From: a virus
Strand: one strand, 5' to 3'
DNA: 37,325 nucleotides
Virus record (IMG/VR): IMGVR_UViG_3300007522_000035
Location: 1-37,325 of that record
Part shown: positions 1 through 37,325 of the stretch, piece after piece
Layout: every line of letters begins with the position of its first letter
Numbering within the stretch: position 1 is the first letter of the stretch
Program-made: the position numbers and the translations under genes
Notes under the pieces: generated by a model
Databases searched by the model: none
What the model was told of the DNA's origin: nothing
What the model saw: only the letters and a program-made list of their open reading frames with translations

Positions 1-73
1 AGATGGTCGATGAGGGTTTTGCAGTTTATGTGAGGTATTGACGATAATGGATGCAGGAACGGAACTATGACCC

Positions 74-364
74 ATGCCAGAGACGAACAGCAAAACAGAG
101 GACTTGCCAATGAATGTTTTGGGAAGCCTGCTGAAAATACTCAATTCGCCTTCGGGAACTCAGACGTTTCAATTGGTCTCAGTACTCATCATTTGGGTTG
201 TGATGATGCAGCCTATGTTAAAGGACAAGGACTCGCGGTCAGAATCGCGAGAGAAATCGCATCAGGACTTGCTCGATTCGCTGAGAGAGTCTCGGGAACT
301 GGCGGATCACCTGAAACTGTCAACAACTCTGCTGGACAAGTTGATATCGGAGAAGTTGAAATGA
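74..364 (+). CDS. Small membrane-anchored coiled-coil protein (holin-like or accessory)
   Basis: A 96-aa protein with one hydrophobic segment at about residues 33-48 (QLVSVLIIWVVMMQPML), followed by a charged, heptad-like helix rich in Leu, Glu and Lys to the C-terminus. I recognise no family. Its stop overlaps the start of the next gene as ATGA, and that gene also encodes a single-pass membrane protein, so the two may work together at the inner membrane. A holin or spanin-type role is possible but unproven, since no endolysin is visible nearby. A longer frame starting at 67 overlaps it, but its N-terminal part does not look like protein. Confidence 0.65.
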   Translation: MPETNSKTEDLPMNVLGSLLKILNSPSGTQTFQLVSVLIIWVVMMQPMLKDKDSRSESREKSHQDLLDSLRESRELADHLKLSTTLLDKLISEKLK

Positions 365-699
365 CGAGTCACATTTCAGCGGGGCCACAAGGTCGTTGGC
401 TGTTTACTTTTCTGATACTGACCAACTTTATCCAAGCCTCGATCATGGTCATTGTTTTCAAGGTGCCACCTTCGGCATTAATGCAGGAAGTTGAAACTGT
501 AAAAATAGCAGTCGATGAAATGCGTCGAACGATTGGTGAGCGTGGTTCGCTGATCCAGACGGTCAATGACATGAAATCTACCCTGAATAACCGGCCAGTG
601 GTGAGTCTTGAAAAAGACGAGTTTGACAAGTGGTGCGTGAAGGCGCGGGAACTGAACCCTGAGATTGTGCTACCGAAACTAGAGGATGTATTGAGGTAA
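361..699 (+). CDS. Small single-pass membrane protein with C-terminal helical domain
   Basis: A 112-aa protein. Residues about 11-31 form a hydrophobic segment (WLFTFLILTNFIQASIMVIVF), followed by a helical, charged region (VETVKIAVDEMRRTIGERG). The ATG at 361 overlaps the stop of the preceding membrane protein. The frame is open upstream to 67, but that extension overlaps the better-supported gene, so I use 361. Function unknown; the pairing of two anchored helical proteins recalls lysis or injection accessory proteins, which is inference only. Confidence 0.7.
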   Translation: MTSHISAGPQGRWLFTFLILTNFIQASIMVIVFKVPPSALMQEVETVKIAVDEMRRTIGERGSLIQTVNDMKSTLNNRPVVSLEKDEFDKWCVKARELNPEIVLPKLEDVLR

Positions 700-703
700 T
701 GAA

Positions 704-1258
704 ATGCTCGCAGACTTAATCAGAACACACGCGGCAACCGAATTGGCAGCACTCGATTGGGACGCTGTTGCTGCGATAATGAATCGCACGAATCTCCCCG
801 TTCGAAATCCGCACGCTTACACGATCGGTGAGTTGTCCGAAATCGTCGGTCTTGAAGGTGCGGCGGTGGTGGCTTACACGATCGACAAAGCGGGTGAAGA
901 GGATACGCCCATGGGCGGGCTGATGCGTTCGATCGGTAAAGCTGTTTCGACGGTGGGTGTAAGCCTACACACGGACGAACGTCAAGGCATGATCGACCAA
1001 CTCGCGGTCGGTGGTGGGTGGCCAGATGTTTTGCGTGATGCGATAAAATCCGCTGGCGTGACGTATGTGTCGCTGGCTGGTGAAGAAACTGTCACGGCGG
1101 AGCAATGCAAGACGGCAATCGAAGCCGATGACGCACTGACAAAACGCATCGACTGGACACGGCGATTTAACGCTGCAATGAATCAGATTGGAACCAGCGA
1201 ACAAGCCGCTGGCGTTGCTGCGTTGCGGAAGATTGCTGATGAGACGGAGGCGGTCTAA
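704..1258 (+). CDS. Hypothetical phage protein, 184 aa
   Basis: A soluble, alanine-rich, mostly helical 184-aa protein of no family I recognise. It starts 4 nt after the previous stop. Its TAA overlaps the ATG of the beta-helix tail protein (TAATG), so the two are probably translationally coupled. The position directly before the spike/fibre gene suggests a structural or assembly role, but no motif supports a particular function. Confidence 0.7.
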   Translation: MLADLIRTHAATELAALDWDAVAAIMNRTNLPVRNPHAYTIGELSEIVGLEGAAVVAYTIDKAGEEDTPMGGLMRSIGKAVSTVGVSLHTDERQGMIDQLAVGGGWPDVLRDAIKSAGVTYVSLAGEETVTAEQCKTAIEADDALTKRIDWTRRFNAAMNQIGTSEQAAGVAALRKIADETEAV

Positions 1259-2658
1259 TGGCGTTTACCGAGTTTTGCTGTAGAGCAGGTGGCAACAACC
1301 TTAATGCGGGCACACTAAATGGTTCATCGGTAGAACCGTCTACATCCCCGGTTGCTACGTTTATCGGAGGTAGTTGGAACGGAACTAACATCTACACCGC
1401 TCCTATAGGAGCGGATCTAACGGAGGTTATCGTAGGTCGTGCCGCTTCATTGACACCAGATTCTGCGACCATTCCGACCGTAAACAATTACTCGGTGTTT
1501 AGAATCACGGCGGTCAATGCCGGTACGAGGGAAATTACAATAGCTAGTCCATTTGCAGCCATGACGTGGGGAACGATTCAGGGCGTTAGTGCAGGAGACA
1601 GAACACTGCGAATCGGTGGTGCGTGGAGCGGTCCTAGTGGATCATTGCCGTTCCCATTTATTGGTGCGACCGTACATGTGAATTTGTTGAACAACGCGAA
1701 TGTACGATTGAACCTAAAAAACGACAGCACGTACAATGTTACAGCACAACTTATCGGAAGTGATTTGAACGTAAGCGGCTATGGAACTAGCTATGGTGAC
1801 AGATCGCGTGCAATCATCGATGGGGGCATAACGGGAGCATCGTACACTCTGTTCACGACGAACTTCGGGGATGGTGTTGCGATAGTTTCTGATATTTGGT
1901 TCAGAAATAACGGGGCGACAGGAAGTGCGACAGGAGTCATTATATCGAGTTTTCAGGTATACGGCGCGGGGTCGAATTTAGTTGTGTCCGCCATGAAAGG
2001 TACTGGATTATTATCTGCTGGAACGCTGCACGAGTGCGAGGTGTTTTCCTGCGGTGCTGGTATAAGTGCGACTCTCTCAATCAATTGCATAGCACATGAT
2101 AATCTAGGCGTTGGGTTTGCTTCTGGAAGGTGTTTTCATTGTATCGCCGATTCAAATAGTGGCCACGGATTCAGACATACTGCAAACCGTTCAGCGGCTG
2201 TGTATGTGTCTTGCGATTCATACGGAAACACTGGAAGCGGGTTCCGTGCTGATGGAGGGAATGGTGGACTACAAATAATCCAAAACTGCAACTCGGTTCT
2301 GAACACACGATATGGGATCGAGTTAAACGGACCAAATGACGGAGCACCGATGGTAATTATTACAAACTGCGGCACGTTTAATAACTCACTCGGATCTATC
2401 GCAGAGGTCGGTGGTGCTTTTTCTGTCTACTTAAACACCGGCAATGTCGCATACGCTTCCAATCCATATGTCGATGCGGCTAACGGTAATTTTCAGTTAT
2501 CATTAGCATCCGCAAAGAACTCTGGGCGTGGTAGTTTTGTTCAGACGAGCCCTAGTTATTCGGGGTCTATTGGATACCCGGATATCGGAGCAGTCGCGGC
2601 AACAGGCGGCGGCGGTCGTCCATTCCACCCGCTCTCAACACCACAAGTGATAGGATAA
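1258..2658 (+). CDS. Tail spike or fibre protein with parallel beta-helix repeats
   Basis: A 466-aa, Gly/Asn/Ser-rich protein with many short beta-strand repeats. Residues about 180-400 have the pattern of a right-handed parallel beta-helix (rungs such as CIAHDNLGVGF, CIADSNSGHGF and CDSYGNTGSGF), the pectate-lyase-like fold of many phage spikes. The C-terminus (IGYPDIGAVAATGGGG) is a low-complexity tail. This fold commonly binds or cleaves surface polysaccharide; no catalytic residues can be assigned by eye. It sits between small unknowns and another tail protein in an operon with near-zero spacing. Confidence 0.75.
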   Translation: MAFTEFCCRAGGNNLNAGTLNGSSVEPSTSPVATFIGGSWNGTNIYTAPIGADLTEVIVGRAASLTPDSATIPTVNNYSVFRITAVNAGTREITIASPFAAMTWGTIQGVSAGDRTLRIGGAWSGPSGSLPFPFIGATVHVNLLNNANVRLNLKNDSTYNVTAQLIGSDLNVSGYGTSYGDRSRAIIDGGITGASYTLFTTNFGDGVAIVSDIWFRNNGATGSATGVIISSFQVYGAGSNLVVSAMKGTGLLSAGTLHECEVFSCGAGISATLSINCIAHDNLGVGFASGRCFHCIADSNSGHGFRHTANRSAAVYVSCDSYGNTGSGFRADGGNGGLQIIQNCNSVLNTRYGIELNGPNDGAPMVIITNCGTFNNSLGSIAEVGGAFSVYLNTGNVAYASNPYVDAANGNFQLSLASAKNSGRGSFVQTSPSYSGSIGYPDIGAVAATGGGGRPFHPLSTPQVIG

Positions 2659-2662
2659 GACA

Positions 2663-3682
2663 ATGCGACCAACAACCTTTCACGTCGGTGGCGTCGTCTA
2701 CTGGGTTATGCGGGTCCGAAACCCTGACACGATGACGCTCAAAGATGCTGATTCGTTACCAACTGTCGCAGTGCGTAAAAACGGAGCATCAACAGCCGAC
2801 AGCGTTACGATCACGAAGCGTGCGGCAACGACCGGGATCTATGATTGCTCCTACAATCCAGCGGGAGAGGTCGAGGGCGATAGCTACACGATTGAGGAAT
2901 CAGCGATTGTCACCGGCACAACGACGGCTCAAGCGACCTACACTCAGAGTTGGACATTGCGAACTTTGGCCGTTGAGCGTGGCACTGACGGTGCGAATAC
3001 CATCGCACCAGCAACACCCGCAAACGTCACCGCATCCACCAGCACTATTGCAGCACTTCTGCCAGTCGCATTGGTTGGTGGTCGGATTGATGCGAGTGTT
3101 GGTGCTGTTGCGGCCAATGCAATCAATGCGGCGTCGATTGCGGCCAATGCGATTGGTACAGCGACGTTCGCGGCTGGAACTACGATTCCGAGAGTGACGC
3201 TGGCTGACACAACGACGACGAACACGGACATGAGGGGGACTGACGGTGCGAATACGGTCGCACCAACGAATCTTTCAGCCCTTCAAGTGCGGACTGAACT
3301 GGCGACTGAATTGGCACGAATCGATGCGTCGGTATCGAGCCGATCGACTTACGCTGGCGGTGCTGTGGCGAGTGTCACGGCAGCAGTAGCACTGGACGCA
3401 GCAAGTGTGACGGCAGTGCAGAGCGGGTTGGCGACACCAGCAGACATCAACGCCCAGATGCTTGATGTGCTGTCAGTTGACACCTTCGCTGAGTTGTCGT
3501 CGCCACCAGCAGCCACGAGCAGCCTGAAAGATAAACTGACGTGGATGTTCATGTGGTTCCGCAATAAATCCACCGAGACAGCCACTGAACGCAAACTCTT
3601 CGCAGACGACACGACGACTGTCATCAGCACAGAGGCTGTCTCAGACAACGGGACGACGTTCACGAAAAACGAGGCATCGTAA
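2663..3682 (+). CDS. Tail/baseplate protein with BppU-like N-terminus and repetitive shaft
   Basis: A 339-aa protein. Residues 1-95 look like an Ig-like/BppU-type head (a beta-rich segment around LKDADSLPTVAVRKNG and TTGIYDCSYNP). After that come repeats typical of phage tail fibres: RGTDGANT occurs twice (about residues 107 and 192) and AANAI-type Ala/Asn repeats occupy about 145-165. The C-terminal part is predicted helical. The name rests on this composition and on its place after the beta-helix protein. It lies 4 nt downstream of that gene and overlaps the next start. Confidence 0.65.
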   Translation: MRPTTFHVGGVVYWVMRVRNPDTMTLKDADSLPTVAVRKNGASTADSVTITKRAATTGIYDCSYNPAGEVEGDSYTIEESAIVTGTTTAQATYTQSWTLRTLAVERGTDGANTIAPATPANVTASTSTIAALLPVALVGGRIDASVGAVAANAINAASIAANAIGTATFAAGTTIPRVTLADTTTTNTDMRGTDGANTVAPTNLSALQVRTELATELARIDASVSSRSTYAGGAVASVTAAVALDAASVTAVQSGLATPADINAQMLDVLSVDTFAELSSPPAATSSLKDKLTWMFMWFRNKSTETATERKLFADDTTTVISTEAVSDNGTTFTKNEAS

Positions 3683-3915
3683 TGGCTGTAGATACCAGAT
3701 CGAAAAGGTCAGCAGCGCTGCGATTCGGTAGCGTCGGCCGAGCAGGCACAAGACCACCAGACGGATCGATAAGTGCGTTCGATCGTGCTGCACTGCTTGG
3801 ATGTTATAGTTCAGCGGCGGCGGACTACGGAGATCCTGTTGACGGCTGGACGTACCTGAATCAGCCGAACACATGGACGTATTCATCATCACCACAGATA
3901 TTCGAGGTTCACTGA
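3682..3915 (+). CDS. Small structural-region protein, 77 aa
   Basis: A 77-aa protein beginning MAVDTRSKRSAALRFGSVGR. Similar basic starts followed by a short aromatic tail occur in small proteins encoded next to phage tail-fibre genes (recalled from family patterns, not searched). The start overlaps the previous stop (TAATG) and the stop overlaps the next start (TGATG), placing it firmly in the tail operon. Function unknown. Confidence 0.65.
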   Translation: MAVDTRSKRSAALRFGSVGRAGTRPPDGSISAFDRAALLGCYSSAAADYGDPVDGWTYLNQPNTWTYSSSPQIFEVH

Positions 3916-4271
3916 TGTCCGATTCATGTGTCACCGCACCGGAACTTCTGTGCAAGCACGTCCGCGCGACGAAGATATTCTACTTCGACTTGAACCAGAT
4001 GCCGACAGGTGTCAATGCGTCGAACCCGGTCGTCGAGGCGTCGGACTCCTACGTCACAGTGGGCACGCCCGAGATCATCGCGACGAACGTCACTGTGGAA
4101 CGACCTGAGCCGTGTCAGGATGTGACGCTGATCGCAGGCAGGGCGATAAAGTTCACTCTTTCCGGAGGCGTCTCGTCTGACGACGAGGCGAGCATCACTG
4201 CCGAATGGGATCAGAGTAACGGTGAGCATGGGACGGCGGAAGGCCGGCTGATAGTGAGCGGTGTCGCTTAG
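3915..4271 (+). CDS. Hypothetical tail-operon protein, 118 aa
   Basis: A 118-aa protein, beta-rich in its second half (TVERPEPCQDVTLIAGRAIKFTLSGG), possibly an Ig-like or beta-sandwich domain. The start is the ATG overlapping the previous stop (TGATG); the frame extends 14 codons further upstream, but that would overlap the previous gene. It is the last plus-strand gene of the left-end tail block and faces the minus-strand block across 18 nt, with no obvious terminator between them. Function unknown. Confidence 0.65.
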   Translation: MSDSCVTAPELLCKHVRATKIFYFDLNQMPTGVNASNPVVEASDSYVTVGTPEIIATNVTVERPEPCQDVTLIAGRAIKFTLSGGVSSDDEASITAEWDQSNGEHGTAEGRLIVSGVA

Positions 4272-4289
4272 TCATATGTACCGACTACG

Positions 4290-4706
4290 CTAATCCGTGT
4301 ATGCGATGTACCGAAAAGTCCCGCTACCAAACTTTTCAAATCGACCGCCGAACGTCCCGCGAACTTCTGCTTCGACTTCGTTTCGCGGCGTTCCGGTTGG
4401 GTAGACGCCTTCTTTTATCATCGAACTTGACGAGTGCTTCTTTGACCGATAATCAATCTTGGTGCTATCAAGCTGTCTCGGCTTCCATTCGACTACGCCG
4501 ATCCCACCGCCGCCATTGACGATGCGAGACTCCGGCTCTTGCTCATCAGACCATCCACACTTGGGGCACCTCAGCGGATTATTCACGCATTGACTACACG
4601 GCGGCGAAATGTGACAACTGCAGTTTTCTACTTCCGTAAAACTCAGCGACGCGCAGCATCCATCAATGCCGCACATGTCGCCTTCTTCTTTATATCCTGC
4701 ATACAT
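4290..4706 (-). CDS. Cysteine-rich, probably zinc-binding protein
   Basis: A 138-aa protein with a dense N-terminal cysteine/histidine cluster: CGIDGCC, then CSCHISPPCSQC, then CPKCGW (residues about 12-52), consistent with one or two zinc-binding knuckles. The rest is Gly-rich and basic. It is the last gene of the minus-strand block. The true start may be the ATG ten codons in (4676), which follows a GAAGG ribosome site; the outer ATG has AGGG nine bases upstream. Function unknown; a nucleic-acid or protein-binding role is plausible. Confidence 0.6.
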   Translation of the reverse strand: MYAGYKEEGDMCGIDGCCASLSFTEVENCSCHISPPCSQCVNNPLRCPKCGWSDEQEPESRIVNGGGGIGVVEWKPRQLDSTKIDYRSKKHSSSSMIKEGVYPTGTPRNEVEAEVRGTFGGRFEKFGSGTFRYIAYTD

Positions 4707-4801
4707 TTGATAATACCCTATTTCTCACACTGATCCCTGAGTCGTATCCGCTCGGCAACGTCTCTCGATTCAGTTGGGCGGTTACTCGCAGCCCCAGTCA
4801 A

Positions 4802-5524
4802 TCAGATCACATGTACGATCTCCATGTTTACTGAACACTGTTTCAGAACAGATTCGACAGCAAAACAATCAAGTTCATGATCGTCTTCTGTTCGCACATT
4901 TGTTTCCATGTCGATCCAGATTTTTCCGGATGCGACACTGCTGATCCTGGCGATTTGAGCCAGCACGTTGTCTGGGCCAAGACCGCCAGCATATCCACTG
5001 TAAATTCCATCCACCTGCTGTGGCCATAACGCAGGCAAAACGCCAGTGCCTCCAGACAAGTCGTACAAAGGAACAGCGTCGAGCCTGGCGTTACGCGCGT
5101 TCAATAACAGATCGTCATTTACGCCATCCACCTGAAATATCAACTGCCAACCGCCATCACGAGCCGCTCGCTTTGCAGACTGAATGAACTTGTCCCCGAG
5201 TTTGTAAGCACCCGCGTGGAAGTTCAACTGGACTCTTTGTGCATTACTTGCCGCAGTGCCGATTTCCGTAATGAATTCTGACCAGTCGCCGCTGAGGATT
5301 TGACGCACCCATTTACCACAAACGTGTATCGCAGTTTTCATTTCACTTTGATGTTCGACAAGTCGGCCGATCCATTCGAGAGAAGGAAACCTGTTGACAC
5401 CCATCGATCTTTTCGAGACGAGGATTCCCCATTCAACGAACGGATATTGCTCACTGATTTCACGCATCCACTGAATGTCAGTTGTGTCGTCTGCACCTGT
5501 AATCGTCACTTTTTCGATTTGCAT
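4802..5524 (-). CDS. TrpF-like (phosphoribosylanthranilate isomerase-like) TIM-barrel protein
   Basis: A 240-aa protein with the features of a small TIM barrel. Near the C-terminus, YDLSGGTG and YSGYAGGLGPDNV resemble the phosphate-binding Asp-GGTG and GGLNPENV loops of phosphoribosylanthranilate isomerase (TrpF). The N-terminal catalytic Cys-Gly of TrpF is replaced (ITGADD), so the classical isomerase reaction is doubtful. It may bind a ribose-phosphate or related nucleotide. AAGGAC lies seven bases before the ATG. A terminator sits just upstream, so expression depends on readthrough or an unseen promoter. Confidence 0.6.
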   Translation of the reverse strand: MQIEKVTITGADDTTDIQWMREISEQYPFVEWGILVSKRSMGVNRFPSLEWIGRLVEHQSEMKTAIHVCGKWVRQILSGDWSEFITEIGTAASNAQRVQLNFHAGAYKLGDKFIQSAKRAARDGGWQLIFQVDGVNDDLLLNARNARLDAVPLYDLSGGTGVLPALWPQQVDGIYSGYAGGLGPDNVLAQIARISSVASGKIWIDMETNVRTEDDHELDCFAVESVLKQCSVNMEIVHVI

Positions 5525-5547
5525 TTTCGTTCGTCCTTAGTTCGCAT

Positions 5548-5575
5548 AAAAAAGCGGGGCACTTGCGCACCCCGC
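5548..5575 (-). terminator. Rho-independent terminator after the 5617-6465 gene
   Basis: On the minus strand a GCGGGG/CCCCGC stem (6 bp, extendable by the TGC/GCA inner bases) is followed directly by six T residues. It lies 42 nt after the stop of the 282-aa gene and 24 nt before the start of the TrpF-like gene, so it probably ends the strong upstream transcript and lowers expression of the last two genes. Confidence 0.85.
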
Positions 5576-5616
5576 TCACCAACCATCCTTGGCCGGACGG
5601 TCATCCCTTACCGGGT

Positions 5617-6465
5617 CTAATCCTGATCCGCCGTGACCATGTTCAACTTACCGGCTTCATGCGCCGCTTTGATCAAATCCGTGTACCGAGCCTTCAGCAT
5701 GTCTCCAGCTTCAGGGGACAACACTTCCGTTCTCTGCAGCGTTGCCACAGAGTATGGATTCGTTCCTTCGATCTTCTTCAGGCCGATCTTCGTCATGAAT
5801 CGGTAGTACGGAAGATCCGCGTTCTGCATCATGAATGTTCGTACCGGCTTAATGCTCGTTGGACCCAGTTCAATCCGCAGCGGAAGCGCAGAATTTTTCT
5901 GCAGAACGAACAAGACCTGCTTGTCCTTGGCTCGTTTGCCTTTCGACGCGACACCCTTCGCGTCCACCTTCGTTGAGCTTCCGTACTCGCAGTACGGCAG
6001 CTTGTTCGGTCCATCCCACCAGAACAATCGCGGCAAAGACTCAGCGGAAGTCTTCGCGTACTTAGGATCTGTGCGGATCTCTTCCTCCGTGAGTTCGTGG
6101 TCGATCAGAACGAGCTGCATGTCTTCCGGCACATCATCGAACGGGATGCGCAGTATTCCGACCTTCATGTCGTCGCTCGTTAAGACGGGGATGTCGTCCG
6201 ACATATTCTCAGAAGGCCACAGGATGCCTTTGAGGCACTTGAAGACAATCACGCCTTCGATGAACGCCTCAGCTTTGATCCCGGAAGGACCAGCCACCTC
6301 CCAGTACGACCCGCCACCAGACGGCGTCTTCACCTGAATCAGATCCTGCTCGGAGAATCCTCCTCCGTCCATATTCTCAGCCAGCGCCTCGGCCGCGTAT
6401 GAGCCTTCCTGAAGTACCAGGAAGTCATTTCGCTCAACCACTGTCAACGATAAGTTCTCTGCCAT
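5617..6465 (-). CDS. Acidic 282-aa phage protein, possibly ssDNA-binding
   Basis: A soluble acidic protein with an early Gly/Ser segment (IQVKTPSGGGSYWEV, about residues 42-56), a probable beta-rich core and a helical C-terminus. I recall proteins with this Lys-Thr-Pro-Ser-Gly-Gly-Gly motif from phage replication regions, where some are tentatively called single-stranded DNA-binding proteins; that is a family impression, not a demonstrated match. It has its own terminator downstream and a structured 5' leader, which fits a strongly and separately expressed product. It could instead be another early protein. Confidence 0.5.
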   Translation of the reverse strand: MAENLSLTVVERNDFLVLQEGSYAAEALAENMDGGGFSEQDLIQVKTPSGGGSYWEVAGPSGIKAEAFIEGVIVFKCLKGILWPSENMSDDIPVLTSDDMKVGILRIPFDDVPEDMQLVLIDHELTEEEIRTDPKYAKTSAESLPRLFWWDGPNKLPYCEYGSSTKVDAKGVASKGKRAKDKQVLFVLQKNSALPLRIELGPTSIKPVRTFMMQNADLPYYRFMTKIGLKKIEGTNPYSVATLQRTEVLSPEAGDMLKARYTDLIKAAHEAGKLNMVTADQD

Positions 6466-6497
6466 TCTGTAACCTTTGAAAAAATGAAACTTTGTTT

Positions 6498-6519
6498 TAC
6501 CGTTCGAAGATGAACGGTA
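6498..6519 (-). other. Leader hairpin before the 282-aa gene
   Basis: A perfect 8-bp stem (TACCGTTC/GAACGGTA) with a 6-nt loop lies between the 3' end of a tRNA-like element and the 5617-6465 gene, about 33 nt upstream of that gene's ATG. No T-run follows on the minus strand, so it is more likely an mRNA 5'-stabilising or processing hairpin than a terminator. Confidence 0.6.
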
Positions 6520-6521
6520 TT

Positions 6522-6575
6522 TGACGATGCCCAGAGTCGAACTGGCCTGCAGGTTTGCCCACGCAAATCATCGTC
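6522..6575 (-). ncRNA. tRNA-like element lacking one arm (54 nt)
   Basis: On the minus strand a 7-bp acceptor-type stem (GACGATG/CATCGTC) encloses one stem-loop (TTTGC, loop GTGG, GCAAA) and a T-arm with loop TTCGACT and a 4-bp stem plus one G-G mismatch. The 3' side of the T-stem abuts the acceptor exactly as in tRNA, and the next base is A, as for a discriminator. Only 22 nt separate acceptor and T-arm, so the anticodon arm (or D-arm) is missing. It is therefore a decayed tRNA or a tRNA-mimicking processing signal ahead of the downstream mRNA. Confidence 0.5.
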
Positions 6576-6579
6576 ATTC

Positions 6580-6773
6580 TAGTCTTTCCCAGTGTCAGTG
6601 CCTCTAATTTTCTGCACCCGTCACAACAGTTAAGGATTGCTGCTCCAGTTTTTCAAGTCGGTTTTCTCTCCGACGCATGTCAGAATTCGCGTCATGCTTT
6701 ACTCCGCTTTAACCCAAGTCACAGGGGCCGATCATCACCCGGATAAACGGGATCGAAGCTCGGCACGCTTCAG
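6580..6773. other. Non-coding stretch with weak hairpins
   Basis: No convincing protein gene on either strand. Several small inverted repeats occur, for example GTCGG/CCGAC around 6659-6682 and CCCG/CGGG around 6738-6751, the latter near a TTCGATC T-loop-like heptamer on the minus strand. It may hold further decayed tRNA-like sequences, but I cannot fold any into a full cloverleaf. Confidence 0.35.
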
Positions 6774-6879
6774 CAGGGTGTGTCCGATTCGAACGTCTCC
6801 CAGTGGTTTGGATATTCCTCGCGGAATTATCTGGTGTCCAGCCAGATCCACTGCACAACTCCAAGTTGCCACACACCCT
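6774..6879 (-). ncRNA. Structured RNA with tRNA-Ser-like features
   Basis: The ends pair over 9 bp on the minus strand (AGGGTGTGT with ACACACCCT). Inside are, in order: a D-arm-like hairpin (GCAAC, TTGGA, GTTGT); a 6-bp stem (CAGTGG/CCACTG) enclosing two hairpins, ATCTGG with 7-nt loop CTGGACA and ATTCC with loop GCGA; then a TTCGAAT T-loop-like segment with a poor stem. The CTGGACA loop would give anticodon GGA (Ser) and the GCGA hairpin would act as the long variable arm. At about 105 nt with an extra stem it does not fit a normal tRNA. Confidence 0.45.
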
Positions 6880-6900
6880 AAAATCGCCGGTCTATTCCCG

Positions 6901-7048
6901 ACTAAAACTTTCCGGAGCCTACTCCACAAAAATCACCCAGGCGTATCGGATATCATCCCTCTAACGACCCCGGTTCACTTTTTGCTACGCACTGCCTTTT
7001 TCCAACTTGATAAGAATCGGTCAGCAGTAGACTCCGGAAAGTTTTAGT
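6901..7048. repeat. 23-bp inverted repeat bounding a 148-bp segment
   Basis: The 23 bases at 6901-6923 and 7026-7048 are inverse complements with a single mismatch (core CTCCGGAAAGTTTTAGT). The 102 bp between them contain no gene I can support. The arrangement could be a small mobile unit with terminal inverted repeats, the ends of a duplicated tRNA-flanking sequence, or a long hairpin affecting transcription through the tRNA cluster. No target-site duplication is obvious. Confidence 0.75.
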
Positions 7049-7065
7049 AAAACTAAAAACAACAG

Positions 7066-7137
7066 TGGATCGGACAGGAATTGAACCTGCGTCCCCCAGG
7101 TACCACCCGGCGCTCTTCCAGACTGAGCTACCGACCC
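7066..7137 (-). tRNA. tRNA, probable Thr (anticodon GGU), atypical anticodon stem
   Basis: Good acceptor stem (GGGTCGG/CCGATCC, 7 bp with one G-U), TA at positions 8-9, D-stem GCTC/GAGC, and T-arm GCAGG/CCTGT with loop TTCAATT, discriminator A. The region between D- and T-arms is 2 nt shorter than standard. The best fold has a 4-bp anticodon stem (CCGG/CTGG) and 7-nt loop GTGGTAC, which places U33, anticodon GGU and A37 correctly. No CCA is encoded. A 5-bp stem with a 5-nt loop is the alternative, which would be non-functional. Confidence 0.7.
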
Positions 7138-7168
7138 ATTCATAAAAATAAAACCACAGACGATCAGT

Positions 7169-7200
7169 GGACACCCGCCGCTACGAACGGCGTGGTGTCC
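7169..7200 (-). ncRNA. Strong hairpin: 7-bp stem plus 5-bp/7-nt anticodon-like arm
   Basis: GGACACC pairs with GGTGTCC (7 bp). Inside, separated by one bulged A, CGCCG pairs with CGGCG around the loop TTCGTAG. A 7-bp outer stem and a 5-bp stem with a 7-nt loop having U33 and A37 is what remains of a tRNA if D- and T-arms are removed; the loop would read anticodon CGU (Thr). No T-run follows, so it is not a standard terminator. It may be only a stable processing hairpin between the two tRNAs. Confidence 0.55.
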
Positions 7201-7227
7201 TAGCTCTGCCTTGAGGAACAGAACTAT

Positions 7228-7297
7228 TGAATTGCGGCAGAGTCGAACTGCCCCCATTCGAAGTTATGAGCCTCGATGCTCCCACGAGCTGCGCTTC
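7228..7297 (-). tRNA. tRNA-Met-like gene (anticodon CAU), imperfect acceptor
   Basis: Perfect T-arm (GGCAG/CTGCC with loop TTCGACT), and an anticodon arm CGAGG/CTTCG with loop CTCATAA, giving anticodon CAU with U33 and A37. The D-arm is GCTC/GAGC with only a 4-nt loop (GTGG). The acceptor stem (GAAGCGC/GCAATTC) has two mismatched pairs and only one base separates it from the D-stem. The Met/initiator-like loop is clear, but the small D-loop and weak acceptor suggest a degenerate or unusually processed tRNA. No encoded CCA. Confidence 0.55.
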
Positions 7298-7454
7298 ATA
7301 AAAAACCACAGACGATCTGTTTCAATCAACTTCGTTGATCCATGGTTTACGGGACTCTGCCGCCCAATGCAAACGGCAGAAAGCTCATCTGATCTTTAGC
7401 GATGGACTAACAAAGCACAATGGTCCAAAGCATTTCAGAATGTTGCCCGATACT

Positions 7455-7682
7455 TCATTTAATCCTATGAATTCGCGCCGTAGTCTTCGTGATCATCTCG
7501 ATCTGGAATTCCACACCAGCATTCTCCACCTTCGCGCAGAAATTCTTGACGCAGCCCATCAGCGTGTAGTACGTCGCTTTCACTTTGACCGACTGGCCTA
7601 CCTTCATTTCTACGAATGGGTACTTGTAAGGTCGTCCTTGACGCGGCTTTTTTGGTACTGGAATTCCATCTTCGATTTTCAT
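7455..7682 (-). CDS. Small basic protein, 75 aa
   Basis: A 75-aa protein starting MKIEDGIPVPKKPRQGRPYKYPFVEMKVGQS. The GRPYKYPF segment and short beta-rich C-terminus resemble small phage early proteins with a Lys/Arg/Pro-rich N-terminus, perhaps nucleic-acid binding. The ATG overlaps the stop of the upstream gene (ATGA). It is the last protein gene before the tRNA-like interval. No named family recognised. Confidence 0.65.
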   Translation of the reverse strand: MKIEDGIPVPKKPRQGRPYKYPFVEMKVGQSVKVKATYYTLMGCVKNFCAKVENAGVEFQIEMITKTTARIHRIK

Positions 7683-8086
7683 GACCTGTGACCTACTCTA
7701 TATTCTTCATGGACTGAAATCAGTTCCATGATGTTCGCCGGAAGACTCCCGCGATCCGCTTCAATTTCTTTGATTCGCGATCTGAGACTGTTCGAATTGT
7801 AAGTCGCCTGGACAAGATCTCTTGTCATATCACACTCAGCAAGAGCATTGATCAACTCTTGCTTTGTGCGGTCTTTTGCGACACCGTAGAACTTATCAGT
7901 CCTTCGGTAAAAGGTCATCCCTGACTCCAATGCAAAACTCTGCATTCCTTCTTCGACCATCGCGCTCAGTAACTCTTCCTCGACTGCGGACGCTTCGAGC
8001 TTTACCTCTTTGTCCTGCCGAGCGATACGGTCCTTGTTCTTAATGATCGCTTCGAACTTCTCGGCTAAATCTTTTATTGACGCCAT
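7679..8086 (-). CDS. Helical hypothetical protein with coiled-coil N-terminus
   Basis: A 135-aa protein from the ATG at 8086 (MASIKDLAEKFEAIIK). A charged helix (residues about 1-45) is followed by a compact domain (EEGMQSFALESGMTFYRRTDKF) that resembles small phage proteins often encoded with recombination or ssDNA-binding genes, and a helical tail. An in-frame ATG at 8113 would add nine residues; I prefer 8086 because an AAAGG site precedes it, although the spacing is long. Function unknown. Confidence 0.65.
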   Translation of the reverse strand: MASIKDLAEKFEAIIKNKDRIARQDKEVKLEASAVEEELLSAMVEEGMQSFALESGMTFYRRTDKFYGVAKDRTKQELINALAECDMTRDLVQATYNSNSLRSRIKEIEADRGSLPANIMELISVHEEYRVGHRS

Positions 8087-8122
8087 AATATAGAACAACC
8101 TTTCATACAACACAATAGAAAC

Positions 8123-8545
8123 TTAGAGCCAAAAATGAAATCTATTCGGGAGTCCTTGGAGAAGTTCCGCATTACATCCCACCCTGGACTGCACAATTGC
8201 CAAGGCTTCTGTGAACGGCCTGCCCTGCAAATGCAGAGACATGGATTCCACAGCAGACTTCAGTTTCCCCCATCCTCGGTGGTCCAGATCTTTCGCGGCG
8301 GAGTGCTTGCGCCGCCACTTGCCGTAGATTTTGCACTGGTAGTACACCACGTTCGGCCACTCCTTCGGCGTGTATGTTGAATGACACTGCGCGTTGACTG
8401 TCTTGCGAGCGTCGTTCCTGGACTTCTTCTGCAGCCACCAGTCCAGTTCATGTGCGAGGATGTAGTCGAGGACTGGCTTATAGCAGACTACTATTGGTTC
8501 GAGACTGAAGTCTCGCTTTTTTCTTTTTGATACGATGTTTCGCAT
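8123..8545 (-). CDS. Basic hypothetical protein, 140 aa
   Basis: A Lys/Arg- and Trp-rich 140-aa protein with no family I recognise. The N-terminus is strongly basic (MRNIVSKRKKRDF) and the middle holds Trp-rich segments (LDWWLQKKSRND, KEWPNVVYYQCKIYGKWRRKH). Its ATG overlaps the stop of the SNF2 helicase gene, so it is probably coupled to it and may be a helicase partner or DNA-binding accessory; that is inferred from context only. Confidence 0.65.
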   Translation of the reverse strand: MRNIVSKRKKRDFSLEPIVVCYKPVLDYILAHELDWWLQKKSRNDARKTVNAQCHSTYTPKEWPNVVYYQCKIYGKWRRKHSAAKDLDHRGWGKLKSAVESMSLHLQGRPFTEALAIVQSRVGCNAELLQGLPNRFHFWL

Positions 8546-9963
8546 TAGAATACCTCCTCTTCCATTTCGTTGAGTAACACATCCACCAAATCACGCTTCT
8601 TCCCACGAGAGTCGATCAGTTTGGTCTCGACGGTGCCGACTGACACCAGTCGATACCAGACCACGTTCTTTGTCTGTCCCGGTCGATGCTGACGAGCCCG
8701 CATTTGATCGTAGTCTCCGGGACTCAGCATCCCCGAATTCAGTTCGATCCCGATACGACTTCGCGTCAAGTCAATCCCGGCAGATCCGGACTTCGCCTGA
8801 ATACCCATCACGTCGATGTTGTCGGGCATCGTCGCATGCGGCGTCAGGTCTTTCCTAGCGCCGGATATTTCACCGTAGCGAAGACCGAGAATCCTGCAGC
8901 ATTCAGATACGATCGCCAGGTCTTCTTTGAACCAGCCGTAAACACACACCGGCTCGCCGCAATCAATCAGCAGGTCCATCAGGACTTTGCGTTTCTCTGA
9001 GTCTACGGTTACGATCGTCTTCGTGTCGTCGTTTACGAACCCCTGAGCAAGCTGCAACAGCCTCAGAAACTGCACAGCACCATTGCTTGCGACTGCAGTC
9101 CGAACCTCGTCTGGTCGATCCTCGATGACTTTACGGATCTGAACGATGCTTTCCTTCCGCATCTCTTTGTAGATCTTCATTCCTGCAGGCGACAGTTTCA
9201 CGTCGATCTGAATGTCTTGTCTGTCTGGCAGGACCAGAACGTCGCTTGAGATGTAGTGCCGTATCAGGTTGAACTTGCGATGGAGTTCTTCGAGTTCGAT
9301 CCACTTGTCTACCTTTTGAGGGATGTACTGATTCATGATCGCATACCGATTGCGGTATCGCGTCCAGTATTTCCCGAAGATACCCTCATCGAGGAATCGA
9401 TACTGGGCGAATCCGTCTCCTGGATCATTTGGTAAAAATGTGCCAGTGAGTCCTGTCCGGGAACCAGCCCTCCTTCCGATCTGCCATGCGTGCTTCGACG
9501 CTTTCGCATTGACTGCGTGGCTCTTAATGCGATGGATCTCGTCGCATACGACCTTCTCCCACTGCACAGAATTCAGCACTTTCCATATTGCGTCACGCCA
9601 GAATGACTCATAATTCACGACGATGATCAGCGGCCGAAGATTCGCACGTTGAAGCCGGATCGCGTCCGCTGCTTTCTCGGCTTTCTTATTCGAGTTCTCC
9701 TTGCCGTCCAGTATGATCGTATCGAATTCACCCGGCGCGTGCTTCTCTGTTTCTCTACGCCAAACACCGAGAACTGCGCTGGGGCACAGAATCAGCGTTC
9801 GCTTCGTTCCCTGTGTTCCGACAAGTCGCAGGTTCTGAATTGTGATGTAGGTTTTTCCGCATCCCATTATGCAATCCAGCAATACATGAGGCTTCGAGTT
9901 CAGGTACTCAATCGCCGCTAATTGATGACTCCATGTTTGTACTTTTGGCTCGACGACGCTCAC
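8545..9963 (-). CDS. SNF2/superfamily 2 DNA helicase
   Basis: A 472-aa SF2 ATPase of SNF2 type: Walker A GCGKT near the N-terminus (LLDCIMGCGKTYITI), motif II DEIH, motif III TGT, and a C-terminal RecA domain ending in the SNF2-typical GIDLTRSRIG...MRARQHRPGQTKNV. Phage proteins of this kind remodel or unwind DNA in replication and recombination. I place the start at GTG 9963, eight bases after a GGAGG site and overlapping the previous stop as GTGA; the frame continues nine codons upstream to another GTG. Confidence 0.9.
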   Translation of the reverse strand: MSVVEPKVQTWSHQLAAIEYLNSKPHVLLDCIMGCGKTYITIQNLRLVGTQGTKRTLILCPSAVLGVWRRETEKHAPGEFDTIILDGKENSNKKAEKAADAIRLQRANLRPLIIVVNYESFWRDAIWKVLNSVQWEKVVCDEIHRIKSHAVNAKASKHAWQIGRRAGSRTGLTGTFLPNDPGDGFAQYRFLDEGIFGKYWTRYRNRYAIMNQYIPQKVDKWIELEELHRKFNLIRHYISSDVLVLPDRQDIQIDVKLSPAGMKIYKEMRKESIVQIRKVIEDRPDEVRTAVASNGAVQFLRLLQLAQGFVNDDTKTIVTVDSEKRKVLMDLLIDCGEPVCVYGWFKEDLAIVSECCRILGLRYGEISGARKDLTPHATMPDNIDVMGIQAKSGSAGIDLTRSRIGIELNSGMLSPGDYDQMRARQHRPGQTKNVVWYRLVSVGTVETKLIDSRGKKRDLVDVLLNEMEEEVF

Positions 9964-10160
9964 CGGACATTCCTCCAATGTTCCTGCCACATATCATTCC
10001 AGTGATCCTGCGTTCGCTCGAAGCAGATATTACACTCCACCGTGTAATTCAGTTCCTCTTGCACATACTGAGTGTTCATCCGCAGCCTAGTCGCGCCGCG
10101 TGTACCGCAGGAACGGCATCGTGGACCGAAGATCCAGTTCCATAGTTTAGAAAGCGTCAC
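9960..10160 (-). CDS. Small zinc-ribbon protein, 66 aa
   Basis: A 66-aa protein with two cysteine pairs, CRSCG (about residue 15) and CNICF (about residue 43), a minimal zinc ribbon. It starts with GTG overlapping the previous stop (GTGA), and its own stop overlaps the helicase start, so it is tightly coupled to the SNF2 gene. Probably a nucleic-acid-binding accessory; function not known. Confidence 0.65.
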   Translation of the reverse strand: MTLSKLWNWIFGPRCRSCGTRGATRLRMNTQYVQEELNYTVECNICFERTQDHWNDMWQEHWRNVR

Positions 10161-10675
10161 TTCGTCGCCTCCAATAAATTATTCATCTTGCAGTTCAGCC
10201 AGTCACCATCCAGCACATTCACGCCGTGCGGCCACTCACCAGTCAGGTAAAACCATGCCAGTCTCTGCGCCATGTAAGTTGTTCCGAACAACTTAACGAC
10301 CAGCCGGCCACCCTCCACATGCGCCGCTTGCACATTGAAGAAACCATCTTCACCCTGCGATGAGAAACTCCCAAGCACAGAGTCATACTTCAGCGTGTTC
10401 CGTAAAAGCTCGTGGGTCAGTTCGCCCTGGAACTTTGTTCTTGCGCGTTCTTTGTCACAGACTTGAGACACTGCGAGACTTGATTCCACAGTCTGGTATT
10501 TTCTGTCGATACCAGTCATCAGTTCGACTAGACAATCATCAACTGCTGCGAGTTCATCTTCGTCTTCGATCCCTGTCATGCTCTTCAAACCCATGCGATG
10601 TATTTCAAGAAGTTGTCTAACGGCATTCAGTCCAACCAGCTTCAACTTCAACGCCTTCGTACGTTCACTTTCCAC
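10157..10675 (-). CDS. Degenerate HNH-family protein
   Basis: 172 aa from a GTG at 10675 that sits seven bases after AAGGAG; an upstream in-frame ATG at 10708 has no such site. The C-terminus (AQRLAWFYLTGEWPHGVNVLDGDW...MNNLLEAT) follows the phage HNH pattern HRLAW.Y.GEWP..IDH.NGD...N..NLREAT, but the first His is Gln and the central Asp-His is Asn-Val, so nuclease activity is unlikely. The N-terminal two-thirds is helical and unrecognised. It may be a co-opted DNA-binding relic of an HNH endonuclease. Confidence 0.65.
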   Translation of the reverse strand: MESERTKALKLKLVGLNAVRQLLEIHRMGLKSMTGIEDEDELAAVDDCLVELMTGIDRKYQTVESSLAVSQVCDKERARTKFQGELTHELLRNTLKYDSVLGSFSSQGEDGFFNVQAAHVEGGRLVVKLFGTTYMAQRLAWFYLTGEWPHGVNVLDGDWLNCKMNNLLEATK

Positions 10676-10904
10676 TGTAAATCTCCTTCGTAAACACTTC
10701 GAACACACGTAATATGTCAGCCTGATTTTCGACGCCGATCATCGCAGAACACTTCGACAAATTGATGTGGATCTCGGCTACGATCCTGTCCGGCAGTATC
10801 TCAACTACCATGCCGTTGCGACGGCCGAGGTTCTTGTAGAAGCACCCAGGAAAAGTTCCTGTGGTGAATCCCTGATCTTCCAGCCACTCTTTTGTGATCT
10901 TCAT
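10665..10904 (-). CDS. Hypothetical protein, 79 aa
   Basis: A compact mixed alpha/beta 79-aa protein (MKITKEWLEDQGF at the N-terminus; a strand-rich middle GMVVEILPDRIVAEIHI; a C-terminal helix ADILRVFEVF). Similar short proteins starting with a 'T.eWL...GF' helix occur in phage early regions. GGAG precedes the ATG by eight bases. The stop overlaps the GTG-started HNH-like gene by 11 nt. Function unknown. Confidence 0.65.
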   Translation of the reverse strand: MKITKEWLEDQGFTTGTFPGCFYKNLGRRNGMVVEILPDRIVAEIHINLSKCSAMIGVENQADILRVFEVFTKEIYSGK

Positions 10905-10948
10905 TTAGTTTCTCCAATTTGCCACCGACCGGCGACATTTCAATGTTT

Positions 10949-11191
10949 TCAAGACCTGCATCCACTGGCAGGTTTCGAGTATGATCTTCTCATCGCCGCG
11001 ATGAACGCCAGGTTCTTCTTGACCTGCTCAGCCTTCAGCGCCAGACGATCTTCTTTCCTCGCCACCGCCTTGGCGATCTGCTCGGGCGACGATCGAGACC
11101 GCAAAGCGAATCCAGATGTCGGCGCGGGCTTGGTCTCTGCGGAATTGATTGACATTGCTACGGCAATCATAATGTTTGTTAGGCCATTCAT
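10949..11191 (-). CDS. Hypothetical protein, 80 aa
   Basis: An 80-aa protein with a moderately hydrophobic N-terminus (MNGLTNIMIAVAMSINSAET) and a basic helical C-terminal half (KAVARKEDRLALKAEQVKKNLAFIAAMRR). Its start overlaps the CsrA-like gene's stop (ATGA), so the two are co-translated. No family recognised. Confidence 0.6.
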   Translation of the reverse strand: MNGLTNIMIAVAMSINSAETKPAPTSGFALRSRSSPEQIAKAVARKEDRLALKAEQVKKNLAFIAAMRRSYSKPASGCRS

Positions 11192-11475
11192 TTCGCCTTC
11201 ATCCTTTCAATAATCGCAGCCCGCTTCGGGACATGCGCCACAGGGATCACAACTTCTTGCAGTTTGGCAACCAAACTGTTCGCTGCGACATTCACAACAG
11301 CCTCGGGTGGGTCGAGGCTGATCGCATCCGGCCTGAGAATCACCCAGTCACGCGGAGCGTCGATTCCGATGCGAGCGGACTTGCCTCGCACGTCAACCAG
11401 CATCAACGAAATCACAGTCCCGTCAGGAGACTGGATAAATATCTTCTCGCTTAGATTGCGTTTTAGTACCAACAT
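11188..11475 (-). CDS. csrA: CsrA/RsmA-family RNA-binding translational regulator
   Basis: 95 aa. Residues 1-55 match CsrA: MLVLKRNLSEKIFI, a DGTVISLMLVDVRG strand pair, and RIGIDAPRDWVILRPD. CsrA dimers bind GGA motifs in mRNA leaders and block or stabilise translation. The RNA-contact positions Leu4 and Arg6 and the late Arg (here Arg48, after a small insertion relative to Escherichia coli Arg44) are kept. The C-terminal 40 residues are an extra helical tail. It sits in a coupled operon of small early genes, suggesting takeover or tuning of host and phage mRNA translation. Confidence 0.85.
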   Translation of the reverse strand: MLVLKRNLSEKIFIQSPDGTVISLMLVDVRGKSARIGIDAPRDWVILRPDAISLDPPEAVVNVAANSLVAKLQEVVIPVAHVPKRAAIIERMKAK

Positions 11476-11720
11476 TACTCAGAGATCCTTTCTTTCTTTT
11501 TACTTCGTGTCTTATGGGCATGCATCAAATACAGGTTCCACTCAAGCTGCGCGACACTTGCGGCGATCTTCGAAGTGAACGGCCTGACCGGAACTTCAGG
11601 GTAGTTCTTTCCAGCCGCAGGCTTCGCCGTCCATAGTCGAGGACCGAGGACGTATCCTCGTTCTGTGCGGAGTTCGTATCCGAACTCATCGTTCCCGACG
11701 ATGTTTATCTTTGTGGTCAT
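11475..11720 (-). CDS. Hypothetical protein, 81 aa
   Basis: An 81-aa basic protein (MTTKINIVGNDEFGYELRTERGYVLGPRLW) with a short beta-rich start and a helical Lys/Arg-rich C-terminus (HAHKTRSKKKERISE). Its TAA overlaps the ATG of the CsrA-like gene (TAATG), so CsrA translation may depend on it. No family recognised. Confidence 0.6.
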   Translation of the reverse strand: MTTKINIVGNDEFGYELRTERGYVLGPRLWTAKPAAGKNYPEVPVRPFTSKIAASVAQLEWNLYLMHAHKTRSKKKERISE

Positions 11721-12133
11721 TCGGTGTCCTCAACATAGAAGCCGCCATTGCCTTCCTCTCTGGACACCCACTGCGGAAACGGCAGATTTTTTCGAAGGCA
11801 TCGGACTTTGCATCCTAATTCCCGGACAGTGCATCCAGTTAAATCCGATACAGAAAGCCATTTCAGAGTTTGTTGTCGCTGGTAGTGATCCACGCCCCTT
11901 CTCAGCACATGATCGGGGTCGGTGATCTCGACCCAATCCGGTTTAACCCACTCGTACGAATCGCACCCATCGAGCCGCTGCCAGTTTGTTGCGTGAAGCT
12001 GCATGCAGATCATGCCTGACCGCTTGCTTTCGACCACCGTCCGGCCATCTGCTCGAATGCCGACAATGTGGCATCTCAAGCCAGTTTCGTTTTCCCACCA
12101 CTCGCCAGACTTCGGCTTCTTTTCGGAACTCAT
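11717..12133 (-). CDS. Hypothetical protein, 138 aa
   Basis: A 138-aa protein. The first half (EWWENETGLRCHIVGIRADGRTVVES) looks like a small beta-barrel, and the C-terminal half has a possible helix-turn-helix-like segment (SVSDLTGCTVRELGCKVRCL). The ATG at 12133 has GAGGAGG seven bases upstream; a GTG one codon earlier is in frame. It overlaps both neighbours. Function unknown. Confidence 0.6.
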   Translation of the reverse strand: MSSEKKPKSGEWWENETGLRCHIVGIRADGRTVVESKRSGMICMQLHATNWQRLDGCDSYEWVKPDWVEITDPDHVLRRGVDHYQRQQTLKWLSVSDLTGCTVRELGCKVRCLRKNLPFPQWVSREEGNGGFYVEDTE

Positions 12134-12366
12134 CACTCATCCTCCTCAGGTATAAACACCGCTCTTCGCTGAGACCCGACACGCTCAAGCCTCACTTGTT
12201 TTCGTTTGACCATATCGCTGATCGACCGGACGTTCGTTGTTGCACCATCCGCAAAAGTGAACTGATACTCATAGTTGTGACCCCGGAACTTGTCCGGTGT
12301 GTCCACAAATTTCTGAGTTGGGCAGTCTCCGGACTTGATGCGTTGCAGTGCTTCTTCGCTCGTCAT
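12133..12366 (-). CDS. Hypothetical protein, 77 aa
   Basis: A 77-aa protein (MTSEEALQRIKSGDCPTQKF...), helical at the start, then a beta-rich middle (YEYQFTFADGATTNVRSISDMVKRKQV) and a basic end. AGGAG lies seven bases before the ATG at 12366. The frame continues upstream for 60 codons, but that part is a shadow of the next gene. Function unknown. Confidence 0.65.
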   Translation of the reverse strand: MTSEEALQRIKSGDCPTQKFVDTPDKFRGHNYEYQFTFADGATTNVRSISDMVKRKQVRLERVGSQRRAVFIPEEDE

Positions 12367-12376
12367 TCGTCTTCTC

Positions 12377-12871
12377 CTAGTGAAACCTAATCGGCTTATT
12401 GCAAACCACAGACGCCACAGCAGCAATGAACAACGCATCCCATAGTTGTTCAAATCCTTGTGGCCACTTATCCTTGACCGCCAGCAGTTCCAGCATTTCG
12501 TCCAGTAGTTTGTAACTGGAACCAATAGACACAGAGTAACCTGCATCAGAATCCGCGAAGATCGGATCGTCGAAACGATCCGGAAGATACCAACCAGACG
12601 TATCAGAATGACTGATAAGATGGCTGTTCAGGTTCGTCACAGACCCTGATACTTCGTCGTGTGGACTGTATTGAAGTCCTTTCATCGATGCATACTCCGC
12701 ACGCAGAAGATGGATTCCAAGATAAAATTGCGTTAAAGAATTGATTGAATCTGATGGTTCCATAGATTCGAGTATCCAGAGTGCCACACGTTCAGCCAGT
12801 GGATTTTCCAGATATTTTATATTTGCGACGACGTCGTAAGCGGAAGTGTCAACGCTAATGCCCAGCCCCAT
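12377..12871 (-). CDS. Hypothetical protein, 164 aa
   Basis: A 164-aa acidic, helical protein (MGLGISVDTSAYDVVANIKYLENPLAERVALWILE). The start at 12871 follows GGAG by ten bases; an upstream in-frame ATG (12895) lacks a site. It reads through several hydrophobic helices without a membrane segment. No family recognised. It begins 24 nt after the preceding minus-strand gene. Confidence 0.6.
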   Translation of the reverse strand: MGLGISVDTSAYDVVANIKYLENPLAERVALWILESMEPSDSINSLTQFYLGIHLLRAEYASMKGLQYSPHDEVSGSVTNLNSHLISHSDTSGWYLPDRFDDPIFADSDAGYSVSIGSSYKLLDEMLELLAVKDKWPQGFEQLWDALFIAAVASVVCNKPIRFH

Positions 12872-12895
12872 CTTCGATTCTCCTTCGTTAAACAA

Positions 12896-13315
12896 TTATC
12901 TCACGCTGGCGTACAGCACATCACAGACAAGACTGTGATACTGGTTCACCGTGTACTTATGCGGCATCTCGTAACACTTACGATTCCGCCACTGATAATC
13001 GAACCAGATCTTGTGGATCTCGTCCTGATCTGTGATCGCACCGGAGGACAACTCTCGCAGCACGATCCTGTTCTGTTCGTCCCATCGCATGAAGTTGCCA
13101 TCACGAGGAAGCAGCAGTCTGTTACCCTCCCATACGATCGACATAAGTTTCCACACCGGATACTTCGCGCCGTTGATCTCAACGGCCAGCATCTGAACAC
13201 CTTTTCGAGACTCAATGGAAGTTGTCGGGACGACGCACTTTTCAAGGAACACAACGCCGTCGTAGTTGATCTTGTATGCCGGCGCGAAGTCGATTGGTCG
13301 CTGTGAAATGTTCAA
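12896..13315 (-). CDS. Hypothetical protein with weak NUMOD4-like N-terminus, TTG start
   Basis: 139 aa. The frame opens with TTG immediately after an in-frame TAG, which is also the previous gene's stop (TAG-TTG), so a TTG start coupled to the upstream gene is the only way to include the N-terminus; AAGG lies about 13 bases before it. The segment APAYKINYDGVVFL...VEINGAKYPVWKLMSIVW loosely resembles the NUMOD4 module of homing endonucleases (YeVSNlGRV...VHRLVA.AF), but no HNH residues follow. The resemblance may be coincidental. Confidence 0.55.
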   Translation of the reverse strand: MNISQRPIDFAPAYKINYDGVVFLEKCVVPTTSIESRKGVQMLAVEINGAKYPVWKLMSIVWEGNRLLLPRDGNFMRWDEQNRIVLRELSSGAITDQDEIHKIWFDYQWRNRKCYEMPHKYTVNQYHSLVCDVLYASVR

Positions 13316-13741
13316 CTACACATGACCCTTCCAAAGTTGAGCGACATCCTCGTTCGCTTCACACCAACCGAACTCATCACAGTCAACTCCGTTTTCCTGC
13401 CAATTACGCTGTTTCCCCTCACGGAGGTAATGTGCCGTTACGAGTAGTCCGAGCCCCTGCACACACTTGAAAAAGAACCCCTCTTCTTCGTGCATAATGG
13501 TAAGCACCAGGCCGAAGTCAACGAGTGCTGTGGCTTCCAGATGACCACTGTCATAGATGAACCGTGGCTCCCCGTTCGATTTGCACGCATTACGTGCGTT
13601 CAGGTATCGTGCGAGGACGTTACCCTTCTCGTCGATCGAAGTGATGATCGCGACCAGTGATGTACATGGCCTGTCGGACTCATTGATGATGACTGCGTCA
13701 CCGACGCTGATTTTTGTTTTGTTCATTCGGATTTTTCCCAT
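13316..13741 (-). CDS. Hypothetical protein, 141 aa
   Basis: A 141-aa protein. Residues 10-60 are beta-rich with a KOW/SH3-like feel (KISVGDAVIINESDRPCTSLVAIITSIDEKGNVLARYL), and the rest is mixed. The real start may be the ATG five codons in (13726), which has a weak GGGA site; the outer ATG has none. Function unknown. Confidence 0.6.
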   Translation of the reverse strand: MGKIRMNKTKISVGDAVIINESDRPCTSLVAIITSIDEKGNVLARYLNARNACKSNGEPRFIYDSGHLEATALVDFGLVLTIMHEEEGFFFKCVQGLGLLVTAHYLREGKQRNWQENGVDCDEFGWCEANEDVAQLWKGHV

Positions 13742-13793
13742 CGGTTAAGTATAAAAGTGAAACAGAGAACGACTTTTATGCATAGAAATATGC

Positions 13794-13943
13794 TTAGAAC
13801 TCTCCCTGTTGGCGACGATAATCATAAATATGACGCTCCAGGTCTCCGATACGGTCTTTTGCGTCTTCCAACTGCCCGCTCAGAATGTCGATCGTCTTCT
13901 TCTGTTCTTCGATCTTTTCGATCAATCTGTGGATGATGCTCAT
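13794..13943 (-). CDS. 49-aa coiled-coil protein
   Basis: A small open frame from the ATG at 13943 to TAA at 13794, encoding a highly charged helix (MSIIHRLIEKIEEQKKTIDI...ILSGQLEDAKDRIGDLERHIY) with clear heptad spacing. Its start overlaps the stop of the preceding gene as TAATG, the coupling pattern used throughout this block, which supports it as a real gene. Likely a small oligomerising protein; function unknown. Confidence 0.65.
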   Translation of the reverse strand: MSIIHRLIEKIEEQKKTIDILSGQLEDAKDRIGDLERHIYDYRRQQGEF

Positions 13944-14317
13944 TACAGTAGCCCCATTTCAAAGTCCAAAACTTCTCTCCGCTGATCCCTGAACGCCAGG
14001 AACACAGAATGCCAAAGGTCGTTGATTATCTCATTTTCATTGATGTTGATTATCTCCAGGTCTTTACCGTCGTCGTCAACGACCACGAGTTCAGTGATGA
14101 CGGCGTCAGTTATCTGCGGATCGGGGGTTCCCGGAACCATCACTATCTGTCCTGTATTATCAAAGATCTTGCTGGATCGCACAGGACCGAATCGCACGCT
14201 GTACTCAACAGTCGCGCGGCCGAACAAGGAATCGGCGAACATGAACGGATGGAACTGCCACTTGCCGGATTCAATGCCGGTCCCTTTGTTCATTGAAAAT
14301 CTATTTACTGCGAACAT
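13943..14317 (-). CDS. Hypothetical protein, 124 aa
   Basis: A 124-aa, beta-rich protein (WQFHPFMFADSLFGRATVEYSVRFGPVRSS; ITELVVVDDDGKDLEIININ) with an acidic helical C-terminus. Its start overlaps the upstream gene by 13 nt and its stop couples to the 49-aa coiled-coil gene. No family recognised. Confidence 0.6.
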   Translation of the reverse strand: MFAVNRFSMNKGTGIESGKWQFHPFMFADSLFGRATVEYSVRFGPVRSSKIFDNTGQIVMVPGTPDPQITDAVITELVVVDDDGKDLEIININENEIINDLWHSVFLAFRDQRREVLDFEMGLL

Positions 14318-14643
14318 GTTTCGCTCCCTTTCATTAAAGACAGGTACTCTTTAACTTCGTGGTCAGCCATCGGCTGACCGTAGTCAATGATCGTTTTTAC
14401 CATCCAGTCGTAGCCACAAAACCCCAAAGAATTCTTGCGCAGCTTACGCGCCTCTGCTGCGTCAACTTCACGGACGTCTATTCTCGCGCCCCATCCATCG
14501 CCCCAACTGTAATGAAACGATCTCTGCTCGATGAGCTTCTTTGCAGTGAACTTCTTGACGATTACGTAAGACCGTCCTTCGCCGGACCACTTACTATTCC
14601 ACGAATTGTTTCCTGGCATGCTGAGTTCGAATGCTAGTATCAT
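14305..14643 (-). CDS. Conserved-looking phage protein, 112 aa
   Basis: A 112-aa protein with a Trp/Gly-rich N-terminus (MILAFELSMPGNNSWNSKWSGEGRSYVIV) and a helical end. The opening pattern (LSMPG..SWN..WSGEG) is one I associate with uncharacterised phage early proteins in many siphoviruses; no function is known to me. The start overlaps the previous stop (ATGA). Confidence 0.65.
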   Translation of the reverse strand: MILAFELSMPGNNSWNSKWSGEGRSYVIVKKFTAKKLIEQRSFHYSWGDGWGARIDVREVDAAEARKLRKNSLGFCGYDWMVKTIIDYGQPMADHEVKEYLSLMKGSETCSQ

Positions 14644-14894
14644 TGTTCACCGTCCTTCATTCGATCGCGACGATCATCGGCGGCCAGTGCCTTCGGATCG
14701 TCGAAGTGTGGGTCACTGAAGACAGCGAGGATCTCGCAGATCTCGTCTCCGGAAAGAATATCTTCGTGGTATTCGATTAGATCCTCGATACTGTCGTACG
14801 ATTGCTTTTTCTGTCCTCCGAATTCAAGATCTACTCGGTCGTAAAAAACCTGTGTGATCGCGTATCCTGATCCGGTGTAACGGATTGCTGACAT
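14640..14894 (-). CDS. Hypothetical protein, 84 aa
   Basis: 84 aa from the ATG at 14894 (MSAIRYTGSGYAITQVFYDRVDLEFGGQ), with AAGGA upstream. The second half is acidic and helical (SIEDLIEYHEDILSGDEICEILAVFSD). The frame stays open to 15197, but that extension overlaps the MutS-like gene in another frame and is not protein-like. It lies 2 nt after the MutS-like stop. Function unknown. Confidence 0.6.
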   Translation of the reverse strand: MSAIRYTGSGYAITQVFYDRVDLEFGGQKKQSYDSIEDLIEYHEDILSGDEICEILAVFSDPHFDDPKALAADDRRDRMKDGEQ

Positions 14895-14896
14895 TT

Positions 14897-15157
14897 CTAA
14901 ATTCCTTCTACGACAGAAACAGTAAGACCCTGCTGAACCATTTTTGCCAGGTACCCATCGAGATGTTGGTACGGGAACGCGGCCATTGGAACTAATTCCT
15001 CCCGGCCTTTGGTTCGCACAATCAGAGTCAAGCCTAGCAACGCGGAAACTTTTGTCGCATCGTCGTAAAACAACTGGTAAAAGTCGCCGACCTTGAACAG
15101 CAGTGTTTGCGATGGGTCTTCTTTTTTTAGCCGCTTGTATTTGTCGAAGATATTCAT
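14897..15157 (-). CDS. Stand-alone MutS domain-I (mismatch-recognition domain) protein
   Basis: 86 aa from ATG 15157. The whole protein corresponds to the N-terminal domain of MutS: KYKRLKKEDP, LLFKVGDFYQLFYDDA (residues 20-34), LLGLTLIVRTKGREELVPMAAFPYQHLDGYLAKMV and a closing TVSVVEGI. MutS uses Phe-x-Glu in GDFYELF to stack on and contact mismatches; here the Phe (26) is kept but the Glu is Gln28. There is no clamp or ATPase domain, so it cannot do normal mismatch repair. Isolated domains of this type are known in phage and plasmid proteins, without a clear function. Confidence 0.75.
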   Translation of the reverse strand: MNIFDKYKRLKKEDPSQTLLFKVGDFYQLFYDDATKVSALLGLTLIVRTKGREELVPMAAFPYQHLDGYLAKMVQQGLTVSVVEGI

Positions 15158-15197
15158 TTTGTGCCCCGTTTGAAAAAATAAAAAAGCCACCAAGCAC

Positions 15198-15226
15198 AAT
15201 CTAACGACACACAAACCATTCGTCAA
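15198..15226 (-). promoter_or_regulatory. Probable sigma70-type promoter for the MutS-domain gene and downstream genes
   Basis: On the minus strand TTGACG and TAGATT are separated by 17 nt, in the short gap after the primase-polymerase stop. The ACTATTGAC context also occurs in the triplicated promoters at 25.2-26.0 kb. It would start a transcript about 35 nt before the MutS-domain ATG. Confidence 0.45.
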
Positions 15227-15229
15227 TAG

Positions 15230-17008
15230 TTATTCTATAATTTCTTTAAGGAACCATCTGCCTGCTCCTGCGCCGTTTTTGACGCTCTCCTTTTTCATGC
15301 CCATTTGCTCGAAGCATTCGCTGATTGTGCGTGTCGCTATGCCGGTGCCGAATGATGCTCTGTATCGTCGATTCACCTCGTCCAACTTGACCTGCATATT
15401 GATTTTTCCGTCGAGCATGTAGTAGCCGGTCTGTGTGTCTTCGGGCATTTTTATATTCGTGATACCGCCTCCGCCGAGTGCCATCTTCAGGCGTCCCTCT
15501 ATTTTTTTGCCGTGTTGTTCGACGTACTCGACTCCGGTCAGGATCTCGGCGATGTTCCCGCACATCGCAGACACGATGTCCTCGACCTGCTCCTGCAGGC
15601 CGCCGTCTATCTTCGCTTTGACTCCAGCGGAGGTCATCAGGTACTCTTTCAGGCCGCGTGTGATCCCGTTCTTCCGTGCTTTGTCGTTGTTCCGGCCTTC
15701 CCAGATCCCGAGCCAGTCCCAGAGCGGGAATGTGCGCAGAAGCGTGAATTCGCCTTCGGTCTCTGCCTGTATCCGGCGACCGACTGCTTCAGCGCGGCTC
15801 AGATCCAGCAGCTTCAGTGTGATCGGCTTGTCGAAGCCAGGGATGCTCAGTTCGACGATTTCTTCATCTGCGTGTGTGATGTAGGACAGCGACCAGTCGC
15901 ACGCCCACTGGTCGATGCGGTCAGGGGCCATCTGCGTCGGCGCGTGTTCGGGGTCGATGAGCAGGTGAATGCCGTGCTTGTGGAGCCAGTTGCCGAAGGT
16001 GTCGCGAGTCTCGACAGAGACTTCTTCGTCCGCTAACTTTAGGTCCGGTTCCGGCCTATACACCAGCGACAGTTTCTCTTCCAGCTCCCGCTGGAACTCT
16101 CCCAGCATGTACGCCTGCGATGACTGAAACAGAACCTGCAGTTCCGCATCGCTCTTCGGTGGGTCGCAGACAGCTTTGTTCGCGCCGAATAGCCACATCC
16201 AGACTTGATCTGCTGCCTCCTGTTCCTGAATCTCGTTGATGCCCCAGGTGTTGAACGCGATCCGCCACAGATGATTCGCGTAGATCAGCAGGCTGTGGTG
16301 CCGCGCGCCGGGACCGATCATGCCTTGCGGACTTTTGAACTTGTGCGGATCTGTGGACGAGGTGCCCTTCGGTCCTTTGGCGACGGTTGCGACATGCTCC
16401 TCGTTCAGGAACGCGACGATGTGATTCGGCAGCGGAATGATCGGTATGTCTTCGAGTCCTTTGCCTTCAATCCAGTCGTACGTGGCCCCTGAATAATGCA
16501 CTGACGGAGGCGCGACAGACTGCGTTGCTTTCGATCCGCCGCCGAACCGGAACTCCAGCCCGTTTATCGTCATGTTCGCTGTGTCAGGCAGGTTCGGAGT
16601 CCAGCGATACAGACGGTGGATGCTCTTCCCGGACGAATAACACGGCGAAGGGAAGCCGTCCAGGAGGATATCTGCGAACGCTCGACCTTCAGGACTGTCG
16701 TCTTCAATGTCGATGATCGCCTGATCTGCCGGGATGCCGTGGCAGATACCCAGTATGATCCCTACGTTCCAGCCAGCGTTGGACCAGCGATGCTCAATGA
16801 CTTCTGTGTCGTCAGTGCTGGACTTGCCCCAGTCCTTCTCAACAGGATGCTTACCAACAGATGTATTGGGCTTTGTGGCATCCACGAAGCATGTTGGTGA
16901 TCCACACGAGCATGTGGTCGGATTGGTAGAAAAGATCGGATAATGCAGGCGTACCGGATACATTCCGAAACTCGCCAGAGCCAAAACATCCTGAACTACG
17001 ACTGACAC
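15230..17008 (-). CDS. Bifunctional primase-polymerase (AEP PrimPol family)
   Basis: 592 aa, GTG start seven bases after AAGGAG. The N-terminal ~200 residues match phage/plasmid PrimPol: Cys cluster CSCGSPTC (33-40), GKHPVEKDW (52-60), an acidic metal-binding strand IIDIEDDSPEGRAF (98-111), SSGKSIHRLYRW (125-136) and the FRFGGGSKATQSVAPPSVH stretch. Around residue 235 the RHHSLL...PPKSDAEL segment fits the helical primase C-terminal module. No Walker A is visible in the remaining C-terminus, so the helicase role must fall to a separate protein. First gene of the minus-strand replication operon. Confidence 0.85.
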   Translation of the reverse strand: MSVVVQDVLALASFGMYPVRLHYPIFSTNPTTCSCGSPTCFVDATKPNTSVGKHPVEKDWGKSSTDDTEVIEHRWSNAGWNVGIILGICHGIPADQAIIDIEDDSPEGRAFADILLDGFPSPCYSSGKSIHRLYRWTPNLPDTANMTINGLEFRFGGGSKATQSVAPPSVHYSGATYDWIEGKGLEDIPIIPLPNHIVAFLNEEHVATVAKGPKGTSSTDPHKFKSPQGMIGPGARHHSLLIYANHLWRIAFNTWGINEIQEQEAADQVWMWLFGANKAVCDPPKSDAELQVLFQSSQAYMLGEFQRELEEKLSLVYRPEPDLKLADEEVSVETRDTFGNWLHKHGIHLLIDPEHAPTQMAPDRIDQWACDWSLSYITHADEEIVELSIPGFDKPITLKLLDLSRAEAVGRRIQAETEGEFTLLRTFPLWDWLGIWEGRNNDKARKNGITRGLKEYLMTSAGVKAKIDGGLQEQVEDIVSAMCGNIAEILTGVEYVEQHGKKIEGRLKMALGGGGITNIKMPEDTQTGYYMLDGKINMQVKLDEVNRRYRASFGTGIATRTISECFEQMGMKKESVKNGAGAGRWFLKEIIE

Positions 17009-17152
17009 TGGCGCGTACTCCTTCGGCTATAAAATACAGGGACCGGGGCCAAGAGTAACCATCCGAGCGAAATGATTCAAGGTTGTCTCTGAGAAATAAC
17101 GATATTTGTATTGTAGTTATTCTATGTTTGTGCTTACCATATAGGGGTGGTC
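17009..17152. promoter_or_regulatory. Divergent control region between the two early operons
   Basis: The 144 bp separate the minus-strand primase-polymerase from the first plus-strand small gene, so promoters for both early transcripts are expected here. It is AT-rich around 17094-17140 and holds an imperfect inverted repeat AATAAC...GTTATT (about 17095-17121), a possible operator. The TAGTTATTCT string in it recurs near 15228 and 25902. I cannot fix -10/-35 boxes confidently. Confidence 0.4.
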
Positions 17153-17251
17153 ATGTTGGAATACTTCGTAATTTCGTGTTTTAGTGTTTCAATGCTGATC
17201 TTTGGTTTGAATTTCTGGGATTGCTGGATGCTGATAAGGGAGAATCGATGA
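17153..17251 (+). CDS. 32-aa single-pass membrane peptide
   Basis: An ATG at 17153 opens a 32-codon frame whose product is almost all one hydrophobic helix (EYFVISCFSVSMLIFGLNFW) with a short charged tail (LIRENR). GGGG lies about six bases upstream, and its stop overlaps the next start as ATGA, the standard coupling in this operon. First gene of the plus-strand early block. Tiny phage membrane peptides often act on host envelope or protease targets, but nothing specific can be said. Confidence 0.55.
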   Translation: MLEYFVISCFSVSMLIFGLNFWDCWMLIRENR

Positions 17252-17574
17252 CTGAACATACACCGGGACCGTGGGTGATGAACTACAGGGGCACGATTGG
17301 CCATATAAAAAGCATTGCTGATATACGTTCAGGATTGTCGCCAACTGTTACTAAGTTCGGCGAAGGCTTTAGTGCCAATTCGATCAGCCATGAAGAGTCG
17401 CTGGCAAACGCTCGACTGATCGCGGCGGCTCCGGAGTTACTGGCGGCGATGAAGCAGTGCCTGCAATTAATCGAGCACATTGAGGCGCAGCACTTTCGCA
17501 ATTTTGATGCGGGTAATGTCGCCCGCGATGCAATTCAGAAAGCAACTGGCGTCAGGCCACCGGAGGTCGTGTGA
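17248..17574 (+). CDS. Phage protein with TPGPW / ANARLIAAAPELL motifs
   Basis: 108 aa from ATG 17248, four bases after AAGGGAG. It begins MTEHTPGPWVMN and contains ANARLIAAAPELLAAM (about residues 59-74), the signature of a widespread family of small phage early proteins (Ea22-like neighbourhood) of unknown function. The ORF could extend nine codons to a TTG, but that would overlap the membrane peptide. Confidence 0.75.
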   Translation: MTEHTPGPWVMNYRGTIGHIKSIADIRSGLSPTVTKFGEGFSANSISHEESLANARLIAAAPELLAAMKQCLQLIEHIEAQHFRNFDAGNVARDAIQKATGVRPPEVV

Positions 17575-17813
17575 TGACTGAAAAGACGAGACTGCATTTT
17601 ACGGAACTCATAATCCTCGCGATCAGCGATGAGATGAAAAACAAAGAAGACAAAATCAAGTGCATCGAAGCGCTGCTGCTCGTGGCGGCCGCGACGACAA
17701 ACGCGATTTCACCTTTCACTGTGGGGTTTTCTGCGGCGCACGCCGAAGTGTGCGCCACTGAAATGAAAGCGATACTCTGGAGAGCCTTTGGCTTGGAAGG
17801 GGGGAACATATGA
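17574..17813 (+). CDS. Helical hypothetical protein, 79 aa
   Basis: A small mostly helical protein (TEKTRLHFTELIILAISDEMKNKEDKIKCIEALLLVAAATTN). GGAGG precedes the ATG at 17574; a GTG directly before it is in frame. Its stop overlaps the next ATG (ATGA). No family recognised. Confidence 0.6.
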   Translation: MTEKTRLHFTELIILAISDEMKNKEDKIKCIEALLLVAAATTNAISPFTVGFSAAHAEVCATEMKAILWRAFGLEGGNI

Positions 17814-18067
17814 TGCAGATTCGTGTCGTGCATATCTGCCCGGAAAACGATTGGATTGACCACTCGACCGATATGGAAAACGGACTGTGCGTCTGCAGAC
17901 CAACGGTTGAGATCGAGCAGGGACGTGCCATCATGTGCATGATCATCAAGCATCGTCGCGTTGATCCTGAGTGTGATGTGCCGGTGCGGTTCTGGTCGAG
18001 GCGCAGGGTTATTCGTTTCGCTGTGTTGGCGGTGGTTTTTGTGGTGTGGAGGGTGTTGTTCTTATGA
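17810..18067 (+). CDS. Small protein with C-terminal membrane segment, 85 aa
   Basis: 85 aa. The first 65 residues are soluble with several Cys (VHICPENDW, CVCRP), and residues 69-85 form a hydrophobic segment (RFAVLAVVFVVWRVLFL) at the extreme C-terminus, a tail-anchor-like layout. Two consecutive ATG codons follow a GGGGGG stretch. Coupled to both neighbours by ATGA overlaps. Function unknown. Confidence 0.6.
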   Translation: MMQIRVVHICPENDWIDHSTDMENGLCVCRPTVEIEQGRAIMCMIIKHRRVDPECDVPVRFWSRRRVIRFAVLAVVFVVWRVLFL

Positions 18068-18309
18068 ATACGATCGAAAATTTATGGCTTAAATTCGCGA
18101 TGATGGTCATCCCGAATGTAAAAACCGACACAATTCAGTATCGCGAGATGAAGAAAGCGTTCTTCAGTGGTGTCTGGTCAATGTTCCAAGTCGTGGCAGT
18201 CATTGGAGAGCCTGATGTTACTCAGGAACAAGCTGTCGGTGTTCTGGAGATGATCAAGCATGAGTGCGTGAGTTTTCAGTCGAACATGGAACATGCGGAT
18301 AAGAACTGA
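18064..18309 (+). CDS. Hypothetical protein, 81 aa
   Basis: 81 aa from ATG 18064 (MNTIENLWLKFAMMVIPNVKTDTIQYREMKKAFFSG). Similar 'Y.EMKraFFaG' helices occur in small phage early proteins that I cannot name. The start overlaps the previous stop (ATGA), and a GGAGGG lies 12 bases upstream; the frame also opens at GTG 18046. Confidence 0.6.
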   Translation: MNTIENLWLKFAMMVIPNVKTDTIQYREMKKAFFSGVWSMFQVVAVIGEPDVTQEQAVGVLEMIKHECVSFQSNMEHADKN

Positions 18310-18515
18310 TGCTCGATACCAGCGGATGGGTCGTCGAATTGGAACGCGATGTGTGGCTGCTGAACTCAGATCCGTACGATCCGAGCCGATGCACTAAGCT
18401 GCAGAACGCAACTCGATGGCCAACAGAGAAAGCGGCGAAGCGGGCGATGAACCGCGTCAGGAATTACTGTCACCGGAAGTTTCATGGGTTTAAGATTTAC
18501 AGGGTGGAGGAATGA
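18309..18515 (+). CDS. Hypothetical basic protein, 68 aa
   Basis: A 68-aa basic protein (MLDTSGWVVELERDVWLLNSDPYDPSRCTKLQNATRW...AKRAMNRVRNYCHRKFHGFKIYRVEE). A short beta-hairpin then a basic helix, as in small phage proteins of the 'A...R.y..fp.A.I..v' type. TGATG overlap with the previous gene. Function unknown. Confidence 0.6.
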   Translation: MLDTSGWVVELERDVWLLNSDPYDPSRCTKLQNATRWPTEKAAKRAMNRVRNYCHRKFHGFKIYRVEE

Positions 18516-18706
18516 TGTTTAGTGACAAAATAGCGATGGATCTACTGGACGGCGTCGAAACGATGCAGGACTTCTTCGAGCATTTCAAATGGCCGCATGA
18601 TGAGCGGCATGTGGCGAGGGCGCAGGAGATCATGGACTGGAAGCGTGACGTGCTGGAGCAATGGCAACAGGAATGGATGGAAGAGATGAAGAACGATGGC
18701 GATTGA
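18512..18706 (+). CDS. Acidic helical protein, 64 aa
   Basis: A 64-aa helical protein rich in Asp, Glu and Trp (EQWQQEWMEEMKNDGD at the C-terminus). Two consecutive ATGs follow GGAGG; the second (18515) has the better spacing. It overlaps the next gene by 11 nt. Function unknown. Confidence 0.55.
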   Translation: MMFSDKIAMDLLDGVETMQDFFEHFKWPHDERHVARAQEIMDWKRDVLEQWQQEWMEEMKNDGD

Positions 18707-18875
18707 TGAACAGTGCGAAGGCGGCATGGTCCCGGCAGAGAACGGGAAGTCTGCGGCTGAATGGTGCTCATTGCACGCTCAGTCATCGCTGCGTCTTGCG
18801 AAGGCAGAGGCACTGCTGAGGCGTGCGTACGAGGCGAGGCAGAAGTGGCACTGGGAGGAAGGGCAGCCTTCATGA
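18696..18875 (+). CDS. Hypothetical protein, 59 aa
   Basis: An ATG at 18696 opens a 59-codon frame (MAIDEQCEGGMVPAENGK...) ending at TGA 18873-18875. The second half is a basic amphipathic helix (SLRLAKAEALLRRAYEARQKWHW). It fills the otherwise empty gap between two accepted genes and keeps the overlap style of the operon. Function unknown. Confidence 0.55.
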   Translation: MAIDEQCEGGMVPAENGKSAAEWCSLHAQSSLRLAKAEALLRRAYEARQKWHWEEGQPS

Positions 18876-18912
18876 GTATGACGCCCGTTTGGAGGTTTAC
18901 GGAGGTTGAAAC

Positions 18913-19128
18913 ATGGCTAAATGCGAGCTGACTCTATTTGTGAAAATTGAGCGAACGAAATACACCGTGACATTCGTACCCGGCGAAAGCGCTGCAGAGA
19001 TCATCAAGGCGTTGCGTGATGTGCCTTTAGGCGCAACTGTGGATGAGGCTCACACGAATGAACTGGGTGTAACGACACTTGTTTTTAATCACGAGATGCG
19101 GTCACCCGTCCCTGTTTTTAAGGCTTAA
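18913..19128 (+). CDS. Hypothetical protein, 71 aa
   Basis: A 71-aa beta-alpha-beta-type small protein (KCELTLFVKIERTKYTVTFVPGESAAEIIKALRDVPLGATVDEA). GGAGG lies eight bases before the ATG. Function unknown. Confidence 0.65.
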   Translation: MAKCELTLFVKIERTKYTVTFVPGESAAEIIKALRDVPLGATVDEAHTNELGVTTLVFNHEMRSPVPVFKA

Positions 19129-19130
19129 TA

Positions 19131-19361
19131 ATGATTCGTGCGAATCGTCAGACCGTACATTTATCGGATCATGCGGTAGCGCTTAGCAAGGATCTTCAGA
19201 TCGAGTTGGGCTGCGAGTCGATATCTGAGCTGATCGAGTGGCTGATTCTCTGCCAGCGACATTCCGTGGTCGATGCGCGAGCCCTGCTGGGTAAGCGGAG
19301 TAAGCGCGGGCGGCGATGGCCGGATGAAGGATCTGGTGTTGTGAATGGACTCGGTGAGTGA
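19131..19361 (+). CDS. Hypothetical protein, possible ribbon-helix-helix type
   Basis: 76 aa. The N-terminus (RQTVHLSDHAVALSKDLQIELGCESISELIEWLILCQRHS) has the strand then two-helix order seen in ribbon-helix-helix DNA-binding proteins, and the C-terminal part is basic (GKRSKRGRRWP). A small DNA-binding regulator is therefore possible. AAGG lies seven bases before the ATG. It is the last gene before a terminator. Confidence 0.5.
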   Translation: MIRANRQTVHLSDHAVALSKDLQIELGCESISELIEWLILCQRHSVVDARALLGKRSKRGRRWPDEGSGVVNGLGE

Positions 19362-19377
19362 TAGAATGCGGGCTGAA

Positions 19378-19433
19378 CGAGGTACGATCTCGGTCACTAA
19401 ACGAAAAATATCGGGGTAAAACCCGATCACTAA
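19378..19433 (+). ncRNA. Paired small hairpins, each followed by TCACTAA
   Basis: Two hairpins, CGAG-loop-CTCG (19378-19392) and ATCGGG-loop-CCCGAT (19410-19427), are each followed by TCACTAA, and the strong terminator comes next. A comparable pair precedes the terminator of the other HNH gene near 31.3-31.4 kb. This could be a conserved structured leader belonging to the HNH elements. Confidence 0.4.
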
Positions 19434-19434
19434 G

Positions 19435-19477
19435 CCGTCATTGTGGGAATCGTACTCCCATGATGGCGGTTTTTTTG
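19435..19477 (+). terminator. Strong intrinsic terminator before the NUMOD4/HNH gene
   Basis: A 14-bp stem (three G-U pairs) from 19435-19448 with 19456-19469 and a 7-nt loop, followed by eight T residues. It ends the 17-19 kb early operon 13 nt before the HNH gene's start codon, so that gene needs readthrough or its own promoter. Confidence 0.85.
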
Positions 19478-19489
19478 TGGAGTTTTGTT

Positions 19490-20023
19490 ATGAGTGATGA
19501 TGAAGAATACCCTGAGTTCAAAGATCTCGAAGCCTGGCCGGGGTATCGCGTCGGCCGCGATGGCTCGGTGTGGAGCCGCAAGAAGAATGATGAGTGGCGC
19601 AAAATGACACTCAGCACGAATATGAGCGGGCACATTATCGTCGGGCTCACGAAGGACAAGAAGATCTTCAGGCTCAATGTCGGCGTGCTTGTTATCACTG
19701 CTTTCAGAGGGGTCGCGTATCACAAGAATGATTATGTTTGCCTGCACTCGAATGGATTGCTCGAAGACTGCACAATCGACAATCTGATGTGGGGGTCGCT
19801 CTTTGATGCCCAGGAAATCAGAGAGGAACATAGTCTCGACAGGAAAACCCTGAAGAAGTCTGCCATAAAACTCACTGCTGACGATATTCTCGACATCCGG
19901 CTGAGATACGGCAGGGAACGGCAAAGCTACTTCTACATCGGCCGACAATACGGAATCACCGCTAAACAGGTAGTGAAGATCCTTAAAGAAAATAGATTCA
20001 TTCGACTTCCGGAGGAAACGTGA
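19490..20023 (+). CDS. NUMOD4-containing HNH homing-endonuclease-like protein
   Basis: 177 aa from ATG 19490, after GGAG. Residues 9-33 (EFKDLEAWPGYRVGRDGSVWSRK) are a NUMOD4 module. VCLHSNGLLEDCTIDNLMWGS (83-103) matches the second half of the HNH fold with His86 and Asn98, but the first His, expected in a VHRLVA.AF-type strand, is missing (RLNVGVLVITAF). The C-terminus (LTADDILDIRLRYG...GRQYGITAKQVVKIL) is a helix-turn-helix module. Nicking activity is uncertain; probably a free-standing homing element. It overlaps the PAPS-reductase-like start. Confidence 0.75.
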   Translation: MSDDEEYPEFKDLEAWPGYRVGRDGSVWSRKKNDEWRKMTLSTNMSGHIIVGLTKDKKIFRLNVGVLVITAFRGVAYHKNDYVCLHSNGLLEDCTIDNLMWGSLFDAQEIREEHSLDRKTLKKSAIKLTADDILDIRLRYGRERQSYFYIGRQYGITAKQVVKILKENRFIRLPEET

Positions 20024-21093
20024 TGAAAAAACAACTAACGTTTGAGGAATTCGGTAACGTCCAGTTCGACTGGCATAATCCAGAGCACACTGAGAACAAC
20101 CTGTGGGGACTGGATTGTGAGTTCATTGAACTGGATCAGCCTTCGAATTGGCAGTCTAAAGTAAAAACCGATGAAGAAAAAGAAGAGATGTCCAGGAGGG
20201 GTTGCGCTCGCGAGGCCGGTATGCGATGTGACTACGCCAATAAACTCGACTTCGCCATCCGCTGCATAAAAAAAGCGTTTCAGAGACTTCCGAAAGAGAA
20301 GTGGTGTCTTTCATGGTCGGCAGGAAATGACAGCACGGCACTCAGTGCGATCTTTCGATTCAAGATCAAAGAGAAGATCCACCATGTGATGTCAAACACT
20401 CGTCTGGAGTACCCAGAGACGATCAGGAACATGCATAAATACAAAGCTGTGCTGAATGCGGAGGGCGTGCCGCTTACCATCGCTTACCCTGACAAGAAAC
20501 CAATGCAGGTCTGGCAGGAAGACGGAATCCCTCTGTTCAGCAAAGAACTTGCCAGCAAGTACCGTCAATGGGTAAGCACAGGCAATGACAATCACTTGAA
20601 GCGGGTTCCTGATTATCTGCACGAGCCGTTCAGGAAACTACGAGACGCAGGCATCATGCTGACAGATAAGTGCTGCGATGAACTGAAAAAGAAGCCGATG
20701 AGGAAGATTCACAAGCAGTTCGGATTTGAAGGCAGTTTCACTGGTGTCAGGGCGTCTGAAAGTCAGGCCAGGAAGCTCGCTTACATGCAACGAGGTGCTC
20801 TGTACAACTCAACACGTAACCGTCAGTGGATATGCAATCCACTAATTCATTGGTCCGAAGAAGACGTCCAGAGGCTTCTGAAGTCCTACGGGATCGAACT
20901 TGAGCGTCCAGGAAACGGACAAGGCAGGTCAGGTTGCGTGAACTGCGGGTTCGGATGCCACATTGCACAGAAAAACGGGGAGAAAAATTCTCTCCAGATG
21001 CTGCATGAAAACAACCCTCAAATGTGGAACAGAACTATGTTCGACTGGAAGTTTAAGGAGGCTTGCGATGTGGCCGGTGTGAAGACGGAATGA
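20023..21093 (+). CDS. PAPS-reductase-family (PP-loop ATPase) protein
   Basis: 356 aa. The PP-loop is CLSWSAGNDSTAL (about residues 95-107), an SxGxDS-type adenylating motif; then VMSNTRLEYPETIRNMHKY, TGVRASESQARKLAYMQRG, and near the C-terminus GCVNCGFGCH, which could hold a metal or Fe-S centre. Members activate substrates by adenylation; relatives include sulfate reductases and DndC of DNA phosphorothioation. Many phages carry such a gene without known function. Start ATG 20023 follows GGAGG by seven bases. A role in sulfur or DNA modification is inference. Confidence 0.8.
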   Translation: MKKQLTFEEFGNVQFDWHNPEHTENNLWGLDCEFIELDQPSNWQSKVKTDEEKEEMSRRGCAREAGMRCDYANKLDFAIRCIKKAFQRLPKEKWCLSWSAGNDSTALSAIFRFKIKEKIHHVMSNTRLEYPETIRNMHKYKAVLNAEGVPLTIAYPDKKPMQVWQEDGIPLFSKELASKYRQWVSTGNDNHLKRVPDYLHEPFRKLRDAGIMLTDKCCDELKKKPMRKIHKQFGFEGSFTGVRASESQARKLAYMQRGALYNSTRNRQWICNPLIHWSEEDVQRLLKSYGIELERPGNGQGRSGCVNCGFGCHIAQKNGEKNSLQMLHENNPQMWNRTMFDWKFKEACDVAGVKTE

Positions 21094-21120
21094 AGACCAT
21101 TGACGAAGTAGGAGATTAAA

Positions 21121-23403
21121 ATGGTGACTCGTATAGTTGTAGGAATTGCCGGAAGTGGGAAAACCGCATTCGCGATGTCAAGAATCGAGCAGGCCCTTCG
21201 TGAGGGGGTCAGGTGGGATCAAATTGGCTTCGGGAGTTTCAGCCGGGCTGCGTGCCTGGAAGCGGCAGAAAGGGCGTCGAAGATAACTGGGGTATCTTCG
21301 GACAAACTTCAGAAAGAAGGCTTCTTCAGAACCGCTCATTCTGCTAGTCTGAGACTACTTGGTATCAACCCGAAGCTGATTCTGGATCATGACTCTGCTG
21401 ACGGGAAACGATTCCTCACGGAATGTCTCGGATCACAACGAGGCGGTGAGGTGGGGACTCTCGGACACCAAGTTGATAAGGCGATGAGCTGGTTCGATAC
21501 GGAAAGGGCGCGACTGACCCTCCCCCGGCGACCTGCGGCACCTGATTGTCGCGAGGACGGGCTAAAAGAACCAGATACACTCGCACTAGGGTTTGGTACA
21601 CTCGCACTAGAGTTTGCTAAAACAACTAGTGCATGTGGAAAACCCAGCAAAAACAGCCATAAAGGGGATTCCGGTACACTCGCACTAACCTTTATAGAGA
21701 AAACTTTTCAATCAGAAAATATTATTCGAATCCAAGCGCGCAGAAAAATTTATGAAAAGCCTAGTGCGAGTGTATCTTGTAGTGTAAATGAACCCCCTAT
21801 AGGCCATAAAGTCCAGCAAAATCGGCAATTCACGTCCTTACACCCCTTTTTTAATGAAAGTCTAGTGCGAGTGTACCAAAACACTAGTGCGAGTGTATCT
21901 GAAAACACTAGTGCGAGTGTAAACACTAGTGCGAGTGTAAACACTAGTGCGAGTGTAAACGATGAATGTTTGGACATGGTGTACAAATACCAAGCTCACA
22001 AGCGCGAGCATGACAGGTACGACTTCACCGACCTACTCTTCAGGTACGCCGGGATCGGCATAACGAAAGATCTCGAAATCTACTCAACCTACCCAGAAGG
22101 CTCAGTTCCACAGGAAGTGAAGATCTGGTTCTGGGACGAGCATCAGGATACGTCGGTGCTGTTGGACATGGTGACTCAGAGGCTCTCAGAGGACTGTCAG
22201 GACGTTTACATGCTCGGAGATGCATATCAGGCCGTCTACGGATTCAGTGGCTCTGATCACCGCGTTTTCAAGGCGAGGGAGAATGCCGCCAAGGACGAGG
22301 GGAACCGAATCCTCCTGAATAGATCGTGGCGGAATCCGCCACAGGTGTTAGAGTGGGGGGAGTCGGTGCTTCGCGAAGACAAGGCATACGAAGAAAGACA
22401 CCCATTCAGCGAAGTCTGCGACGGCAGCGTAGGAATGATGAGAACAGGACTGTTCCTGGAGAACCTCGAACGGCTCGTGGACACCGACACCCTGATTATC
22501 GCACGGACGTGGTTCGCGCTCGATTCGCTGAAGAGGCGACTGGATCAGATGTGCATTCCCTGGCGGTCATGTCAGGAAGAGCGGAAATCCCGCTGGGAAA
22601 GCCCCGTCAAGATCGCTTATACTTTGACAATGAGAGATCTGAAGGACGGGGCGAAGATCTCAGAGCAGGACTGGAGAAGGGTCACTGATACGCTGGGACA
22701 GAAGTTCGAAGGCAAGGAACTGTTCGAACGTGGCGTCAAAGCCAAGTGGAAGAAGATGTCTTGTTCGGGCGAGAACGTCAAAACGCTGGCGGATCTGAAG
22801 GAATGGGGTGCGACCGAGTGGTTCACTCAGTTCGTCCAGCAGGATAAGTGGCGGCTGGATACGGTGCTGCTGCTGGACGATGCCATCGAGAAGCACGGGA
22901 TCAGAGTCGTGAGGAATCCGGGGATTCGGATCGGTAGCTGTCACAGCGTCAAAGGAATGGAAGCAGAGAATGTTTTCTGTCTGGCGACCAGCTCAGAGCG
23001 GGCGTCGGGCGATGGAATCGACTTCTGGGAGGATCTGTTCCTGAAGTACGTTGCGATCACGCGGGCGAGCCGGCATTTCAGGGTGGTCGTTGACCCAGTG
23101 GACCATGCGAGAGGGAAGCGTCTATTCTTGCCCTGCCCTAAGGGGTTTTGGACTTTCGATGAGGAGTTCGTTGATGTCGGAGTCAGAAATACAGGCGAAG
23201 TTCCTGAAATGGTGTTCGGACAAGGATTGGATCTGGGTGTGCAAATATCCGGGAGGAACCTACGGCAAAGCGGGGACTCCGGACACACTGATGTCAGTGC
23301 TGGGGATCTTCCTGGCCATCGAGTTCAAGACGCAGACAGGGAAGCAGTCGGAGATTCAGAAGTACGAGCAGTTGAAGATTCGTATGAGTGGATCAATATC
23401 TGA
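21121..23403 (+). CDS. UvrD-like superfamily 1 DNA helicase with repeat-filled insertion
   Basis: 760 aa. Walker A GIAGSGKT (residues 8-15), then FGSFSRAACLEAAERA, FFRTAHSASLRLLG, DRYDFTDLLFRYAG, motif II FWDEHQDTS (Asp about 339), GDAYQAVYGFSGS, LNRSWRNPPQVLEWG and a late HSVKGMEAENVF and YVAITRASRHF, the UvrD/Rep order. Between the third and fourth of these, residues about 152-279 are a low-complexity insertion built from DTLALGF-type and NTSASV-type repeats (see the repeat entry). The last ~77 residues overlap the nuclease gene out of frame. Likely a replicative or recombination helicase. Confidence 0.9.
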   Translation: MVTRIVVGIAGSGKTAFAMSRIEQALREGVRWDQIGFGSFSRAACLEAAERASKITGVSSDKLQKEGFFRTAHSASLRLLGINPKLILDHDSADGKRFLTECLGSQRGGEVGTLGHQVDKAMSWFDTERARLTLPRRPAAPDCREDGLKEPDTLALGFGTLALEFAKTTSACGKPSKNSHKGDSGTLALTFIEKTFQSENIIRIQARRKIYEKPSASVSCSVNEPPIGHKVQQNRQFTSLHPFFNESLVRVYQNTSASVSENTSASVNTSASVNTSASVNDECLDMVYKYQAHKREHDRYDFTDLLFRYAGIGITKDLEIYSTYPEGSVPQEVKIWFWDEHQDTSVLLDMVTQRLSEDCQDVYMLGDAYQAVYGFSGSDHRVFKARENAAKDEGNRILLNRSWRNPPQVLEWGESVLREDKAYEERHPFSEVCDGSVGMMRTGLFLENLERLVDTDTLIIARTWFALDSLKRRLDQMCIPWRSCQEERKSRWESPVKIAYTLTMRDLKDGAKISEQDWRRVTDTLGQKFEGKELFERGVKAKWKKMSCSGENVKTLADLKEWGATEWFTQFVQQDKWRLDTVLLLDDAIEKHGIRVVRNPGIRIGSCHSVKGMEAENVFCLATSSERASGDGIDFWEDLFLKYVAITRASRHFRVVVDPVDHARGKRLFLPCPKGFWTFDEEFVDVGVRNTGEVPEMVFGQGLDLGVQISGRNLRQSGDSGHTDVSAGDLPGHRVQDADREAVGDSEVRAVEDSYEWINI
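21576..21957. repeat. Nine copies of a 14-bp motif in opposed orientations inside the helicase gene
   Basis: CTAGTGCGAGTGTA occurs six times on the plus strand (starting 21761, 21862, 21884, 21908, 21926, 21944; the last three exactly 18 bp apart). Its reverse complement occurs at 21576, 21597 (21 bp apart) and 21675, the last lacking its final base. A shortened copy lies at 21625. The minus-oriented copies are all on the left and the plus-oriented on the right, facing across an AT-rich stretch (about 21690-21760). Most spacings keep the helicase frame. Iteron-like; a replication-origin or regulator-binding role is possible. Confidence 0.9.
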
Positions 23404-23497
23404 AGTGGCGCGGTCACTTGAAGAGGCGATCGCGATCGTCGAAACTGTCAAGGAAATGGCCATGGGGATCAGAATAAGGGCGGAGTGGAAGCTATGA
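23174..23497 (+). CDS. VRR-NUC domain nuclease
   Basis: 107 aa from ATG 23174, seven bases after GAGGAG. A complete VRR-NUC (PD-(D/E)XK) domain: SEIQAKFLKWC, YPGGTYGKAGTPDTLM with the catalytic Asp, FLAIEFKTQTGKQSEIQKYEQL with Glu-x-Lys and the trailing Gln. These phage proteins are predicted structure-specific or Holliday-junction-type nucleases. The first 230 nt lie inside the end of the helicase gene in another frame. Nuclease and helicase thus probably act together in recombination or replication. Confidence 0.85.
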   Translation: MSESEIQAKFLKWCSDKDWIWVCKYPGGTYGKAGTPDTLMSVLGIFLAIEFKTQTGKQSEIQKYEQLKIRMSGSISEVARSLEEAIAIVETVKEMAMGIRIRAEWKL

Positions 23498-23829
23498 GGG
23501 ACGACGACGGATTGAGACCTGTGGAAGCTCTGCGTATGGCGAGAAACGTGGCGTCTGGCGTGTATCAGACGAATGACCAAGGCCGCCAGAGCTGCGTGAA
23601 CGTGCTGGAGGATGTCATCGGCGGTGAAATCGATGGAGAGACTGTGCATCTGCGGTATCGACTCGAAGCCGTGAAGTCGTACCTGCTGATGGATTCGATG
23701 AACATGGCACAGCAGAAAATGCAGATCGACATACAGATCAGGGGAGAAGAGAAGGAAGTCGGTGGAGAGCGGATCGTCCTGCTTTTGCCGTCGAATAACA
23801 CGGAAAGCGGAGGAGAACGGGATGAATGA
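23494..23829 (+). CDS. Hypothetical helical protein (terminase-small-like impression)
   Basis: 111 aa from ATG 23494, overlapping the nuclease stop (ATGA), with GGAG eight bases upstream. Sequence LRPVEALRMARNVASGVYQ...CVNVLEDVIGGEIDGETVHLRYRLEAVKSYLLMDSM is a set of helices like those of some small phage proteins annotated as terminase small subunits, followed by a QIDIQIRGEEKEVGGERIVLLLPSN tail. It is far from the large terminase, so I do not assign that role. Confidence 0.6.
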   Translation: MRDDDGLRPVEALRMARNVASGVYQTNDQGRQSCVNVLEDVIGGEIDGETVHLRYRLEAVKSYLLMDSMNMAQQKMQIDIQIRGEEKEVGGERIVLLLPSNNTESGGERDE

Positions 23830-24040
23830 GCAACAGTTCGTGGTTGGCGGCGTCACATTTTTAGCATCGGTACACCCAAAAGAGGTGACTTTCAGCTTTC
23901 CTGAGCATGAAATGAAGTACAAAGACTTCGATGCGTGGTACGACGAAGTGGAATCGTTCGCGACGAGATCAGAGCGATTGGCGTCTGATGTCGATGAATT
24001 GAAGGCAGCGTTCGAGTCTGCGAGAATGAAGGCAACTTAA
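23822..24040 (+). CDS. Hypothetical protein, 72 aa
   Basis: 72 aa from ATG 23822, shortly after GGAGGAG. A beta-hairpin (FVVGGVTFLASVHPKEVTFSF) is followed by acidic helices (DAWYDEVESFATRSERLASDVDELKAAFESARMKA). It overlaps the previous gene by 8 nt and is the last gene of the replication-related plus-strand run. Function unknown. Confidence 0.6.
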   Translation: MNEQQFVVGGVTFLASVHPKEVTFSFPEHEMKYKDFDAWYDEVESFATRSERLASDVDELKAAFESARMKAT

Positions 24041-24062
24041 TACAACTGCTGATCTCAAAAGT

Positions 24063-24281
24063 ATGGAGCCCTATTTTCTTGCCGGGTTCGTGGCAGGAAT
24101 CAACATAGCCGATTCAATGAGTGATGTCGGAAACAGGTGGTTCGGTGGTTCGGTGGTTCGGTGGTTCGGTGGTTCGGTGCGAAGAATAAACTTTGCGCCG
24201 CCTCGCGGCCGCGTACCACAATGCGGCCCACAGGCCAGGGTACAACTGCAAATACGTCAATCGTGCAGTTCGACATTATGA
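24063..24281 (+). CDS. Doubtful short ORF crossing an 8-bp tandem repeat
   Basis: An open frame of 72 codons beginning MEPYFLAGFVAGINIADSMSD, which is protein-like for about 25 residues, then reads through the octamer repeat (RWFGGSVVRWFGG) and unconvincing sequence. No ribosome site is evident. Changes in octamer number would shift the frame. It may be a real short gene disrupted by the repeat, or chance. Confidence 0.25.
   Translation: MEPYFLAGFVAGINIADSMSDVGNRWFGGSVVRWFGGSVRRINFAPPRGRVPQCGPQARVQLQIRQSCSSTL
24136..24175 (+). repeat. Tandem repeat, 5 x GGTGGTTC
   Basis: Five perfect consecutive octamers followed by a partial GGT. Lies in the 361-bp interval (24041-24401) without a well-supported gene. 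Because the unit is not a multiple of three, copy-number change would switch reading frame in any gene crossing it. Confidence 0.9.
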
Positions 24282-24296
24282 CGAATTGTCATAATG
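24274..24296. promoter_or_regulatory. Perfect 9-bp palindrome, operator-like
   Basis: CATTATGAC-5 nt-GTCATAATG, a perfect inverted repeat about 106 bp upstream of the HNH-AP2 gene. There is no T-run, so it is not an intrinsic terminator. The length and spacing fit a dimeric repressor site. Part of it (GTCATTATG-like) also appears near 36111. Confidence 0.5.
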
Positions 24297-24401
24297 GAAT
24301 CATTGCAGATTGGCGTGATGATGTAAAGGGACATTTCGCTGCCGCTGAGATTGCAATTCATGCCTGCATCTGCTACACTCTGCATACCATAGGAGGTAAT
24401 T

Positions 24402-24902
24402 ATGGAATGCAGTATCGATGATCTAAGGCGGATGTTCAGTTACGACCCGGAAACAGGCGACATCACTCGTCTTGTGACTGTGAGCTGGAACGCTGTTGCT
24501 GGAAGCGTGGCTGGTCATGACAGTCGCAGTAGAAACACGAGCTACAGACGTTTGACGATTAACGGAAGGCAAGTAGGCTGCCACAGAGTTGCTTGGGCAT
24601 TGTTTTATGGTGAATGGCCGAAGGATCAGATTGACCATAAAGACAGGAATGGCCTGAACAATAGGATCGCGAACCTCCGGGAGTCGAACCAAACACTGAA
24701 CCAGAGGAACCAGAGAAGAAACGTGAATAACAAGACTGGTTTCCGTGGAGTCTCATGGCATAAAGGAAGACGCGGATGGCAGGCTGCGATATACATGTCG
24801 AGGAAGAAAATTCACCTCGGAGTGTTCAAGACGATCCCAGAAGCCGCTGCTGCTCGCGCCGCCGCTGAGATGAAATACTGGGGCCACACTTCGGATAACT
24901 GA
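24402..24902 (+). CDS. HNH endonuclease with C-terminal AP2 DNA-binding domain
   Basis: 166 aa; AGGAGG eight bases before the ATG. Intact HNH: CHRVAWALFYGEWPKDQIDHKDRNG...NNRIANLRESN with His61, Asp78-His79 and Asn87/Asn91. An AP2/ERF domain follows (GFRGVSWHKGRRGWQAAIYMSRKKIHLGVFKTIPEAAAAR, residues 113-152). This is the usual free-standing phage homing endonuclease plan, cutting related genomes and spreading itself. Its stop lies 1 nt before the first of three tandem-repeat arrays. Confidence 0.9.
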   Translation: MECSIDDLRRMFSYDPETGDITRLVTVSWNAVAGSVAGHDSRSRNTSYRRLTINGRQVGCHRVAWALFYGEWPKDQIDHKDRNGLNNRIANLRESNQTLNQRNQRRNVNNKTGFRGVSWHKGRRGWQAAIYMSRKKIHLGVFKTIPEAAAARAAAEMKYWGHTSDN

Positions 24903-24903
24903 A

Positions 24904-25015
24904 CCGCGCTCCCGCTGCTCGCCGCGCTCCCGCTGCCGAGCCGCGCTCCCGCTGCCGAGCCGCGCTCCCGCTGCTCGCCGCGCTCCCGCTGCCGAGCCGC
25001 GCTCCCGCTGCCGAG
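24904..25015. repeat. GC-rich tandem array, six 18/19-bp units
   Basis: Units CCGCGCTCCCGCTGCTCG (18) and CCGCGCTCCCGCTGCCGAG (19) in the order 18-19-19-18-19-19, i.e. two perfect 56-bp superunits. Starts directly after the HNH-AP2 stop codon. Non-coding as far as I can tell; minus-strand frames through it are pure repeat. Confidence 0.95.
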
Positions 25016-25030
25016 CCATGCCCCAGGATT

Positions 25031-25110
25031 CGGCGCCGAAAAACATCGGCGCCGAAAAACATCGGCGCCGAAAAACATCGGCGCCGAAAAACATCGGCGC
25101 CGAAAAACAT
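25031..25110. repeat. Tandem array, five 16-bp units with GGCGCC palindrome
   Basis: Five perfect copies of CGGCGCCGAAAAACAT. Each contains the palindrome CGGCGCCG followed by an A-tract, which makes regularly phased GC palindromes and A-tracts. The GCGCCGAAAA core is shared with another array at 29100-29191. Confidence 0.95.
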
Positions 25111-25185
25111 CGTCCCGACAACTATTGTTCCGACAACTATCGTCCCGACAACTATTGTTCCGACAACTATTGTTCCGACAACTAT
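25111..25185. repeat. Tandem array, five 15-bp units containing CCGACAACTAT
   Basis: Five 15-bp units alternating CGTCCCGACAACTAT and TGTTCCGACAACTAT, directly abutting the previous array. The CCGACAACTA core also occurs in each of the three leader sequences that follow (just before the ribosome site). Ends 28 bp before the first promoter cassette. Confidence 0.95.
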
Positions 25186-25212
25186 TGTTGCTAGCCGATC
25201 GGATGAGCGGAC

Positions 25213-25316
25213 TATTCTTACAATTCTTCTACATTTAGCATTGACACTATTGACCAGCTTGCTAAGATGACGATATGTCAAGCATTCAACCCGACAACTA
25301 ACAAGGAGAAACGACG
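25213..25316 (+). promoter_or_regulatory. Promoter-leader cassette, copy 1, with 8-codon leader frame
   Basis: TTGACA (25241) and TAAGAT (25263) with a 16-nt spacer, a good sigma70 promoter. The expected +1 coincides with the A of an ATG at 25275 that opens MSSIQPDN-stop (25275-25301), so this frame could be translated leaderless. The ribosome site AAGGAG follows at 25303, nine bases before the gene's ATG. About 100 bp, nearly identical to copies 2 and 3. Confidence 0.85.
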
Positions 25317-25538
25317 ATGGTTCAAGTGCGGTTTATGAATGGAAAAATTACGCGTTTTCCAGGGGCAAAGAGGGCTGCCAAATCTGCAGGTTATCCTGAT
25401 GTTTTCACTTATCTGAGGTCAACAGGGCAGGTCGATTGCTGTTGTGAAGAAATTTCGGACGAAGAAAAAAATGAACAGTTATTAGCAGACCAGGCGAAAA
25501 GACAAATCGCAAGGCATGTTTTACGGCGATTACAATGA
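25317..25538 (+). CDS. Small protein driven by cassette copy 1, 73 aa
   Basis: 73 aa: MVQVRFMNGKITRFPGAKRAAKSAGYPDVFTYLRSTGQVDCCCEEISDEE..., basic N-terminal half, a CCC triplet, acidic then basic helical end. No family recognised. Start fixed by AAGGAG nine bases upstream. It has its own promoter and leader identical to those of two unrelated neighbours. Confidence 0.7.
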   Translation: MVQVRFMNGKITRFPGAKRAAKSAGYPDVFTYLRSTGQVDCCCEEISDEEKNEQLLADQAKRQIARHVLRRLQ

Positions 25539-25601
25539 ATACGTAGTCGTCTAAAAATGGCGACGGAACGAAGTGGCTGAGAGTTAATTTATATTTATTT
25601 T

Positions 25602-25687
25602 ACATTTAGCATTGACACTATTGACCAGCTTGCTAAGATGACGATATGTCAAGCATTCAACCCGACAACTAACAAGGAGAAACGACG
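25602..25687 (+). promoter_or_regulatory. Promoter-leader cassette, copy 2
   Basis: Same TTGACA (25612), TAAGAT (25634), leaderless MSSIQPDN frame (25646-25672), CCGACAACTA and AAGGAG elements as copy 1. The sequence diverges upstream of the TACATTTAGC just before the -35 box, which marks the conserved unit as roughly 85 bp of promoter plus leader. Confidence 0.85.
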
Positions 25688-25903
25688 ATGCAAACAGTAA
25701 CTGCAGAAGAGACTTACATAATGCGCGGTCGAATAGCCACGCGGTGCACCTTAGTAGACATAGAGTCTACGTACAATCGGAACGGAGAACTGGTTAAAAC
25801 AGAGCAAGTCGTGGCTTACGAGTGCCAGGGACAGATAGTACTGTCTAGGTGTCAGGAATCTTCAATACTCCATGGAAACCCTGGGTTTCATACTCCCGGA
25901 TAG
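25688..25903 (+). CDS. Small protein driven by cassette copy 2, 71 aa
   Basis: 71 aa, beta-rich (TYIMRGRIATRCTLVDIESTYNRNGELVKTEQVVAYECQGQIVLSRC) with three Cys. Reads like a small beta-barrel; no family recognised. Unrelated in sequence to the products of copies 1 and 3 although expressed from the same leader. Confidence 0.7.
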   Translation: MQTVTAEETYIMRGRIATRCTLVDIESTYNRNGELVKTEQVVAYECQGQIVLSRCQESSILHGNPGFHTPG

Positions 25904-25904
25904 T

Positions 25905-26008
25905 TATTCTTACAATTCTTCTACATTTAGCATTGACACTATTGACCAGCTTGCTAAGATGACGATATGTCAAGCATTCAACCCGACAACTAACAAGGAG
26001 AAACGAAA
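25905..26008 (+). promoter_or_regulatory. Promoter-leader cassette, copy 3
   Basis: TTGACA (25933), TAAGAT (25955), leaderless MSSIQPDN frame (25967-25993) and AAGGAG, matching copy 1 over about 100 bp including the upstream TTCTTACAATTCTTC stretch that copy 2 lacks. Confidence 0.85.
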
Positions 26009-26224
26009 ATGAACATTAGGGAACTTGCGGACAAGGTACGTGACCTGAAAACAGTGCGACGGGAGGAACTTTCCGAAGGCATGGAATTGAGCCAATTTGA
26101 TGCTTTTGTTGGGGTATTAGAGAGAAGTGGTTTAGTGTGGACGTCTGATAGAATGATTGGATGGAACTTACCAGATAGTTTTCCATGCTCTCAGGAATTC
26201 ATTCTCGCGGAGTCTCAGCGATGA
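26009..26224 (+). CDS. Small helical protein driven by cassette copy 3, 71 aa
   Basis: 71 aa: MNIRELADKVRDLKTVRREELSEGMELSQFDAFVGVLERSGLVWTSDRMIGWNLPD..., possibly a small winged-helix-like fold (helix, helix, short hairpin), but no family is recognised. The stop overlaps the next start (ATGA), so cassette 3 drives at least three genes. Confidence 0.7.
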   Translation: MNIRELADKVRDLKTVRREELSEGMELSQFDAFVGVLERSGLVWTSDRMIGWNLPDSFPCSQEFILAESQR

Positions 26225-26424
26225 AAACAGCAACTGCACAACTGATACTCGACTCAATCAACGTAGCAATCACACAACTAATAAACCTGGCTGAAGTGGA
26301 AAGCACGGAATCTGTGCTTTTACTGACTGAAGCGAGTGCAACAGTTCGCTCATTGGTCGAATACGAACAAAAAATCGAACTTATCGACGAGGCACCTATG
26401 GAACTTATAATAGGGGAAGAATAA
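26221..26424 (+). CDS. Acidic helical protein, 67 aa
   Basis: 67 aa from ATG 26221, GGAG eight bases upstream. Two long helices (QLILDSINVAITQLINLAEVESTESVLLLTEASATVRSLVEYEQKIELI), probably a helical-hairpin dimer. Overlaps both neighbours by 4 and 1 nt. Function unknown. Confidence 0.65.
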   Translation: MKTATAQLILDSINVAITQLINLAEVESTESVLLLTEASATVRSLVEYEQKIELIDEAPMELIIGEE

Positions 26425-26585
26425 TGCAAACCTACCACGTCTGCATTCTGACTCAGGATAATGAAGACTCATATGACACAACCTGGAATTGTGTCAGCGT
26501 AGAAGAATGTCTAAGACTAGCTGACAGTTTGGCCTGGCAGCTATTCGGCGACTTGCCGCACTGGGTCAACGTAGTGGCAGTTTAA
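26424..26585 (+). CDS. Hypothetical protein, 53 aa
   Basis: ATG 26424 overlaps the previous TAA (TAATG) and follows AGGGGAAG. 53 aa: MQTYHVCILTQDNEDSYDTTWNC, then SVEECLRLADSLAWQLFGDLPHWVNVVAV. A short strand, helix, strand protein. A terminator begins at the next base, so it closes the operon. Function unknown. Confidence 0.65.
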   Translation: MQTYHVCILTQDNEDSYDTTWNCVSVEECLRLADSLAWQLFGDLPHWVNVVAV

Positions 26586-26617
26586 CCCGGCGCCAACGTG
26601 GCGCCGGGCATCGTTTT
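26586..26617 (+). terminator. Intrinsic terminator, perfect 9-bp stem
   Basis: CCCGGCGCC, loop AACGT, GGCGCCGGG, then CATCGTTTT. Directly follows the stop of the 53-aa gene. A decayed relative (26937-26964) follows the next gene. Confidence 0.75.
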
Positions 26618-26645
26618 AAGACCAGAAGCACCGGGAGAAAATGAA

Positions 26646-26924
26646 ATGACCAGAAATGAAGCAATCATTGAAATCTTTGAAAAAACGTCCGATGGCGGCG
26701 AGCAGTATGTCTACAAGACCGACGTCATTGGAACAGGTTTTTACGAGGTCACACAAAGACCCGATGGACATTCGATGGACAAATTTTGTGGTGACGACGC
26801 TGATTGGATCGCGAAAAACCTCGGACTGAGACTGCAGCACACTGACCATGGGGCCGGGCGGTCAAGCGTCCAGGCTTTCGCGCTCGACGTGCTGCTTGCG
26901 GACGTTTCTTATTTGGATCGCTGA
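26646..26924 (+). CDS. Hypothetical protein, 92 aa
   Basis: 92 aa from ATG 26646 after GGGAG. MTRNEAIIEIFEKTSDGGEQYVYKTDVIGTGFYEVTQRPDGHSM, then ADWIAKNLGLRLQ and a helical end (SVQAFALDVLLADVSYLD). Mixed alpha/beta; no family recognised. It is bracketed by two related hairpins, each resembling a terminator. Confidence 0.6.
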   Translation: MTRNEAIIEIFEKTSDGGEQYVYKTDVIGTGFYEVTQRPDGHSMDKFCGDDADWIAKNLGLRLQHTDHGAGRSSVQAFALDVLLADVSYLDR

Positions 26925-26936
26925 GTTCCTTTATTG

Positions 26937-26964
26937 CCCGGCGTCAACGTGAGGTCGGGATGTT
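26937..26964 (+). terminator. Weak terminator-like hairpin related to 26586-26608
   Basis: CCCGGCGTC, loop AACGT, GAGGTCGGG with eight of nine positions able to pair, followed by ATGTTTT. It shares the CCCGGCG.CAACGTG..G.CGGG layout with the perfect hairpin 350 bp upstream. Confidence 0.5.
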
Positions 26965-26996
26965 TTCAACCATTAACCAAATAGGACATAATCACA

Positions 26997-27218
26997 ATGA
27001 ACGAATACGAAAAACAACTAGCACTCTACAAAGAGTCAGGGTTGACAATGTCGGAAATCATCGAATCAATTGAAGACGATCAAAATTCCGGCTTCTGCAT
27101 TTCTTGCGGTGAAGAGTCGCACGGTATTGAACCCGACGCGTGGAAGTATGAGTGCGAATATTGTGAAGCACCGTGCGTCTACGGTTCTGAAGAACTCTTA
27201 ATAATGTTTGGGGGTTGA
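26997..27218 (+). CDS. Small zinc-ribbon protein, 73 aa
   Basis: 73 aa. CISCGEESHGIEPDAWKYECEYCEAPCVYGSEELLI (residues 33-68) has the paired CxxC motifs and the GIEPDA..YeCe.C....VYG.EEL signature of a widespread small phage zinc-ribbon family of unknown function. AGGA lies ten bases before the ATG. Probably a DNA- or protein-binding module. Confidence 0.75.
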   Translation: MNEYEKQLALYKESGLTMSEIIESIEDDQNSGFCISCGEESHGIEPDAWKYECEYCEAPCVYGSEELLIMFGG

Positions 27219-27220
27219 CA

Positions 27221-27406
27221 ATGGATATCGAATCGAACGAAAAAGAGCAACTCGAAGTCGCCGATGCAATCCTGAAGATTTGGGACGAATGCCCCGAGGA
27301 GGGCGAGTTAAAGAAAAATCAGTATTTTGAGGTCGCAGACCTGGCATACCGGCTGGCCGAACTTGTTACAGATGCGAACGAGTGGAATAGGAAAAAACGA
27401 ACATGA
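27221..27406 (+). CDS. Acidic helical protein, 61 aa
   Basis: 61 aa from ATG 27221, six bases after GGGGG; an in-frame TTG at 27215 overlaps the previous stop and is the alternative. MDIESNEKEQLEVADAILKIWDECPEEGEL...FEVADLAYRLAELV. Helical; no family recognised. Confidence 0.6.
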   Translation: MDIESNEKEQLEVADAILKIWDECPEEGELKKNQYFEVADLAYRLAELVTDANEWNRKKRT

Positions 27407-27672
27407 GCAAGACAAAACCAATCGGCTGGATTGTCAAGCGGGACCTTGATGGAGCGTACCTGGGACGCAACGGAAAATGGTATCGAATGTTCTCGCACTA
27501 CGGAGACTTCCGACAATTCAAGAGACCAGGGAACGCCCTCAAATTCGGACTGAAATACGAACAAGGAACCGCGTATGCATTGTATTCCGGGGACACAATA
27601 GACGTAGTCGGCAACATCACGAGAACACCACGGCAAGGCTACGAACTGAAAGCACAAATCAACAGTAAGTAA
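27403..27672 (+). CDS. Basic hypothetical protein, 89 aa
   Basis: 89 aa: MSKTKPIGWIVKRDLDGAYLGRNGKWYRMFSHYGDFRQFKRPGNALKFG, with tryptophan-rich short strands and a basic helix, then a beta-rich end (DTIDVVGNITRTPRQGY). ATGA overlap with the previous gene. A small CGTTGC/GCAACG hairpin (27683-27700) followed by CAATTTTA lies just downstream and may attenuate transcription. Function unknown. Confidence 0.6.
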   Translation: MSKTKPIGWIVKRDLDGAYLGRNGKWYRMFSHYGDFRQFKRPGNALKFGLKYEQGTAYALYSGDTIDVVGNITRTPRQGYELKAQINSK

Positions 27673-27737
27673 ATGAACGCAGCGTTGCAACGTCGCAACG
27701 ACGCAATTTTAGTTTCAAATCGAAGGACATAAATTCA

Positions 27738-28133
27738 ATGACCACTATTTCACTACGCTCAAGCGCAACGTTGACCAGCTACGTCAAAACATCAACGTCG
27801 CTGGCAACACTCGCCACGAAAATTTCCGCGCTACAGAAGATGGAAAAACAACAGCGCTCCGCAGTTCTGGTGGAACTGGGGGGCATCGTCCGCCAGGTCC
27901 AGGTTCGAGAACGTGTTTACACTTTGACACCAGGTAAGACTGAGTCGATAGGTCAGGTTGATAGCGAAGAAACCGTGATTTGGCTCAAGTCGAATGGGCT
28001 GGAAAAACATGTTTCTATTCGATCGTCCGAAATCTGCCAACCATCGACTTTTAAGAAACTCGTGGTCGATGGAATCCTAAACGATGGTACATTGATCAAA
28101 CGAGAAACAACCGAAGTTGTGATTGTCACATAA
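27738..28133 (+). CDS. Hypothetical protein, 131 aa
   Basis: 131 aa. A Ser/Thr-rich helical N-terminus (TSLATLATKISALQKMEKQQRSAVL) precedes a beta-rich domain (VRQVQVRERVYTLTPGK...EETVIWLKSNGLEKHVSI). AAGGACATAA lies upstream, similar to the site before 26997. Closed by a strong terminator. Function unknown. Confidence 0.6.
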   Translation: MTTISLRSSATLTSYVKTSTSLATLATKISALQKMEKQQRSAVLVELGGIVRQVQVRERVYTLTPGKTESIGQVDSEETVIWLKSNGLEKHVSIRSSEICQPSTFKKLVVDGILNDGTLIKRETTEVVIVT

Positions 28134-28146
28134 TTTCGCCGCGCAA

Positions 28147-28175
28147 GGCGCGGCAATTTCGCCGCGCCGTTTTTT
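28147..28175 (+). terminator. Strong intrinsic terminator
   Basis: GGCGCGGC, loop AATTTC, GCCGCGCC, then G and six T residues, 13 nt after the stop of the 131-aa gene and 28 nt before the GP88-like start. Confidence 0.9.
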
Positions 28176-28203
28176 CACCGAACCACTATTTCAGGATCGA
28201 ACA

Positions 28204-29055
28204 ATGAACCTACTCTCAACAGCGGAAGCGAACACGAAACTTCGGAAGTCAGAAACGGAACTATATTCCGTTGTCGGATTGTCCCTGCCGTCGCACACGA
28301 TCGGCGCGTCCCAGGGCGAAAAAACGGCTTGTCAGGAATCGACAAGATCTTGCCGGGATGCGTGCGTAGTTTCAATGTCCGGATTAACTGCTATAATGCC
28401 CGGAATTATGGCGGCCCGAATCCTGAAACGGGAGTTCCTGTTTTCGAACAAAAAGGGATTCATTGAGCAGCTTAATGCTGAGATTGCACTTCACCGGATA
28501 AAGGCCGAATCGGAAGACAAAATTCTCGTGGTGAGGCTAAACGTTGGGACCGATCTTATGTGGGAAGATACAGACTACGGGGGTATACCGCAACGCCACC
28601 CTACGGTACTGTTTTATGACTACACTAAGAGGCACCATAGAATCAACCCTAGTCTGCCATCCAACTATACCCTATGTGGTAGTTGGTCCGAAGCACCCCG
28701 GCACCAGCAACGGTGCATAGAGTTGCTTCACGCCGGTGAAAATTGTGCTGTAGTTTTCAGTGACATTACGCCGCGCAATTCGGAAGGCCATCCTAATCGG
28801 TTCGCTGCAAACGCTGCCCTGAGACAACGACTACCGAAGAGAATCCAGCTTCCTGGTGATAGCCAGACTTGGCATGTGCACGATGGTGATTCAAGCGACT
28901 TGCGTCTTCAGGTTGCTGGTGACCCAGGCCCGCACCGTAAAACAGGGTTCGGAAGTGTAATCGGCCTTCGGCTGAAAGCGCATAGTAATAACGTGCGAAA
29001 TGCCGCTACGGCCAGCGGATTCACAGTGAATGTTGACTGGACTGGGAACCAGTGA
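28204..29055 (+). CDS. GP88-family phage protein
   Basis: 283 aa from ATG 28204 (AGGA seven bases upstream). Matches the GP88 pattern known from mycobacteriophages: KTACQESTRSCRDACVV near residue 40, LVVRLNVGTDLMWED (about 103-117), VLFYDYTKRHHRI and NYTLCGSWSE. The Cys cluster could hold a metal or Fe-S centre; the family has no established biochemical role. It has its own terminator on both sides, so it forms a single-gene unit. Confidence 0.75.
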   Translation: MNLLSTAEANTKLRKSETELYSVVGLSLPSHTIGASQGEKTACQESTRSCRDACVVSMSGLTAIMPGIMAARILKREFLFSNKKGFIEQLNAEIALHRIKAESEDKILVVRLNVGTDLMWEDTDYGGIPQRHPTVLFYDYTKRHHRINPSLPSNYTLCGSWSEAPRHQQRCIELLHAGENCAVVFSDITPRNSEGHPNRFAANAALRQRLPKRIQLPGDSQTWHVHDGDSSDLRLQVAGDPGPHRKTGFGSVIGLRLKAHSNNVRNAATASGFTVNVDWTGNQ

Positions 29056-29065
29056 GAACGATCGG

Positions 29066-29098
29066 GCGCGGGCCGCATTGCGGGCCGCGCTTCTTTAT
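29066..29098 (+). terminator. Probable intrinsic terminator after the GP88-like gene
   Basis: GCGCGG-G-CCGC, loop ATT, GCGG-G-CCGCGC (one G-G mismatch) followed by TTCTTTATT. Ten bases after the GP88 stop. Confidence 0.7.
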
Positions 29099-29099
29099 T

Positions 29100-29191
29100 G
29101 CGCCGAAAAGCGCCGAAAACGATGCAAGCGCCGAAAAGCGCCGAAAACGATGCAATCGCCGAAAACGCCGAAAAGCGCCGAAAAGCGCCGA
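29100..29191. repeat. Tandem repeats of GCGCCGAAAA, with a 28-bp composite unit
   Basis: Seven full or near-full GCGCCGAAAA units plus a partial one. The first two composite units (two decamers plus CGATGCAA) are perfect 28-bp copies at 29100-29127 and 29128-29155; later units are less regular. The core is the same as in the array at 25031-25110. It fills most of the 241-bp gap before the next gene; the remainder (29192-29296) is AT-rich and shows nothing I can name. Confidence 0.9.
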
Positions 29192-29296
29192 TCTATCGAC
29201 GAAATCTGGTATATGGGTAACCCCTACTTCACTCCCACCCTCAACTAAATAAAAAAAATAAATAACCCTTCCATTTCTTCAAGCATTGTACTACCA

Positions 29297-29827
29297 TTGC
29301 AAAACGAATACTGTAAAACATGTTGCCAGCCTCTCGAACCTTGGGAGGCTGGCTTGTGCGAGGGGTGCGGAATGAGTTCTCAAGATCGTGATGTCTCTGC
29401 GATTGTCGCGCAGGTAAATGAGTTCCTTCTTGCGAATGAAGTCGATCTCGCCGGTATTGAAATGCGATGGTCACACTGCTGGCAGCGATTCATTGTCGTT
29501 TTTAATCGTACCGAAAGGCGTTACATGATTGCCAACGGTGACGACGCGAGGCTGAGCAGATCTCAGCTTCTGCTGATTCTCAAGGGTGTGCATCGCGAGA
29601 TGGAAAAGGCGGTAAAAGAGCGTGAGGTTCGTCGCAAAAGATACGAGACTGAACAAACGGAAGAGGCGGAGTTTATGCGTTTCGTCTCTGCTGCGAATAA
29701 AGCTGGACTGAGGACGGCAGTTTACGACAAAGGTAAGTTCTCGATTGCATGTAATTTTGAGCAAGCGCTCAGGATTATGAACCTAATCGCAGATAACCGG
29801 GAAAGTATTTTCAAGGACCACCAATGA
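29297..29827 (+). CDS. Zinc-ribbon protein with helical core, 176 aa, TTG start
   Basis: 176 aa starting at TTG 29297; no clear ribosome site, so the start is uncertain. CKTCCQPLEPWEAGLCEGCG (residues 6-25) is a zinc ribbon; the rest is helical with a charged coiled-coil-like middle (EMEKAVKEREVRRKRYETEQTEEAEFMRFV). A 9-bp hairpin (29325-29353) lies inside the ribbon coding sequence. Start at the later ATG (residue 26) would lose the ribbon. Function unknown. Confidence 0.6.
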   Translation: MQNEYCKTCCQPLEPWEAGLCEGCGMSSQDRDVSAIVAQVNEFLLANEVDLAGIEMRWSHCWQRFIVVFNRTERRYMIANGDDARLSRSQLLLILKGVHREMEKAVKEREVRRKRYETEQTEEAEFMRFVSAANKAGLRTAVYDKGKFSIACNFEQALRIMNLIADNRESIFKDHQ

Positions 29828-30060
29828 CCCCCGAACTCAAAGCAATCATCGACGCAGCGAAAGCCGTGATCTTAATGCACGACTCCGACGCACTTCAGGC
29901 CATCGAACCGGGCCAATCAGCGACAATAAACGATCTTAGATCTTCGATCCTCGCATTTGATGAAAAACCGATCGACGTATCTATTTCCCACCGTCCACCC
30001 ACCCGCACAGTCATCAACAGTTCAGGCCAGTACGAACTTCCATCAGAAAGAACCCCATGA
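29824..30060 (+). CDS. Hypothetical protein, 78 aa
   Basis: 78 aa: MTPELKAIIDAAKAVILMHDSDALQAIEPGQSATINDLRSSILAF, helical at first, then Pro/Ser-rich. AAGGA upstream and an ATGA overlap with the previous gene. No family recognised. Confidence 0.6.
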   Translation: MTPELKAIIDAAKAVILMHDSDALQAIEPGQSATINDLRSSILAFDEKPIDVSISHRPPTRTVINSSGQYELPSERTP

Positions 30061-30299
30061 CCCAGACATTCCGAATCATCGCCACCGTCCACATCGACGT
30101 CACGAACGCCGAGAGCGAATCACAAGCCCGCGAGCAGGCATTCGCGCACATCACAGCGGTCTCGCCGCCGAAGCGAGGTCGAACACCATCAGGGCCGAGG
30201 ACAGCGGTCACCGGCGTAACGATGGAGACTGAGCCAGATCTGCTTCAGAACGTGATAATGGGTATCCGTCGTGAGCCGTCTGAAGGCGTGTTGGAATAA
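30057..30299 (+). CDS. Hypothetical protein, 80 aa
   Basis: 80 aa: MTQTFRIIATVHIDVTNAESESQAREQAFAHITAVSPPKRGRTPSG. A first beta strand and an Ala-rich helix resemble small phage proteins that bind via a beta-alpha-beta unit. ATGA overlap with the previous gene. Function unknown. Confidence 0.6.
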   Translation: MTQTFRIIATVHIDVTNAESESQAREQAFAHITAVSPPKRGRTPSGPRTAVTGVTMETEPDLLQNVIMGIRREPSEGVLE

Positions 30300-30301
30300 A
30301 T

Positions 30302-30520
30302 ATGCCACGCATGAAATCAGTAGAACTGGACCTGAGTTGGCGGCGACTTCTCTGCGTGTTCGGATATCACACGCGATACACGAAGGTGCATCGCACAGTG
30401 ATAGACGACCACGGCGAGCGCGATGGCGTGAAGATCAGCGTTTGTTGTTTCTGCGGTAAAGTGGACCCGCAGAATTTGGATGATTACCGGCGTGTACTTG
30501 AATGCTCGGCGAAGGGGTGA
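30302..30520 (+). CDS. Small protein with CCFC motif, 72 aa
   Basis: 72 aa, basic, with a beta-rich middle and a single CCFCGK near residue 49 after VKISV, possibly half of a zinc knuckle (HTRYTKVHRTV supplies histidines). Two bases after the previous stop. Function unknown. Confidence 0.6.
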   Translation: MPRMKSVELDLSWRRLLCVFGYHTRYTKVHRTVIDDHGERDGVKISVCCFCGKVDPQNLDDYRRVLECSAKG

Positions 30521-30525
30521 AGATC

Positions 30526-30849
30526 ATGGACAACAAGTTCAAAATGGATCAGCGGGTGTTCCTCGTTGGGAAGCCATTTTATGTGACAGGGGTTCGAAAA
30601 CGGTTTTCGGCCGCCATGATTTACTGGGAGTATTGGATCACAAACGCGATGGATGGCGACCATCCTCCAGAGTCGTTTGGTACGAGATGCGACGTCGAGT
30701 CAGCAGGTCCAATTCGTGAAGAGCAGCTACAGCCAGTCGATCAGTGGAATGCTGAGCGGGAGAAGTATTTAAGTGATGAAGTCGAAAAGCTGCAGGCAGA
30801 ACTCGCGGCACTTAAAAAGGCACGCGATGAATTTAAGGATAGAACATGA
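30526..30849 (+). CDS. Hypothetical protein with C-terminal coiled coil, 107 aa
   Basis: 107 aa from ATG 30526 (GAAGGGG upstream). A beta-rich N-terminal domain (DQRVFLVGKPFYVTGVRKRFSAAMIYWEYWIT) is followed by a heptad-type helix (REKYLSDEVEKLQAELAALKKARDEFKD). In-frame starts further upstream (30502, 30517) overlap the previous gene. Function unknown. Confidence 0.6.
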   Translation: MDNKFKMDQRVFLVGKPFYVTGVRKRFSAAMIYWEYWITNAMDGDHPPESFGTRCDVESAGPIREEQLQPVDQWNAEREKYLSDEVEKLQAELAALKKARDEFKDRT

Positions 30850-31055
30850 GTTTAACAACCGAAGAACTGGCTATTCTTACCATCCTTGCAGACGCATGGA
30901 ATAAGATGATCCTGCTTGACAGCGACAGCACAGGCCCGAACGACAATAACGACTTCAGGCAGGCAATCAGCGATTGTCAGCGGATCGTATCGATGCGGCT
31001 GGTGCGGCGGATTCATCCGGAGATGTTTAATGTGATTGGCGAGGTGGAACCATGA
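30846..31055 (+). CDS. Hypothetical helical protein, 69 aa
   Basis: 69 aa: MSLTTEELAILTILADAWNKMILLDSDSTGPNDNNDFRQAISDCQRIVSMRLVRR. A typical small helical phage early protein. AAGGA before the ATG and ATGA overlaps with both neighbours. Function unknown. Confidence 0.6.
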   Translation: MSLTTEELAILTILADAWNKMILLDSDSTGPNDNNDFRQAISDCQRIVSMRLVRRIHPEMFNVIGEVEP

Positions 31056-31285
31056 AAGACTGGCTCGAATACTACGACGCACTTCCTGAAACCGACAGGT
31101 TTGCAGTCGCCGCGATTAGGAGGCTGACTGAACTGGATGAGGTGCGGTTCATACAGTATTTGTACTGGAAGTCGAATGGCTCAAAGCTGGGCGACAATTC
31201 TGTTTGCCTGTGCGGCAGACCGATGGCCAAGAACAGCATCACGGGGTTATTCGTTGGATGCTGTGATGACTGTATTACTTTTTGA
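31052..31285 (+). CDS. Small protein with Cys-rich C-terminus, 77 aa
   Basis: 77 aa. Helical first half (PETDRFAVAAIRRLTELDEVRFIQYLYW), then CLCGRPM and CCDDC (residues about 52-75), which could form one zinc site. Last gene of the accessory plus-strand run; the HNH-associated hairpins and terminator follow. Function unknown. Confidence 0.6.
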   Translation: MKDWLEYYDALPETDRFAVAAIRRLTELDEVRFIQYLYWKSNGSKLGDNSVCLCGRPMAKNSITGLFVGCCDDCITF

Positions 31286-31397
31286 CTTTCGCGGCCGTTG
31301 AAGATTGACGGATCGATGAATCTTTGTGATGATGTGGGCATCGCCTGAATGCAAGACAGGCAAAAAGAAATCTTCGGGGGTGACCCTGATTTTTGAA

Positions 31398-31436
31398 CCA
31401 CAGTGTGATGCTTGCATCGTCGCACTGTGGTTTTTT
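31398..31436 (+). terminator. Strong terminator before the second HNH-AP2 gene
   Basis: CCACAGTG/CACTGTGG (8 bp) with an inner GATG/CATC pair, followed by six T residues, 15 nt before the ATG at 31452. Same arrangement as at 19435-19477: terminator, T-run, GTGGAG ribosome site, HNH start. Smaller hairpins precede it around 31347-31390. Confidence 0.85.
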
Positions 31437-31451
31437 CGTGGAGTGTTTGTG

Positions 31452-31955
31452 ATGGCAGAGATCACGCTTGAAGTGGCTAACAGAGAGATCGAATACGATC
31501 CATTGACTGGTCTTGTTCGAAGAAAAGTTATTCGGACTCGCGCAGTTTCCGGGTGGCAGTTGGGAACAGAAGACCACATAAAAGAACATGTCTACCTAAA
31601 GATCAGGATCATGGGTAAATTCATATCCATCCATAGGCTTGCGTTTCTTTTGGAAACGGGAGTAATGCCACCAGCCATGGTCGATCATGAAAATGGAAAC
31701 ACGATGGACAATAAGCGTTCGAACCTGCGGCTGGCCACGCCACAGATGAATCAAAGAAACAAGAAATTCCACAAAAACAACACCTCCGGCGCGATGGGTG
31801 TTAGCTTAGAGCATGGCAGATACAGGGCAAGAATCAGGGATGATGCCGGGATACTGAATGTAGGTTCGTTCGACACGCTGGAAGAAGCCGCCATCGCACG
31901 TAAAGCGGCAGAGATCCACTATGGATACCACCCGAACCACGGAAGGAAATCCTGA
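31452..31955 (+). CDS. HNH endonuclease with C-terminal AP2 domain
   Basis: 167 aa from ATG 31452. HNH: IHRLAFLLETGVMPPAMVDHENGNTMDNKRSNLRLAT with His61, Asp78-His79, Asn87 and Asn91; AP2-type domain from about residue 112 (SGAMGVSLEHGRYRARIRDDAGILNVGSFDTLEEAAIAR). An upstream extension of 42 codons exists but spans the terminator and is not used. It sits between the early operon and the terminase, with a TGATG overlap onto the terminase, a classic homing-endonuclease insertion point. Confidence 0.9.
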   Translation: MAEITLEVANREIEYDPLTGLVRRKVIRTRAVSGWQLGTEDHIKEHVYLKIRIMGKFISIHRLAFLLETGVMPPAMVDHENGNTMDNKRSNLRLATPQMNQRNKKFHKNNTSGAMGVSLEHGRYRARIRDDAGILNVGSFDTLEEAAIARKAAEIHYGYHPNHGRKS

Positions 31956-33403
31956 TGTTTGAGCATCCACTATCTAAGCCTCAGTTTGATTTCCTGTCGT
32001 GCAACGCGGACTGGGCGCTCTACGGCGGCAGTGCCGGGTCCGGGAAGACATTTGCATTAACTGTCGATCCGCTTCGTCATACGCAGGGTAAGTTCGCGAA
32101 CCCAAAGTTCAGAGGAGCAATCTTCCGAAGAACATACCCGACTCTCACGAAATCTGGTGGCCTGCTCGACGGATGCTTGGAGATGTACGGATCGCTCGGC
32201 GCAAAGCACAACCACACGAGATCAGAGTTTCTGTTTCCGTGCGGCTCTAAGATTGGCCTGTTTACCTGCCAATTCGCAAAAGACCTTGAAAATTACAAAG
32301 GGGCGCAATTTGACTGGCTTGGGTTCGATGAGATCTCTGACTTCCCGTTGAGTTATATTTTATTCCTCTGGTCGCGGTGCAGGTCATCTTCCGGTGTAAA
32401 ACCAGTGCTTAGGTTTACGGCCAATCCCGATCGTGACTCTTGGCTTTTCCCGTGGGTTAGCCCGTGGCTGGATTTGAAGACAGGTCTTCCGAATCGCGAG
32501 CTGTCCGGAGTCATAAAGCACTTCAAATACACAGGTCAAAACATCCAGTGGTTCGATGAGCCACAGTATGCCGTAAGTCCAGAGACGGGGATGAGCGAAT
32601 GCATCACAACAAGCGGCACATTCGTGCCTGGGTCACTCGCCGACAATCCTCATATCGACATCAAATACCGTCAGCGTCTTGAAGGTCTCGACGAACAAGA
32701 GAAGCAACGGTTCCTCTACGGAAACTGGAACGCTTCGAGCAACGTCGATACAGAATGGGACCGCACCTGCTTCAATGACATCTACGTGGATCTGGATGAA
32801 TTCCCTTCGCCTGAAAATCCAGCGTTCGCAAACACGCCCATCGTCCGCATGTTTGCCGTGGATGCCTCTAAAGGCAAAAAAGAAAAAGAAGGCGACTACT
32901 CATCAATCTGCTGTGTCGCCCAATCCACGCAATCAGACATAAAGTACGTTGACGCCGATCTTGCCCGTCGTCCCCCCGGCCAGATCGTCTCTGATCTGTT
33001 CCTGTTCTGCGATCAACCGCATCACCGGATCATCAGCGGCGACTTGATCGGGATTGAGACACTGCAATTTCAGGAGTTGTTCCTGGACATGATCTACAGG
33101 TACGCCGCAGACAACCCCGCTTACGCGCTCAGCAAGTACCTATCCTCTGGGAACATAATCATCCCGGTAAAAGACACGCTACCGAAGCCACTCAGGATTC
33201 GCCGACTCGATCCGTTCATCAAAGGCCACCGTCTGCGATACCTGAACAATCCCGGCACATCGCTACTCGTGCAACAGCTCAGGAACTTCACTGGGATTCA
33301 AGAAAAAGGGAAGCACGACGATGGTCCAGACAGTCTGGACATGGCCACACAGTTACCGCGTCATTTAGAGATTTACTGGGAAGAACGGAGAAAAGGGAAA
33401 TGA
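31955..33403 (+). CDS. terL: Terminase large subunit (ATPase and nuclease)
   Basis: 482 aa. Walker A GGSAGSGKT (residues 24-32), Walker B LGFDEISDF (122-130, Asp125-Glu126), and a C-terminal RNase H-like nuclease: FAVDASKGKKEKEGDYS with the first Asp, a central ISGDLIGIETLQFQELF strand and the closing DDGPDSLDMA acidic motif. It packages phage DNA into the prohead through the portal. The start overlaps the HNH stop; AAGGA is upstream. No small terminase is evident directly upstream. Confidence 0.95.
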   Translation: MFEHPLSKPQFDFLSCNADWALYGGSAGSGKTFALTVDPLRHTQGKFANPKFRGAIFRRTYPTLTKSGGLLDGCLEMYGSLGAKHNHTRSEFLFPCGSKIGLFTCQFAKDLENYKGAQFDWLGFDEISDFPLSYILFLWSRCRSSSGVKPVLRFTANPDRDSWLFPWVSPWLDLKTGLPNRELSGVIKHFKYTGQNIQWFDEPQYAVSPETGMSECITTSGTFVPGSLADNPHIDIKYRQRLEGLDEQEKQRFLYGNWNASSNVDTEWDRTCFNDIYVDLDEFPSPENPAFANTPIVRMFAVDASKGKKEKEGDYSSICCVAQSTQSDIKYVDADLARRPPGQIVSDLFLFCDQPHHRIISGDLIGIETLQFQELFLDMIYRYAADNPAYALSKYLSSGNIIIPVKDTLPKPLRIRRLDPFIKGHRLRYLNNPGTSLLVQQLRNFTGIQEKGKHDDGPDSLDMATQLPRHLEIYWEERRKGK

Positions 33404-33603
33404 TAGAGCGGCACGCATCAATGTCAGAGCAAGACTGGCTGGAGATTAAACTGGGAGCAAGCGGCTATAACACTGGCACAAGCGACGATTTCCCAGCACT
33501 TGCGGCTGCGATCTGCAAACTTAGAGGTCGTCCGCTTGAATACAGAATGTCAGCAGCGTGGCTGTTGGGATTTTGTCGTGGCGTCATGGAGATGAAGCAA
33601 TGA
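33400..33603 (+). CDS. Hypothetical protein, 67 aa
   Basis: 67 aa: MIERHASMSEQDWLEIKLGASGYNTGTSDDFPALAAAICKLRGRPLEYRMSAAWLLGFCRG. Small helical protein inserted between terminase and portal; AAGGG just upstream and ATGA overlap with terL. No family recognised. Confidence 0.6.
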   Translation: MIERHASMSEQDWLEIKLGASGYNTGTSDDFPALAAAICKLRGRPLEYRMSAAWLLGFCRGVMEMKQ

Positions 33604-33644
33604 GCAGCGTCTGCTCACATACTGTATTAACGAAGGGACTTAAA

Positions 33645-34091
33645 ATGGGTGCGAAGAAGAAACTGAAGTCAGTAATCGAAATTCAGGTGAAAGTAATTCA
33701 GGCAGAAAGGCAACAAAATAGACATCTGAATTTTGAACTGGATGCAGAGAAAAAGAAGCACGCACCGTGCAAAGCGGCGGTCACATCACTCAGAAAGAAG
33801 CTCGAAGAATCGAAGATTTCATGTGACAAACTGCAATTTACAGTGCAGACGTATCTTCTGGCTGAAAAGAAGCATCCTCTTCGCTGGGCATGGATGAAAC
33901 CAAATCGTGATGGCCTATGGTGGTACGCTGGATCGGACATCAGCGACCCATCGCCTCGGAGAACGTGGTTCTGGGCATGCTTAGGAGGAAAAGATCTTGA
34001 AGAAGTCACCGAAGGTTACTGGTGCCGAGTTTCTGATATTCCTTATGTAAGTCCAGGTTTGGAAATTGAGGAAGAACAATCCAATGAGTAA
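33645..34091 (+). CDS. Coiled-coil protein, 148 aa
   Basis: 148 aa from ATG 33645 (AAGGGA seven bases upstream); an in-frame ATG at 33600, overlapping the previous stop, is the alternative and would add 15 residues. Long charged helix (QVKVIQAERQQNRHLNFELDAEKKKHAPCKAAVTSLRKKLEESK) followed by a Trp-rich C-terminal domain (WAWMKPNRDGLWWYAGSDIS...WFWACLGGKDLEEV). Function unknown. Confidence 0.6.
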   Translation: MGAKKKLKSVIEIQVKVIQAERQQNRHLNFELDAEKKKHAPCKAAVTSLRKKLEESKISCDKLQFTVQTYLLAEKKHPLRWAWMKPNRDGLWWYAGSDISDPSPRRTWFWACLGGKDLEEVTEGYWCRVSDIPYVSPGLEIEEEQSNE

Positions 34092-34248
34092 ATCCGGATG
34101 CAAGAAATGCCGCAAGAACGACCCGGAATCGCTGATTGACTGGCACATCCAGACACAGTCGTACCTGTGTCACGCCCCATCGCCGGTCATGCCGATGTAT
34201 TTCGAGACGACCCGTCACTTTGGACAACTGGTACAATTCCTATGGTAA
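34084..34248 (+). CDS. Small CxxC protein, 54 aa
   Basis: 54 aa from ATG 34084: MSKSGCKKCRKNDPESLIDWHIQTQSYLCHAPS... The CKKC pair plus CH could bind zinc. It overlaps the previous gene by 8 nt and the AP2 ORF by 7 nt. The GCKKC start recurs in the 29-aa gene at 36133. Function unknown. Confidence 0.5.
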   Translation: MSKSGCKKCRKNDPESLIDWHIQTQSYLCHAPSPVMPMYFETTRHFGQLVQFLW

Positions 34249-34490
34249 CAACGAAGAGATCCGGCATGACGGGAGTCTGCTGGAGAGAGAAGAACAAGAA
34301 GTGGCGAGCGTACATCAGGATTCAGAGAGTCCTCATACACCTCGGGTACTTCACGGAACTTGAAGACGCGAAGATCGCCCGTCGAAAAGCGGAGACCAGA
34401 AAAAGAGCTACAGATTGCCAAAACGCCAAAACAACGGTAATCTCCACGCAGGAGATCACTAATGCTGCGCGCGAACAACCGTATCCATGA
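34242..34490 (+). CDS. Orphan AP2-domain protein, likely remnant of an HNH-AP2 endonuclease
   Basis: 82 aa from ATG 34242. TKRSGMTGVCWREKNKKWRAYIRIQRVLIHLGYFTELEDAKIARRKAETR is an AP2 domain like those of the two HNH-AP2 proteins, but no HNH residues precede it. The frame upstream (to 34167) is a shadow of the CxxC gene. Probably the tail of a homing endonuclease whose HNH half was lost. It overlaps the portal start by 29 nt. Confidence 0.65.
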   Translation: MVTTKRSGMTGVCWREKNKKWRAYIRIQRVLIHLGYFTELEDAKIARRKAETRKRATDCQNAKTTVISTQEITNAAREQPYP

Positions 34491-36045
34491 TTACGCATCG
34501 GATTTTGAAGTAGAACAGACACGCCTGTCGATCTCGGCAGCGAAACTGGCACACAACATCCTCGAAGAGCTAACCGCAGACTACGGCACTCAGAATAACG
34601 GCGATGAACTGCCGCACGGCGGAGAAGAGCCGTACGACGCGAATCTGGGATGCATATCGGTAAACAGCGTCATGGTCCTCGGCGACTCTCTGTCCAGAGT
34701 CTGCTGGGGGTCGAACGCGATGAACAACAGAGCGTATTACATCGCCGACACAGGCCACGTCGTCACGGTGAAGCCGAAGACTGACGGGTCATCCGCAGCG
34801 GCCGACCGCGTCCAGAAGTTCCTTGAACTTTGGATGAAAGAGAACGATTGGAAGTCACGGCAGTCGGAAGTCAGCCAGCGACTCGACCGTCACGGCGAGG
34901 TGTTCGACACGATCGTCTACGACGACGACGGGATTTTGCGAGTGAACTTCGCAGAGCCTACGGATCTCGACGAAGACCCGACATCAGAGTACGCCAACGT
35001 GGACCCGGAGACCGAGAAGAAGAAGTACATCGAGCTTCTGGGTGTGCGCCGGACGAACAACCTGCAGTACAAGCCCGTCGCATACCACATCGACGGAAAC
35101 TGGTACGACGACCTCCGCGTAAAAACGCCGATGGGATCACTCCCCGACCTGCTGCCAGAAGACCGCACGCTGATCCAGCATCGAAAGCGGAACTGCCTCG
35201 CAAACGACCCCCGTGGAGTCACGATCTACTGGCCGGTGCGAGAAGAGTTGATCTGGGCCAAGAAACTACTGTCAAATCTGATGCGAACGTCAGGGTTCCA
35301 GGCAGCGTTCGGCGCGATCCGCACAATGATGGCTGGATCTGGCGCGGACCAGGTAAAAAGCTGGCTCGGCTCGCAGCAGACAGGCGGCGGAGCCACAGGG
35401 CAGAACGAAACTTACGACTTCCCGTCCCCCGCAGTCGTCACCGTACCATCGACGATAAAGTACGAGTTCCCGGAGACAGGTCAGGGAGCCACGAATCACA
35501 TCGAAGTGCTGACATCACTGCTCCGCGCGTGCGCAGCAGGACTCAGATGCCCGGAATTCATGCTGACCGCAAACGTGAGTGAAGGTAACTTCGCATCGAC
35601 GCTGGTCAGCGAAGGACCGTTCCACAAGGGAATGACGTTTGAGCAGCACCTCATGGTCCGGGAAGACGAGCGGATTCTGGAGCAGGCAGTCAGGTACGCA
35701 GAGACTAAAGGAGATCACGACCTGAAGGAAGGCGACTGGGAAGCGGTCATGCTTGAGATAAAGCCACCGAGAGTGCAGACACGCAACCGGAAGGAAGACT
35801 TCGATGTGAACCACGAACTTTTCGACGCTGGACAACTGTCAGGAAAGAGTTGGCTCGCCTCAGAAGGTCGCGACTACGAATCAGAGCAGGCACAGCGCAA
35901 ATCTGAACTCGCAGCAGAGTTGGATCTGCCTGCAGGCAGCATCCTCGCAAAGCAGCAGACAGACCCCGGACCAATCACAAAGTCGAAAACAGACCCGATG
36001 GCCGAAAAAGGAGTTTCCAAGGTAAATTCGAAAACTCGGAAGTAA
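34462..36045 (+). CDS. Portal protein
   Basis: 527 aa; AGGAG seven bases before the ATG. Its position right after terL, its size, and segments such as NVSEGNFASTLVSEGPFHKGMTFEQHLMVREDERILEQAVRYA and LIWAKKLLSNLMRTSGFQAAFGAIRTMM fit a siphovirus/podovirus portal, the dodecameric ring through which DNA is packaged. The C-terminus is Lys/Thr-rich. No motif is diagnostic alone, so the call rests on context plus overall pattern. Confidence 0.8.
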   Translation: MLRANNRIHDYASDFEVEQTRLSISAAKLAHNILEELTADYGTQNNGDELPHGGEEPYDANLGCISVNSVMVLGDSLSRVCWGSNAMNNRAYYIADTGHVVTVKPKTDGSSAAADRVQKFLELWMKENDWKSRQSEVSQRLDRHGEVFDTIVYDDDGILRVNFAEPTDLDEDPTSEYANVDPETEKKKYIELLGVRRTNNLQYKPVAYHIDGNWYDDLRVKTPMGSLPDLLPEDRTLIQHRKRNCLANDPRGVTIYWPVREELIWAKKLLSNLMRTSGFQAAFGAIRTMMAGSGADQVKSWLGSQQTGGGATGQNETYDFPSPAVVTVPSTIKYEFPETGQGATNHIEVLTSLLRACAAGLRCPEFMLTANVSEGNFASTLVSEGPFHKGMTFEQHLMVREDERILEQAVRYAETKGDHDLKEGDWEAVMLEIKPPRVQTRNRKEDFDVNHELFDAGQLSGKSWLASEGRDYESEQAQRKSELAAELDLPAGSILAKQQTDPGPITKSKTDPMAEKGVSKVNSKTRK

Positions 36046-36051
36046 ATCCAG

Positions 36052-36080
36052 TTGCACAGAGTCGATGAAATCAATACAAC
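36052..36080 (+). promoter_or_regulatory. Possible promoter for the head genes
   Basis: TTGCAC and TACAAC separated by 17 nt in the 87-bp gap after the portal gene. The match to sigma70 boxes is only moderate. A start here would allow stronger expression of scaffold and capsid than of terminase and portal. Confidence 0.3.
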
Positions 36081-36132
36081 TAATCCATATAAGTGAATAA
36101 ATGTCAAAATGTCATTATGGCAAAAGGACAGA

Positions 36133-36222
36133 ATGATGGGTTGCAAGAAATGTGGAAGTAAGAAAACTGCACCGAGGCCGCAGCCTCCTGCGAAGCCTGC
36201 CGACGTGAAAGAATCTAAGTGA
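36133..36222 (+). CDS. 29-aa peptide with CKKC motif
   Basis: ATGATG start with AAGGA four to seven bases upstream; product MMGCKKCGSKKTAPRPQPPAK plus a short acidic/basic tail. The stop overlaps the GTG of the next gene (GTGA). Tiny, but the ribosome site and the coupling support translation. The Cys near the N-terminus could in principle be modified, but there is no hydrophobic signal for lipoprotein export. Confidence 0.5.
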   Translation: MMGCKKCGSKKTAPRPQPPAKPADVKESK

Positions 36223-37217
36223 GCGTAACCCAGGACACAATTGCATCTGAAGACGCCTTCGAATCAGTTGGTCTTGCCGACGTTGATGCCGAAAAGGGCA
36301 TCGCCGTTGGAGTGAAGTTGCTCGGTCTTCGGTCGCGTAACAGTAGGAACTACGACACACCGGGTGTCCGGAAGACAGCGATCAAGCATTTGTCTGGCTC
36401 TCGGGTTTACATCAATCATCCAGCCAAGGCGACCGACAACCGGGACTATCACGACAAGTTCGGCGTTGTTAGTGAAAATGTAGAATACCGCGAAGGCAAA
36501 GGCTATTTTGGAACGATTTATTTCAATCCACAGCATGCCGCCGCAAGTCAGTTCGTGTGGGATATCACACACGCCCCGAAAACAATGGGAATGTCAGTAA
36601 ACGCATCGATCGAGAGTGAAAAGCCTGTAAAAGGCAAGGACTCTGATGTGAATGCGATCGAATCGATCAGGTCAGTGGACGTTGTCACTAATCCGGCTAC
36701 TACGGATGGTATTTTCGAAGAACACATCGAGGAAGAAGAAGAAATGGCACTGACACTCGAAGAAATCAAAAAGCATCCAGAACTGATCAAGTCAATTCTG
36801 GAAGAGCACAATTCTGAAGCCACTGAGCAGGCTGAACTCATCGCTGCGAAGAAGTCCGCGAAAGACCTGCAGGATCGTTTGGATGCCATCGAATCAGAGC
36901 GAGCCGCCGAGAAACTGACGGCAGCGATGACGACCGAATTCGCGAAGATCTTCGAGTCTGTTGAGATTGCTCCCGACTTGATGAAAGAGGTTGTTGAGTG
37001 CGCCTGCGAAATGGCGGAACCACAACGCAAGAAGTTCGCGGGAGTCATGTCGAAAATGTCTCCGATGTTCATTCAGGTTCCTGATGACGAGGAAGAGGAA
37101 GAGACATCTGCGGCACCTGCGAAGGAAGAAGTCGAAGAAAAGACTTACAGTCCTGGCCGAAAAAAGCCAAAGGCTGGATCGAAACTGAATCTCCTGAGTG
37201 CAATGGGTCTGAAGTAA
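36219..37217 (+). CDS. Prohead protease fused to scaffolding domain
   Basis: 332 aa, GTG start coupled to the preceding peptide. Residues about 20-170 look like a phage capsid maturation protease (VGVKLLGLRSRNSRNY, VYINHPAKAT, GYFGTIYFNPQHAAASQFVWDI, MGMSVNASIES, RSVDVVTNPATTDGIFEEH). The remainder is an acidic, helical scaffold-type domain (EEIKKHPELIKSILEEHNSEA...LQDRLDAIESERAAEKL) and a basic tail. It would guide capsid assembly and then cleave proteins of the prohead. No catalytic residues are assigned. Confidence 0.75.
   Translation: MSVTQDTIASEDAFESVGLADVDAEKGIAVGVKLLGLRSRNSRNYDTPGVRKTAIKHLSGSRVYINHPAKATDNRDYHDKFGVVSENVEYREGKGYFGTIYFNPQHAAASQFVWDITHAPKTMGMSVNASIESEKPVKGKDSDVNAIESIRSVDVVTNPATTDGIFEEHIEEEEEMALTLEEIKKHPELIKSILEEHNSEATEQAELIAAKKSAKDLQDRLDAIESERAAEKLTAAMTTEFAKIFESVEIAPDLMKEVVECACEMAEPQRKKFAGVMSKMSPMFIQVPDDEEEEETSAAPAKEEVEEKTYSPGRKKPKAGSKLNLLSAMGLK
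36744..37217 (+). CDS. Possible independent scaffold from an internal in-frame start
   Basis: An ATG at residue 176 of the protease-scaffold (MALTLEEIKKHPELIK) follows a GAGGAAGAAGAAGAA stretch that can act as a ribosome site. It would yield a 157-aa scaffold alone, as with Nu3 inside the lambda C gene. The purine run also encodes the Glu-rich linker, so the site could be incidental. Confidence 0.4.
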   Translation: MALTLEEIKKHPELIKSILEEHNSEATEQAELIAAKKSAKDLQDRLDAIESERAAEKLTAAMTTEFAKIFESVEIAPDLMKEVVECACEMAEPQRKKFAGVMSKMSPMFIQVPDDEEEEETSAAPAKEEVEEKTYSPGRKKPKAGSKLNLLSAMGLK

Positions 37218-37267
37218 ACGAACGCATCACGTAAGTTTTGTTTTTGAATTTTCCGGAGTAATGAATC

Positions 37268-37325
37268 ATGCCAAATTGCCTTCACGCGATGCATCAGTAT
37301 GGGAATGTCCCGTTGCTTTACGCAG
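37268..37325 (+). CDS. Start of a gene cut by the window end (major capsid protein by position)
   Basis: ATG 37268 lies nine bases after GGAG and opens MPNCLHAMHQYGNVPLLYA to the window edge. The position immediately after the scaffold is where the major capsid gene is expected. Nineteen residues are too few to confirm it. An ATG at 37261 in another frame is too close to the GGAG. Confidence 0.5.
   Translation, partial: MPNCLHAMHQYGNVPLLYA

Follow-up and report, generated by a model that had tools for sequence, protein, structure and literature searches.

A gene for a UvrD-like SF1 DNA helicase in an uncultured tailed phage carries an array of short, facing sites of foreign-looking composition, arranged around a weak, AT-rich core and accompanied by a DnaA box. 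As read from the sequence, this repeat block is an in-frame insertion of about 130 residues that leaves the helicase motifs in place, and the conservation of its sites appears to act on the DNA. We tentatively explain the block as an initiator-binding iteron platform and, as such, probably a replication origin. In the proposed mechanism, a cluster of iterons for a sequence-specific DNA-binding protein has been placed in frame in a loop of the SF1 helicase. The facing 19-bp sites on the two sides of the AT-rich core would be occupied by the initiator; melting of the core would follow, possibly with the participation of DnaA at its one box, and the replication machinery would then be loaded at the melted core. 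The helicase would be produced with a flexible loop of ~130 residues, which would be tolerated.

The window (the whole stretch of 37,325 nucleotides that was analyzed; IMG/VR record IMGVR_UViG_3300007522_000035) also includes genes for a terminase, a portal protein, a Prim-Pol primase and a SNF2-type helicase, as well as tRNAs. At least four genes for HNH-type, homing-like endonucleases are scattered over it (10157-10708, 19358-20023, 24402-24902 and 31326-31955), and a phage-encoded CsrA-like translational regulator (PF02599, E 7.6e-9) lies on the minus strand at 11188-11475. Further repeats follow the helicase gene: a perfect 8-bp tandem repeat, GGTGGTTC, in 5.5 copies (24136-24179); back-to-back tandem arrays of a 19-mer, the 16-mer TCGGCGCCGAAAAACA and the 15-mer CCGACAACTATTGTT (24904-25189); a 107-nt sequence present three times (25213-25319, 25584-25690 and 25905-26011; 93-98% alike), each copy directly before a small ORF; and a GCGCCGAAAA-type array (29100-29191). 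The 107-nt copies carry TTGAC-like promoter elements and an AAGGAG ribosome-binding site, i.e., they constitute a repeated promoter-leader cassette. In L014, a second contig of this virus (metagenome 3300032435), the 16-mer array is longer by one unit; L014 is identical to the window over 21610-21957 and stops at the array within the helicase gene, as assemblies commonly do at repeats.

Table 1. Helicase gene and features of the repeat block within it (positions in the window).
Feature	Position	Strand	Basis
UvrD/Rep-like SF1 DNA helicase gene, 760 aa, insertion host	21121..23403	+	PF00580 E 1.3e-17; phrog_1967 DNA helicase E 1.1e-37
In-frame insertion, ~396 nt / 132 aa (approximate limits)	21570..21966	+	Walker A-B spacing and deletion scan
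Left arm of 40-bp inverted repeat, with sites A and B	21572..21611	.	95% identical inverted match to 21861-21901
Site A, exact motif	21576..21589	-	motif search; 19-bp site alignment
Site B, exact motif	21597..21610	-	motif search; 19-bp site alignment
Degenerate tenth copy, 3 mismatches	21626..21639	+	motif search
DnaA box TTTTCCACA, sole TTWTNCACA match in window	21634..21642	-	pattern search
Site C, one mismatch, nested partner of D	21675..21688	-	motif search; folding; 19-bp site alignment
AT-rich core, candidate unwinding element	21686..21760	.	duplex stability; GC 35-37%
Site D, exact motif	21761..21774	+	motif search; 19-bp site alignment
Right arm of 40-bp inverted repeat, with sites E and F	21861..21901	.	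inverted match to left arm
Site E, exact motif, other frame (LVRVY)	21862..21875	+	translation
Site F, exact motif	21884..21897	+	motif search; 19-bp site alignment
Sites G, H and I (21908, 21926, 21944), perfect 18-bp tandem, outside palindrome	21903..21960	+	Tandem Repeats Finder, 3.2 copies, 100% matches

Nine copies of the motif CTAGTGCGAGTGTA, eight of them exact and the other with one mismatch, fall within 382 bp (21576-21957) of the 37-kb window searched; elsewhere in the window nothing comes closer to it than three mismatches, and none of 100 shuffled sequences matched this copy count. The number of nine copies given in the preliminary description is therefore retained, but a degenerate tenth copy, CTAGTGCATGTGGA, is to be added, and the unit is 19 bp rather than 14 bp, as AAA five to three bases upstream is common to all nine copies (19-bp site, AAANNYTAGTGCGAGTGTA). 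Three minus-oriented copies (sites A-C) are located to the left of the AT-rich core and six plus-oriented copies (sites D-I) to the right, as had been noted, whereas the degenerate copy is plus-oriented and yet lies in the left block, so that the mirror rule is imperfect. The facing blocks also go beyond a simple mirror image: sites A and B on one side and sites E and F on the other, spacers included, form a 40-bp inverted repeat with 95% identity, within which C and D are the innermost of the nested pairs A-F, B-E and C-D. Sites G-I look like a later, frame-preserving amplification.

Spacings of 21, 78, 24, 18 and 18 between copies keep the reading frame, as had been claimed for those of 18 and 21, whereas spacings of 101 and 22 break it. 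The minus copies are translated as TLAL and most plus copies as SASV, but site E is read as LVRVY because neither 101 nor 22 is divisible by three. As identical DNA is thus read as TLAL, SASV and LVRVY, the conservation is, on the evidence of these translations, one of DNA and not of peptide. In the paired arms, differences are found at 0 of 28 core positions and at 7 of 21 spacer positions (Fisher P 0.0014), a result that is indicative, given that the alignment of the arms is slightly longer than 40 bp, that the limits were set by eye and that the positions are not fully independent. These patterns suggest that the sites very probably function as DNA, whichever protein binds them.

Several lines of evidence point to insertion of the block into a pre-existing helicase gene. 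The distance from Walker A to Walker B is 331 residues, compared with 174-196 residues in 76 viral homologues (from IMG/VR and GenBank phages), and the insert is missing from every one of these 76. When segments were removed in silico and the remainder was scored against the homologue profile, the top score was obtained with 132 residues (~396 nt) taken out; same-length removals with shifted limits score nearly equally, and the length is therefore better fixed than the limits. As the repeats span 382 bp, in agreement with this length, the insertion is the repeat block itself. Outside it, all helicase motifs are in place, consistent with the preliminary view of an SF1 helicase that was entered in frame without being broken. 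The case that had been named as contrary evidence, homologues with the same peptide encoded by other DNA, does not arise, as no examined homologue has the insert.

The composition and codon usage of the insert are foreign to the helicase gene: its codon score is -0.17, compared with +0.025 to +0.23 for the native helicase, which places it outside the codon signature of the phage. Its reading frame is open, in contrast to the two remaining forward frames, in which stop codons abound. Disorder is predicted over most of its length. In an AlphaFold model (A3, 63 sequences), most of the helicase core has pLDDT values of ~85-97 and residues 131-185, 213-239 and 262-274 of the insert region have values below 50; the input alignment is unreliable here, with homologue residues smeared into the insert, so that a helix modeled at 184-205 is not trustworthy. 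These predictions are consistent with the insert being a tolerated loop.

The anatomy of an iteron origin is recognizable in the block, which combines nine sites of 19 bp within a span of 382 bp with an adjacent, easily melted region. Origins of this kind have several near-identical sites of about 17-22 bp close together, and 19 bp is a typical iteron length that we count for the origin reading. The AT-rich core noted previously has a GC content of 35-37% per 100 bp, compared with ~50-60% around it; the 40-bp duplex that starts at 21686 is the second least stable in the window, and at scales of 62-150 bp the core ranks sixth. A DnaA box is common, although not universal, in iteron origins. The one in the block is only suggestive as an origin sign, the chance of at least one match in a sequence of the same composition being 0.07. 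Counted against an origin are also the lack of a recognized initiator gene among the scanned proteins (Pfam and PHROGs; several early proteins belong to no family, and the contig is part of a genome), the lack of a relative with the same layout among the sequences searched, and the cumulative GC skew. The minimum of the latter is at ~17.0 kb, away from the array, and coincides with a switch of gene orientation; as a pointer to an origin elsewhere it is weak evidence. The gap between divergent gene blocks at 17009-17220, which combines this minimum with one of the least stable duplexes of the window, is a rival place for an origin. From the sites, the core and the box together, we infer that a protein would bind the array, that this protein would be an initiator and that replication would start there. 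The earlier proposal of an origin is thus borne out in part, by the sites and the meltable core and suggestively by the DnaA box, with no initiator gene recognized among the scanned proteins and the skew turning at ~17.0 kb.

The long nested inverted repeat is not a usual part of iteron origins; it is in keeping with a mobile palindrome, the alternative that had been raised in the preliminary description. The block might be a palindromic mobile element that entered the gene in frame and whose product, a disordered loop, is tolerated. It would be either similar to the Rickettsia palindromic elements (RPEs) or a non-autonomous transposon whose ends each contain several transposase sites, and the motif would be a transposase site. 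Terminal inverted repeats are present, in the form of the 40-bp arms and the nested pairs, the composition and codon usage are foreign, the insertion is clean and missing from homologues, and RPEs are known to insert in frame into enzyme genes (PMC10969869). However, the element occurs once in the window, searches of IMG/VR, GTDB genomes, phages and plasmids gave no further copy, the palindrome does not include sites G-I, which lie beyond one arm, the conservation of cores over spacers suggests that the sites are still under selection, and the weak AT-rich core is left unexplained. Nor was a convincing flanking repeat found around the insertion, the best candidates for a target-site duplication being 4-5 bp long and due to the motif itself or to chance. 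Such a duplication is usual for miniature inverted-repeat elements (MITEs). Overall, we regard a mobile palindrome as somewhat unlikely, although it is the chief competitor of the origin. The facing multi-site ends also prompted a comparison with Tn7/Mu-like transposon ends, which were rejected, as reading of the array edges reveals no TG...CA termini and there is no target duplication. Elsewhere in the window, a 148-bp stretch between 23-bp inverted repeats (96%) adjoins a tRNA-Thr gene (6901-7048) and is possibly a second palindromic element.

Dense, conserved, asymmetric sites in facing blocks are also the form of multi-operator or centromere arrays, and the block might serve a repressor, an activator or a centromere-binding protein that controls transcription of the replication operon or segregates a plasmid-like prophage. 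Such a platform is improbable: the sites occupy the middle of a gene rather than a promoter region, no copies are found elsewhere, unlike dispersed operators, and neither a recognized repressor nor a ParA/ParB-like protein is present among the scanned proteins of this partial genome, which speaks against the partition function suggested earlier. A packaging (pac) site was set aside on location alone, the array being 10 kb from the large terminase gene. A role at the level of RNA, in which a long hairpin in the mRNA would slow or regulate translation of the helicase, might be suggested by the folding of the block (z-score -9.1 as RNA); this folding is due to the inverted repeats and is by itself no sign of RNA function, being equally extreme for DNA (-10.3). 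As sites G-I are unnecessary for a hairpin, the block matches no Rfam family and the spacers of the paired arms differ without compensation, this role is very unlikely. Least credible is a peptide repeat under protein selection (a TSASVN-type linker, with the DNA repeats as a by-product of tandem duplication): sites F-I do encode TSASVN-type peptides in tandem, and three of them (G-I) repeat perfectly every 18 bp, but the inverted and other-frame copies keep the DNA and change the peptide, and the insert has no codon signature and is mostly predicted to be disordered.

A search of IMG/VR with the exact 14-mer returned 42 stretches, and a cluster of exact copies was found only in L014, i.e., in the same virus; the other matches are single exact copies, a few of them with weak neighbors of 1-3 mismatches in repetitive genes. 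Two candidates from a search with a tandem 11-mer (L051 and L052) proved unrelated, being an intergenic duplicate and an SPSASVSPS repeat protein. In GTDB genomes, the tandem pattern had no matches and the 19-bp pattern had 11 single, unclustered ones, and blastn of the block against phages and plasmids gave no meaningful match. Searches for sister phages by way of the helicase, the helicase motif pattern, PAPS reductase and the primase led to the same virus only. The terminase yielded three near-identical contigs (L061, L062 and L064) and a relative at 77% identity (L063) that ends short of the helicase. As far as seen, the motif is private to this lineage, which fits a co-evolving pair of initiator and site as well as a rare invader from an unsampled host.

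If the block is an origin, phages can put a replicator inside an enzyme gene other than that of the initiator, DNA and protein constraints are overlaid on one 0.4-kb block, and an uncultured phage lineage has an exact, testable origin. Should it instead be an invader, a large palindromic element is tolerated in frame by a viral enzyme, and the RPE phenomenon would extend to phages. Either way, conserved DNA is hidden in a reading frame, where an annotation pipeline would miss it and record a helicase containing repeats.

In archaeal origins with facing ORB elements, sites face each other around an unwinding element. This is a likeness of layout only, as the genes of the tailed phage described here are of bacterial type. 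In theta plasmids (Rep_3-type and similar ones), the iterons of the origin are mostly direct repeats and intergenic, beside rep. The block appears to resemble such origins in its ~19-bp sites, AT-rich melting region and DnaA box, and to be unlike them in that no Rep protein was found among the scanned proteins. PARCEL repeats are likewise palindromic and located within reading frames, and in them a 25-residue amphipathic peptide is conserved in tandem (PMC2996958); a conserved peptide repeat of this type is not seen in the block, where the DNA is kept and one motif gives three different peptides. RPEs and intragenic MITEs share with the block palindromic DNA that is in frame in an enzyme gene and translated (PMC10969869). 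RPEs are ~150 bp long and present in many copies, whereas the block is ~390 bp long, occurs in a single copy with repeated internal sites and has no relative in the databases searched.

The iterons of lambda are ~18-19 bp long. The block resembles a lambda-type origin in gene O in having iterons of about this length, with an AT-rich tract alongside, inside a replication gene in which they are translated and tolerated. In lambdoid phages, iterons and an AT-rich tract lie in the middle of gene O, and in Stx phages two more iterons add 13 residues to the O protein (PMC7466680). In lambda, the iterons form a single block to one side of the AT tract, and the gene is that of the initiator itself, whereas here two facing blocks enclose the core, in the gene of an SF1 helicase. 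By analogy, the logic of a lambda-type origin would cover the features of the block except for the long nested inverted repeat. It is conceivable, although doubtful, that a facing-iteron origin in a helicase loop makes origin and helicase one genetic unit, the principle of an origin within gene O having been reached independently in another gene, the layout being one that would suit loading in both directions.

Follow-up and report, generated by a model that had tools for sequence, protein, structure and literature searches.

Three near-identical copies of a predicted promoter and ribosome-binding module at the starts of unrelated small genes in a tailed-phage genome

Why do three small phage genes without recognisable similarity to one another begin behind almost the same stretch of DNA? 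The question arises in the window analysed here, the complete linear IMG/VR record IMGVR_UViG_3300007522_000035 (37,325 bases), which belongs to a tailed phage. This phage has a terminase of T4 type and a portal with a lambda-type match, and it further carries UvrD-like and SNF2-like helicases, a Prim-Pol and two HNH genes. The three copies lie between the end of an HNH gene (24902) and a terminator-like hairpin (26586-26608). A preliminary description of this DNA had reported near-identical copies starting at 25213, 25602 and 25905, and we find an 85-nt block (TACATTTAGC...AAACGA) repeated exactly three times, at 25230-25314, 25601-25685 and 25922-26006. The start of 25602 given for copy 2 is right for the exact block, and similarity reaches back to about 25584. 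Copies 1 and 3 are identical across 102 nt, while copy 2 has four differing positions just upstream of the block. The copies are arranged head to tail at spacings of 371 and 321 nt, and every block stops 2 nt short of the start codon of a small ORF. Chance is excluded as the origin of the repeat.

25213-25316, plus strand: cassette copy 1 (core 25230-25314; -35 at 25241-25246; -10 at 25263-25268, with TGC before it)
25275-25301, plus strand: mini-frame of copy 1 (MSSIQPDN and stop), beginning at the predicted +1
25303-25308, plus strand: Shine-Dalgarno AAGGAG of copy 1, 8 nt before the ATG at 25317
25584-25687, plus strand: cassette copy 2 (core 25601-25685; promoter 25612-25639; mini-frame 25646-25672; Shine-Dalgarno 25674-25679)
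25905-26008, plus strand: cassette copy 3 (core 25922-26006; promoter 25933-25960; mini-frame 25967-25993; Shine-Dalgarno 25995-26000)

Each copy reads, in order, TTGACA, 16 nt ending in TGC, TAAGAT, GACGAT, the mini-frame (ATG TCA AGC ATT CAA CCC GAC AAC TAA in 3/3 copies), a single C, AAGGAG, 8 nt and the ATG of the gene. The arrangement first described, with TTGACA, 16 nt and TAAGAT followed by the 8-codon frame, AAGGAG and a gene, is exact in all three copies; the extended -10 motif TGC, which precedes TAAGAT in every copy, was absent from that description. Promoters matching at least 10/12 positions and carrying TGn occur three times in all on the two strands of the 37-kb window, every time in a cassette, compared with a mean of 0.2 expected from first-order Markov shuffles of the window. 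The block holds a predicted strong sigma70-type promoter, on the assumption that the host recognises this consensus. Within the window, AAGGAGAAA is found in the three cassettes and nowhere else. Counted from the predicted +1, the 5'UTR is 42 nt long and includes AAGGAG, and its folding is no better than that of shuffled sequences (z 0.55, 1.47 and -0.51), indicating an unstructured leader. No convincing terminator-like site was found within or between the copies, the sole strong one being after g5, and the leader gave no match to Rfam or to known riboregulators. Two other readings of the leader were rejected: a coding remnant (open frame SIDTIDQLAKMTICQAFNPTTNKEKRR), for which no homologue was found, and masking of the Shine-Dalgarno by UUCUUCU in read-through RNA, which was hinted at by the copy-1 fold but has its pairing bases altered in copy 2 and in another assembly.

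That the copies might be an assembly duplication, a possibility raised in the preliminary description, is excluded because a second, independent assembly of the same virus, IMGVR_UViG_3300032435_000618 (99.9% identity to the window across 15.7 kb), has all three copies in the same order and at the same spacing. A third assembly, IMGVR_UViG_3300007519_000670, stops just upstream of copy 3, inside g2; short-read assemblies often end near repeats. Copy 1 of the second assembly differs from that of the window at 25226, 25229 and 25236, and the first two positions are in the copy-2 state, which is suggestive of recombination (conversion) between copies. Since the copies are recently duplicated or homogenised by recombination, their identity to one another is uninformative on selection for the mini-frame. 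The claim that selection has kept the control unit is likewise not sustained, the copies being too recent or too homogenised to reveal selection.

Downstream of the copies lie five ORFs and the hairpin.

25317-25538, plus strand: g1, 73 aa, no family match; low-confidence AF2 model, mixed beta/alpha, pLDDT 66
25688-25903, plus strand: g2, 71 aa, weak match to phrog_28041 (E 4.3e-6), a family with no function assigned
26009-26224, plus strand: g3, 71 aa, AF2 pLDDT 72, H-H-H-wing order
26221-26424, plus strand: g4, downstream in the g3-g4-g5 unit, whose ORFs overlap or abut
26424-26585, plus strand: g5, downstream in the same unit
26586-26608, plus strand: terminator-like hairpin closing the g3-g4-g5 unit, fold z -2.75

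Pairwise comparison of the g1, g2 and g3 products by BLASTP gave no similarity, even at E 100, in agreement with the original view that the three proteins (73, 71 and 71 aa) are unrelated. No homologues were found for g1 and g3, and g2 also gave a match to Polaribacter phages at E 0.07. Foldseek matches for g3 include MarR/ROK/MotA winged helices, all weak (E at least 0.4); g3 might, on this model, possibly be a small winged-helix DNA-binding protein. No defence families were found among g1-g5. ORF length, Shine-Dalgarno and position point to g1 and g3 as candidate genes, and finding three ORFs of 71 codons or more, every one starting at a Shine-Dalgarno, would be improbable by chance (an estimated ~3% each at even composition). 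The phage codon-bias score is near 0 for g1-g3 versus about 0.15 for g4, g6 and g7, a flat profile that might fit newcomers or poorly supported genes.

We consider it likely that the repeat serves to express accessory genes, as a module homogenised by recombination and situated in a hypervariable slot of the tailed-phage genome. The module would consist of a host sigma70-type promoter and a 42-nt unstructured 5'UTR with a strong Shine-Dalgarno, copied in front of three small accessory genes; recent duplication, or recombination among the copies, would have kept it identical. At each copy, host polymerase would initiate at the mini-frame ATG or close to it, and ribosomes would load at AAGGAG to give the g1, g2 or g3 product. 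Transcription begun at copies 1 and 2 would meet no convincing terminator before copy 3 and would continue to the hairpin after g5, which would place g3-g5 under three stacked promoters. The shared module would also provide a homology patch for the gain, loss or exchange of neighbouring accessory genes. What is directly observed is the repeat, the way it ends at the start codons, a consensus promoter and Shine-Dalgarno, ORFs that are unrelated and a slot that varies in relatives; transcription start, promoter activity, expression timing and gene shuffling are what we infer.

Most probably, the mini-frame came along incidentally with the ancestral leader. Its ATG coincides with the +1 predicted from the -10 spacing; among random 44-mers from the window, 0.6% carry an ATG with an in-frame stop at that exact position by chance alone, and 1.7% do so when three positions are allowed. 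This placement at the apparent +1 is suggestive, yet it is a single event picked after the fact. It could be taken to favour a leaderless leader peptide, in which ribosomes initiate on the 5' AUG, translate the 8 codons, stop 15 nt before the gene start and either couple to g1-g3 or sense translation, and the stop and Shine-Dalgarno are indeed near enough for coupling. We regard this as unlikely, however: one ancestral sequence is counted three times without independent conservation, no diverged homologue in which to test conservation of the frame was found, and the Shine-Dalgarno is already strong and exposed. The leader also has no hairpin, anti-terminator, terminator, attenuator, Rfam match or regulatory run of one amino acid's codons, and the proposal that the mini-frame or its tail acts as a translation or stalling sensor accordingly finds no support. 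Less probable still is a functional leaderless 8-codon frame, translated by 70S ribosomes, that gates the downstream accessory genes; if true, the phage would carry a portable leaderless-translation switch placed before newly acquired genes.

About as unlikely as the leader peptide is a third reading, that the repeat is a DNA-level element at the promoters, such as an operator bound by a phage regulator (repressor or activator), or a set of replication or recombination repeats. The identity does cover the spacer and ~10 nt upstream of the -35, TTAGCA-N19-TGCTAA and two ATTGAC direct repeats flank or overlap the hexamers, and the ESAS of cluster K phages combine a promoter with an inverted repeat (PMC11373665). 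But chance alone would be expected to supply a 6-bp inverted repeat in 85 nt, one of the arms is altered in IMGVR_UViG_3300032435_000618 (25236 T to A), no copy lies outside gene starts, and recent copying suffices to account for the identity. Tandem duplication of an entire leader-plus-gene unit, with only the proteins diverging afterwards, is a history that the like ORF lengths (73, 71 and 71 aa) and head-to-tail spacing (371 and 321 nt) might suggest. It is less likely again, given that g1-g3 have no BLASTP similarity, that g1 and g3 differ in predicted secondary structure (low confidence), and that identical leaders beside unrecognisable genes need extreme rate differences or continual conversion.

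To return to the expression module, exact and relaxed patterns of the leader hit nothing else in IMG/VR apart from two further assemblies of this virus, and the matches in INPHARED and PLSDB were all short and weak and are read here as chance. A GTDB match inside a Prevotella frame reading like gyrA had nothing else in common with the leader and was also judged chance. Among nine related records, several being fragments, none has the leader (0/9); relatives found by the terminase profile search have 77, 72 and 55% identity. The check proposed at the outset, a search for the leader before other genes in related phages, therefore gave no instance among the nine relatives, IMG/VR, INPHARED, PLSDB and GTDB. 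Of the portable expression cassette envisaged there, the control unit at the starts of unrelated genes in a variable slot holds, whereas mobility between genomes is conjecture, no phage having been found in these collections with the leader before different genes.

The cassettes occupy a slot between TerS and conserved genes whose content varies among relatives; the TerS gene is a putative one, labelled by position and a common C-terminal motif (ILPPNGSE/LLPSNNTES), without a family match. Synteny with G004, a 60-kb relative whose terminase is 55% identical, runs through UvrD, the TerS-like gene, variable genes, g7, GP88, TerL and the portal, and the TerS-g7 stretch of G004 holds different genes with neither the cassette nor such a repeat. 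G009 (IMGVR_UViG_3300047457_001216, 57 kb) has small minus-strand genes after its TerS-like gene, and in the slot equivalent to that of the cassettes it carries four copies of an unrelated hairpin-plus-Shine-Dalgarno module before different small genes.

About 56400, 55580, 55300 and 54860 in G009 (locus L038), minus strand: the four modules, intergenic

Each consists of TGACCCCCC, a GC-rich hairpin, ACCCTTTGTTCTGGAG (CTGGAG) and a start codon, and the hairpin CCCGGGGCGTGTGCCCCGGG has an identical CCCGGGGC stem in 3/4 copies. Comparison of the window, G009 and G004 thus reveals unrelated start-associated modules in the slot of two phages and none in that of a third. The window and G009, a phage of the same lineage, fill one slot with different modules, suggesting that selection at such slots is for expression modules that come ready-made and not for a particular sequence. 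From 32021 on, a close relative, L014, has 94% identity; it has no HNH gene ahead of its terminase, the N-terminal half of which is diverged (31326-31955 versus L014 1-500); this difference possibly reflects a homing-endonuclease-linked exchange.

Gene-start repeats of a similar type are already known in other phages. Cluster K mycobacteriophages have SAS, repeated ribosome-binding motifs at gene starts, about half with an upstream ESAS (PMC3203893), later recognised as containing SigA-like promoters (PMC11373665), and similar start motifs occur in Microbacterium cluster EF phages (PMC7302621). These are short conserved elements in 11-19 copies, the ESAS being 46-47 bp, and their function is described as unresolved (PMC3203893, PMC11373665, PMC7302621). 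Like them, the window has a repeated Shine-Dalgarno-bearing motif directly at the starts of unrelated non-structural genes, and its sigma70-type promoter parallels the SigA-like promoter of ESAS. Unlike them, it has three near-identical copies of 85-102 nt with a mini-frame, and where ESAS have an imperfect inverted repeat of ~17 bp, the arms here are 6 bp only, one being changed in another assembly. The 13-bp SAS consensus, GGGATAGGAGCCC or GGGAAAGGACCCC, gave 0 matches near start codons with up to 2 mismatches allowed.

The PeSLs of T4-type phages are reportedly host-type promoter units that recur among the small accessory genes of hypervariable regions, and are said (Arbiol 2010, Comeau 2014) to have been proposed as mediators of gene shuffling. 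They pair an early promoter with a stem-loop; the name, promoter early stem-loop cassettes, is used in PMC4503421. The window is similar in repeating a host-type promoter between accessory genes of a variable region, early timing being a feature of the PeSLs; it differs in that its repeat has no stem-loop terminator and was not found before different genes in related genomes (nine records, several of them fragments). Cluster O mycobacteriophages have predicted leaderless SigA promoters (PMC4351075), and in the window module, too, the predicted +1 is a start codon; in cluster O, however, the frame is the structural gene, whereas here it is 8 codons ahead of a gene with its own Shine-Dalgarno. 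Unlike leader-peptide attenuators, the leader has no alternative hairpins or terminator. Because the sequence and structure that define SAS/ESAS and PeSLs were not found, the module is, on its sequence, classed with repeated start-associated expression modules in general and with no named family. It represents a clean promoter-to-ribosome-binding-site unit copied whole before unrelated accessory genes, outside the mycobacterial, Microbacterium and T4 phages.

Several further features of the genome were observed. Two tRNA genes, Thr(GGT) and Met(CAT), lie on the minus strand at 7065-7298. The UvrD-like helicase gene has internal tandem repeats at 21576-21960 (CACTAGTGCGAGTGTAAA units, encoding NTSASV), which sit where similarity to G004 and G009 breaks. 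An octamer array, GGTGGTTC x5.5, is found at 24136-24179; arrays of this sort occur in planctomycete genomes, which might hint at the host. Three minisatellites with units of 19, 16 and 15 nt follow one another at 24904-25189. The 16-nt unit differs in copy number between assemblies (one more in IMGVR_UViG_3300032435_000618), and its array (25029-25112), read on the minus strand, forms a chain of terminator-like hairpins (TCGGCGCCGA-TGTTTTT).

25115-25189, plus strand: 15-nt array CCGACAACTATTGTT x5, directly upstream of cassette copy 1

The 11-mer CCCGACAACTA is common to this 15-nt array and to the mini-frame tail of the cassette (25290-25300). Such sharing has an estimated chance of ~0.2%, and the array may have been seeded by a copy of the leader.
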